Source of the DNA: an uncultured Rubritalea sp.
Lineage (GTDB): Bacteria; Verrucomicrobiota; Verrucomicrobiia; Verrucomicrobiales; Akkermansiaceae
Reading direction: 5' to 3'
Length of the DNA: 62,907 nucleotides
NCBI GenBank assembly: GCA_937923145.1
Contig: CALAJT010000011.1
Location: forward strand, 1 to 62,907
The translations under genes were made by a program, and so were the position numbers. Below the pieces are notes generated by a model. The model was not told the DNA's origin. It saw nothing but the letters and a program-made list of their open reading frames with translations, and ran no database searches. Shown piece after piece: positions 1 through 62,907 of the stretch (position 1 is the first letter of the stretch; every line of letters begins with the position of its first letter).

Positions 1-153
1 GGTCGTATTCAACATGAGCAACAATCAATTCCCGATCTATTTGATGTTCCATTGCAACTTCACGCTCGATTTACGCGTGAACAAATTTTAGTTGGGTTTG
101 GTGCCTGCACAATGCTGGCAGTCAGCTTAGCGCAGGGCAAGCGGCTGGAATGA
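1..153 (+). pseudogene. C-terminal-type fragment resembling a DUF3427 helicase-associated region, ending at a chimeric junction
   Basis: Frame 1 is open from the first base to a TGA at 151-153. The first ~35 residues contain the stretch VPLQLHARFTREQILVGFG, which resembles from memory the start of the DUF3427 region found at the C-terminus of some DEAD/DEAH helicase-restriction proteins. The resemblance stops around base 102, and from about base 111 the DNA reads as ammonium transporter in a different frame. The fragment is therefore joined to foreign sequence. It could be a real recombination scar or an assembly error at a contig end. The domain identity is a recollection and is only moderately sure. 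Confidence 0.35.
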
Positions 154-683
154 CAATGCTTGTGACTCACCTTTCCGCTGCTACAGCAGCTCTTGTCTGG
201 GCATTATTAGAACGTATCCAACATGGTAAGTGTGGACTCATCGGTATCGTTACTGGACTCATCGCTGGTTTAGCCACCATTACTCCTGCATCAGGAGATG
301 TCGGGCCTATGGGAGCGATTTGTATCGGTGCATTAGCAGCGGTCACTTGTTACTTCGCAGTAAATCTCATCCGTAACAAACTTAAGATTGATGACTCATT
401 GGACGTTTTCGCAGTTCACGGTGTGGGCGGAATTCTTGGAACTATCTTACTCGCATTCTTCGGTCAAGAAGCACTCGGTGGACTTGGTTTAGTGAAGCCA
501 ATGTTCGAGCAACTCAATATTCAGCTCATCGCTCTAGGTGTTACTATCGCATGGTCAGCAGTAGCAACCGTGATCATCATGCTTATAGTCAAAGCTACTA
601 TCGGTATCAGAGTCAGCCAAGAAGACGAAGACAAAGGTCTAGACCTAGCTGAGCACGGTGAAAGTGCTTACGATGAGTTCTAG
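111..683 (+). pseudogene. amt: Ammonium transporter (Amt family), C-terminal half only
   Basis: Amt proteins are about 400-450 residue membrane channels that conduct ammonium/ammonia. Only the last ~190 residues are present. Homology starts at NAGSQLSAG (base 111), and an internal ATG lies at 150. The fragment shows the conserved HGVGGILGT stretch with one of the pore histidines, several hydrophobic helices, and a charged cytoplasmic tail ending in AYDEF. The N-terminal half, including the first pore histidine and the substrate vestibule, is missing, and a stop (TGA at 78-80) lies in frame upstream. As it stands the product cannot be a functional channel. The break coincides with the join to unrelated DNA at about 99-111. 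Confidence 0.8.
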
Positions 684-721
684 GAATTATTTCAAAAATT
701 ATTTTCTTACAGAATCTATCA

Positions 722-753
722 GAGCTATAGCTAAAATCATAAAGCTATAGCTC
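722..753. terminator. Hairpin between convergent amt and nadE
   Basis: GAGCTATAGCT at 722-732 pairs perfectly with AGCTATAGCTC at 743-753 around a 10-nt loop. It lies between two converging genes and covers the nadE stop codon. There is no long T-run on either side, so its strength as an intrinsic terminator is uncertain. Confidence 0.35.
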
Positions 754-2691
754 GCTCAGTTCCTTACTAAAACTCCCAGATAGAATCGGAAATCTACACC
801 AAGTTTTAGGGTCTAAGTTTTCATCGTCTAAGTGGAATGATGGAGCGTATCTTTCACGCTTCCATTGGTTTCTGCTCCAGAGTTTGAAGAAACGGATCAC
901 CCAGCTTTTCATGACTCCGGCATCTCTATCTGGAAATTTATGAGTCATCAATGTAAGGACGTCTTTAGGACTGCGCTTGTCTCTGATCGCTGCTTTTTCT
1001 ATGGCGTCTAAGATTGGGTAAGGCATTAAGTCTGACTCGTCCGTCTGATCGTATTCCTCTGGACGCAGTTCAGCTGTAGGTTGGAGAGCATTCACTGCAC
1101 TCAATGCTGGGATAGATTCTATGCCATCCATGCTGCTGTTCTCAAGCCACTTGAGCCAGTGACGTAAAAATGCTTTATCTATACCAGCGATCGGGCTTAC
1201 TCCTCCGCAGGTGTCTCCATCCATCGTTGCATAGCCTACCGCTGCCTCACTTCTGTTAGAGGTCGCTAGTAATAGTGCGTTTCTTATATTGGTGAGCATC
1301 CAGATACCAGGTGCTCTGACTCTTGCTTGGATATTCTGGAGAGTGATATCATCTTGTTCCCAAGTGAATTTTCTACCAACACCCGCACTCACCATTCCTG
1401 AATAACCATCGACTAACTCAGAAATATTCCAGCGTTGATATTCTGCTCCTATTGACTCTGCTAGGCTCTCTGCCGAGTGCTCCGTAGCGTCTCCGCTATT
1501 CTCACTGGCTTGATAGACACAGGCCAAAAGACTCTTCATCCAGTCCTTTTGTTTTTTAGGTAATTCTAAGTATGCTAATTTCTCTCTAACCCCCTTTTCA
1601 CCTAATTCTGCAACAGCAAAATTTATCGCAAGTTTCACTAAGCATGCTACTGCTGAGCTATCTGCACCCCCACTTAATGAAAGAACAAATCCGTTAGAAT
1701 AACTTTTACGCATGTAATCAAATAATGCTAAGGCAACTGTTCTACTGAATTCTTCTTCCTTGCACCATAGCTTGTGTTCGATCTGCTCGCTAGGCACCAG
1801 ATTTTCAAAGCACCACTCATGCGACACCCTTACTAATCCAGGGTGATCTTCAACATCCACTATCCTTGAAGCAGATGCCACTTGTTTCGTTTGATTCAGT
1901 TCTACGTCTATGACAGCAGTTGTCAGTGTCCAGTCTTGGAAACTAAAGCGTTTCTCAGTGGCAATGAGTTCACCGCAGCTAGCGATCATAGATCCACCAT
2001 CGAATACCATTCTGCCAGATTCGTTACCTAACAGGTTAGCGTAAATATAAGCGACTCCAAATGCTCTGCTACCTTCTAAAATAAATCGTTCCCTTATTCT
2101 CTGTTTACCGAAAGCAAAGTGACTAGCACTAGGGTTTAAAATAACATCTACTCCATAAGCACAAATCTGAGACCCCGGACGGTCTGCGACCCAAGCGTCT
2201 TCGCATATCTCCATTCCGAATGTAACGTCACCAATTTCAAATAACAAATCGCCTATAAGCACTTCCTGTCCACAAATTTCAGTCACTGCAGTATCGCCTA
2301 CTGGCCAAGCGCTAAACCATCTCGGTTCATAATGCACGCCATCTCCGGCGAGATTTTGTTTTCCATACAAACCTAGAATCTCTCCACCGCAAATTACTGC
2401 TGCCACATTAAAGACCGTATTATGATGTCTCCATGGTAATCCCACTACGACTACCATATCAGGAGCTAATCCAATAATATCATTCAACATCTGCTCTGCT
2501 CTCAGACAAGTGTCTGGAGCTAAAAACATATCTTCACAACCGTAGCCAGTGATGGCGAGCTCTGGTAAGCAAAGGACATCTACTCCGTCTTCCAGAGCCT
2601 CTGCAATGGCTCCAGAGATCCTTCGCAGATTCCCGCCCCAATCCATCGGCGTCTGATTCAGACAGGCTGCGGATACTTTTAGTGTCTTCAT
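745..2691 (-). CDS. nadE: Glutamine-dependent NAD+ synthetase
   Basis: It catalyses the last step of NAD synthesis, converting deamido-NAD to NAD with ATP and ammonia taken from glutamine. Residues 1-~290 form a nitrilase-type glutaminase with the Glu-Lys-Cys triad visible at E44 (CLPEL), K111 (YGKQNLAGDG) and C163 (EICEDAW). The C-terminal half is the ATP-pyrophosphatase synthetase domain with the PP-loop SLSGGADSS near residue 338. At 648 residues it matches the two-domain, glutamine-using class rather than the short ammonia-dependent class. It appears to be monocistronic. nadB and nadD lie elsewhere in the window, so the aspartate pathway is scattered. Confidence 0.95.
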   Translation of the reverse strand: MKTLKVSAACLNQTPMDWGGNLRRISGAIAEALEDGVDVLCLPELAITGYGCEDMFLAPDTCLRAEQMLNDIIGLAPDMVVVVGLPWRHHNTVFNVAAVICGGEILGLYGKQNLAGDGVHYEPRWFSAWPVGDTAVTEICGQEVLIGDLLFEIGDVTFGMEICEDAWVADRPGSQICAYGVDVILNPSASHFAFGKQRIRERFILEGSRAFGVAYIYANLLGNESGRMVFDGGSMIASCGELIATEKRFSFQDWTLTTAVIDVELNQTKQVASASRIVDVEDHPGLVRVSHEWCFENLVPSEQIEHKLWCKEEEFSRTVALALFDYMRKSYSNGFVLSLSGGADSSAVACLVKLAINFAVAELGEKGVREKLAYLELPKKQKDWMKSLLACVYQASENSGDATEHSAESLAESIGAEYQRWNISELVDGYSGMVSAGVGRKFTWEQDDITLQNIQARVRAPGIWMLTNIRNALLLATSNRSEAAVGYATMDGDTCGGVSPIAGIDKAFLRHWLKWLENSSMDGIESIPALSAVNALQPTAELRPEEYDQTDESDLMPYPILDAIEKAAIRDKRSPKDVLTLMTHKFPDRDAGVMKSWVIRFFKLWSRNQWKRERYAPSFHLDDENLDPKTWCRFPILSGSFSKELSEL

Positions 2692-2804
2692 TATTCTAAA
2701 TTAGGCTGTTAGTTAGAAATGGTCAACAAATACTGATACGTCCGTAAAACTCTTTCTAGTTCCATAGGTAATTTCTAGAGCGCTAGTTACAAATGGATAA
2801 ATAA

Positions 2805-2834
2805 AAAAGCTTAGATACGAGACCTAAGCTTTTT
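2805..2834 (-). terminator. Intrinsic terminator downstream of the lysine-rich protein gene
   Basis: AAAAAGCTTAG (2805-2815) pairs with CTAAGCTTTTT (2824-2834) around an 8-nt loop. Read on the minus strand it follows the gene ending at 2863 and ends in a T-run. The hairpin is symmetric, so it may also stop plus-strand transcripts. Confidence 0.75.
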
Positions 2835-2862
2835 GATTATTAAATTTTTAATTTTAATTCAA

Positions 2863-3798
2863 CTACTCAGCGTTATCAGCTTTCTCCTCAGGAGATTTTA
2901 CAGCGGCAGAGTCAGGCTTCACATATTCGATTTTATCAGGATTTTGTGTTGCGTTATCTAATGAATTAGCTTCAGGCTTTGATTGAACTTCAACTTCTAG
3001 CTTCAAATCAGCTTTAGGCTCTGTTTTAGGCTCAGCTTTTTTTGCTGACTTGGTAGCTTTAGGCTTTTCATTTAAACTTACACTAGAATTAGCCGCAGAT
3101 TTGTTAGCGCGCTTTTTAGGAGCTCTTTGTTGCTTTCTTTCCAGCTTATCAGCTTTGTCTGCTGCCTTATCAGATTTTTTATCCTGCTTAGCTTGAGCTA
3201 CTCTACGAGCAACTTCTTCTTGGAAAATTTCAGCCAGCTTAAAACTGCGCTTAGTAAAATCTTTACCTTCTTTATCTCCAATGAGAGCGAGACCTTCTTC
3301 GCCAACTTCAGCTACAAAAATTTTCCACGCTTTCTTAGCAACCTTAGATGGATCTAAATTCAAGCGTTGAACAGAGGCTTTAGGTGCTGGCTGATCACCA
3401 GTTTTACGCCCTCTTCTACCTCTACGGTTAGCATTTTGATTTTGCTGATTCTGATTAACAGACTTCTTTTGATTACTCTTGTTACTATCGTTGTCAGCAG
3501 AATCTTGATCGTTGTTTTGATCTTTCTTGTTTAGTCTATTTTGCTTTTTCTTCTGTTCAGCTGGCTCTGATTTCTCTGCATGTGAAGCATTTCCATCAGG
3601 TGAGTCATCTCCTTTGTTAGTGCGAGTATCTCTCACACCTTGAATAGGCTCTTTTTTAGCTGGTTGTGATGTTGATTCTGTCTGAATTGCTTGTGCTCCT
3701 GGCTTCGAATTCGATGCGGAAGCATTGTCGTTAGTTTCTACTGAATTGGAGACTTGTGTGTTGCTAGTCTCATCAGTAGGCGTAGTATTTTCGCTCAT
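2863..3798 (-). CDS. Lysine-rich, largely disordered protein with a short conserved-looking core
   Basis: I do not recognise a named family. Residues 1-~140 are low-complexity (N, Q, S, K, E rich) with a basic patch NRRGRRGRKTG near 125. Residues ~145-200 are the only ordered-looking segment, beginning LNLDPSKVAKKAWKIF and predicted to be helical. The tail (~200-311) is again K/E/A/P rich. There is no signal peptide or membrane segment. The composition suggests nucleic-acid or ribosome binding in the cytoplasm, but that is inference. A good terminator follows, and the divergent neighbour is a TPR lipoprotein. Confidence 0.7.
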   Translation of the reverse strand: MSENTTPTDETSNTQVSNSVETNDNASASNSKPGAQAIQTESTSQPAKKEPIQGVRDTRTNKGDDSPDGNASHAEKSEPAEQKKKQNRLNKKDQNNDQDSADNDSNKSNQKKSVNQNQQNQNANRRGRRGRKTGDQPAPKASVQRLNLDPSKVAKKAWKIFVAEVGEEGLALIGDKEGKDFTKRSFKLAEIFQEEVARRVAQAKQDKKSDKAADKADKLERKQQRAPKKRANKSAANSSVSLNEKPKATKSAKKAEPKTEPKADLKLEVEVQSKPEANSLDNATQNPDKIEYVKPDSAAVKSPEEKADNAE

Positions 3799-4142
3799 TA
3801 GTATGATGTCGGCGCCTGCTAAGCAGACGCAACTTATGTTAAATATTAGTCAATTAAATCCCATCAAAATGGCGCTAAAGCTGCTCTATTTCAATGCAAT
3901 AAAACTGATTTACTGTCGGTTAAATTATCGAATCATTATCAATGTAATTATAATTCGATTACTTAAAATCGCACCATTTGGCTTAGAGTAAAGGCTATTT
4001 TATGAGAAAAGTTCAGGAACCATCCTCCATTATTAAAATCTCGTATTTTTAGATACTTTTAATTCTCAATTAGCGTCTCTGGCTGAGTTCATTCTAAATA
4101 CTTTATCTTGTCTCCTATTCACATACCTGATAATGATCGTAG
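3799..4142. promoter_or_regulatory. AT-rich divergent intergenic region
   Basis: This is 344 bases between the divergently transcribed lysine-rich protein and TPR lipoprotein genes. It is AT-rich with several A/T tracts (for example around 3940-3970) and presumably carries both promoters, but no -35/-10 pair stands out. Short open frames here do not look coding. I see no RNA gene or repeat. Confidence 0.4.
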
Positions 4143-6407
4143 ATGGCTAATTTTCTAATATCTTCCCTAATATTATCATGCTTCGTCTCTGTAATTTCAT
4201 GTAAAGCCCAGCTAGATGATGATTTTACTTACAAGCAACGTTTAGAGATGATCCCAGCAAAAAATGCAGATGAATGGCTCAATAGACTGAAGAATGATCT
4301 AGCGGTTTCATCCTTTAATGATTCATTTATTTCCAGGCTATACTCTGAGCTACCTCCTCAAGATCAATGGTCCGATATCACTGCTAAGCTTGATGAAATC
4401 ACTAAAGATAGCGACACATTCAAAGAATTCACAAAATCTGATAATCGTCAATTATTCCACCACCACGATGACAGCAGACTTAAAATCCAATTTTTTTCTT
4501 CTCTCCTATCCGAAAATAATAATGATGCTGAGCCTCTATACAGAGCTCTATTACTGCAGCAGAAGAACACAGGTAGTTCCTTTTACAGATCTGATGAAAT
4601 TTACTCTAAACTTCTCCTATTAAGTAAAAATCGAGAAGAGTCTATAGCTTGGTTTGAAAAGCATATTCAAAAGGAACAAAATATTCATAACCACTCCAGT
4701 TCATCCAAGCCTGAATGGAAGAAAGCTTTGGCTGGAAACCGTATTGATGAAGGGATTCAGCTATTACTCAAAAAGATCAAATCTAGTAAGGAGGACAAGA
4801 AAGGCGAACTCATTTCTAGTTTAGCGAGAATAGCCCATCTTCTCAAAAAACCTAAGCTCGGAGAGCAAGCCATGGCGATGCTTGAAAATAACATCATAGC
4901 CAATAAGAAAACTCAAAACTACTTTCGAATTCATGAATATCGCCGTGGATTAGATTATCTAGCTCACCATGGAGAATGGCAACGTCTCTATGATCTCTGT
5001 GTAAAAGTTGAGAATACTAAATCAACAAATAAGAGAAATCACTCATTTGGATATCCTTTAAGCAGCTCATTAGACCAATATCAACTCACTGCTCTCTACA
5101 ATTTGAAAAAGCACGATGAATTTGAAAAACAAATCAATGCTCTGATCAAGAAAAACAGCTCTAATCCTAAATCTATCTTTAGGATGCTCAAATCAAATGT
5201 TGCTGACAGTCCGTCAGTAGGTGCGCTCTACATAGACCTTCTTAGTTTAAAAGATAATGATAGTAAAAAGTTAGCCTTTAAGATCTGTATCCACCTTCTA
5301 GCCAGAGCCCAAGGAAAGGATGGCTATTATAGAAGAGCTATTACTCTAAATCCTGAAGCGGCTACCCTATTCATCGATTCACTCAGAAAATTTGATCCAT
5401 TCGAGGAACGCCCTCTTATCTGGCAAGCTGAAATGGCACTTCAGGCTGGGCAAATAGAGAAAGCTGACAAGCTTATTCAGCAAGCCATTGCGCTAGATCC
5501 TTCTGATGGTGATCAGGGGAAGTTCACTCGAATGCACTGCTATGATGTTTTAGCGCGAATTTTAGCTAAACAAGGGAACACTGAGAAATCGAAATTTTTC
5601 AGTGAAGTAGTCATTTCTATACGTGAAGGAGAAGCCGCAGACGACTACCTCCATGCAGGACTTATACAAGAAGCCACCGATCGCTACAAGAGAGCACTGG
5701 GTCACTTTAATGATGCCTACTGTTTACAATCTCGTTTAGCCAAAACGCTGATGGAAGCTGGTAAATTTGATGAAGCTATACCCCATTTTAAGAAAGCCTT
5801 TGAGCTAATGCCTGTGAGTTTCGGCCCTAGGGAAAGCCATTGCTTCGGTTGCGAAGGATTATTTGACGATGTACGTGTCCAGAATATTGCTTTCCCAATA
5901 TTAAGTGCTTTCCTTGAAGAAGAACCAACCAATCCTCGGACTCCTTATCTGTTAGGGCTACTATTTGAAGAAATGAAGAAAAAACCAGAGGCTATTACTG
6001 CTTATCAAAAAGCCATTGAGCTAGATCCTAGATATTACAACGCAGCCAAAAATCTATACGATCTAATCTCAGCAGATCCGAATAATTTTGAGCAAACGAT
6101 AGCACTTAAAACTCAGCTTTTAGAAATCGCACCATATCATAAGAAGGCTAGCTATCTTACTAACCCACATTTATTAAAGAGCTACTGGAAGCGTGCACAA
6201 GCGTTCCCTCCTTCTCCACTAGACTTAGCTCCTCTGGCTGACCTTGGCATTAGTATGCCAAAGCTCAGTGGTAAACAATTCGAAGAAATTAAGCATCGTT
6301 CCAGAAGATTTAGTATCTCGTCTTCTTATTTCGATAGAGAAGACTCTGTGGATGGCTGGTCAGCTAGGGAAATTCTTCAGAAAAATAGCTTCTTGAATAA
6401 TCTTTAA
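4143..6407 (+). CDS. TPR-repeat lipoprotein
   Basis: The protein has 754 residues. The N-terminus is a short hydrophobic signal ending in VISC, a plausible lipobox with C20, so the mature protein is probably anchored in the periplasm or outer membrane. The C-terminal half contains TPR-like helical hairpins, clearest near 425-460 (LIQQAIALDPSDGD), 535-560 (EAIPHFKKAFELMP) and 600-625 (AYQKAIELDPRYYNAAKNL). The region between is helical without a recognisable enzyme domain. TPR arrays mediate protein-protein contacts, and the partner is unknown. A conserved-looking CFGCEG segment between repeats (~570) carries two close cysteines. It stands alone, divergent from its neighbour. Confidence 0.8.
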   Translation: MANFLISSLILSCFVSVISCKAQLDDDFTYKQRLEMIPAKNADEWLNRLKNDLAVSSFNDSFISRLYSELPPQDQWSDITAKLDEITKDSDTFKEFTKSDNRQLFHHHDDSRLKIQFFSSLLSENNNDAEPLYRALLLQQKNTGSSFYRSDEIYSKLLLLSKNREESIAWFEKHIQKEQNIHNHSSSSKPEWKKALAGNRIDEGIQLLLKKIKSSKEDKKGELISSLARIAHLLKKPKLGEQAMAMLENNIIANKKTQNYFRIHEYRRGLDYLAHHGEWQRLYDLCVKVENTKSTNKRNHSFGYPLSSSLDQYQLTALYNLKKHDEFEKQINALIKKNSSNPKSIFRMLKSNVADSPSVGALYIDLLSLKDNDSKKLAFKICIHLLARAQGKDGYYRRAITLNPEAATLFIDSLRKFDPFEERPLIWQAEMALQAGQIEKADKLIQQAIALDPSDGDQGKFTRMHCYDVLARILAKQGNTEKSKFFSEVVISIREGEAADDYLHAGLIQEATDRYKRALGHFNDAYCLQSRLAKTLMEAGKFDEAIPHFKKAFELMPVSFGPRESHCFGCEGLFDDVRVQNIAFPILSAFLEEEPTNPRTPYLLGLLFEEMKKKPEAITAYQKAIELDPRYYNAAKNLYDLISADPNNFEQTIALKTQLLEIAPYHKKASYLTNPHLLKSYWKRAQAFPPSPLDLAPLADLGISMPKLSGKQFEEIKHRSRRFSISSSYFDREDSVDGWSAREILQKNSFLNNL

Positions 6408-6506
6408 CTGAGCATGGCTGTTCTGGCTTTGAGTCCCTATCAATAGCTGACTAAATAATTCAATTCTCCCGACTCTTTGATTGCAGAAATAAGTCGATCT
6501 GCTTAC

Positions 6507-7814
6507 ATGCTGAATATGCGCTACACTCCTGCTGACAAATCACTTTTCATACACAACCGAGAGAACTTCGTAGACCACCTGAAGCCTAACAGCATTGTAG
6601 TTCTCAAATCAAATGACATCTACCCTACCAATGCGGATGGCACCATGCGCCTCCACCAAAATGCTGATCTTTATTACCTCTGTGGAATCGATCAGGAAGA
6701 AACTATACTCATTCTATTTCCAGATGCTGAAAATGTGGCAGACAGAGAAATATTATTCGTGCTAGAGACTAATGAACATCTGGCTATCTGGGAAGGTGAA
6801 AAAATCGATAAAGAAAAAGCTACAGAACTCTCAGGTATTAAGAATGTGCAGTGGGTAGAGAGCTTCGAAAGTAAGTTTTTCGCACTTTCACACCAAGTAG
6901 AAAACATCTATCTGACCACCAATGACCACCCACGTATGGTGACTAAAGTCGAGACTGCAAATGATCGTTTTATTAAAGAGAGTAAGCTTCGTTTTCCTCT
7001 TCATAACTTTGAGCGTCTCGCTCCCATTACTTACAAGCTCCGCCCAGTCAAACATGAAGAGGAGATCAAGATGATGCAGAAAGCGTGCGACATCACAGAG
7101 AAAGGCTTCCTAAGAATACTCGACTTTATAAAACCTGGTGTCGGGGAGTGGGAAATCGAAGCTGAGTTATTGCATGAATTCGTGCGTAATAAGTCTAAAG
7201 GTTTCGCTTACACACCAATCATAGCAAGCGGCATTAATGCTTGCGTCCTGCACTATATCGAAAATAAAGACGTGGTAAAAGATGGTGATGTTATCCTCAT
7301 GGATGTAGCTGCGGAATATGGTAATTGGCAATCTGATCTAACACGTTCATTACCTGCAAATGGCAAATTCACAGATCGTCAGAAAGCAGTCTATAATGCA
7401 GTCTTAAGGACTCTACGCTACGCAAACTCAATCTTACGCCCAGGTTTATATCCTAAAGAATATCAGAAAAAAGTGATCGCTCAAATGGAGACTGAACTCA
7501 TCGGTCTAGGACTTATCGATGCAGAAGCAGCAGCTAAGCAAGATGTGAACAAGCCACTAGTGAAAAAATACTTCATGCACGGCACCTCTCACCACATCGG
7601 ACTTGATGTCCACGATGTGAGTCTACCCAATACTCCATTTGCAGTAGGTCAAGTCCTCACCATCGAACCAGGTATCTACATTAGAGAAGAGAACCTAGGC
7701 ATCAGAATAGAAAATTGTTTCCTCATCGGTCCTAAAGAAAATGTGGATCTGATGGAAACGATCCCAATTGAAGCTGATGATATTGAGGCATTAATGGCAG
7801 TAAATAAATCCTAG
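6507..7814 (+). CDS. pepP: Xaa-Pro aminopeptidase (M24 family)
   Basis: This dimetal peptidase removes an N-terminal residue preceding proline. It shows the creatinase/prolidase two-domain layout: an N-terminal aminopeptidase-P domain (residues ~1-160) and a pita-bread catalytic domain. The five metal ligands are visible: D266 and D277 (LMDVAAEYGNWQSDLTRS), H362 (MHGTSHHIGLDVHD), E387 (TIEPGIYIREE) and E402 (IRIEN). A longer reading frame begins with TTG at 6477, but family proteins begin close to MRYTP, so ATG 6507 or ATG 6516 is the likely start. No Shine-Dalgarno motif decides between them. Confidence 0.92.
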   Translation: MLNMRYTPADKSLFIHNRENFVDHLKPNSIVVLKSNDIYPTNADGTMRLHQNADLYYLCGIDQEETILILFPDAENVADREILFVLETNEHLAIWEGEKIDKEKATELSGIKNVQWVESFESKFFALSHQVENIYLTTNDHPRMVTKVETANDRFIKESKLRFPLHNFERLAPITYKLRPVKHEEEIKMMQKACDITEKGFLRILDFIKPGVGEWEIEAELLHEFVRNKSKGFAYTPIIASGINACVLHYIENKDVVKDGDVILMDVAAEYGNWQSDLTRSLPANGKFTDRQKAVYNAVLRTLRYANSILRPGLYPKEYQKKVIAQMETELIGLGLIDAEAAAKQDVNKPLVKKYFMHGTSHHIGLDVHDVSLPNTPFAVGQVLTIEPGIYIREENLGIRIENCFLIGPKENVDLMETIPIEADDIEALMAVNKS

Positions 7815-7892
7815 TAGATATCACTTTTAAACAGTGAACTTATAGTTATAAAAGTAGGTTTCTATTTTAAGTTTACAGTGCAGAGTCTGTAA

Positions 7893-9704
7893 TTAATCAC
7901 CGAGCTGAGTCTTGGCTAGTAGCTCGTAGGTGCCGTTCATTGCCATGAGTTCCTCATGAGTTCCGCTTTCCTCTATCTTACCTCCTGAGAGGACTAAGAT
8001 ACGATCTGCATCTCTAACAGTGCTAAGTCTGTGAGCTATGATCATACTAGTTCTACCTTCCATAAGTGTATTTAGTGCTGACTGAACAAGGCGCTCGCTT
8101 TCTGAGTCTAGGGCGCTTGTCGCCTCATCAAGAAGTAGAATTTTAGGATCTGCTAGAATCGCTCTTGCTATTGCAATGCGTTGACGCTGACCTCCACTAA
8201 GCTTAATTCCTCTGGCTCCTACGGTGGTGTCATAGCCTGTCTCAAATTCTGTGATAAAGTCGTGAGCGTTTGCTTGCTTTGCTGCTTCGATGATCTCTTG
8301 CTTACTAGATCCAGGCTTTCCGTAAGCGATGTTTTCCTCAATACTTCCGCCGAATAGCAGCACCTCTTGAGGCACTACTGCAATAGAGTTACGAAGGCTT
8401 TCCAACCCAATATCAGATATCGGTTTACCATCAAACTTAAGCTCCCCTGTGTGTTCCTGATAGAACCCTAACAGTAGAGAAAAGATAGTAGATTTTCCCC
8501 CACCACTCGGTCCTACAATAGCAACGCGCTCACCAGTCTTAACATCGAAATTTACCCCATTGAGCACCTGACCTTCTGGGCGTGATGGATAAGCAAAGCT
8601 GAGATTCTCAGCACTGATACTACCCACTAGAGCAGAGTCAGATTGTGATTTATAATTTGCTTCAAGTTCTTCATCTATCAGATCACGAATTCTCTCAGTA
8701 GCTCCTGAAGTAATCTGTAGCTGACTCATGATCTCTGGCACTGAACCTAGTGATGCTGCTACGAACACACTAAATAGAATGAATTGAATGTAGTTCTCAA
8801 TATTAATCTCACCTTTCGCCAGCATTTGAGCTCCATACCATACGATAAATGCAACTGTGCTGAATAAAACAAGGATGATAAAACTTATAAATGCTGCTCT
8901 AGCTTTTGCACCACTAACTGTGATATTAAGAAATTTTTCTAGTGCTGAATCATAACGATTTTCTTCATATTCTTCGTTACAAAATGCCTTCGTATCATAG
9001 ATCCCCATGATAGTTTCTTCCACTACAATATTGGTATCAGCAAGTGCATCCTGAGTGGCTTTAGAGTAGTTCTTAATTTTCTTTCCAAAGATAGCGATGG
9101 CGATCACTACGATAGGAACACTACCTATCATGATTAAAGAAAGCTTCCAAGAACACATGAAAATAACGATCAGTCCACCGATCAGAGTAACGATCATACG
9201 ACCAAACTTAGGCACTGTAGTAATCAAAGTTTCACGCATAATAGCTAGGTCGCCAGCAATACGAGAACTGAGTTCGCCTGAGCGTTTTTCTGTTAGGTAG
9301 TTCATCGGCAATCTTACCATTCTGCTAAACAAAGTGCGCCGAATTTCATTCAGAGCACCTTCTCCAGATTTGATAAAGCCTCTGACTCTCCAATAAGTTA
9401 TGAAAGATTGTAATAATAGAGCTCCGATCAGCCAGAGCACTATTCCGTTTACGTTCGCAATGATTTCTGCCTCGGTTGCTCCGGTCACTCCATCGCCTGG
9501 TGTCATTGAGCGCCCGATCAACTTCGATAAGAAGTATGGAAATGCCAGTGAAAGAGCCGCTGTAGTATAGAGGGCTAGAAGTGAGGGTATGAAAATGTGC
9601 TTGTAGCGATCCATGTATCCATAGAGTCCCATGGCGTCCTTAAGACTCTGGCTCGCCTTCCCACGTTTTTCTTTCTTTTCAGATTTTTTGTCGGTCGATG
9701 ACAT
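7893..9704 (-). CDS. ABC exporter, fused permease-ATPase half-transporter (MsbA/ABCB type)
   Basis: The N-terminal ~330 residues hold six predicted membrane helices of the type I exporter fold. The C-terminal ATPase has Walker A GPSGGGKST, Q-loop VPQEVLLFGG, signature LSGGQRQRIAIARA, Walker B ILLLDEATSALD and the H-loop (IIAHRLSTV). Such half-transporters dimerise in the inner membrane and export lipids, peptides or drugs. The substrate cannot be read from sequence. The basic N-terminus (KKSEKKEKRGK) is cytoplasmic. Translation may start at ATG 9704 or two codons upstream at 9710. It converges with pepP, and the gene stands alone. Confidence 0.9.
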   Translation of the reverse strand: MSSTDKKSEKKEKRGKASQSLKDAMGLYGYMDRYKHIFIPSLLALYTTAALSLAFPYFLSKLIGRSMTPGDGVTGATEAEIIANVNGIVLWLIGALLLQSFITYWRVRGFIKSGEGALNEIRRTLFSRMVRLPMNYLTEKRSGELSSRIAGDLAIMRETLITTVPKFGRMIVTLIGGLIVIFMCSWKLSLIMIGSVPIVVIAIAIFGKKIKNYSKATQDALADTNIVVEETIMGIYDTKAFCNEEYEENRYDSALEKFLNITVSGAKARAAFISFIILVLFSTVAFIVWYGAQMLAKGEINIENYIQFILFSVFVAASLGSVPEIMSQLQITSGATERIRDLIDEELEANYKSQSDSALVGSISAENLSFAYPSRPEGQVLNGVNFDVKTGERVAIVGPSGGGKSTIFSLLLGFYQEHTGELKFDGKPISDIGLESLRNSIAVVPQEVLLFGGSIEENIAYGKPGSSKQEIIEAAKQANAHDFITEFETGYDTTVGARGIKLSGGQRQRIAIARAILADPKILLLDEATSALDSESERLVQSALNTLMEGRTSMIIAHRLSTVRDADRILVLSGGKIEESGTHEELMAMNGTYELLAKTQLGD

Positions 9705-9879
9705 GCACATTAGCTACGGCAAAATGAAGGGTTTGTAAAGACTATCGGATTTAAAATGACGCTACATTTAATATAGAAAAAATCCGTTCGACTTCTATTT
9801 AATCCAAACTACATTCCACGTTAAATAATTACTCCTTTAATCACTATTGACGATACAGGTCTCACATATAAATAAATCA

Positions 9880-11070
9880 ATGAAACCACTTATCAGCTCC
9901 GAAGAAGCTACAAACATCATTTCCGACTCAATCGAAGAGTCTAAGGTAGAGATCATTTCATTAGATTCTGCTTGTGAGTCTCCAGGAAGAGTCTTGGCTA
10001 CGGATATCTTAGCTGATCGTGATGCCCCTCCTTTTGATCGGGTGATGATGGATGGCATTTGCATCAATACATATAATCACATCCTCGGCTCATGGCGCTA
10101 TAAAATTATAGGCACACAGGCTGCTGGAGCAGAAAAAATGATTTTACCTAAGGGCGAATTTGCTATCGAGGTCATGACCGGTGCGCCAATGCCCACTGAT
10201 GCCAACGCAGTGATTCCTGTAGAGAAAATAGATACAGTAGATGGCTACGCTTTACCTCATGAAGGTCTAGAGGTCGACGATTTACAATTCGTTCATCTAC
10301 AAGGAACAGATAGTAAGCAAGGTGATATAGTCCTCCCAAAAGGCTCTGTACTAGGAGCTGCAGAACTCGCTACAGCGGCTAGTGTCGGCGCGGATCAGTT
10401 AGAAGTATATAAGCTCCCCAACATCGCCCTTATCACGACGGGAGATGAGGTCATCCAGCCTCACGAAGTTCCTACTGACTTCCAAATTCGCCGCAGTCAC
10501 CCTGCTGCTATCAAGAGTTTAATCAACTCTAACAATCTCGGAAATATAACTGACAAGCATTTACCAGATGACGAAGAAATTATTGAAGAGGCTCTGAAAA
10601 CAGCTATAGCAGATTATGATATGGTTATTCTAACGGGTGGTATTTCTATGGGTAAATTCGATTTCGTGGCTCCTCTATTAGAGAAATTACTAGGTGAAGC
10701 GGCTTTTCATGGTGTAGCGCAAAAACCAGGGAAACCTTTTGCCTACTGGAAACCGAGTGACAATACCCCACCAGTCTTTGCCTTACCTGGTAATCCCGTC
10801 TCAGTCATGGCAACCATGCACCGCTATGTAATCCCTGGATTAAAGTATTCCATGAAACAGCACCATAAGAAGTCAGTTTCTCTAGCCGATTCATTTCAAT
10901 GGAATAACCACCTCACAGGCATTCTACCCTTTAAAGAAACCAATGATGGGATTATCATCTGCCCACCGAGAAATTCTGGTGATTACTTAGCTCTGGTAGG
11001 TTGTGATGGTTTTGTAGAAGTTCCTCCTGAGTCAAAATTGTGTTCAGGCGTGACACTAGCTGCATTCTGA
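9880..11070 (+). CDS. moeA: Molybdopterin molybdenumtransferase MoeA-like
   Basis: MoeA inserts molybdate into adenylylated molybdopterin, a late step of molybdenum cofactor synthesis. The family landmarks are present with variant residues: DRDAPPFDRVMMDG (usually PPFDNSAMDGYA), TGAPMPTDANAVIPVE, TTGDEVI, LTGGISMGKFDFV (usually SGGVSVGDYD) and FALPGNPVSV. The substitutions define a divergent branch but keep the catalytic aspartate in MDG and the GxxxGxxD-like loop. An open frame begins with TTG at 9847, but ATG 9880 (MKPLISSEEA) fits the family start. moaE lies 5 kb downstream, while moaA, moaC and moaD are absent here. Confidence 0.88.
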   Translation: MKPLISSEEATNIISDSIEESKVEIISLDSACESPGRVLATDILADRDAPPFDRVMMDGICINTYNHILGSWRYKIIGTQAAGAEKMILPKGEFAIEVMTGAPMPTDANAVIPVEKIDTVDGYALPHEGLEVDDLQFVHLQGTDSKQGDIVLPKGSVLGAAELATAASVGADQLEVYKLPNIALITTGDEVIQPHEVPTDFQIRRSHPAAIKSLINSNNLGNITDKHLPDDEEIIEEALKTAIADYDMVILTGGISMGKFDFVAPLLEKLLGEAAFHGVAQKPGKPFAYWKPSDNTPPVFALPGNPVSVMATMHRYVIPGLKYSMKQHHKKSVSLADSFQWNNHLTGILPFKETNDGIIICPPRNSGDYLALVGCDGFVEVPPESKLCSGVTLAAF

Positions 11071-11131
11071 TTACAACAAATTAACTGTAGCTAAACTTGC
11101 GCTCTAACAGAATATAGAGTATTTCCATTAT

Positions 11132-11773
11132 ATGAAATTATGTATGGAGTGGCTCGGACAGGACATCGACTATAATGATGCCCTAGAACTACAAAATCAG
11201 AAACTGAAGCAAGTTCTAGAGGGAGATGCTGAAGACCACTGTTTCATGTTAGAGCACTCTCCTGTTTATACGATTGGCAGGACTCGTGATAAGAGTTCTC
11301 TACTTAACCCTGAGAGCTTACCTCATCCACATACAGAAATAAGTCGTGGTGGTCAGGCTACCTATCATGGTCCTGGACAGCTGGTGGGGTACCCAATTGT
11401 GGATCTTAAGAAACTAGGTAAGGATCTCCATATTTATATCCGTGCTATGGAACAGGCATTGATCGCAGCTTGTGCTAAATTCGGTGTTGAGGCTGGGCTT
11501 AGTGAAGGCCAGACTGGCGTATGGGTAGAAGGTAAGAAACTTGCTTCGATAGGAGTCGGTGTTCGCAAATGGATTTCCATGCACGGATTCGCTATTAACA
11601 TTACTCAGGAGTCACTCAGCGGTTTTAACCATATAACACCTTGTGGCATTCAGGGAGTTTTCATGACAACAGTTTCAAAAGAAGCTGGAAAAGAAATCAC
11701 CACAGAAGAATTCGCTAAGGCAGTATTACCAGAGATGGAAAAAGTCTTCAGAAAGCTAGAAGTCTCCTGTTAG
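11132..11773 (+). CDS. lipB: Octanoyltransferase LipB
   Basis: It transfers octanoate from acyl carrier protein to lipoyl domains, the first step of endogenous lipoate attachment. The biotin/lipoate ligase-like fold is marked by SRGGQATYHGPGQLVGYP, the lysine in GKKLASIGVGVRKW and the catalytic cysteine in NHITPCGI. The 213-residue length is typical. It lies 61 bases after moeA on the same strand and may share its transcript. lipA is not in the window. Confidence 0.95.
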   Translation: MKLCMEWLGQDIDYNDALELQNQKLKQVLEGDAEDHCFMLEHSPVYTIGRTRDKSSLLNPESLPHPHTEISRGGQATYHGPGQLVGYPIVDLKKLGKDLHIYIRAMEQALIAACAKFGVEAGLSEGQTGVWVEGKKLASIGVGVRKWISMHGFAINITQESLSGFNHITPCGIQGVFMTTVSKEAGKEITTEEFAKAVLPEMEKVFRKLEVSC

Positions 11774-11819
11774 AAAGGTTATACAGGACTGCTAAGACCT
11801 ATATCAGCGGCCCAAAAAA

Positions 11820-12197
11820 TTACTTATCTAAGCCCAGCTCTACCTTGAAATCAGAACGGAGTTCACGACCTGGAATCACTTCATAAAGAGCAGCATTAGC
11901 ATCTGCTTCCGCAGCATCATAGCTCTTGTCATAGTTGAATAGTTGCTTAGGAAAATACTCTACAAACTTCTCACGCTCCTCGTTTTCAAGCCTTCCCCAT
12001 ATCGCAAAGTTCAGAGTGCGAGCAGTCTTCATCTTCATCTTAAGAGTGAGACGCCTCCCATTTCTAGCTCGCACTACTTGCTTGTGCGTAAGTTGCTCAG
12101 GTGATGCTTCCACTAGATCATGGTTGTCCAATCCCCAGTGATTGATGATTGCATCTAGCGGCTGTGATCCTAGATCTCTTTGTTCCATATCTGACAT
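11820..12197 (-). CDS. Small HTH-like conserved hypothetical protein
   Basis: This is a 125-residue soluble protein. Residues ~12-60 (starting PLDAIINHWGLDNHDLVEAS and containing HKQVVRARNGRRLT) look like a compact helix-turn-helix: a short helix, a GLxNHDLV turn, and a basic recognition-like helix. The rest is charged and helical. I recall similar unnamed proteins in PVC and Bacteroidota genomes but know no assigned function. It sits 42 bases behind yidC on the same strand, so it is probably the last gene of the rpmH-rnpA-yidD-yidC transcript. A regulatory or nucleic-acid-binding role is inference. Confidence 0.65.
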   Translation of the reverse strand: MSDMEQRDLGSQPLDAIINHWGLDNHDLVEASPEQLTHKQVVRARNGRRLTLKMKMKTARTLNFAIWGRLENEEREKFVEYFPKQLFNYDKSYDAAEADANAALYEVIPGRELRSDFKVELGLDK

Positions 12198-12239
12198 ATT
12201 CGTGGTAGATTAAATTTTTTAGCAGTCGGCGATTAGAAG

Positions 12240-14174
12240 CTAGCCCCCTGTTTTAGGACTGCGCTTCTTAGCTTTCTTGGTTGGTTGACCAGTAGTTGCG
12301 GTCTTCTTGGCTGGAGCTTTTCCAGCTGCTGCGTCGCGCTGGTCTTGCATCTCTTCCATCTTCTCTGCCATACGCTCCATAAAACCTTTCTTACGTGGCT
12401 TAGAAGGATCGATGTCTACTGTAGCACCAGCTGCTGCTGACTTACCAGCCTTGCGAGCCTTGAGAGCTTTCTTTTCTAACTCTGGCTCTGGCATACGATG
12501 TGTGAGCCATGTCTGACCGATAGATACGATGTTCTGAGTAGTCCAGTATAGAGCAAGTGCTGCTGCATAGTTATAACAGAATACGAAGAACATGAGTGGC
12601 ATGAGCATAAAGATTCTACGCTGTAGCTTATCGCCAGTTTGAGGGGTCATCCGCATCTGCAGCACCATTGTGACCGCCATTAGGATTGGGAGTAGATTGA
12701 TCGGGAAGCCTGCTATATCACCGATGTGATCTGGCTGCGAAAGGTCTTCCACCCACATGAATGGCTGACCACGGAGTTCGACAGCAGCGTTGATCATGTT
12801 AAATACACCGAAGAAAATAGGGATCTGCACTAGCATTGGCAGACATCCACCCATTGGATTCACACCGTATTCACGGTAGAGCTTCATCGTCTCTTGATTA
12901 AGCTTCTGAGGATTATCTTTATGCTTCTCCTTCAGCTCCTTCATAATTGGCTGAAGCTTGCTCATACGTTTCATCGTACGGGTCGACTTGTTGTGGAGCG
13001 GCCAGATAATAATACGGATAAAGATCGTTAAAAGAACAATCGCAAATCCCCAACTCCATGGTGAAGATACGAACCAGCTTTGGATACCATTAAGAGCTGA
13101 GTTCATAAGACCTGAAATCCAGGCGAAGATAGAAAACATACTGAAGTGCATAATATCATCACTATTTTCAGAGATCGATCCCATACGCTTGTGAAGTTTA
13201 GGCCCAACGAATACGTCATAACTAAGCGAGGTAGTCTCACCAGCACTGAGAGATTTATTGGGAAGCTCTAATCCTACATTGTATTCCCAACGACGACCAT
13301 CTTCCATTTTTTCACCTGTAGCCCACAGATTGGCACTTTTAGAACCTTCTAGAGGGAAAATAGCCGTTCCGAAGAACTGGTTATCTACTCCAAAATATTC
13401 AATATTCTCTACTGTAATATTTGCTACTGGCTTCTCATCTGAGAATAGACCCCCAGTAAACTCGCCGCTTTCTTCGTGTTGGTAATCTCCGTCTTCATAA
13501 TAATACCATCCTGTTAGAATAGCTTGCTCTTTCTCGAAAAGTGCTACGGCTGTTCCAGTAGTTACTGAGTAGTCGCTAAGATCAATAGTTTTATCTCCAG
13601 CTTTTAAAGTTATCACTAAACGAAGCTTGGGCGCAGTATTTTCATTGCCGTCCTCTAGTGACCAGTGTTTAGTTACTGTAACTCCTTCATCAAGTTCACC
13701 CTGATATTCTACTGAGTTATTACTCTGCTTAATGAGCTTATAATAGGTATCCTCAAACTTTTTGTGGCTCTTGGCAAGAGCTCCAATGACGCTATCTGCT
13801 TCTTCGTTCAGCAAGACATTGCCTGCATCAAAAACTTTCTTCTCGTTTAGCATTTCAGCGATCTTGATACCACCACCCTTTGTTGAAAATGTGTATTTAG
13901 CGATCTCTCGGTCGCCTGCTTTAGATACTAATTCCACTAGTTCTTCAACAATAGTAGGAACTACTATAGCTGCTGGAGTACCTTCACCAGCAGCAGTGTC
14001 AGCAGCTGTAACGTCAGGATTTGTACTTTGCTTAGCTTTCTCTAACAGTTCAGCCTTAGCTTTTTCTGATTCATCGAGCTTGCGCTGCATTTCAGTTTTA
14101 TCAGCACCACTTTTCCAAGTAAGTACGAGTCCGATGCTACAGAGTATGAGTATTAACCAGCCTTTACGATCCAT
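12240..14174 (-). CDS. yidC: Membrane protein insertase YidC
   Basis: It inserts and folds inner-membrane proteins, alone or with SecYEG. The protein starts MDRKGWLILILCSIG at 14174. The longer open frame to 14273 only extends back into yidD. Layout: N-terminal membrane helix, a large periplasmic domain (residues ~60-360), then the conserved insertase core with helices around 395, 460, 520 and 550, including the cytoplasmic hairpin KLQPIMKELKEKHKDNPQKL and the MGGCLPMLVQIPIFFGVFN segment. The tail is strongly basic (ending KKAKKRSPKTGG), as expected for ribosome contact. At 644 residues it is slightly long. yidD precedes it by 13 bases. Confidence 0.95.
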   Translation of the reverse strand: MDRKGWLILILCSIGLVLTWKSGADKTEMQRKLDESEKAKAELLEKAKQSTNPDVTAADTAAGEGTPAAIVVPTIVEELVELVSKAGDREIAKYTFSTKGGGIKIAEMLNEKKVFDAGNVLLNEEADSVIGALAKSHKKFEDTYYKLIKQSNNSVEYQGELDEGVTVTKHWSLEDGNENTAPKLRLVITLKAGDKTIDLSDYSVTTGTAVALFEKEQAILTGWYYYEDGDYQHEESGEFTGGLFSDEKPVANITVENIEYFGVDNQFFGTAIFPLEGSKSANLWATGEKMEDGRRWEYNVGLELPNKSLSAGETTSLSYDVFVGPKLHKRMGSISENSDDIMHFSMFSIFAWISGLMNSALNGIQSWFVSSPWSWGFAIVLLTIFIRIIIWPLHNKSTRTMKRMSKLQPIMKELKEKHKDNPQKLNQETMKLYREYGVNPMGGCLPMLVQIPIFFGVFNMINAAVELRGQPFMWVEDLSQPDHIGDIAGFPINLLPILMAVTMVLQMRMTPQTGDKLQRRIFMLMPLMFFVFCYNYAAALALYWTTQNIVSIGQTWLTHRMPEPELEKKALKARKAGKSAAAGATVDIDPSKPRKKGFMERMAEKMEEMQDQRDAAAGKAPAKKTATTGQPTKKAKKRSPKTGG

Positions 14175-14187
14175 TGTATCAATTTTG

Positions 14188-14454
14188 TTATGTCTTAGTT
14201 TCCTTCTTAGGTGGGACTGGATCTTCTCCACATCCGCCCCAAGGATGACACCTACAGATTCGGCGCACCCCATAAAATAATCCTTTCACTGCACCATGTC
14301 TCTCTACCGCCTGAAGGCAATAGTTCGAGCAGGTAGGAGTGAACCTGCATCCCGCATAGGGACCTCCTACAAAGTGTAAAATAGGGTTGATAAACTTCTG
14401 ATAGAAACGAATACCTAGCCTGATGATCAGTTTCGGTAAATTCAGTATATTCAT
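14188..14454 (-). CDS. yidD: Membrane protein insertion efficiency factor YidD
   Basis: YidD is a small amphipathic membrane-associated protein that assists YidC. The family signature is clear: [20 protein letters not shown] followed by [21 protein letters not shown] and a short GEDPVP tail, with all the usual cysteines. The 88-residue length is typical. It starts two bases after the rnpA stop, which indicates tight coupling within the rpmH-rnpA-yidD-yidC operon. Confidence 0.95.
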
Positions 14455-14456
14455 AC

Positions 14457-14825
14457 TTATGCGTCTCTCTCGTGGGTAAATATCCCTAGCTTTCTGGCCT
14501 GTTTCAGCCAGTCGCGTTCTAGTTCCTGGTAGCTTGCTTCTTTAGCTCTCCATCGGGCAATCGTTACGATGTAGTAATGTGGATCAATTGATTCTCCACA
14601 TTCCTGCACGATCGCTCTGAATCGCCTTCTCAGAAGATTTCTCTGATGTGCTTTTCCTACTTTCTTGGTAGTAATGTAGCCAACACGGAGGTGATCTAGC
14701 TCATCAGAACGCAGAACACTAACAACTAAATAGCGCCCCGGCCGTGACTCCCCAAACTCTCTGACGCGTGCAAATTCAGCACGCTGGGTCATTGAGAACT
14801 TTCTAGGAAGCCGCATGGGGCGCAA
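14457..14825 (-). CDS. rnpA: Ribonuclease P protein component
   Basis: This is the protein subunit of RNase P, which matures tRNA 5-prime ends together with the rnpB RNA (not in this window). The 122-residue basic protein has the expected N-terminal [16 protein letters not shown] segment and the RNR-type motif in a variant form, [17 protein letters not shown]. It follows rpmH on the same strand with a 70-base gap and precedes yidD. Confidence 0.92.
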
Positions 14826-14895
14826 TAAGTAGCCTATTGTATAGCGCCATTGATCAGACTAGCTCCTTGCAGAGAAAGACCTGTGGCACTACATA

Positions 14896-15078
14896 CTAGG
14901 TGTGTTGCTTTGTGTGACGCTTGAAGTGAATCTCTGCACCCTTCGGAAGGAGACGCTTGCGACCTTTTTGGCGACGACGACGTAGACAATCGCGACCTGC
15001 TTTAGTAGCCATACGTGCACGGAAGCCGTGTTGACGTTTGCGGACGCGCTTAGATGGTTGGTAAGTTCTTTTACTCAT
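14896..15078 (-). CDS. rpmH: Large ribosomal subunit protein bL34
   Basis: It is a very basic 60-residue protein starting [20 protein letters not shown], with [24 protein letters not shown], the bL34 signature. Most bL34 proteins are 44-47 residues. This one carries a C-terminal extension of about 14 residues ([14 protein letters not shown]). It is the first gene of the conserved rpmH-rnpA-yidD-yidC cluster. Confidence 0.95.
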
Positions 15079-15171
15079 AATGAAATCTAGTTAATGTGTT
15101 TGATCTGCTGTTTCACCACAGAAGTGCGGTAAAACCAACGCATTTGCTGATACGTTGCTACAGGGGGCGAA

Positions 15172-15199
15172 AAACTACTTATTTCCAGCTCTTTGTCAA
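15172..15199 (-). promoter_or_regulatory. Candidate sigma70-type promoter for rpmH
   Basis: On the minus strand a perfect TTGACA (15199-15194) is followed after 16 bases by TAGTTT (15177-15172), a weak -10. This places a start site near 15165, leaving a leader of about 85 bases before rpmH. It is based on pattern only. Confidence 0.4.
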
Positions 15200-15357
15200 T
15201 ACCCCATTCCAATTTTCTATGCTTTTTTTATTAATCTACGCTTATTAAAAATTTTAAAAAAATAAATTATTTTAAAAAAAGCGTTGTAAAATTATTTTAT
15301 TGATGTTAATAGTCAACTCTCCTTATGGAATTACCATCTTTTACCCGCGCCAAAATT

Positions 15358-15912
15358 ATGAATCTTACTAAGACATGCTCAATCACAGCGAGCGTTATTT
15401 TCCTCACGCAATGCAGCTCTGGAGGAAGAGACGTTCAAAAGAAATCTAATGGAGAATTTCAAGCCGACCACGGTCCTTTCGATTCTCAAGGTAACTATAT
15501 TGAGAGCTGGGCTGATAATCCTCCTAAGCGTAAATATAAGGGGTCTACTGTTAGATCTAGAAGATCGAGCTCTACTACCAAGAAGAGTGCCCCTGCTAAG
15601 TCGACAAGCAAGCCATCACCTAGACCAAAAATCAGTCCAAAAATCAGACCGAAAACTAAATCAACTTACAAGCCTGCTAACAGGTCCAAGTCAAAAACCA
15701 AGTCTACGAGCAATCCTAATAAACCCACTCCAAAGCCGAAAAAGATCACCCCTAAAGCTAAACCTCCAGTAATGCACACTGTGAGCAAGGGCGATACTGT
15801 ATACGGGCTAGCTCGAAAATATGGCGCGAATCCTAATTCCATTATTAAAGTGAATCGCATCAGCAACGGAAGGATCAATGTAGGTCAGCGACTTATCATT
15901 CCTAGAAAATAA
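15358..15912 (+). CDS. LysM-domain lipoprotein with basic Pro/Lys/Ser linker
   Basis: From ATG 15358 (MNLTKTCSITASVIFL) a hydrophobic signal ends at TQC followed by SSGG, a plausible though not ideal lipobox. An ATG 33 bases upstream gives a longer N-terminus without a better signal. Residues ~60-135 (mature) are a very basic, repetitive linker of K, S, T and P (runs such as SKPSPRPKISPKIRPKTKS). The last ~45 residues form one LysM domain (HTVSKGDTVYGLARKYGANP through VGQRLIIP), which binds peptidoglycan. The layout fits an envelope protein tethered to lipid and reaching the cell wall. Confidence 0.85.
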   Translation: MNLTKTCSITASVIFLTQCSSGGRDVQKKSNGEFQADHGPFDSQGNYIESWADNPPKRKYKGSTVRSRRSSSTTKKSAPAKSTSKPSPRPKISPKIRPKTKSTYKPANRSKSKTKSTSNPNKPTPKPKKITPKAKPPVMHTVSKGDTVYGLARKYGANPNSIIKVNRISNGRINVGQRLIIPRK

Positions 15913-15945
15913 CACTTTCAAATAAGTTCTCCTCGGGCTAATTTC

Positions 15946-16392
15946 ATGGAAATGATGTTTCAAATCACTTCTGAACCGATCCAGCCCGATACACTTCGCA
16001 AAGCCGTCATGGATCACCGATCCGGCGGCTTTGCTAGTTTTGAGGGATGGGTAAGAAACCACCACGAAGGAAAACTCGTGGAATCCCTAGAATATTCTGC
16101 ATACGTTGAACTAGCTGAGAAAGAAGGCGATAGGATAGTCCAGAGAGCTTGCGATGAATTTGATATCATCGGCGCACGCTGTGAACACCGAATCGGGCAT
16201 CTAGCTATCGGTGACATTGCAGTCTGTGTAGCAGTCTCAGCGGCACACCGTGATGCAGCCTTTGCAGCTTGCCGTTTTATTATTGATGAGATCAAGCACA
16301 CTGTCCCCATCTGGAAAAAAGAACATTACACCGATCAATCTGCAGCATGGCCATCGTGTAAGGGCTGCACCCATCCTGAGCACCATCATTAA
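15946..16392 (+). CDS. moaE: Molybdopterin synthase catalytic subunit MoaE
   Basis: MoaE with MoaD converts cyclic pyranopterin monophosphate to molybdopterin. Visible family features are GGFASFEGWVRNHHEGK, the HRIGHLAIGDIAVCVAVSA core with AHRDAAFAACRFIIDEIK, and the C-terminal VPIWKKEHY with catalytic lysines. The tail adds a cysteine/histidine-rich stretch (PSCKGCTHPEHHH) that is not usual and may bind metal. moaD is not adjacent. moeA lies upstream at 9.9 kb. Confidence 0.93.
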   Translation: MEMMFQITSEPIQPDTLRKAVMDHRSGGFASFEGWVRNHHEGKLVESLEYSAYVELAEKEGDRIVQRACDEFDIIGARCEHRIGHLAIGDIAVCVAVSAAHRDAAFAACRFIIDEIKHTVPIWKKEHYTDQSAAWPSCKGCTHPEHHH

Positions 16393-16419
16393 ATACATTC
16401 TCCTCTCTTGAAACATACT

Positions 16420-17010
16420 ATGCCATCTCCATTTCTGTGCATCATATCTTGTATACTGATCACTGTTTCATGTTCCACTGAGTCTAAATCTAAGAAAGGT
16501 AAGCTGAAGGGCTTCGCTAAAAAATTTGATTCTTCTAAATCCGAATGGGCTAAGACTGTGAATCAGGAGATACTCAAGCTTGGTAATTTTAATTGGATCA
16601 TCATCGCTGAACCATCCTTCTCAGCTTTAAACCGAAGAGGAATCACTACGATCACCGTAGATGCGACCAGTCCAGAGGTTCTCAAGCAGGTATTTTCCTC
16701 TTTAGAGAGTAACGGTCACGTAGACGGGAAAATTTATTTTTCTAAAGAAAGCCGCTTTTTAAAAGAGTCAGATACACCAGGGATAAGTTTCTTTAAACTT
16801 AAAAGAAACAAGGCTATCAATGGTCGTAAAGCTAGAGCGCTAGATCATTTAGCACTAGAAATGCTCATCATAGAAGCTAAGGAGAAATATAACATTCTTC
16901 TCATCAAAACTAATACCTTGCTCCCCTATTCTTCAGTATTTTTAGAGCTTGAGAGCGGATATTGGGATGGAGAGTCAGAAACGGCTTTACGAAAACGTAT
17001 GAAACGCTAA
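16420..17010 (+). CDS. Lipoprotein with RbsD/FucU-like domain
   Basis: The N-terminus MPSPFLCIISCILITVSC ends in a good lipobox, so the protein is probably a lipoprotein. The frame opens with TTG at 16408, but ATG 16420 gives a cleaner signal. The body resembles the RbsD/FucU sugar-mutarotase superfamily from memory: NWIIIAEPSFSALNRRGITT at the start, a middle helix region, and LLIKTNTLLPYSSVFLELESGYW at the end. That C-terminal block is the part I remember from planctomycete relatives annotated as RbsD/FucU-like. The sugar substrate is unknown. The stop codon overlaps the start of the next gene (TAATG at 17008-17012), implying translational coupling. Confidence 0.6.
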   Translation: MPSPFLCIISCILITVSCSTESKSKKGKLKGFAKKFDSSKSEWAKTVNQEILKLGNFNWIIIAEPSFSALNRRGITTITVDATSPEVLKQVFSSLESNGHVDGKIYFSKESRFLKESDTPGISFFKLKRNKAINGRKARALDHLALEMLIIEAKEKYNILLIKTNTLLPYSSVFLELESGYWDGESETALRKRMKR

Positions 17011-17378
17011 TGCTACCACCGATGTCAGCACCAAAGAAAAAAGATGAAGCCCTCACCAAGGAACGCGAAGAAGCCTGGGTAGGTGACGCATTACTCGCCC
17101 TCTATGTGCGTGAATGGATTCTCAATAAATACGGCTCAATGGACGGCGAAATGTTCGTCCGCTTCACCTCCAATGACTTTCTAAAAAGCAAGGGCAATCC
17201 AACCTCTGTTGAAGCAGAAATAGGTCGAGTCTATAAAGAAAAAGGACTTCAAGCTGGCTTCGACTGGATCAAGGACGAGCTCTACCCACTTTTCCTAGTA
17301 AAAGAGAAAAACTATCAGCGCATCTTAGCGACCCAGATGCCTAGGAAGCAGCGTAAGAGTAATAAGAAACGTAAATAG
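17010..17378 (+). CDS. RNase III-fold domain protein (Mini-III-like, no dsRBD)
   Basis: Residues ~20-60 (EREEAWVGDALLALYVREWI) match the RNase III signature, where Glu/Asp residues bind catalytic magnesium. A second acidic helix SVEAEIGRVYKEKG follows near 75. The family signature is usually LGDAVL and here it is VGDALL. There is no double-stranded RNA-binding domain, so the size (122 residues) and layout resemble Mini-RNase III, which trims 23S rRNA precursors in Firmicutes. The tail is basic (MPRKQRKSNKKRK), perhaps replacing the missing RNA-binding domain. It is coupled to the upstream lipoprotein gene by a TAATG overlap. Confidence 0.6.
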   Translation: MLPPMSAPKKKDEALTKEREEAWVGDALLALYVREWILNKYGSMDGEMFVRFTSNDFLKSKGNPTSVEAEIGRVYKEKGLQAGFDWIKDELYPLFLVKEKNYQRILATQMPRKQRKSNKKRK

Positions 17379-17380
17379 CC

Positions 17381-17737
17381 ATGAATAGACACGAGAAAAT
17401 CAACTACATCGAATTACCATCACGCGACCTGGCGAAAACTAAAGCATTTTTCACCGAAGCCTTTGGCTGGGAGTTTGAAGATTATGGTGAAGAATACACA
17501 GCTTTTACTGATCAAGGTTTAGATGGTGGTTTTTTCAAAGCTGATCAGTCTTCTTCTACTCGTAATGGAGCTGCTTTAGTTATATTTTACAGTGAAGGTC
17601 TTGAGGGAACTCTGTCTACAATAGCATCCGCTGGAGGAAAAATCGTTCAAGATATTTTTCCTTTCCCTGGAGGACGTAGATTTCATTTTACTGAGCCTTG
17701 TGGTAATGAGTTTGCAGTCTGGTCTGATAAAGAATAG
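17381..17737 (+). CDS. VOC-family (glyoxalase/dioxygenase fold) protein
   Basis: This is a 118-residue single-domain protein with the paired beta-alpha-beta-beta-beta modules of the vicinal oxygen chelate family. It has INYIELPSRDLAKTKAFFTE at the start and ECGNEFAVW-like end (TEPCGNEFAVWSDKE). Family members act as glyoxalases, antibiotic-binding proteins or dioxygenases. The substrate is not predictable. It starts two bases after the RNase III-like gene and probably shares its transcript. Confidence 0.8.
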   Translation: MNRHEKINYIELPSRDLAKTKAFFTEAFGWEFEDYGEEYTAFTDQGLDGGFFKADQSSSTRNGAALVIFYSEGLEGTLSTIASAGGKIVQDIFPFPGGRRFHFTEPCGNEFAVWSDKE

Positions 17738-17739
17738 TT

Positions 17740-18066
17740 CTATTCGGCGAATTGCTCAAACATCTTAGCAGCTTCATCTCCTTCAGACTTTGACTTATTA
17801 GATTCGCTTTGAGCTTTATCCGCTATTTCATCTAGCTTTTCATCAAACCAAGGCTGCTCATGTGACTCCTCTTTTTTCTCTTTCATGAGTTTTTCATAAA
17901 TAAGATCCGTATTGATTTCAGGAACATCACCAGCTTGGTGTTCACTCTGAGCTAGCACTTTTGTTTCAGCGTTTTTAACAGCATAATAATCACCCATCCG
18001 GATAAATTGCATCACTCCCATACCTATGATTACGCCAATTACGAGTATACTAAGATTCTTAACCAT
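17740..18066 (-). CDS. Small single-pass membrane protein of unknown function
   Basis: The protein has 108 residues with one N-terminal membrane helix (NLSILVIGVIIGMGVMQFI) and an acidic, helical C-terminal part rich in E, K and S (KLMKEKKEESHEQPWFDEKL). The long polar tail is probably outside the membrane on one face. I do not recognise it. It converges on the VOC gene with a two-base gap. Confidence 0.6.
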   Translation of the reverse strand: MVKNLSILVIGVIIGMGVMQFIRMGDYYAVKNAETKVLAQSEHQAGDVPEINTDLIYEKLMKEKKEESHEQPWFDEKLDEIADKAQSESNKSKSEGDEAAKMFEQFAE

Positions 18067-18152
18067 ATTTCACTCAGGTCTACCTAAATGCCTACACCAT
18101 CACAAGTTTTAACTCGCTATTCAAAAGCAAATCCTTCAAAACCATTAGCAAC

Positions 18153-19508
18153 ATGATCTTTCAAAGTCTTACCCGTGGAAATGAAATAGGGTCCAATTCA
18201 TATTTTCTCGACACTGGCGACTGTCGCATCGTATTAGATGCTGGAATGCACCCTAAGGAGGAGGCTCCTGAGTCGCTCCCTAATTACCAAGAGCTTCCTA
18301 ATAATAGTGTGGATGCCATATTCCTCACCCACTCACATCTCGACCATGCAGGCACACTACCTGTGCTCATGCGTGATCAGCCAGAGGCTCCTGTCTACAT
18401 GACCGCGGCTACTGCAGCACTTACCGATGCTCTTCTGCATAACTCAGTAAATGTAATGCAATCTAAACGTATAGAACTCGGCATTACGGAATATCCTCTC
18501 TATGGTCACCGCGAATTAGACCGCATAGAGCTCCAGTGGCGACACAGAGAATATGAAGAGCGCATTGACCTCTCGCTAGAGACATCCGCCACTCTTTACG
18601 ATGCTGGTCATATCCTAGGTTCATCTGGAGTTATGATTGATAATGGTCAGACTCGGGTATTCTACACAGGCGATATTAATTTTGAAGATCAGACACTCAT
18701 CACAGGAGCTAAGTTCCCCGAAGAAAACATCGACACTCTCATCATCGAAACTACACGTGGAGCGACTGTGAGAGACCCTGATTACGAACGCGAAAAGGAA
18801 GAGCAAAGACTCTGTGACGCTATCTTAAAAACCATCGACCAAGGAGGCTCAGCACTCATCCCAGTATTCGCTATGGGCAAGACTCAGGAAGTCTTGACGA
18901 TGATTCATAAGTTCAAGGAATCAGGCAGACTCCCTGAGAAAGTTCCCGTCTTCATCGGTGGTCTAAGCACTAAGATGACTCTTCTTTTCGACGAATTTGC
19001 AGACTCAACCCCACGACAGCTACCTGGTTTCCAGATATTTGAAGACATGGATGTCCGCGCTGGCTCTAAGAAAGGATCTCGCAAACCGATCATGTATCAA
19101 AAAGGTGCCATCTACGCTCTATCTAGTGGCATGATGACTCCGAAGACGATCTCAAACGGATTTGCCCATACGTTTATATCTAACCCTAAAAATTCGCTTC
19201 TATTCGTAGGCTACGCTGCCCCTGATTCACCTGCTGGAGCTATCCGAGCTACACACAGAGGTAATATTATCGAACTTAGCCCTGAGCTAACTCCTGTGGT
19301 ATTCGATTGTGATATGGAAGAGTTTGATTTTTCAGGACACTCCACTCGTGATGCCCTGCTCGACTACATGCTAAAAGTAGCTCCTAAGAAAATCATACTC
19401 GTGCACGGTGATATAGAAGCCAGCCAATGGTTTGAAAAGCAACTTCATAAAAAGCTTCCAGATACAGAAGTCATTATTCCGATTCCTAAGAAACAATATC
19501 ATATTTAA
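18153..19508 (+). CDS. Metallo-beta-lactamase/beta-CASP nuclease family protein
   Basis: A zinc-dependent hydrolase related to CPSF73-type RNA-processing nucleases. Residues 1-~190 carry the MBL motifs THSHLDHAG, AGHILGSSG and YTGDIN. The beta-CASP insertion follows, with IPVFAMGKTQE. SGHS and VHGD then close the active site near 395 and 420. The 451-residue length fits the bacterial YSH1-like group. RNA cleavage or maturation in the cytoplasm is likely from family knowledge, but the physiological target is unknown. Confidence 0.88.
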   Translation: MIFQSLTRGNEIGSNSYFLDTGDCRIVLDAGMHPKEEAPESLPNYQELPNNSVDAIFLTHSHLDHAGTLPVLMRDQPEAPVYMTAATAALTDALLHNSVNVMQSKRIELGITEYPLYGHRELDRIELQWRHREYEERIDLSLETSATLYDAGHILGSSGVMIDNGQTRVFYTGDINFEDQTLITGAKFPEENIDTLIIETTRGATVRDPDYEREKEEQRLCDAILKTIDQGGSALIPVFAMGKTQEVLTMIHKFKESGRLPEKVPVFIGGLSTKMTLLFDEFADSTPRQLPGFQIFEDMDVRAGSKKGSRKPIMYQKGAIYALSSGMMTPKTISNGFAHTFISNPKNSLLFVGYAAPDSPAGAIRATHRGNIIELSPELTPVVFDCDMEEFDFSGHSTRDALLDYMLKVAPKKIILVHGDIEASQWFEKQLHKKLPDTEVIIPIPKKQYHI

Positions 19509-19580
19509 CTCATAAATTGAGCTAGACAGACAATGTTACCCGCTATAATTATCTTAAGTATATTCAAATAACTTATTCCT

Positions 19581-20405
19581 ATGAAATTATCACAACTCCG
19601 TTTTATCAGTATTTCCTCAGTGCTTGGCTTAGTGGCTATGACATCACTCGCTCACGCACAAATTAAGCCTCCTGCACAGATTCCTACTTCTCCTCAAAAA
19701 AATCCATCAGCGGCACCTGAGCTAAAAGTTTCGCCTGAAGAAATGCGTAAGGAGATCAGCTATGGACTCGGCTTTCAAAATGGTGAGCAATACGCATCAC
19801 ATGGATTCCAAGCATCGGATTTGAACAAGGATGCATATCTACGTGGATTACTCGAAGCTCTCAATAAGAAAGACTATTCGTCTGATCCGCAGAAATTTGA
19901 TGCAGCTATGAGAGCATTCGATAAGCTCGTCAGCGAGCGTGAAACGAATTTAGCAAAGAAGAACGCAGCAGAAGAGAAAGCATTCTTTGAAAAAAATGGT
20001 AAGCGTCAAGAGGTAGTCACTACTAAATCAGGACTCCAATACGAAATTCTTAAAAAAGGAACAGGTAAGAAATACACGCAGCCAGCTGGTGTGATCAATG
20101 GAATGGATGCGCAAACCGAGTTTCAAGTATTCACAAGCACGACTCTACTAGACGGTACTGTTCTCAATGAAAACAAATCTGACAAGCCTGAACGCTATTC
20201 TCTACAAGTCATCCAAGGTCTCGCTGAGGCGCTTAAGCTAATGCCTATTGGGTCAAAATGGAAGCTCTACGTACCTAGTAAACTAGCATTCGGTGCTCGA
20301 CGATTCGGCGCTAAAGTAGGACCTAACTCCGTGATCGTTTATGCTATCGAACTCAAGGATATACAAGTTCGTACTGCGCCTCCACAGGCTCCACTGCAGC
20401 GATAG
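19581..20405 (+). CDS. Exported FKBP-like protein with degenerate active site
   Basis: The signal peptide ends AHA before Q27. Residues ~50-150 form the helical dimerisation arm typical of Mip/FkpA-type proteins (RKEISYGLGFQNGEQYASHG). The FKBP domain follows VVTTKSGLQYEILKKGTGKK. Key active-site positions have changed: the usual VHYTG is replaced (around FQVFTSTTLLDG), the FD of the pocket reads VLNEN, and the VIxGW tryptophan is leucine (VIQGLAEAL). It probably acts as a periplasmic chaperone without prolyl-isomerase activity. The intact paralogue lies at 25480. Confidence 0.8.
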   Translation: MKLSQLRFISISSVLGLVAMTSLAHAQIKPPAQIPTSPQKNPSAAPELKVSPEEMRKEISYGLGFQNGEQYASHGFQASDLNKDAYLRGLLEALNKKDYSSDPQKFDAAMRAFDKLVSERETNLAKKNAAEEKAFFEKNGKRQEVVTTKSGLQYEILKKGTGKKYTQPAGVINGMDAQTEFQVFTSTTLLDGTVLNENKSDKPERYSLQVIQGLAEALKLMPIGSKWKLYVPSKLAFGARRFGAKVGPNSVIVYAIELKDIQVRTAPPQAPLQR

Positions 20406-20443
20406 CATTTTTACCTTAGCTCAAGAAAACGTATATTTTTCAC

Positions 20444-20932
20444 ATGAAGTTTCCAAAAATAAGAACAGGTATCGGATATGATGTGCATCAATTCGCCCCT
20501 AACAGAAAGTGTATTCTAGGTGGCGTAGACATACCTTCAGAGATGGGATTACTTGGTCATTCAGATGCTGATGTGCTCTGTCATGCTATTGCTGACGCTC
20601 TTCTAGGCGCACTGGGGCTACCTGACATTGGATTCTATTTCCCACCAGAAGACGATTCTATCGAAGGCATCTGCTCGCTAGACATCCTCAAGAAATGTCG
20701 CTCACTAGCAGAGGAACATGGAGCAGAGATTCAGAATGTGGACTCAGCGCTCGTAGCTGAAGCCCCGAAGATCATGCCTCACTTAGTTCCTATGAAAGAA
20801 AACATTTCCAAAGCACTAGGTATCAGACCTCAGCAAGTAGGCATTAAAGCAACCACTAATGAGACTATGGGATTCGTAGGTCGTAAAGAAGGTATTGCGG
20901 CAATGGCTACGACCTGTATAGTGATCGAGTGA
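20444..20932 (+). CDS. ispF: 2-C-methyl-D-erythritol 2,4-cyclodiphosphate synthase
   Basis: IspF makes the cyclic diphosphate of the MEP isoprenoid pathway. The zinc-binding GIGYDVHQF and LGHSDADVLCHAIADALLGALG segments are intact, as is the C-terminal KATTNETMGFVGRKEGIAAMA. The length of 162 residues is typical. radC follows with an overlap of the stop codon (GTGA) if translation of radC starts at 20929. Confidence 0.97.
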   Translation: MKFPKIRTGIGYDVHQFAPNRKCILGGVDIPSEMGLLGHSDADVLCHAIADALLGALGLPDIGFYFPPEDDSIEGICSLDILKKCRSLAEEHGAEIQNVDSALVAEAPKIMPHLVPMKENISKALGIRPQQVGIKATTNETMGFVGRKEGIAAMATTCIVIE

Positions 20933-21618
20933 ACATGATAAATGACCTCCCCCAGGACCAACGTCCCAGGGAGAAACTCGCCAAGCACGGAGCTGGCACA
21001 CTTAGCGACGCTGAACTCATCGCTATATTTTTACGTGTAGGAGTGAAGGGTCAAAGTGCGATAGAGATCGGCAGACGCCTTATCGAAACCTATGGTGGTC
21101 TAAGTCAGATAAGTAGACTTTCACCATCAGACTTAGAAGCCGAGCATGGACTCGGACCTGCCAAGGCAGCCCAACTCTGTGCATCATTCGAGATCGCTAG
21201 TCGTATCGCTAAGGACTCTATGAAATCTGCATCGATCAATGATCCTGAAAAAATCTATAATTTTATGGCTCCGCAGCTTCGCTTGCAGGACACGGAGAGC
21301 CTCTATGTTCTATTAGTCGATACACAGCTACATCACACCCGCACTTTTACAATTTCCCAAGGTACTGTAAATCTAACAGTATGCCATCCTCGTGACATTC
21401 TAAGACCTGTTATCCAACATCAAGCCTACGGATTTGTTCTTGTACATAATCACCCAAGCGGAAATCCAGAGCCAAGCTTTCAGGATGATAGGATGACCAA
21501 GGATATCGTCAAAGCTGCTGAGCTAATGCAGCTAAGATTCGTAGATCACGTCATCATCGGACAGAGTATTGATGGACGTGAGCCGTATTACTCTTATCGA
21601 GAAGACGGCAAGCTGTAA
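20929..21618 (+). CDS. radC: RadC-family JAB1/MPN domain protein
   Basis: RadC homologues have an N-terminal helix-hairpin-helix region (LSPSDLEAEHGLGPAKAAQL) and a C-terminal JAMM metalloprotease-like domain with VHNHPSGNPEPSFQDD. The biochemical role is unsettled despite the DNA-repair name. Translation may start at GTG 20929, overlapping the ispF stop, or at ATG 20935 (MINDLPQDQRPRE). The second fits the usual family start. The gene is co-oriented with ispF. Confidence 0.93.
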   Translation: MNMINDLPQDQRPREKLAKHGAGTLSDAELIAIFLRVGVKGQSAIEIGRRLIETYGGLSQISRLSPSDLEAEHGLGPAKAAQLCASFEIASRIAKDSMKSASINDPEKIYNFMAPQLRLQDTESLYVLLVDTQLHHTRTFTISQGTVNLTVCHPRDILRPVIQHQAYGFVLVHNHPSGNPEPSFQDDRMTKDIVKAAELMQLRFVDHVIIGQSIDGREPYYSYREDGKL

Positions 21619-22110
21619 TTACATATTACGTAGAAACTTAGCTCCTATCTTATCGCATTTGATAATAACATAGGCACCACCTAGAATCATTATAGAACAT
21701 GTTAAAATGTAGAGGCTATCACTGATTGAGAGATCGAACCCGATCTCTCCAGTCGACCCATCAGGGTTTGTGGAAGATCTGTAAATGATTTGATTTAACA
21801 GATCTGAAATCTTAGACACTCCCCAGGCAATTATCACCACACCTGTACAAAAGATCACGGCGATGTTAAGATTTACATTTTTAGCCCCCTCTTTTTCGCC
21901 CACCAATAGCTGGGCGATTTTAGGAGCTATTAGGAAAATAAATATGGCTAATAATAGTTGGATTAATACGTAAATCAGCCCCATAAATTTCATATTACTC
22001 GAATCTTGATAAAAAGTTAGCCATGCTAAGGTCGTGTCTACAACCTTGAAAACATGATAGATACCGATCAGACGAATTAATGCCGTCAATAATGTGTGAA
22101 GTGAAGTCAT
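21619..22110 (-). CDS. Four-helix membrane protein of unknown function
   Basis: It has 163 residues with about four predicted membrane helices (near 5-30, 42-65, 82-100 and 130-150) and no recognisable motif. Its start codon overlaps the stop of the small gene upstream (TAATG on the minus strand at 22112-22108), so the two are probably translated in tandem. The function is unknown. Confidence 0.6.
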   Translation of the reverse strand: MTSLHTLLTALIRLIGIYHVFKVVDTTLAWLTFYQDSSNMKFMGLIYVLIQLLLAIFIFLIAPKIAQLLVGEKEGAKNVNLNIAVIFCTGVVIIAWGVSKISDLLNQIIYRSSTNPDGSTGEIGFDLSISDSLYILTCSIMILGGAYVIIKCDKIGAKFLRNM

Positions 22111-22247
22111 TATTTATTAGTTGTTTTAGATTCTTTTCCAGCTTTGCGATTGAGCATCAACGCTCTGGCTACCAATCCAGCAATCATGAGCGCTATACCA
22201 CCTAGGAACAATCCTTCTCCACCTTCTTTACCACCTGGATTTATCAT
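22110..22247 (-). CDS. 45-residue small membrane protein
   Basis: The minus-strand ATG at 22247 opens 45 codons ending TAA at 22110. The start is MINPGGKEGGEGLFLGG, followed by one hydrophobic helix (LFLGGIALMIAGLVARALML) and a basic tail NRKAGKESKTTNK, so the tail probably faces the cytoplasm. The stop overlaps the next start (TAATG). That coupling and the clean membrane helix argue that it is a real gene. The function is unknown. Confidence 0.55.
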   Translation of the reverse strand: MINPGGKEGGEGLFLGGIALMIAGLVARALMLNRKAGKESKTTNK

Positions 22248-22309
22248 GTAGTGAATTTAGCAGAGTTTTTATTCAATTAAAGCGTCTAGCTAGATTCTAA
22301 ATGATGCGC

Positions 22310-23305
22310 CTAGAAGCCCACACGATTTTCTCTAATAGCAGTGGAGAATTTTTTTCTTTCTGTGACTTTACCAGCAGCCTCATTTATGTGAGCTTGTTGG
22401 TTGTAGTCTTTGAATGAAAGCCCATTAGTTACGAACGCATTTTTCTCATGAAGATAGCTATCTAAGTAGCCATTAAGAATGATACGATAGTCGAAATCTC
22501 TACGTTCTTCCTCTGGTATCTGAGCTCTCAGACTAGTCGTACAATTCGCAAAAATCACGTTGTAGAATTTAGGGTTTTTGTGAGTATCGTTTGCAGCATC
22601 GATGAGTTCTTGAAGATAGAAGCGGCATCTTTCTGGGCTTAAGTTAAATCGATAGAGGAATACAGGTTCTTTGCGAATCTCTGTTCTAACAGCTACAAGA
22701 TCTTCTTCTGAACCAAAGATGTATTGAAGCTCAAACATCTTGTAAAGCCCTCCAACGGGAGTGAAATCTTCTCCCTTTTCACGTCTAGCTTCTATGGATA
22801 AACAAAGTCTACCTTCATCTCCAAAATCAAATGAGAGAATAGTGTGGGCTAGCACGTCACCTCCAAAAGCATCAAAAAACAGATCGATGCTTTTAAGTTT
22901 ACTCAGTCTATAGCTACGAGTTTCCCACTGCTCTACAGAGCCTGTATCCGAATGAATAAAGTTTCTAAATTGATGAAAGGTTAGTTTATCTCCATCAATA
23001 TCTACAACACCAGATTTACTGAACTCTGATTCCCAGTCACGCTCATTAGATGCCGTAATCATGGAGCGTGATATGATTACTGTAGCAAAAGCGATAACTA
23101 GAAAAGTATACTTTTTCACACTATCTAAGCTAGATCTAACAAGATAAACAACAAGCCCCAGCCAAAGCAGAGCGATAACAATATTTACAAAAGAACCTGC
23201 GCTAGAAGGTCCGTCAATATAGATGGCGCCGACATGGTAAAGTGTGGCTGAAAATAATGTGGAGTATGCTAAAATTTTCCATACGCGATTTGTAAAGTTG
23301 TTCAT
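22310..23305 (-). CDS. DUF4105-containing membrane protein
   Basis: The N-terminus has three hydrophobic segments (residues ~10-30, 35-55 and 65-85). Residues ~150-300 resemble the DUF4105 domain, including LSFDFGDEGRLCLSIEARREK and the NCTTSLRAQI segment with its conserved Asn-Cys, which recalls a papain-like active site. Homologous domains are found in outer-membrane or periplasmic proteins of Bacteroidota and Proteobacteria. The substrate is unknown. It is followed upstream on the same strand by the cysteine desulfurase gene with a seven-base gap. Confidence 0.75.
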   Translation of the reverse strand: MNNFTNRVWKILAYSTLFSATLYHVGAIYIDGPSSAGSFVNIVIALLWLGLVVYLVRSSLDSVKKYTFLVIAFATVIISRSMITASNERDWESEFSKSGVVDIDGDKLTFHQFRNFIHSDTGSVEQWETRSYRLSKLKSIDLFFDAFGGDVLAHTILSFDFGDEGRLCLSIEARREKGEDFTPVGGLYKMFELQYIFGSEEDLVAVRTEIRKEPVFLYRFNLSPERCRFYLQELIDAANDTHKNPKFYNVIFANCTTSLRAQIPEEERRDFDYRIILNGYLDSYLHEKNAFVTNGLSFKDYNQQAHINEAAGKVTERKKFSTAIRENRVGF

Positions 23306-23312
23306 ACACTAA

Positions 23313-24497
23313 CTAACTCGTGTAGATCGTCACAGGTCCCACTCCGCCTCTGCCCTGCACTCGGCGAAGCTTATTGACTGCCTTGACGATCATTTCTACT
23401 GCTGTATCTATTTCTTCTTTGGTTGTAAAAATAGATAATGAAATTCTTAAGCTACTATTAGCTCTTTCATTAGAAAATCCCATTGCTTTTTGAACATGTG
23501 ATGGTTGTTGTTTGCCAGTCATACATGCGGAACCTGCTGAACAAGCTACTCCATATTCATCTAACAGAATCAATAATCCAGAAGCTTCACAGTCTTCGAA
23601 TGATAGATGAGCAGTATTTTTAGTGCGATGTTCTTTAGCTCCATTTATCTGAACTCCTTCGAGCTTTTTTTGCAGTTCGGCTTCTAAATAATCTCGTAAT
23701 TCAGCTATACCATCATGCCCATCTTTTTCTAAACATGTCTGCATGATCTCCGCAGCCTTACCCATACCTACTATGGATGCTACATTCTCAGTTCCGCTTC
23801 GCATCCCCCGCTCTTGACCACCGCCTTTTAGCAATGGTTCGAATCTTAAGCCACTTCGTATGTAGAGCGCTCCAATGCCTTTTGGTGCATGGAATTTATG
23901 ACCTGAGATGGAAAGGAAGTCTACCGGCACGTCCTTTATGTTTACTGCTGTTTTACCCACTGCCTGAATCGCATCAGTATGGAATATCACACCTGCTTGC
24001 TGAGCTAGTTCACATGCTTCGGCTATTGGCTGGATGATTCCTGTTTCGTTGTTTGCCCACATTATGGTAGCTAGTAGAACATCGTCTTGCTCTACAGCTT
24101 TTTTCCAAGCTGTTAGATCAAGCCTCCCTCCCTCATCGACTCCTATTTTTTCAATCGTAAATCCAAATCGTTTCTCTAGATCTTCACAGACTCTGAGAAT
24201 AGCACTGTGTTCTATCAGGCTAGTAACAATACGTTTCTTATCACCACACATTGTCGCTAGAGAATACATTACAGCGTTATTTGCCTCTGTGCCGCAGCCA
24301 GTGAAGTAGATATCTTGAGACTGAGCGCCAATCAGACTCGCCATTTGCTCACGAGCTTTCTCTACCCCTAGCTTGACCGACTTCCCAGCTCTGTATCCAC
24401 TCGATGGATTAAAGCATTGATCAGTGAGATACGGCATCATTGTATCTAACACTTCTGGGTGGACTTGCGTGGTCGCATTACTATCTAAGTAGATCAT
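23313..24497 (-). CDS. Cysteine desulfurase (NifS/IscS family)
   Basis: This PLP enzyme takes sulfur from cysteine for Fe-S clusters and thio-modified tRNA. Visible features are the N-terminal IYLDSNATTQVHPEVLDTM, the PLP lysine in SISGHKFHAPKGIGALY, and the catalytic cysteine loop YGVACSAGSACMTGKQQPSHV. It has 394 residues with a slightly longer C-terminus than IscS. No iscU or sufBCD is adjacent. mnmA elsewhere in the window is one plausible sulfur recipient. Confidence 0.93.
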   Translation of the reverse strand: MIYLDSNATTQVHPEVLDTMMPYLTDQCFNPSSGYRAGKSVKLGVEKAREQMASLIGAQSQDIYFTGCGTEANNAVMYSLATMCGDKKRIVTSLIEHSAILRVCEDLEKRFGFTIEKIGVDEGGRLDLTAWKKAVEQDDVLLATIMWANNETGIIQPIAEACELAQQAGVIFHTDAIQAVGKTAVNIKDVPVDFLSISGHKFHAPKGIGALYIRSGLRFEPLLKGGGQERGMRSGTENVASIVGMGKAAEIMQTCLEKDGHDGIAELRDYLEAELQKKLEGVQINGAKEHRTKNTAHLSFEDCEASGLLILLDEYGVACSAGSACMTGKQQPSHVQKAMGFSNERANSSLRISLSIFTTKEEIDTAVEMIVKAVNKLRRVQGRGGVGPVTIYTS

Positions 24498-24566
24498 GGC
24501 GATACCCTAGCAAGAAATTCACCGCTTTCAACATGACAATCTAGGAAAAGTAATTACTCTGCCGCT

Positions 24567-25292
24567 ATGAGTGATTCACACCATCCTACTGAAGCTAATG
24601 AAGCTAATGAGCCTGCTGAAGCTAAAGAGCCTTTAGAGATACTATACCAAGACGACAGTCTCGTAGTGATCCATAAGCCAGCTGGTCATATGGTGCACCC
24701 TGCAGAGGAACCTAAGGAGGGAGATCTCATCGCCATGAAGATCCTACGTGATCAGATAGGCAAGTTAGTCTACAGCATTCACAGGATAGATCGGCCTACA
24801 GCCGGAGTGCTACTCTTCGGTATTGATCGCGAAGTATCCAAATCACTTCACAAAAACCTAGCTGATCATGCCATGCAGAAAGTCTACTGGGCAGTCGTTG
24901 AAGGAGAGCCAGAACAAGATAAATGGAGCTGTCATGCTACGATACAGAAGCACGAAGACGCGCCTATACGAGATGCGCATACTGATTTTAGAGTTATGAA
25001 AACTATCGTGCATCGTTCAGGAAAAGTGATCTCTCTTATCGAGGCCATTCCGCACACAGGAAGATTTCACCAAATTCGTAGGCATTTGTTAGATGCTGGT
25101 CACCCTATCATCGGAGACTACCGCTATGCAGGAATTGAAGAATGTAACAACAACGGCAAGCACCTAGACACAGGCTCCAGAATGCTCTTACTAGCTAAAT
25201 CTCTCAGATTAGAGCATCCTAAAACGGGAAAGACTATCTACGCAGAAACTTCTGATCCCCTGATTGATCAGCTTTTAAGTGACGACGAATAG
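24567..25292 (+). CDS. RluA-family pseudouridine synthase (TruC-like)
   Basis: It isomerises uridine to pseudouridine in RNA. The catalytic motif is YSIHRIDRPTAGVLLFGID with the nucleophilic aspartate, preceded by VVIHKPAGHMVHP and followed by EAIPHTGRFHQIRRH. The HRIDRPTAGV form and the short length without an S4 domain resemble TruC, which modifies tRNA position 65. The N-terminus carries a degenerate repeat of Glu/Ala/Asn (EANEANEPAEAKEP) that is not part of the fold. Confidence 0.85.
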   Translation: MSDSHHPTEANEANEPAEAKEPLEILYQDDSLVVIHKPAGHMVHPAEEPKEGDLIAMKILRDQIGKLVYSIHRIDRPTAGVLLFGIDREVSKSLHKNLADHAMQKVYWAVVEGEPEQDKWSCHATIQKHEDAPIRDAHTDFRVMKTIVHRSGKVISLIEAIPHTGRFHQIRRHLLDAGHPIIGDYRYAGIEECNNNGKHLDTGSRMLLLAKSLRLEHPKTGKTIYAETSDPLIDQLLSDDE

Positions 25293-25479
25293 AGCCATTC
25301 TCAAAGTCAGATATAGAGGCTGACAAACAATCACAGAAATGTAATCCATGGTATCCCCTCAAGTGTTGCCTTTGCTATGATCCTACCCAGATGACTCTAA
25401 CATGACAAGTGATGGCTTTTATGAATAGTCACCAGTTATTTTTCTGGTCATTCATCTCATTCCCACGTTCATTCTGCGC

Positions 25480-26070
25480 ATGGAATTAGATGAAGCATTG
25501 GACATGGTAAGTTATAAGTTAGGTCTGAGATTTGGTGAAGCAGCTGGATCAGATCCACTATTTAGTATATCAGCTATCCAGCAAGCGGTTGAGGACAAGA
25601 AAAATGGGACTGAGCGTGAGATAGACCTCAAGGAATATATGGCAGCTACAAAAATGGTATCGGCTGAGAGATCCAGGCAATTTAAAGTTAGCAATGAAGA
25701 GTATTTGGCATCTAACAGAGACAATGAAGGAGTTGTCACCACGAAAAGTGGTTTACAATATAAAGTCATAGAATCAGGCAATGGCAAACGCCCTAATAAT
25801 AGTAATTCAGTCACTGTCCACTACACAGGTAAACTCACTGATGGAATGGTTTTTGATAGCAGCGTGGAGCGTGGGGAGCCGGCTACATTTGGCGTAGATC
25901 AAGTGATTGCTGGATGGACAGAAGCTCTTCAGCTAATGCCACTAGGTTCAAAATGGCAGCTCTACATCCCGCAAGAGCTTGGATATGGTGACCGTGGAGT
26001 TGGTAGCGACATTCCCCCGTTTGCCACTTTAGTGTTCGATGTTGAGTTATTAGAGATCGAAAAAGGCTAA
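25480..26070 (+). CDS. FKBP-type peptidyl-prolyl cis-trans isomerase
   Basis: It has 196 residues, with an N-terminal helical dimerisation arm (residues ~5-80, starting LDEALDMVSYKLGLRFG) and a full FKBP domain: VTVHYTGKLTDGMVFDSSVE, VIAGWTEALQLMPLG and the PQELGYGD loop. All pocket residues are present, in contrast to the exported paralogue at 19581. There is no signal peptide from this start, so a cytoplasmic FklB-like role is likely. The first residues MELDEAL match the family start, although a longer leader upstream cannot be excluded. Confidence 0.9.
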   Translation: MELDEALDMVSYKLGLRFGEAAGSDPLFSISAIQQAVEDKKNGTEREIDLKEYMAATKMVSAERSRQFKVSNEEYLASNRDNEGVVTTKSGLQYKVIESGNGKRPNNSNSVTVHYTGKLTDGMVFDSSVERGEPATFGVDQVIAGWTEALQLMPLGSKWQLYIPQELGYGDRGVGSDIPPFATLVFDVELLEIEKG

Positions 26071-26131
26071 ATCATAGCTTTTCATCTAAAATTTAGCCGT
26101 ATAGAGTATATAATATAACTAGATAATTATT

Positions 26132-27070
26132 ATGCGTTGGAAAGGGAGAAGACAAAGTTCAAATGTAGAAGATCGCCGAGGGGAATCCGTTCCTGCTGGG
26201 AGAAGAGGTATGGGTATCGCTGGCGGTGCTGGTATTGCTAAAGTATTATTTTCATTACTCTCTAGATCGAGTGGTAAGACACGTATTGTAATCATCATTA
26301 TTGCTGTCATTGGCTTCGTCCTGTTTAAGGATAAGCTTCTCGGCACAGCCGGTGGACAACAAGCGAGCTCTGGTAAAGCAAATGTCGAACAGAGCGGCAA
26401 GGTCGGTAAGGACGATGAACATCGTGCATTTATCTCTGCTGTATTGGGAGCAAATGAAGATATATGGAAACGTCTCTATCCTCAGACATTTAATAGTCGA
26501 TATGAGCCAGCTAAACTAGTGATCTACAATGTGGGCACCAAAATGGGTGGAGGCAGTGTAGCAGATGCTAGAATGGGACCATTCTATCTACCTTTTGACA
26601 AAACAATTTATCTTGATCCATCATTCTTCACAGACATGGAACAGAAGTTCGGAGTGGAGGGTGACTTCGCTAGAGCTTACGTGATATCTCACGAGTTTGG
26701 TCATCACTTACAAACTCTTATGGGACGCACTCAGAAATTACACAGCCAACACGGCAAAATTTCTAAGACAACATATAACCAAGAGTCCGTTCGTCTTGAA
26801 CTACATGCAGACTTCCTTGCAGGAATTTTCGCTCACCATGATGACAAGAATTTCAACTCTCTAGATCAATCAGACATCCAAGAAGCTATACGCTGTGCTA
26901 AGGCAATTGGTGATGATCGACTTCAGCAACAAGCTGGTGGCACAATACGCCCAGACCACTTTACTCACGGAACTTCTGAACAACGTGCTAAATGGTTTAT
27001 GGCTGGCTATACTTCTGGCGACCCTAGAGATGGTGAGCAGATCTACAGTATGCCTTACACTCGACTTTAG
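26132..27070 (+). CDS. Neutral zinc metallopeptidase (YpfJ/KPN_02809 family)
   Basis: The N-terminus MRWKGRRQSSNVEDRRG is the family hallmark, followed by one membrane helix (~50-65). The peptidase-like domain has AYVISHEFGHHLQTLMG with the zinc-binding HEFGHH and a downstream glutamate in the SVRLELHADFLAG stretch. Length (312) is typical. Members are inner-membrane anchored; the substrate is unknown. A TATAAT-like box lies about 20 bases upstream. The next gene starts inside its stop codon (TAGTG). Confidence 0.9.
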   Translation: MRWKGRRQSSNVEDRRGESVPAGRRGMGIAGGAGIAKVLFSLLSRSSGKTRIVIIIIAVIGFVLFKDKLLGTAGGQQASSGKANVEQSGKVGKDDEHRAFISAVLGANEDIWKRLYPQTFNSRYEPAKLVIYNVGTKMGGGSVADARMGPFYLPFDKTIYLDPSFFTDMEQKFGVEGDFARAYVISHEFGHHLQTLMGRTQKLHSQHGKISKTTYNQESVRLELHADFLAGIFAHHDDKNFNSLDQSDIQEAIRCAKAIGDDRLQQQAGGTIRPDHFTHGTSEQRAKWFMAGYTSGDPRDGEQIYSMPYTRL

Positions 27071-27972
27071 TGGACTCCCCCTCTAAAGGCGCTGATTCTA
27101 AGCCCTATCTGAAGTTACATTTCCTCGTAGTTATCGTTGCATTTACAGCGATACTCGGGGAATTAATTAATCTACCTGCATCTACTCTAGTTGCCTGGAG
27201 GACAGCTATAGCTGCGGTGTTTCTTGGGCTTTGGTTAAGGGGTAAGCTCCTTCATTCTATTACACCTAAGCACCGTAGAATCGCGCTATTTGTAGGTATT
27301 ATTCTCGGGCTTCATTGGCTGACGTTTTTTGGTGCTGTGAAGTTAGCGAATGTTTCTATCTGCTTGATCGCCATGTCCACTACTTCTCTCTTCACAGCAG
27401 CTACTGAAGCTATCTATGAACGACGTCGTCCGCATTCACATGAGATTATGTTAGGCGCTTTAATTGTGCCGGCTATCATTCTCATAGCAGGTGTTGAGAG
27501 TGGTCATCTGATAGGGCTACTATGTGGTATTGGCTCGGCAGCACTTGCGGCAATCTTTCCAGTGTTCAATAAAGTGATGGTCAGAAATGGCGGTAAAGCT
27601 ACTGTCATTACATTTTATGAATTACTCACTGCGTCACTCATCTGTCTAATCGCCAGCATCTATTTCGGCTATTCTTGGGAACAATCGATACCTAATGGTC
27701 TTGATTGGCTTTGGCTGGCAATCCTAGCAATCGTATGCACCGTCTATGCCTTCACCCTCTTCATTCGCTTGCTAGAGTTTTTCAGTGCCTATGAGACTAC
27801 GTTGGTGATCAACTTTGAGCCCGTATATGGAATCATTTTAGCTGCCATTTTCTTTGCCGAGCACAAGCAACTACATCCTATGTTCTTTGTCGGAGCAGGA
27901 GTGATCATCGTAGTAAATATACTCTATCCTGTGATGGCTCGCAGAGCAGAACGTATATCAAAGGTCAGATAA
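27070..27972 (+). CDS. EamA/DMT-family transporter
   Basis: Ten hydrophobic segments in two EamA repeats mark a drug/metabolite transporter-superfamily permease. Typical stretches are LPASTLVAWRTAIAAVFLGL early and ETTLVINFEPVYGIILAAI late. The substrate is unknown. The likely start is GTG 27070 overlapping the upstream TAG, which makes it translationally coupled to the zinc peptidase gene. A structured inverted-repeat element follows the stop directly. Confidence 0.85.
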   Translation: MDSPSKGADSKPYLKLHFLVVIVAFTAILGELINLPASTLVAWRTAIAAVFLGLWLRGKLLHSITPKHRRIALFVGIILGLHWLTFFGAVKLANVSICLIAMSTTSLFTAATEAIYERRRPHSHEIMLGALIVPAIILIAGVESGHLIGLLCGIGSAALAAIFPVFNKVMVRNGGKATVITFYELLTASLICLIASIYFGYSWEQSIPNGLDWLWLAILAIVCTVYAFTLFIRLLEFFSAYETTLVINFEPVYGIILAAIFFAEHKQLHPMFFVGAGVIIVVNILYPVMARRAERISKVR

Positions 27973-28173
27973 AGCTCTCCACCGTGCCTTCAGCACGGAC
28001 TAATACCTCGAAACACGGTCATAGGGATAGATCCCTATGCTTTGAAGCCTATATCTCTACAGGATGTTGGATATTACTCGCTCCTGAAGGGAGCTTGGTT
28101 TCAAAGCCATAGGTTTCTAACCCATGGTCACTAGCGTTAGTAAGGTTCTGTGCTGGAGGCACAGTGGAAAGCT
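27973..28173. repeat. Nested inverted-repeat element between convergent genes
   Basis: This 200-base stretch is highly structured. The ends are an imperfect 26-base inverted repeat: 27973-27998 against 28148-28173, with about four mismatches. Each arm is itself a hairpin: CCGTGC/GCACGG (27982-27987, 27993-27998) and CTGTGC/GCACAG (28148-28153, 28159-28164). Inside are CATAGGGAT/ATCCCTATG (28020-28028, 28031-28039), GCTCC/GGAGC (28080-28094), and a larger pair 28034-28049 with 28097-28113. No protein is encoded. It looks like a REP/BIME-like or MITE-like interspersed element, and it may end transcription from both sides. No other copy was noticed in the window. Confidence 0.6.
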
Positions 28174-28179
28174 TGGTTC

Positions 28180-29439
28180 TTACTGATCTCGATACCATTT
28201 CTTCCAAACTTCTGGATCATCACCTAAGTCCTTACCAGTGAATTCTATCATGATTGCTTTTGAGATCACCTTCGTGTGATCAACTACCATTTCTTCAAGC
28301 GGACGGTCATCAATAGGTTTAGCTAACCCGGCACTATCTGCTAGTAGCCATACAATTTCTTTTTCTTTCCGCAGAGCACATTGGTCTAAGATCGTGTCTT
28401 TGATTTCCAATGATCCATTCAGATAAAGTTCACTCTGGAGAAATTCACCCAAGACAGGGATATCTGCGACGGATTGTCTACGCTCGACTCGCTTCATATA
28501 GATTTTCAGCATTCTCAGGTCTTTGTGTTTTATAATATAGGATCTGAGAAGTTTTAGTTCGGAGTAGTTGCTGAGCATTGATCGACTTAAATTTCCGTCG
28601 CTAAAGATCGCGGTGATCAATAACTGCTCTTTCTCAGATAAAACCCTCTTGTTTTCTAGGGATTCTTGCAGAGCTTTATAATCCAGCTTTAGCATTTCAC
28701 GTAGCTCACCCACTTCTGTTTTCATAAGCTCAGTGTAATACATATCAAACGTATCTACTCCTTTTAAGTAAGAGTAATGTAGAGGAAATTCTTTAGCAGG
28801 GAATAGCGCATCTACTAGTATGTGCGTCAATTGTGGTTCACTTCGATAATTCCTTCCAAAATTATCAGAGACTGCATATTTAACTAAGTTTCCTCTCCAC
28901 TCAGCAGGACAAAACCTCATGATCAATGTGAGTTCATGAGGACTCATACGATAATCCTCTAACGAGAGTTGACCTTCACTCAGTTTTTTTAATAGCCATT
29001 TATTTCTGCAAAGCCATATGATATCCTTAGTCAAGGTCGCTACTCTGGGATAATGTATTTCTTTTTTAGTTGCCTCTAGCAAGAAATGATATTCCACGCA
29101 ATATTTATTTATGGTAAAACGTCTAATGCCACTAGCTGGCATATTGAAAAGAAGGAATAAATTCCCAGCCTTATCCATCTTTTCTCCAAAACTTATATCC
29201 GGATTCTTTAATGGCTCTATGATGCTTTTATCTTTAAGTAATTCTTCAATCGGGGAAAAATTGTTAATCATGTAATTTGGATTTCCTGAGATAAGCGTCC
29301 ACTTGTCCTTCTCAGTCATTTGATAAATGTCGCTTGATTCAACTATACTCACCAATAAGTTTTGATTCACCTCTGGAGTGGCAACTAACCGGTTAGGCAA
29401 AATCAATGAAAAACATAGGTACATTAATAGAAATTTCAT
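28180..29439 (-). CDS. Exported hypothetical protein
   Basis: A 419-residue protein with a signal peptide (MKFLLMYLCFSLILPNRLVA) and no recognised domain. It is largely helical with charged stretches and a few aromatic clusters. The C-terminal part (ELLRSYIIKHKDLRMLKIY onward) suggests repeated helical hairpins, possibly HEAT- or TPR-like, but no consensus is clear. It is monocistronic, with the inverted-repeat element immediately downstream. Confidence 0.65.
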   Translation of the reverse strand: MKFLLMYLCFSLILPNRLVATPEVNQNLLVSIVESSDIYQMTEKDKWTLISGNPNYMINNFSPIEELLKDKSIIEPLKNPDISFGEKMDKAGNLFLLFNMPASGIRRFTINKYCVEYHFLLEATKKEIHYPRVATLTKDIIWLCRNKWLLKKLSEGQLSLEDYRMSPHELTLIMRFCPAEWRGNLVKYAVSDNFGRNYRSEPQLTHILVDALFPAKEFPLHYSYLKGVDTFDMYYTELMKTEVGELREMLKLDYKALQESLENKRVLSEKEQLLITAIFSDGNLSRSMLSNYSELKLLRSYIIKHKDLRMLKIYMKRVERRQSVADIPVLGEFLQSELYLNGSLEIKDTILDQCALRKEKEIVWLLADSAGLAKPIDDRPLEEMVVDHTKVISKAIMIEFTGKDLGDDPEVWKKWYRDQ

Positions 29440-29599
29440 GCTTTTAGCTTAGGAAGCGTCGAGTCAAGGGTCAAGGTAGTTTGATTTTCATTATAAAGGG
29501 TCTTTAGACTGGTGGCTGATGTCAGCGGTCAAGTCAGTTTAGAGTTGCCAAACGTATGGCTGGGCTTTAGTGCCTTGCGCATCAAATTTCTGATCTATT

Positions 29600-31195
29600 A
29601 TGTTTGACCTATTTACTAAAAAACACGGCAACCTGAAGGACGACACGCTCTCTGGCATCACCGTTTCTCTGCTCCTCGTTCCTGAAGCAATCGCCTTTTC
29701 ATTTATCGCTGGAGTGAACCCGATGGTGGGTCTCTGGTCAGCAGTTTTCGTAGGATTTATCACGGCGGCATTTGGTGGTAGACCAGGTATGATCTGTGGT
29801 GCTACTGGTGCTATCGCTATTGTGGCAGCTCAGGCGGTAAAGCTAGGTGATGCTACTGGTATCGACGGTATGGACATGAAGTATCTCGTAGTAGCTCTGC
29901 TTTTCGCTGGTGTGATTCAGGTATTAGTAGGTGTCTTGAAATTTGGTCGGTTTATCCGACTTATCCCCCACCCTGTAATGATGGGATTTGTGAATGGACT
30001 CGCTATCGTAATCGCTCTCGGGCAGTTCCTCTTTTTCCAGTCCGAGATGAAAATTGTAGATGGTGAAACAATTTCTACATGGTTAGACCCTGCAAAATTG
30101 AGCGTTATGATTGGATTGATCGCATTAACTATGGCGATCATTGTGGTCTTACCTAGATTTACTAAAGCTGTCCCACCTACTCTCGTGGCGATTTTAGTAG
30201 TCGCAGGAATTACAGTATTCTTGCCAGGATCACGCGATATTAGTGATATCCTTACGATGCTTACTGGCGAAGCTAAGATCGACAGCTCATTCCCAATGCC
30301 GACTAATCTAGACGGTATCCCATGGGGTGAAAAGTCCTTTTACTTCGCCATACTCCCTATCTCACTGACTATCGCTATGGTAGGTCTGATCGAGTCACTC
30401 CTCACGCTCCAGCTTATCGATGAGATCACTGAGACTCGTGGACAGGGTAACCGTGAGTGTATCGCTCAAGGTGGTGCTAATATTGCCTCAGGAATGTTCG
30501 GCGGCATGGGCGGTTGTGCTACGATCGGTCAGTCACTCATTAACATGAAAAACGGTGGTCGAGGCAGACTCTCTGGAATCATGGGAGCTTTGACTCTTCT
30601 CGTGCTCATCCTCTTCGGTAGTGAAATCATCATGAGTATTCCTGTGGCAGCTCTTGTGGGTGTCATGTTCATGATCGTGATCAGCACTTTCGAGTGGTCT
30701 ACGTTTAAGACGATTGGCAAGGTGGATCCATCTGAACTTATTATCATTCTCGCTGTAACTCTCGTCACAGTCTTTATGCATAACCTTGCATTAGCAGTCG
30801 CTGTAGGAGTTATTCTTTCCGCACTTATCTTCGCATGGAAAAGCTCCAAGCATGTCTATGTCCGCGTTGAGAACGAAAACGATGATGAGAAAATCTACAG
30901 CGTAGAAGGTCTTCTCTATTTTGGCTCAGTGAAGGAGTTCTCTGACCGTTTCCAAGCTTCTAGTGACACCCAGAATATCGTCATTGATTTCGAGAACGCT
31001 CGTATCTGTGACCTCTCTGCGATCGAGGCTCTGAATACTATGTCTGAGCGCTATAAATCCGCAGGTAAAAACCTCAGACTACGTCACCTATCCCCAGACT
31101 GTCGTGTCGTGCTCAAGCGTGCTGGCAACTTAGCTGACATCGAGGTTCTCCCTGATGATCCTGACTACTCAGTTGCTAGACTTCGAGCAAACTAG
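29600..31195 (+). CDS. SulP-family inorganic anion transporter with STAS domain
   Basis: An SLC26/SulP transporter of 531 residues. The first ~400 residues hold the membrane domain, starting DDTLSGITVSLLLVPEAIAFSF and including the GGMGGCATIGQSLINMKNGG loop. The C-terminal ~110 residues are a STAS domain (YSVEGLLYFGSVKEFSDRF through FENARICDLSAIEALNTM). Family members carry sulfate, bicarbonate or other anions, often with sodium or proton coupling. The substrate is not decided by sequence alone; bicarbonate (BicA-type) is a possibility. Confidence 0.92.
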   Translation: MFDLFTKKHGNLKDDTLSGITVSLLLVPEAIAFSFIAGVNPMVGLWSAVFVGFITAAFGGRPGMICGATGAIAIVAAQAVKLGDATGIDGMDMKYLVVALLFAGVIQVLVGVLKFGRFIRLIPHPVMMGFVNGLAIVIALGQFLFFQSEMKIVDGETISTWLDPAKLSVMIGLIALTMAIIVVLPRFTKAVPPTLVAILVVAGITVFLPGSRDISDILTMLTGEAKIDSSFPMPTNLDGIPWGEKSFYFAILPISLTIAMVGLIESLLTLQLIDEITETRGQGNRECIAQGGANIASGMFGGMGGCATIGQSLINMKNGGRGRLSGIMGALTLLVLILFGSEIIMSIPVAALVGVMFMIVISTFEWSTFKTIGKVDPSELIIILAVTLVTVFMHNLALAVAVGVILSALIFAWKSSKHVYVRVENENDDEKIYSVEGLLYFGSVKEFSDRFQASSDTQNIVIDFENARICDLSAIEALNTMSERYKSAGKNLRLRHLSPDCRVVLKRAGNLADIEVLPDDPDYSVARLRAN

Positions 31196-31256
31196 AGCAA
31201 ATTAATTAGAATTCTTGTCAACGCCCACTCTATTTCTTAATACATTTCATAACATT

Positions 31257-31550
31257 ATGGCAACTGATCACATCGACGTAAATTACGTAGCTAACCTAGC
31301 ACGTTTGGAACTAACTGCAGAAGAATCGACTACCTTCCAGAGACAGATAGAAGACATCCTAGGCTACATTGATAAACTTAATGAGCTAGATACTTCTGAC
31401 ATCGAACCCACTGCCCATGCTGCTCCAGTATTTGATAGAGTGCGTGAGGACGAAGTCCGTCCGAGTCTAGAGCGTGATGCGTTCCTAAACATCGCTCCTG
31501 AGACAGTAAATGACCAACTCCGTGTGCCTAAAGTCATCGAAGAAATGTAG
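31257..31550 (+). CDS. gatC: Aspartyl/glutamyl-tRNA amidotransferase subunit C
   Basis: GatC stabilises the GatCAB amidotransferase. The start is ATG 31257 (MATDHIDVNYVANLARLEL), while an upstream TTG gives an unnecessary extension. LTAEESTTFQRQIEDILGYI and the PTAHAAPVFDRVREDEVRPS segment are typical, and the 97-residue length fits. gatA follows after 35 bases. gatB is not in this window. Confidence 0.95.
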   Translation: MATDHIDVNYVANLARLELTAEESTTFQRQIEDILGYIDKLNELDTSDIEPTAHAAPVFDRVREDEVRPSLERDAFLNIAPETVNDQLRVPKVIEEM

Positions 31551-31585
31551 TCTTGATCACTCTCTAACCATTTTTAAATTTCCCA

Positions 31586-33013
31586 ATGTCTTCACTTTCA
31601 TCACTCACCATCACCGCTCTCCGTGCTAAGCTAACAGCTGGAGAAATTTCACCTACAGACATCATCGATGATCTCGAAAATTCTAACCTAGAAAAGGATG
31701 AGGCAATCGGTGGTTACAATTCTATCGACTTCGAAGCGGCTAGAGTAATGGCGGCAAATGCTGACCTCACACTCCCACTAGGTGGCATTCCTATCGCTAT
31801 TAAGGATAACATCAATGTGAACGGAGAGCCATGCACATGTGCTTCACAGTTTCTCGTAGATTCCTATATTGCTCCTTACGATGCTACTGTCATCACTAAG
31901 CTCAAGGCAGCTGGTGCGATCCCACTCGGCAGAGCAAATCTAGACGAGTTCGCAATGGGTTCTACTACTGGAAATTCATCTATCAAGCGCACTAACAACC
32001 CTAAAGATCTCGACCGTGTACCTGGTGGTTCATCAGGTGGTTCGGCTGCCGTTGTAGCTGCGGATACTGCGATTGCAGCACTAGGCTCTGACACTGGTGG
32101 CTCGATCCGTCAGCCAGCTTCGCATTGTGGCGTAGTGGGTCTTAAGCCTTCTTACGGCAGAGTTTCTCGTTTTGGATTAGTAGCATTTGCTTCATCGCTA
32201 GATCAGATCGGACCGATCACTAAGTCCGTCGACGACGCAGCTCTGATGCTCAATGCCCTCTCAGGTAACGATAAGATGGACAGCACATCGCTTGAAGTCG
32301 ATGTTCCAGATTTCACAGTAAACATCGATCAAGGTGTCGCTGGACTGAAGCTTGGAATCCCTAAAGAATACTTTGCAGCAGGAATAGATCCTCAGGTTCG
32401 TAAAGTCGTAGAAGCGTCGATTGAAAAGCTAAAGAATGCTGGTGCAGAGATCGTAGATATTTCACTACCTCATACTGAATACGCAGTTGCAACCTACTAT
32501 ATCATTGCTCCTGCTGAAGCTTCATCTAACCTTTCTCGCTTTGATGGTATCCGCTATGGCAACCGTGCTGAGAACCCTGAAAATCTTATCGATCTCTACA
32601 GGAAGTCACGCTCTGCTGGCTTCGGCTCTGAAGTAAAGCGCCGTATCATTCTAGGAACCTACTGTCTATCTTCTGGATACGATCATAAATACTACGATAA
32701 GGCACAACGTGTCCGCACATTGATCCGAGAAGACTTTAATCAAGCCTTCGAAAAAGTAGATGCTATACTTTCCCCTGTCTGCCCTACCGCCGCTCCTAAG
32801 CACGGTGAGAACAGCGATGATCCACTTAAAGAATACTTGGCAGACATCTGCACCATTGCTGCGAACTTAGCAGGCATACCTGGAATATCAGTGCCAGCTG
32901 GAACGGTTGATTCTGGTAATAATACTCAGCTACCTGTGGGTCTTCAAATTCTAGGAGCACACCTTGATGAGAAGACTATACTTCGTGTAGCTAAAGCAGT
33001 AGAAATTTTATAA
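31586..33013 (+). CDS. gatA: Aspartyl/glutamyl-tRNA amidotransferase subunit A
   Basis: The amidase-signature subunit hydrolyses glutamine and channels ammonia to misacylated tRNA. The Ser-cisSer-Lys triad is visible: K in PIAIKDNINVNG, serines in VPGGSSGGSAAVVAA and SDTGGSIRQPASHCG. The 475-residue length is typical. It is co-transcribed with gatC. Because glnS is also present at 59.1 kb, the complex may act mainly on Asp-tRNA(Asn), which is inference. Confidence 0.96.
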   Translation: MSSLSSLTITALRAKLTAGEISPTDIIDDLENSNLEKDEAIGGYNSIDFEAARVMAANADLTLPLGGIPIAIKDNINVNGEPCTCASQFLVDSYIAPYDATVITKLKAAGAIPLGRANLDEFAMGSTTGNSSIKRTNNPKDLDRVPGGSSGGSAAVVAADTAIAALGSDTGGSIRQPASHCGVVGLKPSYGRVSRFGLVAFASSLDQIGPITKSVDDAALMLNALSGNDKMDSTSLEVDVPDFTVNIDQGVAGLKLGIPKEYFAAGIDPQVRKVVEASIEKLKNAGAEIVDISLPHTEYAVATYYIIAPAEASSNLSRFDGIRYGNRAENPENLIDLYRKSRSAGFGSEVKRRIILGTYCLSSGYDHKYYDKAQRVRTLIREDFNQAFEKVDAILSPVCPTAAPKHGENSDDPLKEYLADICTIAANLAGIPGISVPAGTVDSGNNTQLPVGLQILGAHLDEKTILRVAKAVEIL

Positions 33014-33142
33014 AACTTTCTGAAATGACTGAAAGCTAAGCACTTTCAACAGAATTTTTTAAAAATAATCTAACATTTATTTTGACATGTAGCTTATTCT
33101 TAAACTAACATGCTGGTGTAACTTTCAATAACTTTATAAATT

Positions 33143-33403
33143 ATGAAATCCAAAAAGAACCTAACTCGATTCACCTACGAAACTACAGCTTTTCAAGGCT
33201 GGAGATTATGTCTTAGCAGATCAGGAACTACATTTACTAAGTATTTCTCTGATAAGAAATACGGAAGTGAGCGTAAGGCTCTCAAAGCAGCAGAGACTGC
33301 ACGCAAAGAATTGACCGAACTGTTAGAAGGTTCTCGCAAAGTTAATGGTAAAATCAGCCAGACTACGAATAACAAGGCTAAGAAGCTATTGAAGAACGCC
33401 TAG
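33143..33403 (+). CDS. Small basic protein with AP2/ERF-like DNA-binding domain
   Basis: An 86-residue, strongly basic protein. Residues ~18-60 (GWRLCLSRSGTTFTKYFSD, KYGSERKALKAAETARKEL) match, from memory, the three-strand-plus-helix AP2-like fold seen in bacterial and phage integrase-type DNA-binding proteins: a GW start, an aromatic FSDxKYG turn, and a helix of Ala/Lys. A nucleic-acid-binding role is likely, but the target is unknown. A terminator lies downstream (33488). Confidence 0.55.
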   Translation: MKSKKNLTRFTYETTAFQGWRLCLSRSGTTFTKYFSDKKYGSERKALKAAETARKELTELLEGSRKVNGKISQTTNNKAKKLLKNA

Positions 33404-33487
33404 TTTTTCCACACTACAATGTATTAAAGTCGCATTCAGTATAATTGATCCCTTTGCATATTAGGTTTCAAGCGAAAACCACTCAGG

Positions 33488-33518
33488 AAAACCAATGCCT
33501 TCAGACGTTGGTTTTTTT
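33488..33518 (+). terminator. Intrinsic terminator
   Basis: AAAACCAATG (33488-33497) pairs with CGTTGGTTTT, allowing one G-U pair, around a loop of about nine bases, and a run of seven T follows. It ends transcripts from the AP2-like gene, or a short RNA starting behind the TATAAT at 33440-33445. Confidence 0.75.
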
Positions 33519-33608
33519 ACGTCATGGGATGATCAAAAACTCAAGAATTCATTCTACTCATTACTCAAATCTCATTGACTATTTTTCATCCATTGTCAGC
33601 TTGTAAGC

Positions 33609-34019
33609 ATGGTTAAAATTACAATCGATTACGCTGGTGAATTACGCTGCAATGCTACTCACGGACCTTCTGGTCAGAGCCTTTCTACGGATGCTCCTCT
33701 AGATAACAAAGGTAAAGGAGAAACATTTTCACCTACTGATTTAGTAGCCACGGCACTAGGAAACTGTATGGCTACGATCATGGGTATAGTGGCTCAACGC
33801 AAGCAACTAGATCTAACAGGTTTACATCTAACAGTAGAAAAAATCATGTCCGAAGACATGCCGAGACGCATCGCTAAACTACCTATAATTATTGAAGTCC
33901 CTATAGCCGAAGATAGTAAATACAAGGATCTCATGATCAATGCTGCTCTCAGCTGCCCTGTCCACCAAAGCCTTAACCCCACGATAGAGATTCCTATCAC
34001 TTGGGTTTGGAATGGCTAA
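33609..34019 (+). CDS. OsmC-family protein
   Basis: OsmC/Ohr proteins reduce organic hydroperoxides through two cysteines. Here the first is in LVATALGNCMATIMG (residue ~54) and the second in INAALSCPVHQSLNP (residue ~119), and both fit the family. The protein is 136 residues. It resembles the OsmC/YhfA group more than Ohr. It lies alone, upstream of two very small genes. Confidence 0.88.
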   Translation: MVKITIDYAGELRCNATHGPSGQSLSTDAPLDNKGKGETFSPTDLVATALGNCMATIMGIVAQRKQLDLTGLHLTVEKIMSEDMPRRIAKLPIIIEVPIAEDSKYKDLMINAALSCPVHQSLNPTIEIPITWVWNG

Positions 34020-34040
34020 TTTCTAACAATTTCAATTATT

Positions 34041-34163
34041 ATGTGGAATCACGAACTTGATAACGATCGCTATGGTGGTCGTATGGGTCAACCAAGGCTG
34101 ACTGAACAGAGCCAGCCATCCATTGTATGGTCTGCTCTTTTATCAAGATTTATCACTGAATAG
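34041..34163 (+). CDS. Possible 40-residue small protein
   Basis: ATG 34041 opens 40 codons to a TAG at 34161. The start is MWNHELDNDRYGGRMGQPR; the composition is protein-like (charged, W, Y, F spaced) and there is no membrane segment. It follows osmC by 21 bases. There is no Shine-Dalgarno motif, but most genes here lack one. The coding nature is unproven. Confidence 0.3.
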   Translation: MWNHELDNDRYGGRMGQPRLTEQSQPSIVWSALLSRFITE

Positions 34164-34217
34164 AATAAAACTGAAAATGACTTTACAAGTCGGGATCGTA
34201 ATTTAAAATTCGCTCAT

Positions 34218-34349
34218 ATGATTAAAAAGATACTCACACTTGCTGGAGCCCTAGTGGCTGTTGTCGCTATCTCATCTTGCGCCACTGTAAAAGGTGTTGG
34301 TCAAGACGTTCAGAGTCTTGGAAAAGGTGTCCAAAACGCTGCTCGATAG
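34218..34349 (+). CDS. Entericidin-like small lipoprotein
   Basis: 43 codons begin MIKKILTLAGALVAVVAISS and have a lipobox Cys at 21 (ISSC), followed by ATVKGVGQDVQSLGKGVQNA. The VGxDVxxxGxxVxxAA pattern with an N-terminal lipoprotein signal is the entericidin EcnA/EcnB family, small lipoproteins linked in enterics to programmed lysis and stress. The role here is unknown. A very strong terminator follows at 34385. Confidence 0.75.
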   Translation: MIKKILTLAGALVAVVAISSCATVKGVGQDVQSLGKGVQNAAR

Positions 34350-34384
34350 CATTATCCAGCTAGAAATAGAAAACTAACAACTCT

Positions 34385-34420
34385 AGGCACACTCTTTCGA
34401 GAGTGTGCCTTTCTTTTTTT
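34385..34420 (+). terminator. Strong intrinsic terminator behind the entericidin-like gene
   Basis: AGGCACACTCT (34385-34395) and AGAGTGTGCCT (34400-34410) form an 11-bp perfect stem closed by a TTCG tetraloop, followed by TTCTTTTTTT. Confidence 0.92.
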
Positions 34421-34485
34421 GCTATTCTAGTATTTCCATAAAACCTACTTGCTAATCACCAAACTACCAGCTACGAACCCTAGTC

Positions 34486-34911
34486 ATGGCTACAGAAACT
34501 ACACTCATTCTATTTAAGCCTGACTGCGTTACTAAAAACCTTTCAGGAGATGTACTTAACCGATTCCTCAATAAGGGACTCGCCATCCGCGGCATCAAAA
34601 TGATGACTCTTTGTGACGAGATTCTTACAGAGCACTACTCGCACGTTGCAGACAAACCGTTCTTCCCTGATATAGTAAAGTTCATGCAAAGCTCTCCAGT
34701 GATTGCACTAGCACTTGAAGGTGACAATGCTATCGCCACAGTTCGCGACCTACTAGGACCGACTAACTCAGAGGAAGCTCCTGCTGGAACTATCCGCGGA
34801 GATCTCGGTAACAACATGATGATTAACGTCTGTCACGCATCTGATGGCCCTGAGACAGCTGCTGCTGAGCTCAAAAGATTCTTTAAAGACGGAGAACTCT
34901 TCAGCTTCTAA
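34486..34911 (+). CDS. ndk: Nucleoside diphosphate kinase
   Basis: It transfers the gamma-phosphate between nucleoside triphosphates through a phospho-histidine. TLILFKPDCVTKNL opens the protein, and the active-site histidine lies in INVCHASDGPETAAAEL. 141 residues is typical. A strong terminator follows, so the transcript ends here. Confidence 0.96.
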   Translation: MATETTLILFKPDCVTKNLSGDVLNRFLNKGLAIRGIKMMTLCDEILTEHYSHVADKPFFPDIVKFMQSSPVIALALEGDNAIATVRDLLGPTNSEEAPAGTIRGDLGNNMMINVCHASDGPETAAAELKRFFKDGELFSF

Positions 34912-34944
34912 ATTTAGCAACCTAACAAATTTTGTTAAGTTTCT

Positions 34945-34978
34945 AAGCACTGTTGTTTACCCAACAGTGCTTTTTTTT
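34945..34978 (+). terminator. Intrinsic terminator behind ndk
   Basis: AAGCACTGTTG (34945-34955) and CAACAGTGCTT (34962-34972) form an 11-bp stem around TTTACC, running into a T-tract to 34978. Confidence 0.92.
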
Positions 34979-35046
34979 AATTAAATCAGTAAAATAAAAC
35001 TGGAGGAATGAGCTTTCTAAGCCATCCTGTATCAGTCACATTTTCT

Positions 35047-35922
35047 ATGATACGTTTACACTCTACTCAAGAGGTACATCACCAAGTCCCTCTCCACGAA
35101 GCTATATTTCTAGTTCCCACTATGGGAGCTCTCCATGTAGGACACGAAGCTCTCATTATAAAAGCAAAAGAAAGAGCTAAGGAGAGAACAGAACAATTTG
35201 GCGGTCAGTCAAAAGTAGTGGTCTCTATTTTCGTGAATCCTATCCAGTTCGATAGAGCGGCAGATCTAGAGGATTATCCTCAGCCGCTAGAAGAAGACTT
35301 AAAAAAATGCAAGGCTCTCGGTGTCGATTACGTATTCACTCCTGATAGCAAAGAATTTTACGCTTCTGATCGCTCAATAAAGGTCTCTGAGAACGCACTT
35401 TCTGCGCTACTCTGCGGTGCGACCCGCCCAGGACATTTCGATGGTGTCTGCACGGTGATCTCTAAACTATTAAATGTCTTTAGACCCGTAGGAGCTATCT
35501 TTGGCGAAAAAGATTATCAACAGCTGGCGATCATACGCAGACTAGCGCGTGATCTGAATTTCCGTACTGAAGTCATCGGCTTACCAACAGTACGTGAACC
35601 ATCAGGACTAGCTCTGTCTTCACGTAATCTTCGTTTAAATGAAGAAACCCGCGAACAAGCGCCTGCGATCAGAACTGCAATGCTGGCTGCCTACGAGAAA
35701 TTTAGCTCAGGCACTACCTCTGCAGATCGCCTATTAGCCATTATCCGTATGTATTTAGAAAAGAATGCTCCACTTTCTACAATAGATTACTTAGAGTGCG
35801 TGTGCGCTGAATCATTGCAAGCCATCCGTGAAGTTGATAAACCTGCTGTCATTGCGATAGCTTCGTTTTTTGGTGATGTGCGCTTAATCGATAATATTCA
35901 GTTACATCCATCATCTATCTAA
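35047..35922 (+). CDS. panC: Pantothenate synthetase
   Basis: It ligates pantoate and beta-alanine with ATP. The HxGH-type site VPTMGALHVGHEALI is near residue 23, followed by VSIFVNPIQFDRAADLEDYP and FGEKDYQQLAIIRR. An ATG 39 bases upstream (35008) has GGAGG only one base away, too close to serve as a ribosome site, and the family aligns from 35047 (MIRLHSTQEVH). 291 residues is normal. nadB starts four bases after the stop. Confidence 0.95.
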   Translation: MIRLHSTQEVHHQVPLHEAIFLVPTMGALHVGHEALIIKAKERAKERTEQFGGQSKVVVSIFVNPIQFDRAADLEDYPQPLEEDLKKCKALGVDYVFTPDSKEFYASDRSIKVSENALSALLCGATRPGHFDGVCTVISKLLNVFRPVGAIFGEKDYQQLAIIRRLARDLNFRTEVIGLPTVREPSGLALSSRNLRLNEETREQAPAIRTAMLAAYEKFSSGTTSADRLLAIIRMYLEKNAPLSTIDYLECVCAESLQAIREVDKPAVIAIASFFGDVRLIDNIQLHPSSI

Positions 35923-35926
35923 TCCT

Positions 35927-37549
35927 ATGAAATCAGATTTCCTCGTCATTGGCTCCGGCATCGCTGGGCTTACCTTTGCCATCCATGCGGCAGAATACGG
36001 CACAGTCACCGTGCTGACTAAAGGGCAGGCTATCGAATCTAACACAGCATGGGCACAAGGTGGTATCTCTGCTGTCCTCGACGAATCACTCCGAGCATCT
36101 GGTGATAACTTTGATAAACATGTAGCCGACACTCTCGATGCAGGTGCTGGTCTTTGTAATGAAGACGCAGTCCGCACAATTGTTGAGGCTGGGATGGAGA
36201 CTATAGAAGATCTAATAGCAGCTGGTGTAGAATTCGATCACGCTCACGGTGATGAAAGCCAATTTGCTCTTGGGAAAGAAGGTGGTCACTCAAAACGCCG
36301 CATACTCCACTGCAAAGACACCACTGGACTTGAGATAGCTAAGGCTCTTATCAAGACTGCCGCTAAGCACCCCAATATACAACTTTTAGAACAGCACTTC
36401 GCGGTAGATCTACTGACTACCGCTAAGCTAGGTATAGCCACTGAAGACCGAGCAGTCGGCGCATATGTGCTAAATGAAATGACAGGTGAAGTGAAAAAAT
36501 TTCGTTCAGACCGAGTCTTACTCTGCACTGGCGGAAGCGGTAAAGTCTACCTTTACACTACTAATCCAGATAGCTCCACTGGTGATGGACTAGCAATGGC
36601 ATGGAGAGCTGGAGCTACGATATCTAATATGGAATTCGCCCAATTCCACCCGACCTGTTTCTACAATCCCTCCGCTACGGGAGCAAAGGCTCGATCATTC
36701 TTAGTCTCTGAAGCAGTCCGCGGTGAAGGCGCTATCCTTATCAATGAAAAAGGAGAAAACTTCACCCTTAAGCATGATTCCAGAGGCTCACTCGCACCAC
36801 GTGATATCGTGGCAAGGGCGATTGACCACGAGATTAAAAAGACTGGTGCCGCATGTGTCTACCTAGATGTTACCCATAAACCAAAGGGCTTCATGCAAGA
36901 GAGATTCCCCCACATTTATAATACTCTCATGAGCTTCGGTCACGACTGTGAAAAAGATCCTATTCCCGTAGTCCCAGCTGCCCACTACCAGTGCGGAGGC
37001 GTAGCTACGAATGTGGACGGGAGGACTACCATACGTGGACTTTATGCCGTAGGAGAAGTCGCCTGCACAGGACTTCACGGAGCAAACCGACTAGCATCTA
37101 ACTCATTGTTAGAAGGTAGTGTCGTCGCCCGTAGAGCCTTAGTAGATATTTTAAAGACCTTCCCTCTCAACAAAAAGTCTCTTACCGAAATCCCGATTCC
37201 CGACTGGGAGACAGGCAATGTCACTCCACCAGACGAGCAAGTCCTCATTTCACATAACTGGGACGAAATCCGCCGCCTGATGTGGGACTACGTATCTATA
37301 GTCCGTACAGATAACCGTCTCAACAGAGCAGCCAGACGCCTCCGAAACCTCCGCAAGGAAGTTCGCGAGTTTTACTGGGGCAATACAGTGAACTCAGACA
37401 TTCTAGAATTGAGAAATTTAGTTGCAACAGGCATGCTTATTGTCGACTGTGCTACTCGTAGGAAAGAAAGTCGTGGTATTCATTTCACATTAGATTATCC
37501 TGATAAGAATGATGCTTATCTTTCAGATACCGAGCTAAGAAGATTCTAA
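35927..37549 (+). CDS. nadB: L-aspartate oxidase
   Basis: This FAD flavoprotein makes iminoaspartate for quinolinate and NAD. The FAD-binding VIGSGIAGLTFAIHAAEYG and SNTAWAQGGISAVLDE motifs are at the N-terminus. The substrate loop GGEG-like stretch SEAVRGEGAILINEKG, HxQ-type stretches and the C-terminal ALxxRRESRG-like TRRKESRGIHFTLDYP follow. 540 residues is typical. Oxygen as acceptor would yield hydrogen peroxide. panC lies immediately upstream and sodN 31 bases downstream. Confidence 0.94.
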   Translation: MKSDFLVIGSGIAGLTFAIHAAEYGTVTVLTKGQAIESNTAWAQGGISAVLDESLRASGDNFDKHVADTLDAGAGLCNEDAVRTIVEAGMETIEDLIAAGVEFDHAHGDESQFALGKEGGHSKRRILHCKDTTGLEIAKALIKTAAKHPNIQLLEQHFAVDLLTTAKLGIATEDRAVGAYVLNEMTGEVKKFRSDRVLLCTGGSGKVYLYTTNPDSSTGDGLAMAWRAGATISNMEFAQFHPTCFYNPSATGAKARSFLVSEAVRGEGAILINEKGENFTLKHDSRGSLAPRDIVARAIDHEIKKTGAACVYLDVTHKPKGFMQERFPHIYNTLMSFGHDCEKDPIPVVPAAHYQCGGVATNVDGRTTIRGLYAVGEVACTGLHGANRLASNSLLEGSVVARRALVDILKTFPLNKKSLTEIPIPDWETGNVTPPDEQVLISHNWDEIRRLMWDYVSIVRTDNRLNRAARRLRNLRKEVREFYWGNTVNSDILELRNLVATGMLIVDCATRRKESRGIHFTLDYPDKNDAYLSDTELRRF

Positions 37550-37580
37550 AACTAAATATTAACAACCAACTACTAACAAA

Positions 37581-38033
37581 ATGAAGAAACTACTCACATT
37601 ATCAGCAGCACTAGCAACCGCTACTTTCACATTCATACCTGTAGCTATGGCTCACTGTGAAGTCCCTTGTGGTATCTATTCAGATGACACAGTTTTCACT
37701 GACTTGCACACCCACTTGCAAACTATTGAGAAAGCGATGACTGAGATCAATACTCTTTCTAAGGAACCTACTAAGAACATGAACCAAATCGTACGCTGGG
37801 TGAATAACAAAGAAATTCATGCTACTAAGATCCAAGAGATCGTATCTCAGTATTTCCTCACACAACGTGTCAAAATGGACGAGGCAGACAAGAACGCATA
37901 CATGCTCAAGCTCACTCAACTACACCAAATCACAGTTTATGCTATGAAATGCAAGCAGACTACTGATATAGAAAACGCACATAATTTACATAAGGTTCTA
38001 GATGCTTTCAAAGCTACTTATTCTAAGAAATAA
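37581..38033 (+). CDS. sodN: Nickel superoxide dismutase with Sec signal peptide
   Basis: NiSOD dismutates superoxide using a nickel bound by the N-terminal His1-Cys2-xx-Pro5-Cys6-Gly7-x-Tyr9 hook. Here H25-C26-x-x-P29-C30-G31-x-Y33 (HCEVPCGIY) follows directly a signal peptide whose cleavage after AMA (A24) would make His25 the free N-terminus. Typical NiSOD needs a short propeptide cut by SodX, and no sodX is adjacent here. The rest is a four-helix bundle of about 117 residues. The enzyme is thus probably exported. It sits between nadB and a YdjY-like gene. Confidence 0.9.
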   Translation: MKKLLTLSAALATATFTFIPVAMAHCEVPCGIYSDDTVFTDLHTHLQTIEKAMTEINTLSKEPTKNMNQIVRWVNNKEIHATKIQEIVSQYFLTQRVKMDEADKNAYMLKLTQLHQITVYAMKCKQTTDIENAHNLHKVLDAFKATYSKK

Positions 38034-38073
38034 ACTCTAAGAAAAACCAACCGATCCACGTTCTCATAATCAG

Positions 38074-38883
38074 ATGCGTATTAAATTCATCACTCACTCA
38101 GTTTTAGCAATGCTAACACCTCTTGTACTCAATGGACAAGAGGTCAAGCCTGCTACTATCACACCACCAACTTCAGAAGCCACCGAAGCCGAGAGTGAGC
38201 AAGCTAAAACGGAGAAGAAACTAGAAATAGTAAAGGTCTCCGAAGACATTTTCGATCTCGGTGAAATCCGCATCAATAAAAAGACTCGCGAGATTACATT
38301 CCCTGCAACTGTAGAGATTACTGGTATTCCAGATGCTAAAAACCAGACAATCGTAGAGTATGTCCTCGTTAACCCTGAAGGCAAAATTCACGAAAGTCTC
38401 TTCCTAACTGAGATCAAGCCTAGCCATCTTAACGTAGCTTTCAAACTACTAGGATATAAGGAATCAAAACACCTTTTCCGTGTTGTAAATAAAAATTTTC
38501 AGCCACAGGAAGAGTATGAAAAAGCGACTCCTGAGCAGATTAAAGAATCACGCTTTGATATGGTGATTAAATGGAAAGGTTCTGACGGCAAAGTAGTTTC
38601 TCATAACATTAATGAACTAATCCATAATGCCGAAACCGACAAGCCTATGGAAGCTGGTCCCTGGGTATACGGAGGTTCATTCATCTATCAGGGAAAGTAT
38701 GTAGCCGATCTCAACAAAGATTTATTCGCTATATTTACTGATCGAGGCTCGATAGGCAACTACGCTGGAGAAGGCAGAGAAGATGATACGCTCTGGTTCC
38801 CCAACAGCAAAGTCATGCCACCAATGGGCACTAAAACTACTTTTCACCTCACACCATTTGTCGAAAAGGCAGAAAAGAAATAA
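38074..38883 (+). CDS. Exported YdjY-domain protein
   Basis: The signal peptide ends near NGQE. After an acidic linker (~20-45), residues ~50-190 match the YdjY domain found in PVC bacteria: EITFPATVEI, a GKIHESLFLTEIKPSHLN helix-strand region, and AFKLLGYKESKHL. The C-terminal part has a GPWVYGGSFIYQGKY strand pair. The biochemical function of the domain is unknown. It is 40 bases from sodN and 22 bases from the squalene-cyclase-like gene, so the three form an apparent operon. Confidence 0.72.
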   Translation: MRIKFITHSVLAMLTPLVLNGQEVKPATITPPTSEATEAESEQAKTEKKLEIVKVSEDIFDLGEIRINKKTREITFPATVEITGIPDAKNQTIVEYVLVNPEGKIHESLFLTEIKPSHLNVAFKLLGYKESKHLFRVVNKNFQPQEEYEKATPEQIKESRFDMVIKWKGSDGKVVSHNINELIHNAETDKPMEAGPWVYGGSFIYQGKYVADLNKDLFAIFTDRGSIGNYAGEGREDDTLWFPNSKVMPPMGTKTTFHLTPFVEKAEKK

Positions 38884-38905
38884 CTAATAGAACCAATAAT
38901 AACTG

Positions 38906-40078
38906 ATGAAAAAAATCATCCACTCAACAATTTTAGCAGTGAGCATCTGCACAAGTTTGACAGCAGTAACAACAATCTCTGCTCAGGCTCAAACTAATCC
39001 ACAAGCTCCTTACATTTCTCTAAAACTAGAAATGGAAAATGCCATCCGCACAGGTAATGGCTTCATGCAAAAGCAACAGAATGAGAAAGGATATTGGAAG
39101 GAAGAAACCATTCCTGCCTACACCGCCCTCTCCATCACAGCTGCAATGCGAGATCCAAATCTAGCTGATGGAGCAACGCCCGAGCACATTAAGAAAGCCT
39201 ACACATGGCTTCTTTCTAATCAAAAGGAATCAGGCGCTATCTATGGAAAAGGATTAGCTACTTATAACACAGCCACCAGCATCATGGCACTCGTAGCATC
39301 GGGTGATGAATCACATGTTCAGCCAATATTAAAGGCAAGATCATTCCTTATCAGCCAGCAAGCCCATCTCGGTGATAACAAGCTCATGAACAAGTATGAT
39401 GGTGGCATCGGATACGGTGGCACTCACCCTCACTCTGACATGTCTAACACCTACCTCTCTATCGAGGCTCTGAAACTTTCTGAGCAAGTAGCTAAAGATG
39501 GCAAGAACGGTGAGCAGCCAGATCTCGATTGGAAAAGCGCCCTTACCTTTATTAACCGCTGTCAGAATCTAGAGAAGACTAACGATCAACCAAACACCAG
39601 CAACGATGGATCATTCGTTTACTTCCCTGGCAACTCAAAGGCTGGCACACAGAAGAATGCAGATGGCACCGAGACACTTCGTGGCTACGGCTCCATCTCC
39701 TACGCTGGGTTACTTTCACTCATCTATGCTGATGTTGCTAAGGAAGACCCTCGTGTATCGACAGTGATCGAATGGCTCAATGCAAACTTCTCACTGAAAG
39801 AGAACCCAGGTCTAGGTCAGCAAGGACTTTACTATTATTATCATGCTATGTCGAAAGCTCTTACAGCAGCTGGCATCGACAAGATGAAGACTAAAGATGG
39901 TAAAGAAGTCGACTGGCGTAAGGAGTTAGCAACTATCATCATCACCGCTCAACGCGAAGACGGATCATGGGTAAATGAGAACGCTCGCTGGTGGGAAAAC
40001 CAGCCTGAGCTAGTCACATGCTATGCGGTCCTCACACTAGAGCAGATCCACGCATCTATGCCACAGGCGGTGAAGTAA
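38906..40078 (+). CDS. Exported squalene-cyclase/prenyltransferase-fold protein
   Basis: The signal peptide ends ISAQA before Q. The mature protein has (alpha/alpha)-barrel repeats of the terpene cyclase/prenyltransferase type: QNEKGYWKEETIPAYTALS near 54-75, YTWLLSNQKESGAIYGKG near 105-120, and AQREDGSWVNENARWWEN near 350. There is no DxDD or other cyclase motif, so it is probably a binding or structural member rather than a cyclase. The partner gene upstream encodes a YdjY-domain protein. A strong terminator follows. Confidence 0.85.
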   Translation: MKKIIHSTILAVSICTSLTAVTTISAQAQTNPQAPYISLKLEMENAIRTGNGFMQKQQNEKGYWKEETIPAYTALSITAAMRDPNLADGATPEHIKKAYTWLLSNQKESGAIYGKGLATYNTATSIMALVASGDESHVQPILKARSFLISQQAHLGDNKLMNKYDGGIGYGGTHPHSDMSNTYLSIEALKLSEQVAKDGKNGEQPDLDWKSALTFINRCQNLEKTNDQPNTSNDGSFVYFPGNSKAGTQKNADGTETLRGYGSISYAGLLSLIYADVAKEDPRVSTVIEWLNANFSLKENPGLGQQGLYYYYHAMSKALTAAGIDKMKTKDGKEVDWRKELATIIITAQREDGSWVNENARWWENQPELVTCYAVLTLEQIHASMPQAVK

Positions 40079-40103
40079 GCAGCAATTAAGAAAATCAATT
40101 TTC

Positions 40104-40139
40104 AAGTCACTGGTTCATTATGAACCAGTGACTTTTCAT
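40104..40139 (+). terminator. Intrinsic terminator behind the sodN-ydjY-cyclase-like genes
   Basis: AAGTCACTGGTTCA (40104-40117) and TGAACCAGTGACTT (40121-40134) form a perfect 14-bp stem with a three-base loop, followed by TTCATTT. Confidence 0.85.
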
Positions 40140-40239
40140 TTCAGTGAATAGACGAAATAAATACTCTAGTTAGACTTGCCCCTATACCTATTCCCTGCTT
40201 ACTTTTCCGCAGAAAACAATTTCAACCTATTAATCAAAC

Positions 40240-41541
40240 ATGAAAATCGTAGTCGCATACTCAGGAGGTCTCGATACCTCAGTTCTTCTCAAATGGCTTA
40301 AGGACAAATACAACGCAGAAATCATCGCTTACTGTGCTGACGTAGGTCAGGCTGAAGAGCTAGATGGTCTCGAAGCTAAGGCGCTCGCTACTGGTGCATC
40401 TAAATGCTACATCGGCGACCTCAAGGAAGAATTCGCTAGCGATTTCATTTTCCCTATGTTCCAAGGCAATGCTCTCTATGAAGGTCGCTATCTTCTAGGA
40501 ACATCCATCGCTCGTCCTTGTATCACTAAAGGAATGGTAGATGTTGCAATCGCAGAGGGCGCAGACGCTATCGCCCACGGTGCTACTGGAAAAGGAAATG
40601 ATCAGGTTCGTTTCGAGCTCTCAGTGGCAGCACTAGCTCCTCATATCAAATGTATCGCACCGTGGAGAGATGACGAATTCCGCGCTCAATTCCCAGGCAG
40701 AGCAGAAATGATCGCCTACGCTGAAGAGAACGATATTCCAATCAAGGCATCGATGAAGAAGCCTTATTCAATGGACAGAAACCTTCTCCACATTTCATTC
40801 GAAGCAGGCGCTATGGAAGACGTATGGCACGATGCTACAGGTGAATCTGATAAGGACATGTATGTGCTCTCAGTATCACCAGAAGACGCTCCAGACACAG
40901 CGCAGTATGTGCAGTTCCTATTTGAGAAAGGTGACGTAGTAGGTCTCCAGACTGAAGGTCTAACAGAACTCATCACAGAGCTAGGTGACATCTCAGCTAA
41001 CGGTGAAAAAGACGGCTACACATTACTCAACCCTTATGGGGTTATGCGTGTGCTTAATGCACTCGGTGGCAAGCACGGCATAGGCAGAGTTGATCTTGTA
41101 GAGAACCGCTTCGTAGGTATGAAGTCCCGTGGAGTCTATGAGACACCAGGTGGCACCGTCCTCCTCGCTGCTCACCAAGACTTGGAGACTCTCACTATCG
41201 ATCGTGAAGCTCAAGCCCTCCGTGACTCACTCATTCCAAAGTATGCACAGCTCATCTACAATGGTTTCTGGTATGCTCCAGAGCGTGAAGCTCTCCAAGC
41301 TCTCATCACAAGCACTCAACAGACTGTCACTGGTGAAGTGAGACTCAAGCTCTACAAAGGCAACTGTCTCCAAGCTGGACGCCGCTCACCACTCTCACTT
41401 TACGACGAAGATGTGGCTTCCATGGAAGGTGCTGAAGATGGTAAAGAAGAAGCATACAACCAAAATGACGCATCAGGCTTTATCGCTCTCAATGCACTAC
41501 GCTTGAAAGCAAATGCTAAGCAGAAGGAACAAATGAAGTAA
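40240..41541 (+). CDS. argG: Argininosuccinate synthase
   Basis: It condenses citrulline and aspartate for arginine synthesis. The PP-loop [15 protein letters not shown] is at the N-terminus; [12 protein letters not shown] and [20 protein letters not shown] are conserved ASS segments. The 433-residue length is slightly longer than usual due to a charged C-terminal tail. argH is not adjacent. It is flanked by terminators, so it is an independent unit. Confidence 0.97.
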
Positions 41542-41565
41542 GTTCATTCTGAAAAAATAATTTAG

Positions 41566-41600
41566 AATCCAGTATGAGTAAAAAGCATACTGGATTTTTT
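41566..41600 (+). terminator. argG terminator
   Basis: AATCCAGTATG (41566-41576) pairs with CATACTGGATT (41586-41596), followed by a T-run. Confidence 0.85.
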
Positions 41601-41607
41601 GTTTACT

Positions 41608-41639
41608 AAAAAGCCGCTAAGGAAAGTTACCTAGCGGCT
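41608..41639 (-). terminator. purC terminator (minus strand)
   Basis: AGCCGCTAAGG (41612-41622) pairs with CCTAGCGGCT (41630-41639) with one bulged base. On the minus strand the stem runs into a T-tract (A-run 41608-41612 on the plus strand). It lies 26 bases behind purC. Confidence 0.8.
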
Positions 41640-41665
41640 CAGAAAAATGATTCTGTCAGAAGTAA

Positions 41666-42379
41666 CTAAGAAATAACTTTCTCAACACGTTTCAGGACTT
41701 CTTCGTAGCCTTCCATGACATCTCCTAGATCTTGGCGGAAGCGATCTTTGTCTAGCTTCTTACCTGTCTCTATATCCCATAAGCGACATGTGTCAGGGCT
41801 GATTTCGTCTGCTAGCACGATCTTAGCTTCACCATCTTTAGTGCGACCAAACTCGATTTTAAAGTCAACAAGCTTGAGTCCACATTGCTTGAAAAAATCG
41901 ATCATCACATCATTTACGATGAGTGCTTTTTCTTTCAGTTCTGCACATTCCTCAGGAGTTGCTAGTCCCATTTCACGAGCGTAGTCATCATTGATGAGTG
42001 GATCTCCTAGTTCATCTGACTTGTATGAAAACTCTACGATTGGTTGATTAAATACAGTGCCTTCTTCTACTGCCATACGATTACTGAATGAACCAGCAGC
42101 TATATTACGCACAATGACTTCTACCATGAGGATCTCTACATTCTTCACTAACAGATTGATCTCATCGATCTGACCTACAAGATGAGTCTCCACACCTTTG
42201 GTTTCCAACATACGGTAAAGAGCGAGAGTGATCGCTGTGTTTAGCTTTCCTTTATTCTCGAAATTAGCCTTCTTTTCTGCGTTGAAAGCAGTGGCTTCAT
42301 CCTTATATTCCATGCGCAAGACATTCGGGTCATCAGTGGTAAAGAGTCGCTTTGCCTTTCCTTCGTATATTGGTTCCAT
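41666..42379 (-). CDS. purC: Phosphoribosylaminoimidazole-succinocarboxamide synthase
   Basis: SAICAR synthetase of purine synthesis, ATP-dependent. MEPIYEGKAKRLFTTDDPN is the family start; EVIVRNIAAGSFSNRM and LVDFKIEFG are conserved. 237 residues is typical of the single-domain form. It lies 52 bases behind the sodium/solute symporter gene on the same strand. Confidence 0.96.
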   Translation of the reverse strand: MEPIYEGKAKRLFTTDDPNVLRMEYKDEATAFNAEKKANFENKGKLNTAITLALYRMLETKGVETHLVGQIDEINLLVKNVEILMVEVIVRNIAAGSFSNRMAVEEGTVFNQPIVEFSYKSDELGDPLINDDYAREMGLATPEECAELKEKALIVNDVMIDFFKQCGLKLVDFKIEFGRTKDGEAKIVLADEISPDTCRLWDIETGKKLDKDRFRQDLGDVMEGYEEVLKRVEKVIS

Positions 42380-42431
42380 ATATGTTTTGATTTAGTGATA
42401 TTTAAGTGTGTGGTCAATCTGAATTTGAAAT

Positions 42432-44021
42432 TTAATAATCCTTACCCTCTTCTGTATTTGCTCCAGGGATCATTAGTCCAAATACAACTGTGACGATAGT
42501 ATTGATAGGGTAAAACCATGCGAAACTAATCGAAGGCTTATGGAAAAACGCTTCAGGATTCTCCATGAGACCAGACGCTTTGATAAGAGTATACACATCT
42601 GGAAGTGCCCATGCAGCGATGAGAATGGAAAGTATGACCCCTGTAAGTATTCCTCTATAACTAGCACTAGCTTTCCATGGACCAACAGCAAGTATAAGAA
42701 TACCTAACAGTGCACCATAAACATAAGCTACCATCCTAAATGCGAGCCCGATGAGGTCTTTATCCCCTGCTTCAGAATGATTAAAGCTTAGTAGAATAGA
42801 AACCGTAGAAAGTATCACTGCCCATCCTAAAACGAGGAGTTTAGATTTAGTAAGCATCTTCGGATTGTTTCCATGTTCTTCCATGTATTTTTTGCCGTAG
42901 AATGCAGATAGACTCGTCTGCGATAATGCAGCTAATATGGAATCTAGACTAGAAACAGCTGCCGCAAATGCACCAGCAATAATCAGACCTTTTAATCCAG
43001 TAGGTAAAACGGTCACGATCCATGTAGGGAAGACGTTATTGCTATCCTTCGCGAACATAGCTGCTTCTTGAGCTGTAGGGTCATTCACGATATACCATGC
43101 GAATAATCCTGCTCCCACCATGAGCATAAGCAGTGTGATCACTTGGGAAATACTACTCCAGACGATCGCCTTACGTGCTTCTGACTCACTGCCACAGCAG
43201 AACATTCTCTGTGCGTTCAGTTGATCTGTTCCAAATGCAGCTAGATTCTGGAACGGCATTGCGAAGATAGCTACCCAGAATGTGTATTGCACCATCGGGT
43301 TCTCAAATGGGCTCGTCATATCGAACCATTTGAATTTATTCACTACTTCTCCATTTTCCAAAGTAACGCTAGAGTTAAGAGTAACGATTTGATCCCAACC
43401 GATTGAGTTGATTAACCAGAAGAGAGCGATTAAACCACCTACGATAAAGACAACGAACTGCATAACATCCGTCCATATAACAGTTCTCATTCCGCCCATT
43501 AATGTCCAAAGAACGGCGAACGCACCGATGACGAGAATACACGTGGTCATATCTAAGCCTGTAACGACTTGTAGAATGATCGCTGTAACTAGAACTCTAA
43601 CACTTTGTCCTAATATAGAGCCTAAGCTGAAGAGGACGGTAACGAGTCTTTTAACTCTCTCACCTAATTGATTTCCCATGTAGTCATAGGGACTAAAAAT
43701 TTCTTTTTTATAGTATAATGGCACTAGGTAAAAACCCACAATGAATCTTGCCATAATAGAACCGATACCCCATACGAGATAGGTGAAATCCCCTTGCAGA
43801 GCAAAAACCATTCCTGGAACACCTATGAAAGTAAGAGCACTGATTTCAGTCGCAATGATAGAGCCACTTACTGCTGGCCAGGGTAGAGACTTGCCTCCTA
43901 AGAAGAAGTCTTTAATCGTAGCTTGTTCCCCTCTCAATGCGTGACCTATCACTGTCGTCAATGCCATATAGCCAAAGACCACCATCCAGTCGATCCAGCT
44001 AAAGTACTCGTGTATTTCCAT
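42432..44021 (-). CDS. Sodium:solute symporter (SSS family)
   Basis: The protein is 529 residues with about 13 predicted membrane helices, beginning IDWMVVFGYMALTTVIGHAL. FLGGKSLPWPAVSGSIIATE and GMRTVIWTDVMQFVVFIVGG are conserved SSS signatures. The substrate could be a sugar, amino acid or organic anion and cannot be read directly. Many PVC genomes hold numerous paralogues for sugars. It is upstream of purC but functionally unrelated as far as I can see. Confidence 0.9.
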   Translation of the reverse strand: MEIHEYFSWIDWMVVFGYMALTTVIGHALRGEQATIKDFFLGGKSLPWPAVSGSIIATEISALTFIGVPGMVFALQGDFTYLVWGIGSIMARFIVGFYLVPLYYKKEIFSPYDYMGNQLGERVKRLVTVLFSLGSILGQSVRVLVTAIILQVVTGLDMTTCILVIGAFAVLWTLMGGMRTVIWTDVMQFVVFIVGGLIALFWLINSIGWDQIVTLNSSVTLENGEVVNKFKWFDMTSPFENPMVQYTFWVAIFAMPFQNLAAFGTDQLNAQRMFCCGSESEARKAIVWSSISQVITLLMLMVGAGLFAWYIVNDPTAQEAAMFAKDSNNVFPTWIVTVLPTGLKGLIIAGAFAAAVSSLDSILAALSQTSLSAFYGKKYMEEHGNNPKMLTKSKLLVLGWAVILSTVSILLSFNHSEAGDKDLIGLAFRMVAYVYGALLGILILAVGPWKASASYRGILTGVILSILIAAWALPDVYTLIKASGLMENPEAFFHKPSISFAWFYPINTIVTVVFGLMIPGANTEEGKDY

Positions 44022-44151
44022 AGCGCAGAGACTAATTAGCAGATTGCGGCAAGTCCACTTCTTAATCTCGCGATGCGCATTTTCTTGTGTATGTCGTCGA
44101 TGTCACAGATTCAGACTTCCCATTGCTAGAATCGGTGCTTAGTTTCCACCT

Positions 44152-45549
44152 ATGCACAAGGAGGTCATGGAAAATAACATTTTACTCAGTCAGCTCAGTG
44201 ATGCAGTTGAGGCTAGAGATGCTAATTTGTTCTTATCCATTGCTGAGAATCTCCACCATGCTGACCTTGCAGATTTTTATGAAGATCTAGACGATGATGA
44301 ACATGATTTCTTCACTGCGTCACTAGGTGCTGAAAAATTCTCCAAAGTGATCACTGACCTCCCTGACACAATGGTCGAGGAATCGCTAGATCGATTCAGC
44401 GTGGATGATCAGCGAGAGATTCTAGATCAAGTTTCAGACGATGATCGAGTAGATCTACTGCAAGACGTTTCAGATGAGTCTAGGCAGAAATTCCTAGCCT
44501 TAGTCGAGCCTGATGACATGGATGCCACGCGCTCCTTGCTCGGCTATAAGGAAGACACTGCTGGTGGAAGGATGACTACCGTCTACGGTAGAATAGCGCT
44601 GAAAATGACGGTCAAAGAGGCTCTAGACGAGCTTCGTGGTTCCTATTCTCAAACAGAGTCTCTTGCTAGAGTTTACGTTACAGATACTGATGGTAAATTG
44701 ATCGGTCGTCTACGATTCCGTGACTTAGCTTTTAATACTTGGGACACTCCAATAAGTGAAATCTACTTACCTTGTAATCATACTATACTAGCCACTGCAG
44801 ATCAGGAAGAAGCTGCGAAGATGTTCTCGCAGTATGATCTCATCATACTTCCCGTGGTCGATACCTCTGGACGTCTACTAGGTATCATCACCTACGATGA
44901 CGCGCTCGAAATCATTGAAGAAGAATCTGCGGAGGACATGGAGAAAATGGCTGGTTTCGCTGGTGAAACTTCAGAGCAAACCTACCTCAACACCTCTATA
45001 TCTACACACTTCAAACGTAGATTTCCATGGCTCTTAGGCTTAGCGTTTCTAGCGATAGCTTCTGGCTATGTAATGATCCGGTTCGAAGACGTGCTCACGA
45101 GTTTCTTCATGCTATCACTCTTCCTACCCATGGTAGTAGCAGCTGGAGGTAACACAGGAGGTCAAGCATCTACGATGGTTATTCGTGCAATGGCTGTCGG
45201 GGAACTAGGTGAAGGTAATTCAATGCGAGTGGCATGGAAGGAATTACGTTTAGGACTAATCCTAGGATCTCTATTGGGCTTTTGTATCGCTCTTTTCACA
45301 ATCTTTATCCTCCCCCTCTTCGGCGGAACGATGCCTGAAGGCGTCACTTATTTACAGTTCGGAATTGCAGTCGCCATTTCTCTAACAGCCCAGATCATGA
45401 CTTCCACTCTTGTGGGATCATTACTACCTATTGGAGCTAGAAAAGCCAATATTGACCCTGCAGTAGTCGCCGCTCCAGCGATTACTACGATTGTAGATGT
45501 CTCTGGAATGGTGATCTACTTCTTCGTAGCACAGATATTGTTGCTATAG
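44152..45549 (+). CDS. mgtE: Magnesium transporter MgtE
   Basis: The protein has the MgtE layout: an N-terminal acidic helical domain (residues 1-~130), two CBS domains (~130-255), and five membrane helices (~290-465) with the pore-forming signature (MVVAAGGNTGGQASTMVIRA). It takes up magnesium (and Co2+) with the cytoplasmic domains sensing Mg2+. The start is ATG 44152, or 44167; an AAGGAGGT at 44157 lies too near either to decide. Its end overlaps mnmA by six bases in convergent orientation. Confidence 0.95.
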   Translation: MHKEVMENNILLSQLSDAVEARDANLFLSIAENLHHADLADFYEDLDDDEHDFFTASLGAEKFSKVITDLPDTMVEESLDRFSVDDQREILDQVSDDDRVDLLQDVSDESRQKFLALVEPDDMDATRSLLGYKEDTAGGRMTTVYGRIALKMTVKEALDELRGSYSQTESLARVYVTDTDGKLIGRLRFRDLAFNTWDTPISEIYLPCNHTILATADQEEAAKMFSQYDLIILPVVDTSGRLLGIITYDDALEIIEEESAEDMEKMAGFAGETSEQTYLNTSISTHFKRRFPWLLGLAFLAIASGYVMIRFEDVLTSFFMLSLFLPMVVAAGGNTGGQASTMVIRAMAVGELGEGNSMRVAWKELRLGLILGSLLGFCIALFTIFILPLFGGTMPEGVTYLQFGIAVAISLTAQIMTSTLVGSLLPIGARKANIDPAVVAAPAITTIVDVSGMVIYFFVAQILLL

Positions 45550-46623
45550 AGTCTGCTCAAAAACTCCTCCACCTAGCAGGACGCCATTTTCATAGAAACC
45601 ACAGATCTGTCCTGGGGTAATTGCGCGTTGAGGGCGGACGAATTCTAGGAGCATTTTGCCGTCTTCTTGTGGAGTGACCATGACGGGTTCACTTTTGGCT
45701 CTGTATCTTGGCTGGGCTTCAATTTTACGTAGGATTTCTAGCTTTTTGTTGACCCATGATACGGTGCCAACGATACATTTCTCTGTGTAAAGTCCAGGTG
45801 TGTCTGATTCGTCGTAGCCTACGATGAGTTCGTTTCGGTCTGCGTTTTTACCTACTACGACATAAGCCATGCCATCTCTTGGAGATGCCACTCCGTGACC
45901 TTTTCTCTGTCCTAGAGTATATAAATGGAGTCCTTTGTGGCGTCCCATTCTCTTACCACTGATGTCTAGGATATTTCCCGGACGATCTGGGACGTAGTGG
46001 CGGAGGAAGTCACTCATCTTCACATTGCCGATGAAGCAGATGCCTTGACTGTCTTTTTTCTTGGCTGTGGGGAGTTCGAATCTTTCTGCTACTGCTCGCA
46101 CTTCTGGCTTCTGCATTTCTCCACATGGGAAGAGTGCATGCTTGGCTTGGTGCTGCTCCATGAGCGCTAAGAAGTAGCTCTGATCTTTATTAGTATCAGC
46201 TCCACGCAGGATGTCTGATGTTCCATCTGGACGATCTCGTTTTCTGGCGTAGTGACCAGTGGCTACGGCTTCGAATCCTTGTTCTAGGGCGTAGTCTAGG
46301 AACACGCCAAACTTCATTTCACGATTGCAGTAGACGTCTGGATTAGGAGTGATGCCGCTGCGGTAACCATCTAGTAGATAGTCTACGATTCTGGATTGGT
46401 ATTGATCTATGAGGTCTACTACTCTGAATTCAATTCCTAGTTTCTTCGCTACAGCATGGGCATCGTCTACGTCTTCTTGCCATGGGCAGTCTCCGGGGAC
46501 GTTGTCGGTATTGATCCAGTTTTTCATATAGGCGCCCACGACTTCGTGCCCCTGCTCTACCATGAGTGCAGCGGCTACGCTTGAGTCTACTCCTCCAGAA
46601 AGTCCTACTAGAATCTTTGCCAT
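45544..46623 (-). CDS. mnmA: tRNA-specific 2-thiouridylase MnmA
   Basis: It thiolates uridine 34 of Lys, Glu and Gln tRNAs. The PP-loop GLSGGVDSSVAAALM is at the N-terminus, the first catalytic cysteine is in NPDVYCNREMKFG, and the second is in DSQGICFIGN. 359 residues is typical. Sulfur probably comes through the cysteine desulfurase at 23313. Transcription converges on mgtE with a short overlap. Confidence 0.96.
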   Translation of the reverse strand: MAKILVGLSGGVDSSVAAALMVEQGHEVVGAYMKNWINTDNVPGDCPWQEDVDDAHAVAKKLGIEFRVVDLIDQYQSRIVDYLLDGYRSGITPNPDVYCNREMKFGVFLDYALEQGFEAVATGHYARKRDRPDGTSDILRGADTNKDQSYFLALMEQHQAKHALFPCGEMQKPEVRAVAERFELPTAKKKDSQGICFIGNVKMSDFLRHYVPDRPGNILDISGKRMGRHKGLHLYTLGQRKGHGVASPRDGMAYVVVGKNADRNELIVGYDESDTPGLYTEKCIVGTVSWVNKKLEILRKIEAQPRYRAKSEPVMVTPQEDGKMLLEFVRPQRAITPGQICGFYENGVLLGGGVFEQTL

Positions 46624-46718
46624 GCAGAGTTGATAATTCCGCTTAGCAGAATTACCAACCTTATTTTTAGATCAATTTAAATATCCCTTATAACAAAGGA
46701 TTTTTTCATACAGAATTA

Positions 46719-46799
46719 TGTAGAATTTCTACAGAGTAGATGAAGCAACTTTGAAACTATCAACCATTCTGTTAATTCTGCGAAATTTTGTTAATTCTG
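46719..46799. promoter_or_regulatory. Palindrome and direct repeats upstream of a membrane protein gene
   Basis: Between mnmA and the gene at 46899, TGTAGAATTTCTACA (46719-46733) is a perfect palindrome with a central base. Further on, TGTTAATTCTG occurs twice (46770-46780 and 46789-46799), 19 bases apart, about two helical turns. These are operator-like, though no regulator is known. The region also includes the promoter of both divergent genes. Confidence 0.35.
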
Positions 46800-46898
46800 T
46801 CTAGCGCCGCAGGCATGTGTAAGAAAACGCGTCTGTTAATCTAAAAGTGTAGACGAAACTTCTTGATTCCCTGCGCTATTTAGCCCTAAAAGTCCGCC

Positions 46899-47750
46899 AT
46901 GTCAGATACCGAGAACATTGCCACTGAGGAGCAAGACGAAGCGAAAACAGCCCCTAACCATATAGCAGGTTGTTCTATATTCATCGTGATTCTACTTACC
47001 GTTATCTTTGTGATTAGCATGACTTTCTGGACTTATTTTGACTACAAGAAAGCTGTCGTAAGTATTACACAGGCAGATGAAATTAACACTCAGGTCGCTA
47101 ATATAGAAGATACAAGCCTAACAACAGCGCTAGAAGAAAAATTTGCCAAATTCAGTGCTCTCGTTATAGACAAAAAGCCAGCACAGATGGAGCTCAGCAT
47201 TGATGAGATCAACTTAGCTATCACACATTTCGAGAAGCTTAAGGTTTTCAGTGGTGATTTATTTGTCACTGAACTCATTACTAGCAATAAACATGAGCAT
47301 GATTTGATCGTAACTCGGGCTAGTTTGAAGATGAGACCAGGATTTGATGCTGATCGATACATGAATGGGGTGATCAAATTCAGACCAGAAGTAGCAGAAG
47401 GGTCTATTTTCCCTATTATCGAAGAAGCGGAGCCTGATACGGGTAATCCTGTCCCCAAAAAGATGATGCGGGCGCTCTCTACGCTGATGTTCACTGAGTA
47501 TCGTAATGACGAGTCGATCAAAGATGTCTTCCACAAAATAAATACCGCCCATGTGATCGATAATAAGTTAGTAATCACAAGCGACCCTGAGAATATCACT
47601 GTAGCTATCATTGACCGTGAGATCACTGACGATCGTGAGAATGAGGTATATCAGTTAATCGGTATCTTTTCTTTCATCTTCATCACTACCATTGCATTTG
47701 CGATCTGGTATAGAAGTTTTAGAAAAAAGCAGAAACAGCAGCAAGGTTAG
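46899..47750 (+). CDS. Two-helix membrane protein of unknown function
   Basis: 283 residues: an N-terminal acidic tail, a membrane helix at ~30-48 (CSIFIVILLTVIFVISMTFW), a soluble extracytoplasmic domain (~50-250), and a second helix at ~250-272 before a basic end (YRSFRKKQKQQQG). No family is recognised. It converges on the protease gene with a four-base overlap. Confidence 0.7.
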   Translation: MSDTENIATEEQDEAKTAPNHIAGCSIFIVILLTVIFVISMTFWTYFDYKKAVVSITQADEINTQVANIEDTSLTTALEEKFAKFSALVIDKKPAQMELSIDEINLAITHFEKLKVFSGDLFVTELITSNKHEHDLIVTRASLKMRPGFDADRYMNGVIKFRPEVAEGSIFPIIEEAEPDTGNPVPKKMMRALSTLMFTEYRNDESIKDVFHKINTAHVIDNKLVITSDPENITVAIIDREITDDRENEVYQLIGIFSFIFITTIAFAIWYRSFRKKQKQQQG

Positions 47751-49330
47751 TCACGCTCTGTTAGGTATTCTTTGTAGAAGTTCCCTATCAGTTCCTCAGG
47801 AAGTATTAGTCCCAATGTCCTAGAGAACCTTGCTATGTGGATTCCTATGAAATTTCCTTTTAAGTCGAAAACAGGGGTTCCTGCATCAGCCGCAAATAAT
47901 GGTAATGCGTGGCGAATAGATAAAGGGTAAGGACTGCGGCGTTTCGAGATGAGTTGTTTATTCTCTATCGGACCTATTGATCGATTAATTCTCACCTCTC
48001 GGCTTCTGTCAGTGGCTATATTCCAGACTGGTCTAGAATAGCGATCAGGCGCCATGAGAGCCTGTCCTGTGATGACAGTAGATTTGGAAAATTGTATCGT
48101 CTCAGGAGCATTTAAACCCTCTATTTTTAACAAAATCAAATCTAGATGCTTTGATTTTCTCACTACATTCTGCTCGCTGATTGATAATCTTTTATCATTC
48201 AACATCAAATAAGTAGAATCTAACTGACTAAAGATACTAGCCTTTACTAATAGTAGATTTTCTTCCAGTGCTACGGCTTTAATTTCTCTACTGGGTTGCT
48301 GTTCGCCTGTAGACTCTGAATTAGTTTTATTAACTCCCTTAATCTTGTAGGTATAAAAATGTAACGGTTTTTGTTTAGGTAATAGTTTTATGATCGAGGG
48401 ATCATCTAGTCCTAAAACTACCTCTTGTCCATTTGCCAAAGCGATAGAATCTACTGCAGACAAGTTCACTAGATCATTAGCATCTAATACTGATCTTCCT
48501 TCTTCGTTAATGTGTTTACGAATGAAATCTACAGTTTTGTAATGATTCATTTTAGCCCTACGCATGATTTCAGCCTGAACTTCTACTAGTATTTCTTGAG
48601 AGAAATCAGCCCTCAGGTAAGAGCCATTCATGGGCGCATTTTTAGCATCTCCTAGGATTTCTTTCTGGCTGAGTTTTTCAGCATCCTTATAGAACTGATC
48701 TATGGTGCCAAAGATATTAAACCCTATATGCTCAGCGGCACTACTGTTGATTCCAACTAGCTCACCATCAAGATTAAATAATGGTCCTCCTGAGTCTCCA
48801 GGTTGAATATTGAGATCTGAGAAGATGTAGAGTGGTTTTGCCTCTAGCATTTTGATACTTAATACTCTTCCTAATCTAAGCTGAGCAGGTCTACCTGCTA
48901 TAGCTCCAGACGGGTGAGCATAGGTGAAAATATACTCACCTAAATTCGACGCGGTTTTAGCCAGACGACATACTGGCAATGGACTATTTCTAGGGTTATC
49001 TATCAATAACAACCCTAGATCTGTCTCTAAATTATAGCCTAGTTTGGTGGCTAGATAATTAGTTCCATCTTCAAGAGTGATCGTAATTTTCACATCTTCG
49101 CCAATACGCTCTAGAACATGAGCGGCTGTTAGGACTAGTCCATTCTGAGAAATGATCACGCCACTAGCTGAGCCATCACAGCTGATCGCGACACAGGATC
49201 TTTTGACTTTCTTGTAAGAGGTTCTTAGTTGCTTAGAAAGCTGCTCAGGACTTTTGGCTGCACCCTCTCTGGCTATCGCAATTGGGCTAGCCATTAAGAA
49301 TATCAGACCTAAGCAAAAAGTAATATGCAT
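47747..49330 (-). CDS. Exported trypsin-like (HtrA/S1C-like) protease with second, inactive protease-like half
   Basis: A signal peptide (to ~AIA, residue 20) is followed by a trypsin-like domain with a complete triad: H71 (VLTAAHVL), D104 (LETDLGLLLI) and S180 (IQPGDSGGPLF). No PDZ domain is seen. The second half (~345-527) repeats the fold: LLLVKASIFSQL, SKHLDLILLKIEG and LFAADAGTPVFDLKGNFIGI align to the first-half motifs, but the His position is Ser, and the Ser of GDSGGP is Ala (ADAGTP), with only Asp kept. The second half is therefore probably a pseudo-protease with a scaffold or substrate-binding role. Confidence 0.82.
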   Translation of the reverse strand: MHITFCLGLIFLMASPIAIAREGAAKSPEQLSKQLRTSYKKVKRSCVAISCDGSASGVIISQNGLVLTAAHVLERIGEDVKITITLEDGTNYLATKLGYNLETDLGLLLIDNPRNSPLPVCRLAKTASNLGEYIFTYAHPSGAIAGRPAQLRLGRVLSIKMLEAKPLYIFSDLNIQPGDSGGPLFNLDGELVGINSSAAEHIGFNIFGTIDQFYKDAEKLSQKEILGDAKNAPMNGSYLRADFSQEILVEVQAEIMRRAKMNHYKTVDFIRKHINEEGRSVLDANDLVNLSAVDSIALANGQEVVLGLDDPSIIKLLPKQKPLHFYTYKIKGVNKTNSESTGEQQPSREIKAVALEENLLLVKASIFSQLDSTYLMLNDKRLSISEQNVVRKSKHLDLILLKIEGLNAPETIQFSKSTVITGQALMAPDRYSRPVWNIATDRSREVRINRSIGPIENKQLISKRRSPYPLSIRHALPLFAADAGTPVFDLKGNFIGIHIARFSRTLGLILPEELIGNFYKEYLTERD

Positions 49331-49401
49331 ACTACTTTCTATTCTTTAATTCACCATCCTACAAGCTCCATTGCTAGTCGTCCACAGGGTTGTACATGAG
49401 G

Positions 49402-50574
49402 TTAGCTCAATACTGCACCTATGACTGCTCCGGTTATCACCACTATCCACACTGGGATTTTCTTATTTAATAATACGCCCATGAAAGCTATGGCCAACAC
49501 TATATCTATCCAATTCGTAAGCGCTCCTTGACGGATGATGTGGACGAGTGCTGCGATGAGAAGACCTACCACAGCGGCATTTGCACCTTTCAATCCACCT
49601 CTGACCTTTTGGTTATTTTTAAAAGTATTCCAAAGTGGCATCCCGAGCGCTAAGAGAATCATTCCTGGAAGGAAGATACAGATCACAGCAACGAAACCAC
49701 CTAGCCAAGCATTACCAAATAGCGGCAGTTGTGCACCTAGATAAGCAGATAACGTAAACATAGGTCCAGGGACGGCTTGTGCAGCACCGTAACCTGCTAA
49801 GAATTCGGATTGCCCCATGAGTCCTCTGCCAACAGTTTCAGCTTCTAACAATGGTAGAACTACATGACCGCCACCAAATACTAATGAACCAGTTTTAATA
49901 AGACCTCGACACATTAGAGTGTCACTCCCCTGAACTTGGACGAGACTCATAGTGACAATCGCCACTACAAATAGAGCTAAGCCAATCACTGAGTATAGAG
50001 GAAATTTCTTCACTTCTTTCGGTGTGTCTTCATCTATAGATTTCTCTTCAGAAAACAGTATCGCTCCTACAACTCCAAAACAAATGATCAGTAATGGTTG
50101 CAACCAACCAACAGGGAAAATAATAAGTGTCGCTGCTACTAATAAAGCTATTAGTAGAGTTTTCATATCAGGACAAAGACTCTTGCCCATACCGTGAATA
50201 GCGATCGCTACTACTGCCACAGCGACTACTTTCAGACCATGGATCCACCCACTTCCGACCCAGCCATTTAGCGTCTCCAAATTGCTAGCCAGTAAAATCA
50301 ACATGACCGCAGACGGCAGAGTGAATCCCAGCCATGCTCCTAGACCTCCTAGCCAGCCGGCGCGGTGATGACCTATAGCTGCCCCCAGCTGACTACTACC
50401 TGGTCCGGGCATGAATTGACAGATTGCTAGAAGTTCTGCATATTTCTCATCACTCAGCCATTTCAGCCTGTCCACGTAAGCTTCTCTGAAGTAGCCTAAA
50501 TGCGCAACAGGTCCACCGAACGAAGTGAATCCGAGACGGAGTGCAACGAGAAAACATTCTATAAAGTTCATCAC
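49402..50574 (-). CDS. chrA: Chromate transporter ChrA family
   Basis: A membrane protein of 390 residues with two homologous halves (~1-185 and ~200-390), the two-domain form of ChrA. FGGPVAHLGYFREAYVDRLK and CQFMPGPGSSQLGAAIGHHR open the first half; KTGSLVFGGGHVVLPLLEAE and the AVPGPMFTLSAYLG stretch mark the second. It exports chromate in characterised members. It is divergent from nadD, with only 21 bases between their start codons. Confidence 0.92.
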   Translation of the reverse strand: MMNFIECFLVALRLGFTSFGGPVAHLGYFREAYVDRLKWLSDEKYAELLAICQFMPGPGSSQLGAAIGHHRAGWLGGLGAWLGFTLPSAVMLILLASNLETLNGWVGSGWIHGLKVVAVAVVAIAIHGMGKSLCPDMKTLLIALLVAATLIIFPVGWLQPLLIICFGVVGAILFSEEKSIDEDTPKEVKKFPLYSVIGLALFVVAIVTMSLVQVQGSDTLMCRGLIKTGSLVFGGGHVVLPLLEAETVGRGLMGQSEFLAGYGAAQAVPGPMFTLSAYLGAQLPLFGNAWLGGFVAVICIFLPGMILLALGMPLWNTFKNNQKVRGGLKGANAAVVGLLIAALVHIIRQGALTNWIDIVLAIAFMGVLLNKKIPVWIVVITGAVIGAVLS

Positions 50575-50595
50575 TATTTCCTAAATCATCTCACC

Positions 50596-51186
50596 ATGAA
50601 TACAACGCAAAAATTGTTACAAAAAGTTTGCTTAATAGGAGGCACATTTGACCCGATTCATCTTGGCCACACCTACATAGCTTCTAAATGTCAGCGTGAG
50701 CTCGGGATGGATAAAGTCATCTTCCTACCATGCCGACAATCTCCGCATAAGCTAACCAAACAAAATGCGCCAGATCACCACCGGCTCAAAATGTGTGAGT
50801 TAGCAATAGCAGATCTCCCCTGGGCAGAGGTGGACGACTATGACCTAATGGCGCCCACTCCATCCTACTCATGGCGCACTGCTGAGATATTTCAAGAACG
50901 CTACCCAGATGCACAGATTTATTGGCTAATGGGTACAGATCAATGGGAAGTGATTAACAAGTGGGCCAGAGCAGATCACCTCGCTAGTATCGCCAAATTC
51001 ATCGTCGTTTCCAGAGGAGAAGATCCTACAGCAGTCGATGGGTTCAGTTGTATACCACTCAGTGGAGCTCATACTGCATCAGCCACTGCTATAAGAAACG
51101 CCCCAAAACCAGCTATTTCTCAGGCACATCTTCATACTAGAGTATATAAATACATAAGGGAAAATAAGCTCTATTCTGGAAAGTAA
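50596..51186 (+). CDS. nadD: Nicotinate-nucleotide adenylyltransferase
   Basis: NadD makes deamido-NAD from nicotinate mononucleotide, the substrate of NadE. The ATP-binding GGTFDPIHLGHTYIA is at residue ~17, and ASATAIRNA near the end is the ISxTxxR-type motif. The frame opens 96 bases upstream at 50500, inside chrA, but ATG 50596 (MNTTQKLLQKVCLIGG) fits the family. 196 residues is typical. Confidence 0.95.
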   Translation: MNTTQKLLQKVCLIGGTFDPIHLGHTYIASKCQRELGMDKVIFLPCRQSPHKLTKQNAPDHHRLKMCELAIADLPWAEVDDYDLMAPTPSYSWRTAEIFQERYPDAQIYWLMGTDQWEVINKWARADHLASIAKFIVVSRGEDPTAVDGFSCIPLSGAHTASATAIRNAPKPAISQAHLHTRVYKYIRENKLYSGK

Positions 51187-51266
51187 ACTTGCCGAAGTAT
51201 CATTAGTAGCTTAGTAGTTAGGGAATAACATTTTCATTACCCTTTTTTCATTATCCTCTTTTACCC

Positions 51267-52169
51267 ATGATTAAAAAAACTACTCTATTTATAGGATTAC
51301 TCAGCTCCAGCCTTGTCGGCCAAGCTCAGGAAATTGAAGAACAACTTCAAAAACCAGAAGTTCAGCTTACTAAGAATCAAGCAAAAGCCGCTAAGCTAAA
51401 CGAAGAATTTAGTAATTTAGCAAAAAAAGATCGTATTAAATATCTACAATTTAGAGCAGAAGCTCACCGTCTTTTTTCCAAGAAAAGAACTTTCGAAGCG
51501 CTAGTCTACATCTATGACATGCGCATGATCTTCAAAAAAGATCCTGCTGTTCTAAATCTTCTTGGCGCAATTAACGTCGAGTTCAGAGACTTCAAACTAG
51601 CTCGAAGTGTTTTTAAAGAAGCCATTTCACTCTCAGGAGAAGATCCGAAACTTCTATTCAACATGGCTGAACTAGCGTTTTGTGATAACGACTGGAAAAC
51701 TTGTCTTAAAGAAATGGATTACATCATTAAGACTCTCCGTGATGATGAAAAAAAGAATAATGAAGCAGCTATTGCCGCTGGTTTTGAGCCCAGTAAAACA
51801 ACATATACCGATTCTGATTTTGTAAGAATAATGATCTTCAAGCAAATGCTATGTCACCTAGCCTTAGCACAAGCCGACCAACTATCTGAAGTAGAACGTA
51901 ATGCTCACCTAGATGAGGCGATCAAGAATGCGGGTCGGTTTGACTTCATGATCGATTCTCCTTATCACTATTATGCACAAGCTGCTCTGGCTTATTATAG
52001 AGAAGATAAAACAGAAGCTGCTATCTGGATAAAAAGTGCCAAAAAAGTATTTGCTAACAATCAGGGGATTACTACATCCTGGGACGACACACTCGTAGAG
52101 TTTGGCTATATAGAATCACATTACGGAAAACATTTTAAAGCCAAGCCTCTCGTCGAAGAAGCTGAGTAA
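51267..52169 (+). CDS. Exported TPR-like protein
   Basis: A 300-residue protein with a signal peptide ending GQA before QE. Helical hairpins with TPR spacing occur near 95-130 (PAVLNLLGAINVEFRDFKLA, ARSVFKEAISLSGEDPKLLF) and around 130-165. The C-terminal half has further hairpins, such as YHYYAQAALAYYREDKTEAA. The partner is unknown. It converges on uvrB with a three-base gap. Confidence 0.7.
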   Translation: MIKKTTLFIGLLSSSLVGQAQEIEEQLQKPEVQLTKNQAKAAKLNEEFSNLAKKDRIKYLQFRAEAHRLFSKKRTFEALVYIYDMRMIFKKDPAVLNLLGAINVEFRDFKLARSVFKEAISLSGEDPKLLFNMAELAFCDNDWKTCLKEMDYIIKTLRDDEKKNNEAAIAAGFEPSKTTYTDSDFVRIMIFKQMLCHLALAQADQLSEVERNAHLDEAIKNAGRFDFMIDSPYHYYAQAALAYYREDKTEAAIWIKSAKKVFANNQGITTSWDDTLVEFGYIESHYGKHFKAKPLVEEAE

Positions 52170-52172
52170 GCT

Positions 52173-54350
52173 TCAAAGATTTCTATAATCTACTTTCTTT
52201 TTCTTAACTTTAGCAGGAGTCGCTTTTTCAGCGAGTCCTGCTTTTTCTTTGAGTGCCGATATCTGATCTCTTAGATGTCCTGCTCTCTCGAATTCTAGCT
52301 TTCCTGCAGCTTCTCTCATGTCGAGCTCTAGCTCCGCTAGAACTTCCATGGTATTGAATGCTTCTTCGCTTTCAGCTACCATTGATTGATTTACTTGCTG
52401 GGCTGTATTTTTCATGCCTTCATCAGAACTAAGGCTCTTCTGGATCGCTCGTATAACACTCTTCGGAGTGATTCCATGCTTCTCGTTGTATTCGATCTGA
52501 CGTGCTCTTCTGTATTCTGTTATATCTAAGAGTTCTCTAATACTGTCTGTAATTTTATCGCAGAAGAGCACACATTCACCTTTTTCATGTCTTGCTGCAC
52601 GTCCAGCTGTCTGCACAAGGCTCGTCTCATTTCTAAGAAAACCCTCATTGTCTGCATCTAAAATACAAACTAATGACACCTCTGGAAGGTCGAGCCCTTC
52701 CCTGAGTAGGTTTATCCCTACTAAGATGTCAAATTCAGCAGCTCTTAACTGACGCAGGATTTCCACACGTTCAATAGCATCAATATCAGAGTGGATGTAG
52801 CGAACCTTCAGCCCCACACCTAACAGATACTCACTGAGTTGCTCTGCCGTTTTTTTAGTGAGTGTAGTTACTAGCACACGTTCATTTTTCTCTACTCTAT
52901 CTTTGCAAAGCTCAATAGTTGCATCGATCTGACCTTTCAACGGCTTCATGGTTAGAATAGGATCTAGTAATCCTGTCGGACGAATGATCTGCTCTACGAT
53001 CAATGTAGAACCACGGGAATCCACATCGAATTCATCTAATGGCTGAATCGACTCACTCGGCTTCACCTTCTCCTTTAGCAAGCGTATCGCCATATTTGCG
53101 CTCATTTCCCCTTTCACCCACGGTATATACTTCTTATTATCTGGACGACAATTCGTAAGTTCGAATGGTCCTGGAGTAGCAGAAACATAGACACGTTGTT
53201 GAGTCATCTGCATGTATTCTTCAAATCGCAAAGGTCGGTTATCCAGTGCACTTGGCAATCTAAACCCATGCTCCACTAGCGTAGACTTACGGCTTTTATC
53301 ACCTTCATACATACCACCCACTTGTGGAATAGTTGCATGACTTTCATCTGCTAAAAGTAAGTAATCATCAGGAAAGAAATCTAACAGAGTATAGGGACGT
53401 GCTCCTGGTGCTCGTCCTGTCACGTGTCTGGAATAGTTCTCTATACCTTGACAAAATCCCATTTCCTGCATCATTTCGATGTCATACTCAGTCCGCATTC
53501 TGATACGCTGAGCCTCTATTAGCTTACCTTGGCTCTCAAACTCAGCCACACGCTTTTTCATCTCTTGACGTATCGTTACGATCGCCTTCTTCATTTTCTG
53601 CGGGTCAGTCACGAATTGTTTAGCAGGTAGAAATAGATACTTATCCATTTCTCCACGCTTCTTACCAGTGAAGCTATCGATCTCCGAAATCCTATCAATT
53701 TCATCTCCAAAGAACTCCACCCGAATAGCAGTCTCTTCCAAGTTCGCAGGTCTAATCTCGACCACGTCACCACGCACCCTAAATTTCCCTCTACCAAACT
53801 CAATATCATTTCGCTCAAATAACAGATTTACCAATTCTTCCAGAAATTGATCACGGCTCATTTCATCACCGACCTTGAGAGGCAACATCATATTCGCATA
53901 ATCCTCCGGAGATCCCAAACCATAAATACAGCTCACACTAGCGATGACAATCACATCCTTCCGCGATATCAAACTACCCATCGTGCTCAGACGCATCCGC
54001 TCGATCTCCTCATTGATCGCACTATCTTTCTCGATAAAAGTATCCGTCCTAGGAATGTATGCTTCAGGTTGGAAGTAATCGAAATAGCTCACGAAATACT
54101 CGACCGCATTATTCGGAAAGAAATTCTTAAACTCAGAATACAGCTGAGCCGCCAATGTCTTATTATGACTCATTATAAGCGTAGGTTTGCCCATTCCCTG
54201 AATCAAATTCGCCATCGTAAACGTCTTACCAGAACCAGTCACCCCCCACAGTGCCTGATGACGATTACCAGCATTCAGCGACTTCATCAATTTATCAATC
54301 GCCTGCTGCTGATCTCCCTGTGGTGTGTAATCGCTCTGTAAATCAAACAT
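52173..54350 (-). CDS. uvrB: Excinuclease ABC subunit UvrB
   Basis: DNA damage recognition helicase of nucleotide excision repair. Walker A is in ALWGVTGSGKTFTMANLI; the DEAD-type box is LLLADESHATIPQVGGMY; the beta-hairpin YFDYFQPEAYIPRTD is conserved; and a C-terminal UVR motif (residues ~670-705) contacts UvrC. 725 residues is slightly longer than the E. coli enzyme, with a lysine-rich tail. Confidence 0.97.
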   Translation of the reverse strand: MFDLQSDYTPQGDQQQAIDKLMKSLNAGNRHQALWGVTGSGKTFTMANLIQGMGKPTLIMSHNKTLAAQLYSEFKNFFPNNAVEYFVSYFDYFQPEAYIPRTDTFIEKDSAINEEIERMRLSTMGSLISRKDVIVIASVSCIYGLGSPEDYANMMLPLKVGDEMSRDQFLEELVNLLFERNDIEFGRGKFRVRGDVVEIRPANLEETAIRVEFFGDEIDRISEIDSFTGKKRGEMDKYLFLPAKQFVTDPQKMKKAIVTIRQEMKKRVAEFESQGKLIEAQRIRMRTEYDIEMMQEMGFCQGIENYSRHVTGRAPGARPYTLLDFFPDDYLLLADESHATIPQVGGMYEGDKSRKSTLVEHGFRLPSALDNRPLRFEEYMQMTQQRVYVSATPGPFELTNCRPDNKKYIPWVKGEMSANMAIRLLKEKVKPSESIQPLDEFDVDSRGSTLIVEQIIRPTGLLDPILTMKPLKGQIDATIELCKDRVEKNERVLVTTLTKKTAEQLSEYLLGVGLKVRYIHSDIDAIERVEILRQLRAAEFDILVGINLLREGLDLPEVSLVCILDADNEGFLRNETSLVQTAGRAARHEKGECVLFCDKITDSIRELLDITEYRRARQIEYNEKHGITPKSVIRAIQKSLSSDEGMKNTAQQVNQSMVAESEEAFNTMEVLAELELDMREAAGKLEFERAGHLRDQISALKEKAGLAEKATPAKVKKKKVDYRNL

Positions 54351-54413
54351 TGTGCTGTTAATGTAAGTGCATGTTAGGAAATGAAAAACAAAAATTAGAA
54401 ATTCTTATCCTGT

Positions 54414-54441
54414 TTGACAAATAACATAAGTTATATATCAC
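54414..54441 (+). promoter_or_regulatory. Candidate promoter of the antitoxin-doc locus
   Basis: A perfect TTGACA (54414-54419) is followed after 16 bases by TATCAC (54436-54441), four of six matches to the -10. Transcription would start near 54448, directly before the antitoxin remnant. Confidence 0.45.
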
Positions 54442-54452
54442 AATCGAACTAA

Positions 54453-54569
54453 ATTGAGGATTCTTCAGTAAGAATCACAGCGTCAAACCCAGCTTTTAAA
54501 GATATGATACATATTGTCGATCAAGGAATGAAGCAGTATCACAACACACTTACTGAACTTGCTAAGTAA
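54453..54569 (+). pseudogene. C-terminal remnant of an AbrB/MazE-type antitoxin
   Basis: The frame is open from 54453, just after a stop at 54450-54452, for 38 codons to a TAA at 54567-54569. It reads VRITASNPAFKDMIHIVDQG and ends MKQYHNTLTELAK. This matches, from memory, the tail of AbrB/MazE-family antitoxins that pair with Doc (the pattern RxTxxxPxF, then an M-x-Y-x-x-L-x-x-LAK end). The N-terminal DNA-binding swapped-hairpin domain, about 45 residues, is missing and not found in other frames upstream, where a promoter-like sequence lies instead. The stop overlaps the doc start (TAATG), the usual operon arrangement. Confidence 0.6.
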
Positions 54570-54913
54570 TGGAACCGAATTGGATTCCTAAAAACCTGGT
54601 TTTTGCTTTGCACAATAAACTTCTACACAGGTATGGAGGGTCAAATGGAGTCCGCGATGAAGGATTGTTAGAATCAGCATTATCAAGACCAGAGCGGTTG
54701 TACCATTATGAGGAAGCCTGCCTATATGCTATAGCTGCATCCTATTGCTTCAGAATTGTAAAAAATCATCCATTTATAGATGGTAATAAACGAACGGGTT
54801 TTATGGCTGCTTTTACCTTCTTAGGCGTAAATGGACACCACCTCATTGCAACCGAAGCTGATGCACTCATACAGAACGTTGGCTTAGCTTCTAGTGCTAT
54901 TACTGAACAGTAA
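54569..54913 (+). CDS. doc: Doc-family (Fic fold) death-on-curing toxin, probably shortened by a nonsense codon
   Basis: Doc toxins phosphorylate elongation factor Tu. The Fic motif HPFIDGNKRTG (residues 67-77) is intact, and the N-terminus (PNWIPKNLVFALHNKLLHRYGG) is normal. The frame stops at residue 114 after AITEQ, but reading through the TAA at 54911-54913 gives YADWLSTSCKQK and a second stop at 54950. That tail matches the usual Doc C-terminus (xxEQEYADWL-like), so TAA probably replaced GAA. The full product would be 127 residues, the usual size. The partner antitoxin is headless, so the locus appears to be decaying. Confidence 0.75.
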   Translation: MEPNWIPKNLVFALHNKLLHRYGGSNGVRDEGLLESALSRPERLYHYEEACLYAIAASYCFRIVKNHPFIDGNKRTGFMAAFTFLGVNGHHLIATEADALIQNVGLASSAITEQ

Positions 54914-54958
54914 TACGCAGACTGGCTCTCTACATCCTGCAAGCAAAAATAATCATCA

Positions 54959-55251
54959 ATGAAAATATTAAGTCACCTCATTTCAATCATAGTTTTGTAT
55001 ATTAGTGCATGCGCTGAACCTACTATTTTCGTTACAGATTCATCTGCTTCAAAGCTGAAGAAACAAGAATCATCGAATGATAAATATGCTCTAGAACTCT
55101 TCTTCACTTTACCCTACAAACTTTATCTCAGGAGCCAATTGTGGAGGTCATTTACAATTGGCGTAATAGCGGGATGATTTCACAGAAGCATATTTATACT
55201 TATCATTCAGTTAGAAAGAAAAACGGCTGGGATATTATTCGAACTAAGTAA
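54959..55251 (+). pseudogene. Small lipoprotein gene with a frameshift
   Basis: ATG 54959 starts MKILSHLISIIVLYISACAE with a lipobox at Cys18. The frame remains sensible to about LELFFT (near 55105-55112), then becomes KLYLRSQLW and stops at 55177. In the frame two bases later the reading LQTLSQEPIVEVIYNWRNSG, ending VRKKNGWDIIRTK with a stop at 55249-55251, looks like the natural continuation. A one- or two-base indel around 55107-55125 would restore a ~95-residue lipoprotein. It could also be a sequencing error. The function is unknown. Confidence 0.45.
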
Positions 55252-55253
55252 TT

Positions 55254-57176
55254 CTATTCTTCGATCAACTCTCCAGTAGCGTAGGCTTCTAGAAGCTCTT
55301 CAAGCGCATCGATCTGCTTCTGGATACCTCTTCCCTTTTCAGTATCTTTGATAAGCCTTGGTGTATCATGCTTGCGAATATCTTGCATCGTAGGAATGAT
55401 ATCTTCACCTGTTCTGACTACTGATACGGGGTCTCGAAAACTATGGTGCTCAGCTAGCTGGACGCCATCTGGCGATAGGATGAGTGTGTAGCCACGGTCT
55501 CCGTAAGCTTCTGAGAATGCTCCATCTATAGTTACGGCATTACCTCCCCGCTTCACAGGGTTTTCACCTGCTTCTACCTTTACTGGCACATGTCCATTTA
55601 CGATAAGTCCCTTCTCTGCAACTCCCATATCACGACAAACTTTATCGCAGAACTCAGCATCATGAAGTTTCTCAAACCATGGATTACGGATCTCTTTGTG
55701 AGTCGTTTTATCATCGATAAAATAAGCCTCAAACGTAGCCATTCTGTCTTTACCGAAGAGTGGCGACACTGGACCCGCCCATAAATAGAAGAACCAGTCT
55801 TTATCATCCTGACTAGCATTTGAACCCTTACGGAATGAGCGTTTAATCACTCGGTCAAATGATTGGAATTGCTTCACACCTTTGACTTCTTCACCGTCTA
55901 TTGTGAGAGACAAATATTCACCTTCTTCATCCACAGGTATACATGCATGGAAAATGACTGCTCTATCCTTCACCATCGACATCTTACCTCTCTCTGCAAC
56001 CCATGACATCTGCTCCCAGAGTCTAGAAGAACTCACGAAGGACTCCACTAAGCGATCCATACATTGTTGTTCTTCTGGAGAAAGTTTGTTCGGATCACTA
56101 GGATCGATTGTTGGAAAATGAGTGTCTCTCAATGGGTATTCTTTACCCTTAATTATAATTGTCCCACGATCATAATTTATTTTCTTCAACACATTTCGAT
56201 CATCCATATTCCACTCTGGATGCCGTTCTATCATTTGTCCTTCCAGCTTGAATTGAATAATGCTAATCGCCTTTTGCATCCGTGAAATGAGTAACTCACT
56301 ACGCTCACCACCCCGCTTCGGCTTAAAGTATTCTGCATCGTCATCCCCATATACATCCATCGCTAGTAATTCTAACACTCTAGTCAGAATACCATAGCCT
56401 TCTTCTAACTGAAACATCCTACGGTATCTTAACGAAACCCTGAGAACGATGGCTATCAATGCTTCATGACCTAAGCAAGCACCCATCCAACTGACGTCAT
56501 GGTTGCCCCATACTAGAGAGACATTACTCTGTCTCATCAAGTAATCGATCACCCAGTCGATCCTGGCACCACGATCGCCTAGGTCACCTGCTACCACGAG
56601 TTCATCTACAGTTAAATTCCTAATGAATCTTGAAGCAGCCCTTACTGGCAAAAGATCCATCTTACGCTTCACTAACTCCTTCACCTGAGTTGTTAGATAA
56701 ACTTCATGGTGACCACCCGCTGGAAAATTGAGCAGTACCTCGAATAATTCTCTAAATTCCTTTGGAGCGTAATTGCGAATTTCCTTACGACGTTTAGTAC
56801 GCATCTCAAAACGGATAAGATCGAACTGATACTTCATAGTCTGCATCACCCACTCATATCGAGCGTCATCATCATCGCCAAATTCTCCGACCTTTTTCTG
56901 TAGTAGCTGTGTAGGATAGTAGAGCAGGTGGAGAAATTCTTTAAACTCTACTTTCGTCATCCGATCAGCGAAGAGTTCCTTTACGATAGGTCTAAGTCTA
57001 CCTGACGCATTATTAATAACGTGACGTAGTTTTCTAGCCTCTCCATGAATATCAGAAATCACATGCACGACACCTTTAGGCATCTCTAACTGTGCTTTTA
57101 AAGCTGATATTTCAAATACTACAGACTCTGTAGTAGGAAAACTTTTTGCTAAAATTTGGTGTATTAAATCTGCCAT
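55254..57176 (-). CDS. fbp: Fructose-1,6-bisphosphatase class 3
   Basis: This is the large, calcineurin-like FBPase first known from Bacillus, which dephosphorylates fructose 1,6-bisphosphate in gluconeogenesis. Metal-binding motifs are GVVHVISDIHGEARKLRHV, VAGDLGDRGARIDWV and VWGNHDVSWMGA. 640 residues is the normal size and distinct from class 1 and 2 enzymes. It lies 69 bases behind the HAD-FolB gene on the same strand. Confidence 0.95.
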   Translation of the reverse strand: MADLIHQILAKSFPTTESVVFEISALKAQLEMPKGVVHVISDIHGEARKLRHVINNASGRLRPIVKELFADRMTKVEFKEFLHLLYYPTQLLQKKVGEFGDDDDARYEWVMQTMKYQFDLIRFEMRTKRRKEIRNYAPKEFRELFEVLLNFPAGGHHEVYLTTQVKELVKRKMDLLPVRAASRFIRNLTVDELVVAGDLGDRGARIDWVIDYLMRQSNVSLVWGNHDVSWMGACLGHEALIAIVLRVSLRYRRMFQLEEGYGILTRVLELLAMDVYGDDDAEYFKPKRGGERSELLISRMQKAISIIQFKLEGQMIERHPEWNMDDRNVLKKINYDRGTIIIKGKEYPLRDTHFPTIDPSDPNKLSPEEQQCMDRLVESFVSSSRLWEQMSWVAERGKMSMVKDRAVIFHACIPVDEEGEYLSLTIDGEEVKGVKQFQSFDRVIKRSFRKGSNASQDDKDWFFYLWAGPVSPLFGKDRMATFEAYFIDDKTTHKEIRNPWFEKLHDAEFCDKVCRDMGVAEKGLIVNGHVPVKVEAGENPVKRGGNAVTIDGAFSEAYGDRGYTLILSPDGVQLAEHHSFRDPVSVVRTGEDIIPTMQDIRKHDTPRLIKDTEKGRGIQKQIDALEELLEAYATGELIEE

Positions 57177-57245
57177 TTTGCCTACCCTACAAAATGCTCA
57201 AGCTAATTCAACCAACAAGCTAGATAATATTGATTAAGAGTAAAT

Positions 57246-58244
57246 CTACCTCACCACTTCTACTCCCACACTATCCGTATCAGGAAGAATATACTTCTCT
57301 ATTTCCACTCGCACACTCTCTACAGCAAAATCAGCTTTGATCATATCGGCCATATCTACAGCTAGCGTTTCGATCAGCTTACGAGGTTTTTCTAGAGCTA
57401 GAGATTTGATACGTAGCGAAACTTGATAGTAATCAACTCCTCCGTCAATTTCATCATTTAGCTCTCGAAAGCCGACCTTAGGGTGCATATCTACATGGAC
57501 TTTGAGAGTCTGCTGTTCAGCACGTTCTTCATCAGGAACACCTATAAATGTAGGGACTTCAAGACCACGTATTTTTACCGCTGCTGGTTTTTCAAAAGTC
57601 TCCATCCATGAGCCACCGACTACATGATCAGATAAAACCTCCTCCATCACTGAAAGGTCTTTCACCATCACAGTCGGCTCTGATGTAGCGAGGACTGACG
57701 CTCTATTGTAACCTGTCACCACGCCCACACTCATGATGCCGCCATGATGAGCAGTTTCTATGTCGTGCTTCATGTCACCTACGAAAACAGTATCGCACTT
57801 ATCCATTCCGTGGTTTTCAATGATCTCACCGATCAATTCACGCTTATCTAGAACTCCGGAGTAAGTCTCTGTGAAATAATCCTCCATTCCAAGATCCACT
57901 ACTTGCTCCGCAAATGCCTTAGCACACATACTAGTTAGAATATAAAGCTCAGCACCACTATCTAAAAGAAAATGGAGAAATTCACGCGCATGAGGCAGCA
58001 CCGTGACTGGCACTTTTGAGATACTAAAACCTCTTCTAAAATGAGATTCTATCTCTTCCATATTTTCTCCAGGAAGATAGATCTTATAAAAATCTCTATA
58101 TGGTAAGCAGAAATTCTCACGGAATTCATCACGATCAATCGCAGGTTTTCCATATTGCTTAAGCACATAATTAGTAGCATCTACTACTAATCCCATATCG
58201 TCCACCAATGTGCCCGACCAATCAAATATCCATTGATTTCTCAT
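57246..58244 (-). CDS. HAD phosphatase-dihydroneopterin aldolase (FolB) fusion
   Basis: Residues 1-~205 are a HAD-superfamily phosphatase: FDWSGTLVDD (D8, T12) is motif I, LTSMCAKAF motif II, K134 in LDKRELIG motif III, and VFVGDMKHDIETA (D157, D161) motif IV, with a helical cap (~20-85). The residue two after D8 is Ser rather than the usual Asp, a notable variation. Residues ~222-332 are a FolB domain: TFIGVPDEERAEQQ (E240 aligns with the FolB catalytic-site Glu), Y272, and K317 in EIEKYILPD matching the conserved Lys. FolB cleaves dihydroneopterin in folate synthesis, and the fused phosphatase could remove the phosphate just before. The next gene is DUF721-like (10-base gap). Confidence 0.85.
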   Translation of the reverse strand: MRNQWIFDWSGTLVDDMGLVVDATNYVLKQYGKPAIDRDEFRENFCLPYRDFYKIYLPGENMEEIESHFRRGFSISKVPVTVLPHAREFLHFLLDSGAELYILTSMCAKAFAEQVVDLGMEDYFTETYSGVLDKRELIGEIIENHGMDKCDTVFVGDMKHDIETAHHGGIMSVGVVTGYNRASVLATSEPTVMVKDLSVMEEVLSDHVVGGSWMETFEKPAAVKIRGLEVPTFIGVPDEERAEQQTLKVHVDMHPKVGFRELNDEIDGGVDYYQVSLRIKSLALEKPRKLIETLAVDMADMIKADFAVESVRVEIEKYILPDTDSVGVEVVR

Positions 58245-58254
58245 TAAATTCTCA

Positions 58255-58713
58255 TTAAATTCTTAGTGTAATTACTTTCACGACTCCCTCACCGAGTTCG
58301 CGTCGGAAGTTTTGCAGCAATTTACCTTTCATTTGTTCTAACTGAAATTTTAGCGTAGGCTGGACTACCCTAAGTACTAGCACTCCCTTTTTAAGCGACT
58401 CAGGTTTGGCATTTTTGGCAATGAAATCCCCCGCTACTTTTAGCCAAGCATCTTGTAGTTGCTTTTCCTCCAGTCCACCAGTTGCTCCTAATTCTTCGAG
58501 GATCTTATCTAGGCTCTCTGCAGCATGGGAAATATTGCGGATAGGATCTTTGACAGGCTCAGCTAGACGCCATTGCTTTAATGTCAAAGCTCGCAACCAA
58601 TCCCCTTTAGGAATAAATTGCGAGCCTCTTTTAAATTTGTTTACACCAGATCCTCCAGTCTTATCTGGACTAGATCTGAAGCGCTTATTTCGGTCTGGAC
58701 GATTACTCTCCAT
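58255..58713 (-). CDS. DUF721/DciA-like protein
   Basis: A 152-residue basic protein with the DUF721 core in the C-terminal ~95 residues: LDKILEELGATGGLEEKQLQ through WLKVAGDFIAKNAKPESLKK and VLVLRVVQPTLKFQLEQMKG. DUF721 includes DciA, which helps load the replicative helicase in bacteria lacking DnaC. The N-terminal part is basic and disordered. The start overlaps the end of the ferredoxin gene by 11 bases, so the two are coupled. Confidence 0.8.
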   Translation of the reverse strand: MESNRPDRNKRFRSSPDKTGGSGVNKFKRGSQFIPKGDWLRALTLKQWRLAEPVKDPIRNISHAAESLDKILEELGATGGLEEKQLQDAWLKVAGDFIAKNAKPESLKKGVLVLRVVQPTLKFQLEQMKGKLLQNFRRELGEGVVKVITLRI

Positions 58714-58936
58714 CGTCGCCGATAGCCTCTACAGGGCAGCCTTCCATCGCTTCGATGCACTGCTCTTTCTCTTCGTCATTCTCAGGCTGCTTAGTTACAT
58801 AAGAATAGCCTTCATCGTCTTCACGGGTAAAGTTATTCGGAGCAGTCTCACGGCATAGATCGCAATCAATGCACTGACTATCTACGTAAAAAAGTCCTTT
58901 GACGTTTTCTGGATTCTTGTCTTCGTTATCTGCCAT
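58703..58936 (-). CDS. Single-cluster [4Fe-4S] ferredoxin
   Basis: The 77-residue acidic protein has CIDCDLCRETAPNNF and, after ~42 residues, CPVEAI. That gives three closely spaced cysteines plus one more C-terminal cysteine, enough for one [4Fe-4S] cluster (ferredoxin of the Fer4_13/15 type). It carries electrons to an unknown partner. It overlaps the next gene by 11 bases. Confidence 0.88.
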   Translation of the reverse strand: MADNEDKNPENVKGLFYVDSQCIDCDLCRETAPNNFTREDDEGYSYVTKQPENDEEKEQCIEAMEGCPVEAIGDDGE

Positions 58937-59072
58937 AATTCTTTGGTTGTTAAAGTTGTTTCCTCACATGAGGATGATGCATTGATTCACTAGGATTACG
59001 ATATAATCAATATCTTTTTGCTGGGAAATGGTGATTTTTAGCCATGGACGTTGACGATGGAGCTATTTTCAT

Positions 59073-59098
59073 CACGAACCTACACGAATTTCCACGAA
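59073..59098. repeat. Three CACGAA repeats at 10-base period
   Basis: CACGAA occurs at 59073, 59083 and 59093, each followed by CC or TT-type spacers, upstream of the ferredoxin and behind glnS. The exact 10-base spacing puts all three on one face of the helix. It may be a protein-binding array or a remnant of a dispersed repeat; no more copies were seen nearby. Confidence 0.35.
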
Positions 59099-59120
59099 TT
59101 TCTGAACGATTAAAAATTGA

Positions 59121-60785
59121 TTACTTCCAATTGTCTCTCAACGCAGCTGTGCGGTTGAAGACAATATTTCTTGATGGCTTGTGATCTACACTATCAGCAC
59201 AGAAATACCCGATGCGTTCGAACTGGCATTTGTAGCCTGCTGGGACGTTTGCTAGGGATGGTTCTAGCTTTACTGCAGAGATAATCTCTAGTGAATCAGG
59301 GTTCAAGCAGCTCATAAAGCCGTCTTCAGCTGCGTCCGGGTTTTCTTCTGAGAAGAGTCGGTCATAGACTCGCACTTCTGCATCGATAGCATCAGCTACG
59401 CTGACCCAGTGGATCGCGGCTTTGCATTTAATTCCTTCTGGGGCGTCTTTGCCGATAGTGTCTGGAATTGATTCGACCTGCACTTCAGTGACATTGCCTG
59501 CATCATCTTTAGAATGACCTACATACTTAATAATGTAGCCACCTTTAAGTCTCACGTAGCGGTCAGGACCGAGACGGAAATACTTCTTGAATGGTTCTTC
59601 CATGAAGTCATCACGCTCTATGTAAACTTCTTTCCCTAGTGGAACTTCGCGAGTGCCTGCTGAGTCATCGTTAGGATTATTGACGCATGTCATCTGCTCC
59701 ACATGATCGTCAGATTCCCAGTTGGTGATGACGACTTTCAGAGGATCGAGCACTGCCATGCGGCGGTCTGCGATCTGGTTGAGGTCATTGCGGACTTCGT
59801 TCTCTAATGTGGAGAATGGAGTGATACTATTAACCTTAGTCACTCCCCCTTTATAAATAAAATTCTTGATCGACTCTGGTGTGTATCCACGACGACGCAT
59901 TCCTGAGAGAGTAGGCATACGTGGGTCATCCCATCCGCTTACTACTCCGTCCTCTACGAGTTCGAGCAGCTTGCGCTTACTCATGACTGTGTAGTTGATA
60001 TTCAGGCGAGAAAACTCGATCTGACGTGGTTTCGCTGGTGTTGGGCAATTATTCACCACCCAATCATAGAGCGGGCGATGGTCTTCAAATTCTAGTGAAC
60101 AGAGTGAGTGCGTAATCTCTTCTTTCGCATCTTCTAGAGGATGTGCGAAGTCATACATTGGATACATTTTCCAAGTATCACCAGTATTATGATGATCAGT
60201 ATGGAGTACACGATAGATAGCAGGATCTCGCATGTTCATATTAGGAGATGACATGTCGATCTTAGCACGGAGCACTGCTTCGCCTTCGCCAATTACGCCA
60301 TTTTTCATCTGATCAAAGAAAGCTAGATTTTCGTCAATAGCGGTATCACGGAATGGGCTGTTAGAGCCGGGCATTCCTACCTTGCCTCTACCTTCACGCA
60401 TCTCATCTGGAGATTGCTTGTCTACGTAGGCTAGTCCATTTTTAATGAGATGGACTGCACAGTCGTAAAAGTAATCAAAGTAATCACTCGCAAAGTAAAG
60501 ATGCTCACCCCACTCGAAACCAAGCCACTCAACATCTTGCTTGATGCTGTCGACGTATTTAGTGTCTTCTTTAACTGGGTTCGTATCATCAAAACGAAGA
60601 TGACAACGCGCACCTGAAGCAGCATTTTCCTGAGCTAGACCGAAGTTTAGGCACAGAGCTTTCGCATGACCAATATGGAGGAAACCATTTGGCTCAGGCG
60701 GAAAACGAGTGATGCTAGTAGCGTGCTTACCATTCGCTAGATCTTCAGCGATGATGGTGCGTATAAAATCTTTGTTTTCAGACAT
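59121..60785 (-). CDS. glnS: Glutaminyl-tRNA synthetase
   Basis: Class I aminoacyl-tRNA synthetase of the GlxRS family. The HIGH-type motif is PPEPNGFLHIGHAKALCLNF, the KMSKS equivalent is VMSKRKLLELV, and the Gln-specific core (DTNPVKEDTKYVDSIKQDVE) is clear. The C-terminal anticodon-binding beta-barrel is complete (554 residues). Its presence beside gatC/gatA indicates that glutamine can be charged directly. It lies 13 bases after lysC in the same direction. Confidence 0.96.
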   Translation of the reverse strand: MSENKDFIRTIIAEDLANGKHATSITRFPPEPNGFLHIGHAKALCLNFGLAQENAASGARCHLRFDDTNPVKEDTKYVDSIKQDVEWLGFEWGEHLYFASDYFDYFYDCAVHLIKNGLAYVDKQSPDEMREGRGKVGMPGSNSPFRDTAIDENLAFFDQMKNGVIGEGEAVLRAKIDMSSPNMNMRDPAIYRVLHTDHHNTGDTWKMYPMYDFAHPLEDAKEEITHSLCSLEFEDHRPLYDWVVNNCPTPAKPRQIEFSRLNINYTVMSKRKLLELVEDGVVSGWDDPRMPTLSGMRRRGYTPESIKNFIYKGGVTKVNSITPFSTLENEVRNDLNQIADRRMAVLDPLKVVITNWESDDHVEQMTCVNNPNDDSAGTREVPLGKEVYIERDDFMEEPFKKYFRLGPDRYVRLKGGYIIKYVGHSKDDAGNVTEVQVESIPDTIGKDAPEGIKCKAAIHWVSVADAIDAEVRVYDRLFSEENPDAAEDGFMSCLNPDSLEIISAVKLEPSLANVPAGYKCQFERIGYFCADSVDHKPSRNIVFNRTAALRDNWK

Positions 60786-60798
60786 GAAGGTAAAATAA

Positions 60799-62028
60799 TT
60801 AAGCCGTAGGAGCTTTATCCAGATTGAAGGCTTCGTGAACCGCTCTTGCCGCGTCTTCTATCTGATGCTCGTCTACAGTAACGGCAATCTTTATTTCAGA
60901 GGTCGTGATCACTCCAATGTTAATCTTTGCTTCACCGAGAGCTTCGAACATTTTTGCAGCAACACCTGAATGTGAACGCATTCCGATGCCTACGCATGAT
61001 AGCTTAGCAATACCAGATTCTGTTAGAATCGTAGAGTCAGGACTGAGCTGAGCGATACAAGGCTTGAGAGCCGCTGATGCTTTACCTAAATCTGAGCTGT
61101 GCATGGTGAATGAATGTCTCGCAAGTCCATCGTAAGCGATATTGGAGACAATCATATCAATATTGATTTCCGCATCCGCAAGACACATCAGAATTTTAGC
61201 TGACATACCTGGCTCGTCTGGGATTCCTGTGATAGTGACTAGGGCTTGTGAGCGTTCTATCGATACGCCTCTGATAACTACTGCTTCCATTTGATCGTGT
61301 TCTTCTGTTACTATTGTTCCGGGATTATTATTGAGGCTAGAGCGGACTTCGAAGACTACTCCATATTTCTTTGCAAATTCTACTGAGCGTGACTGCATGA
61401 CTTTAGTGCCAGCAGACGCCATTTCTAACATCTCATCGTATGAGATTTCTGGGAGTTTACGTGCATCTTTCACCACGCGTGGGTCGCTGGTGTATACGCC
61501 GTCTACATCCGTTAGGATCTGACAGACATCTGCCTTGAGTGCTGATGCTACCGCTATCGCTGAAAGATCAGAACCACCTCTACCGAGAGTGTGGATCATT
61601 CCATCTTCGCGAAGACCTTGGAAACCAGCACAAATGAGTACTTTACCTTCTTTCAGGTAGTTCTTCATCATATCAGGATTGATCGCATTGATACGTCCTC
61701 TGGTGTGTGATCCTGTGGTTGAAATTCCAGCCTGACGACCAGTGATCGATACGGCATCGACTCCGATCTGATGAAGCGCCATAGTGACCAGAGCTATAGA
61801 TTGCTGCTCACCTGTAGAGAGCAGAACATCCATTTCACGTTCAGTCGGTTCATCGATAAGTTCTTTAGCCATAGCGATGAGTTTGTCAGTCACGCCACCC
61901 ATCGCGGAGACGACGGCTACGACCTGATTACCTTCATCACGAAGGGTCTTGATGCGGTTGGCTACATTACGGATACGGTCTAGCGATCCGACTGATGTGC
62001 CTCCATATTTTTGGACTATTAATGCCAT
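60799..62028 (-). CDS. lysC: Aspartate kinase
   Basis: Phosphorylates aspartate at the head of Lys, Met, Thr and diaminopimelate synthesis. VQKYGGTSVGSLDRIRNVA starts the kinase domain, GRGGSDLSAIAVA and VDGVYTSDPRVVKDARKLPE are conserved, and two ACT domains occupy the C-terminal ~140 residues (starting ALVTITGIPDEPGMSAKIL). The ACT pair implies feedback control by lysine or threonine. No lysine riboswitch is apparent in the ~130 bases upstream. glnS follows closely. Confidence 0.96.
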   Translation of the reverse strand: MALIVQKYGGTSVGSLDRIRNVANRIKTLRDEGNQVVAVVSAMGGVTDKLIAMAKELIDEPTEREMDVLLSTGEQQSIALVTMALHQIGVDAVSITGRQAGISTTGSHTRGRINAINPDMMKNYLKEGKVLICAGFQGLREDGMIHTLGRGGSDLSAIAVASALKADVCQILTDVDGVYTSDPRVVKDARKLPEISYDEMLEMASAGTKVMQSRSVEFAKKYGVVFEVRSSLNNNPGTIVTEEHDQMEAVVIRGVSIERSQALVTITGIPDEPGMSAKILMCLADAEINIDMIVSNIAYDGLARHSFTMHSSDLGKASAALKPCIAQLSPDSTILTESGIAKLSCVGIGMRSHSGVAAKMFEALGEAKINIGVITTSEIKIAVTVDEHQIEDAARAVHEAFNLDKAPTA

Positions 62029-62174
62029 GATTCTAGTGAATGTGGGGAAAGAAAGACATATATAGCTAAATCGCCCAGATATGCAAGAGTCGGTTGTGAA
62101 ATTTTCTGAGCTCTGAATTTTAAGCTCTTTAAAACAAGTAAAAGAACTTTTGAGTGCTAGATCTAATCAATTTA

Positions 62175-62657
62175 TTATGATCTGTCGGAAAATGATTTTA
62201 GAAATCCTGAGTGCCCACCTTTAATTGCGAAGAAACCATCAGCAAGTGCCGTAATTTGTATACTTTTTACTTTTGCAGGTTTTAAGGTAAAAAGGAAAAT
62301 TATAATAACTGGTATTATAAAAAGCACACTAGAAAAGATCATTGCTAAATAGATCGATAAAATTGCTATAAAAAATACAAAAATCACTCTAGATAGTTGC
62401 TTATTAGATAGTTGCTTCTTATACCCTCTATCAAAGTAAAGACTGAAACAGGTAGACTTATTCCAAAGCTTCGAGGTAGCCACAGTTTCTGGGACAGGGA
62501 CACCAGTTTTGAAGAAGACGTTTGGTGATTCAAAATCAGGCTCACAATAGAATACCTCACCGACTCGATATGCAGTGCTAGGCTTTTTATGCACTTCTGG
62601 TGTTTGAGTGATTTGATCACTCGGTGTCATAGGTGCTTGGTACGGATTGGATTCCAT
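62175..62657 (-). CDS. Small membrane protein with NPYQAP N-terminus
   Basis: A 160-residue protein. MESNPYQAPMTPSD matches a leader seen in many PVC small membrane proteins. Two adjacent hydrophobic helices lie at ~90-108 and ~110-125 (VIFVFFIAILSIYLAMIFSS). The function is unknown. DNA at 62390-62419 is a tandem duplication of 15 bases (one mismatch) that gives the repeated residues KQLSNKQLS. The expressed strand is minus and the gene stands alone. Confidence 0.6.
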   Translation of the reverse strand: MESNPYQAPMTPSDQITQTPEVHKKPSTAYRVGEVFYCEPDFESPNVFFKTGVPVPETVATSKLWNKSTCFSLYFDRGYKKQLSNKQLSRVIFVFFIAILSIYLAMIFSSVLFIIPVIIIFLFTLKPAKVKSIQITALADGFFAIKGGHSGFLKSFSDRS

Positions 62658-62844
62658 TTTCTACTAATCCTCCACCAGCAGATAAGCCTTGGTTGATTAG
62701 GGTTACATTGCAGGATTTATCAGCTAGAATTGTAGAAACTTAGTTTTCAATTATTTTGTAGACATGAGGGCACTTCTGGAAACCCTTGGTTAGATTTTCA
62801 TTTTTAGGTATTTAATTTTTTTTCGTAGAAAGTAGCTTCAAGGT

Positions 62845-62907
62845 ATGAACTACCGTAAGCCATCCAAGAACCACGATCTTTTTAGTGCTTTATCTAAGAA
62901 ACGAGAT
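62845..62907 (+). CDS. Possible start of a gene running off the window
   Basis: ATG 62845 opens a frame, MNYRKPSKNHDLFSALSKKR, that stays open through the last base (21 codons). The preceding ~185 bases hold no other gene and look like promoter sequence. There are too few residues to assign a family. Confidence 0.35.
   Translation, partial: MNYRKPSKNHDLFSALSKKRD

Follow-up and report, generated by a model that had tools for sequence, protein, structure and literature searches.

A HAD phosphatase with a noncanonical motif I is fused to dihydroneopterin aldolase in Verrucomicrobiota and is a candidate for the dihydroneopterin monophosphate step of folate synthesis

The window (the whole stretch of DNA that was analyzed, 62,907 nucleotides) corresponds to contig C11 in a genome of 2.70 Mb and 92% completeness, and it carries on the minus strand a gene in which a HAD domain is joined to dihydroneopterin aldolase (FolB). 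The features of this gene and of its upstream neighbor are the following:

57246..58244, minus strand: HAD-FolB fusion gene, an open reading frame of 332 aa plus stop, with an ATG start and no internal stop
57627..58244, minus strand: HAD half, residues 1-206, with a C1-capped HAD phosphatase fold
58209..58223, minus strand: motif I, D8-W9-S10-G11-T12, with Ser where a second Asp is usual; invariant in alignment A1
57582..57626, minus strand: linker, residues 207-221, of low model confidence (pLDDT)
57249..57581, minus strand: FolB half, residues 222-332, dihydroneopterin aldolase (Pfam FolB, 9.7e-21)
58255..58713, minus strand: dciA-like gene, 10 bp upstream of HAD-FolB (Pfam DciA, 2.1e-14)

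An initial annotation of this DNA had described the gene, with no strand given, as a HAD phosphatase fused to FolB, and this was confirmed, with both Pfam domains found above their gathering cut-offs in one open reading frame: HAD_2 at residues 6-175 (E 2.1e-22; 80.6 bits against a cut-off of 23.8) and FolB at residues 223-330 (E 9.7e-21; 74.8 bits against 31.8). Across the linker region the mean pLDDT is 70 over residues 201-210 and drops to 53 over residues 211-220. Chance or an assembly slip was rejected as the source of the fusion, because the same continuous open reading frame, of 323-328 aa, recurs in five other GTDB records (L074-L078). Both domains are intact and possess catalytic-type residues, the exception being the Ser of motif I.

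The dciA-like gene and the fusion gene are probably carried on one transcript. What by eye resembles this dciA-like gene was also observed in two relatives, at L039:4657-5205 upstream of a gene encoding a HAD-NUDIX fusion and at L212:5689-6057 upstream of a lone folB. The next gene downstream of the fusion gene (window positions 55254-57176) encodes a Firmicute-type fructose-1,6-bisphosphatase (Pfam FBPase_2, 2.6e-198). The window further contains a 114-aa open reading frame with the motif HPFIDGNKRT (54569-54913), having by eye the look of a Doc/Fic-type protein, and a 160-aa open reading frame (62175-62657) with no Pfam match at E 0.1. No riboswitch or other Rfam family was found in the window at gathering score.

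The FolB half harbors E240, Y272, E292 and K317, which are invariant among 30 fused HAD-FolB proteins and which we take to be the Glu, Tyr, Glu and Lys that serve catalysis in known dihydroneopterin aldolases. This match agrees with an alignment to the M. tuberculosis dihydroneopterin aldolase, and the A2 profile finds M. tuberculosis DHNA 1nbu at 1.1e-19. The half passes the FolB-domain model TIGR00526 (59.4 against a cut-off of 45.05), and a FolX-type epimerase is less likely, with the FolX model PRK11245 giving 42.1 against a cut-off of 152. The window's protein shares with FolB its domain and catalytic-type residues, and differs from it in bearing an N-terminal HAD phosphatase and in scoring slightly under the cut-off of the NCBIfam equivalog TIGR00525 (62.5 bits against 72.15).

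The HAD half is a member of a Verrucomicrobiota family that has sharp limits and an invariant DWSGT. When 387 genomes of the phylum were searched by profile, an analysis which scored at most eight candidates per genome and in which single absences are not firm, 54 genomes matched at 1.0e-68 or better and the next match stood at 2.9e-31. The 37 sequences of alignment A1 have in common D8, W9, S10, G11, T12, D16, N25, F41, F45, L47, P48 and Y53, followed by S105, K134, G156, D157, M158, H160, D161, G178 and Y179. The nucleophile D8, motif II (S105), motif III (K134) and motif IV (D157 and D161) are therefore complete and invariant, and what is missing is the second motif-I Asp, which normally serves HAD phosphatases as acid/base and whose place is taken by Ser10 in 37/37 sequences. 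The motif FDWSGT, pointed out in the initial annotation for this very substitution, was thereby corroborated, and we regard the protein as a HAD-fold enzyme whose motif I departs from the norm, rather than a canonical DxD phosphatase. The accompanying remark that the Ser needs explanation stands: a trait fixed across the family calls for a mechanistic reason and is no local defect. Other residues are found at the place of the second Asp in some active HAD enzymes, namely P-type ATPases, PhnX and LHPP.

DWSGT was present in all 30 of the loci L162-L191, which a profile and not the motif had brought up and which include the window, and was read in 136 of 137 HAD-bearing GTDB loci, the exception (L053) being truncated N-terminally. 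In the best 80 GTDB loci the motif is partly built in, because the search patterns, which included DWSGTL[VA]D and GDMxHD, contain it; the 58-genome and 387-genome searches are free of this. Two other, distant HAD matches in the window's genome read DLDGT and DFDGT. N-terminal extensions preceding DWSGT, long in nine proteins (L082, L104, L111, L138, L197, L204, L207, L208 and L209), were rejected as domains; by eye they resemble open frames from early alternative starts.

The HAD half is of the C1-capped type, and a fold comparison of residues 1-214, which went over Foldseek's own matches again, a list from which absence excludes nothing, gave generic or phosphoglycolate phosphatases as the closest solved folds among them. 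The known systems nearest to the HAD half are C1-capped HAD phosphatases from the phosphoglycolate phosphatase group (2ah5, 3sd7, 2hsz and 2nyv), from which it differs by the Ser in motif I and by the family-specific cap residues F41, F45, L47, P48 and Y53. We speculate that the aromatic ones among these, F41, F45 and Y53, are suited to the flat ring of a pterin. Phosphoglycolate, named in the initial annotation as a substrate whose preference would speak against a pterin role, is disfavored by sequence: the half lies under the cut-offs of the family models, reaching at best 56.6 bits against curated cut-offs of 180-466, and an identity as phosphoglycolate phosphatase was rejected on this ground, with the nearest folds nonetheless including such enzymes.

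The HAD was present in 49 of the 58 genomes searched, the window's own included; 18 of these 49 carry it fused to FolB, 22 have it beside folB on the same strand and 8 have the two apart, and one genome (82% complete) had no detected FolB. Adjacency to folB was seen for 0/28 other HAD matches of the same search, and FolB was kept in 8 of the 9 genomes without this HAD; all of these tallies were made by eye, with the contig-edge fragment G031 C87 left out and with neighbors beyond contig ends invisible. A survey of HAD-FolB fusions, proposed in the initial annotation, thus found them to be recurrent, and it also brought to light a second fusion type, HAD-NUDIX.

Both types occurred among 140 GTDB loci examined, 137 of which contain the HAD; 80 of these are named, and some of the remaining 57 come from the same genomes as named ones. 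Among the best 80 of 481 matches, ranked by likeness to the window's protein, 75 have the HAD fused to or beside FolB (21 HAD-FolB fusions, 35 HAD-NUDIX fusions with folB next and 19 HAD genes with folB next), the rest being five HAD-NUDIX fusions with no folB nearby. The 57 other loci comprise 15 HAD-FolB fusions, 9 HAD-NUDIX fusions with folB next, 18 HAD genes with folB next, 4 HAD-NUDIX fusions without folB nearby and 11 HAD genes alone. A GTDB scan using the single window protein as query confirmed no relative. Across the 387 genomes of the phylum, FolB was found in 54/54 strong HAD carriers versus 291/333 other genomes (raw counts, relatedness ignored). The HAD therefore goes with FolB, and FolB is often found without the HAD, so that other enzymes must perform the step in those genomes.

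HAD and folB lie apart in 6/6 checked genomes of family f8. In three f8 genomes FolB makes up the C-terminal portion of a 303-aa protein (L238:1456-2367, L240:940-1851 and L241:1450-2361), the other, N-terminal domain of which presumably resembles a putative molybdenum carrier. HAD and FolB are both lost in two genomes of genus g3, a joint loss that is no evidence of a link because the gene is fused in the g3 genomes examined and a single loss removes both.

The NUDIX domain lies at the C-terminus of the HAD in 40 of the best 80 of 481 GTDB matches, 35 of these 40 having folB next, and was confirmed by Pfam in 8/8 HAD-NUDIX proteins tested (E 1.3e-16 to 3.6e-23). Against the model of NudB, a dihydroneopterin triphosphate diphosphatase, four of four fused domains tested scored 26-38 bits (cut-off 103), NudI or PRK08999 scoring better. 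In one locus (L058:3506-5097, genome G016) an RppH-like NUDIX gene, a HAD gene and folB follow one another on one strand. According to PMC1971073 and PMC5389931, L. lactis, Arabidopsis and E. coli use NUDIX enzymes as their dihydroneopterin triphosphate pyrophosphatases, and the HAD is therefore joined covalently to a candidate for the preceding step and to the enzyme of the following one. The fused NUDIX domains may, going by their partner rather than by their sequence, act on dihydroneopterin triphosphate. Table 2 of PMC1971073 marks both FolQ and FolB of Parachlamydia UWE25 as fused proteins, presumably fused to each other. What such FolQ/NudB-type NUDIX and FolB proteins share with ours is the presence of neighboring pterin steps in one chain; the NUDIX is joined to FolB there, whereas here it is the HAD that is joined to FolB and, in relatives, to NUDIX.

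No free-standing version of the fused NUDIX turned up in the window's genome, which is one of 30 among 31 checked fusion-lacking genomes with no match to it at E 1e-8; the 31st had a weak match only (1.7e-10). Five NUDIX matches over the cut-off are found in the window's genome, four of them being by eye RppH-like, MutT-like, MTH1-like and part of a KsgA-like protein. A single 449-aa frame (L226:1189-2538; G000:C22) consists of a KsgA-like rRNA methyltransferase (by eye) and a C-terminal NUDIX. The first step in the window's genome may fall to a different NUDIX or to an enzyme of another fold family; a passage of PMC10339729 counts XTP/dITP diphosphatase as one form of FolQ.

The HAD-FolB fusion was gained or lost on more than one occasion. 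A quick tree built from 127 HAD domains (10 of the 137 sequences were dropped as identical or too short) requires at least seven changes of the HAD-FolB label, four of which well-supported branches make unavoidable, and 12 changes of the NUDIX fusion. HAD-NUDIX genes with folB next are found on both sides of the root, and hence the ancestor may have had a module of three functions, from which the NUDIX domain disappeared where the HAD became fused to FolB; we offer this order as a suggestion, because support is weak for many inner branches and the tree is rooted at its midpoint.

The window's genome encodes a FolE2 (GCHY-1, 4.4e-97) and a FolK (1.9e-30), and the fusion protein is the only FolB found in it, so this protein probably lies on the genome's route to folate; a search for FolE of the PF01227 type found none there. 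In the proposed scheme, GTP cyclohydrolase, here of the FolE2 type, would supply dihydroneopterin triphosphate, a pyrophosphatase would strip it of PPi, the HAD half would take off the last phosphate via an aspartyl-phosphate on D8, and the FolB half would convert dihydroneopterin to 6-hydroxymethyl-dihydropterin, the substrate of FolK. We infer from these arrangements the substrate and activity of the HAD half as well as a possible hand-over of product between the halves. A repeated placement in fusion with, or beside, the enzymes flanking the dihydroneopterin monophosphate step makes this step the most likely one for the HAD to perform, and the comparative evidence (recurrent HAD-FolB fusion, HAD/folB adjacency and HAD-NUDIX fusion) supports the role put forward in the initial annotation. 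We therefore consider the HAD half a good candidate, and a likely one, for a pathway-dedicated 7,8-dihydroneopterin monophosphate phosphatase. Points that speak against this assignment are the frequency of FolB in genomes lacking this HAD, the genomes in which HAD and folB are separated, the missing match to the fused NUDIX in 30 of the 31 fusion-lacking genomes checked, the better scores of that NUDIX with NudI or PRK08999 than with NudB, and the Ser that replaces the acid/base residue at position 10.

A broader and more tentative reading is that all DWSGT HADs are dedicated dihydroneopterin monophosphate phosphatases forming the hub of a mix-and-match pterin module of NUDIX, HAD and FolB, in which the Ser-for-Asp site is tuned to pterins and the FolB oligomer carries the phosphatases, with local passing of the product. 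This is possible rather than probable; were it so, a substrate hydroxyl or the invariant H160 could, for instance, help protonate the leaving group.

Among the alternatives, the one that fares best is that the HAD half serves another pathway, such as phosphoglycolate clean-up or the dephosphorylation in riboflavin synthesis (done by HAD enzymes elsewhere), and is linked to FolB for supply only. The generic or phosphoglycolate phosphatases that are its nearest solved relatives would suit this, as would the 11 of 57 GTDB loci outside the best 80 with no folB near the HAD, but two different covalent partners both fit pterin synthesis and the phosphoglycolate models remain under their cut-offs, and we regard it as unlikely. 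Quite improbable is a reversed order, in which FolB acts on the phosphorylated pterin and releases glycolaldehyde phosphate for the HAD half to dephosphorylate: a PhnX-like DWxGT motif would fit such a small aldehyde, yet this order does not require a NUDIX partner in particular, and PhnX uses a cap Lys, whereas the cap region of A1 has no invariant or nearly invariant Lys. PhnX (phosphonoacetaldehyde hydrolase) was itself rejected as an identity of the HAD half, with 23.5 bits lying far under its cut-off of 220 and the cap Lys not conserved. That the half is a non-catalytic or regulatory domain, as the lack of the second motif-I Asp in all 37 A1 members might suggest, is hardly credible given that D8, S105, K134, D157 and D161 are all invariant there and that some active HAD enzymes differ at this very position.

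A dedicated phosphatase for this step would depart from how the pathway is often presented. The second dephosphorylation is given to a non-specific phosphatase in the passages seen of papers from 2007 (PMC1971073), 2017 (PMC5372827) and 2019 (PMC6451014), a passage of a 2023 paper speaks of a specific phosphatase and does not name the gene there (PMC10339729), and a figure legend of a 2026 review marks a pterin phosphatase as unidentified (PMC13259868). No HAD-FolB or HAD-NUDIX folate fusion, and no gene for such a phosphatase, was recognized in the literature searched, which covered few subscription papers.

To summarize, the locus encodes a HAD phosphatase of unusual motif I placed in a known pathway, and its gene arrangements make the role testable; for the phosphatase claim, a single purified protein would allow a direct test. 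The motif-I Ser, invariant in the family, would reveal how a HAD phosphatase can work without the usual acid/base, and a dedicated enzyme, if true, would fill the dephosphorylation step of folate synthesis for many Verrucomicrobiota, including Akkermansia from animal guts.
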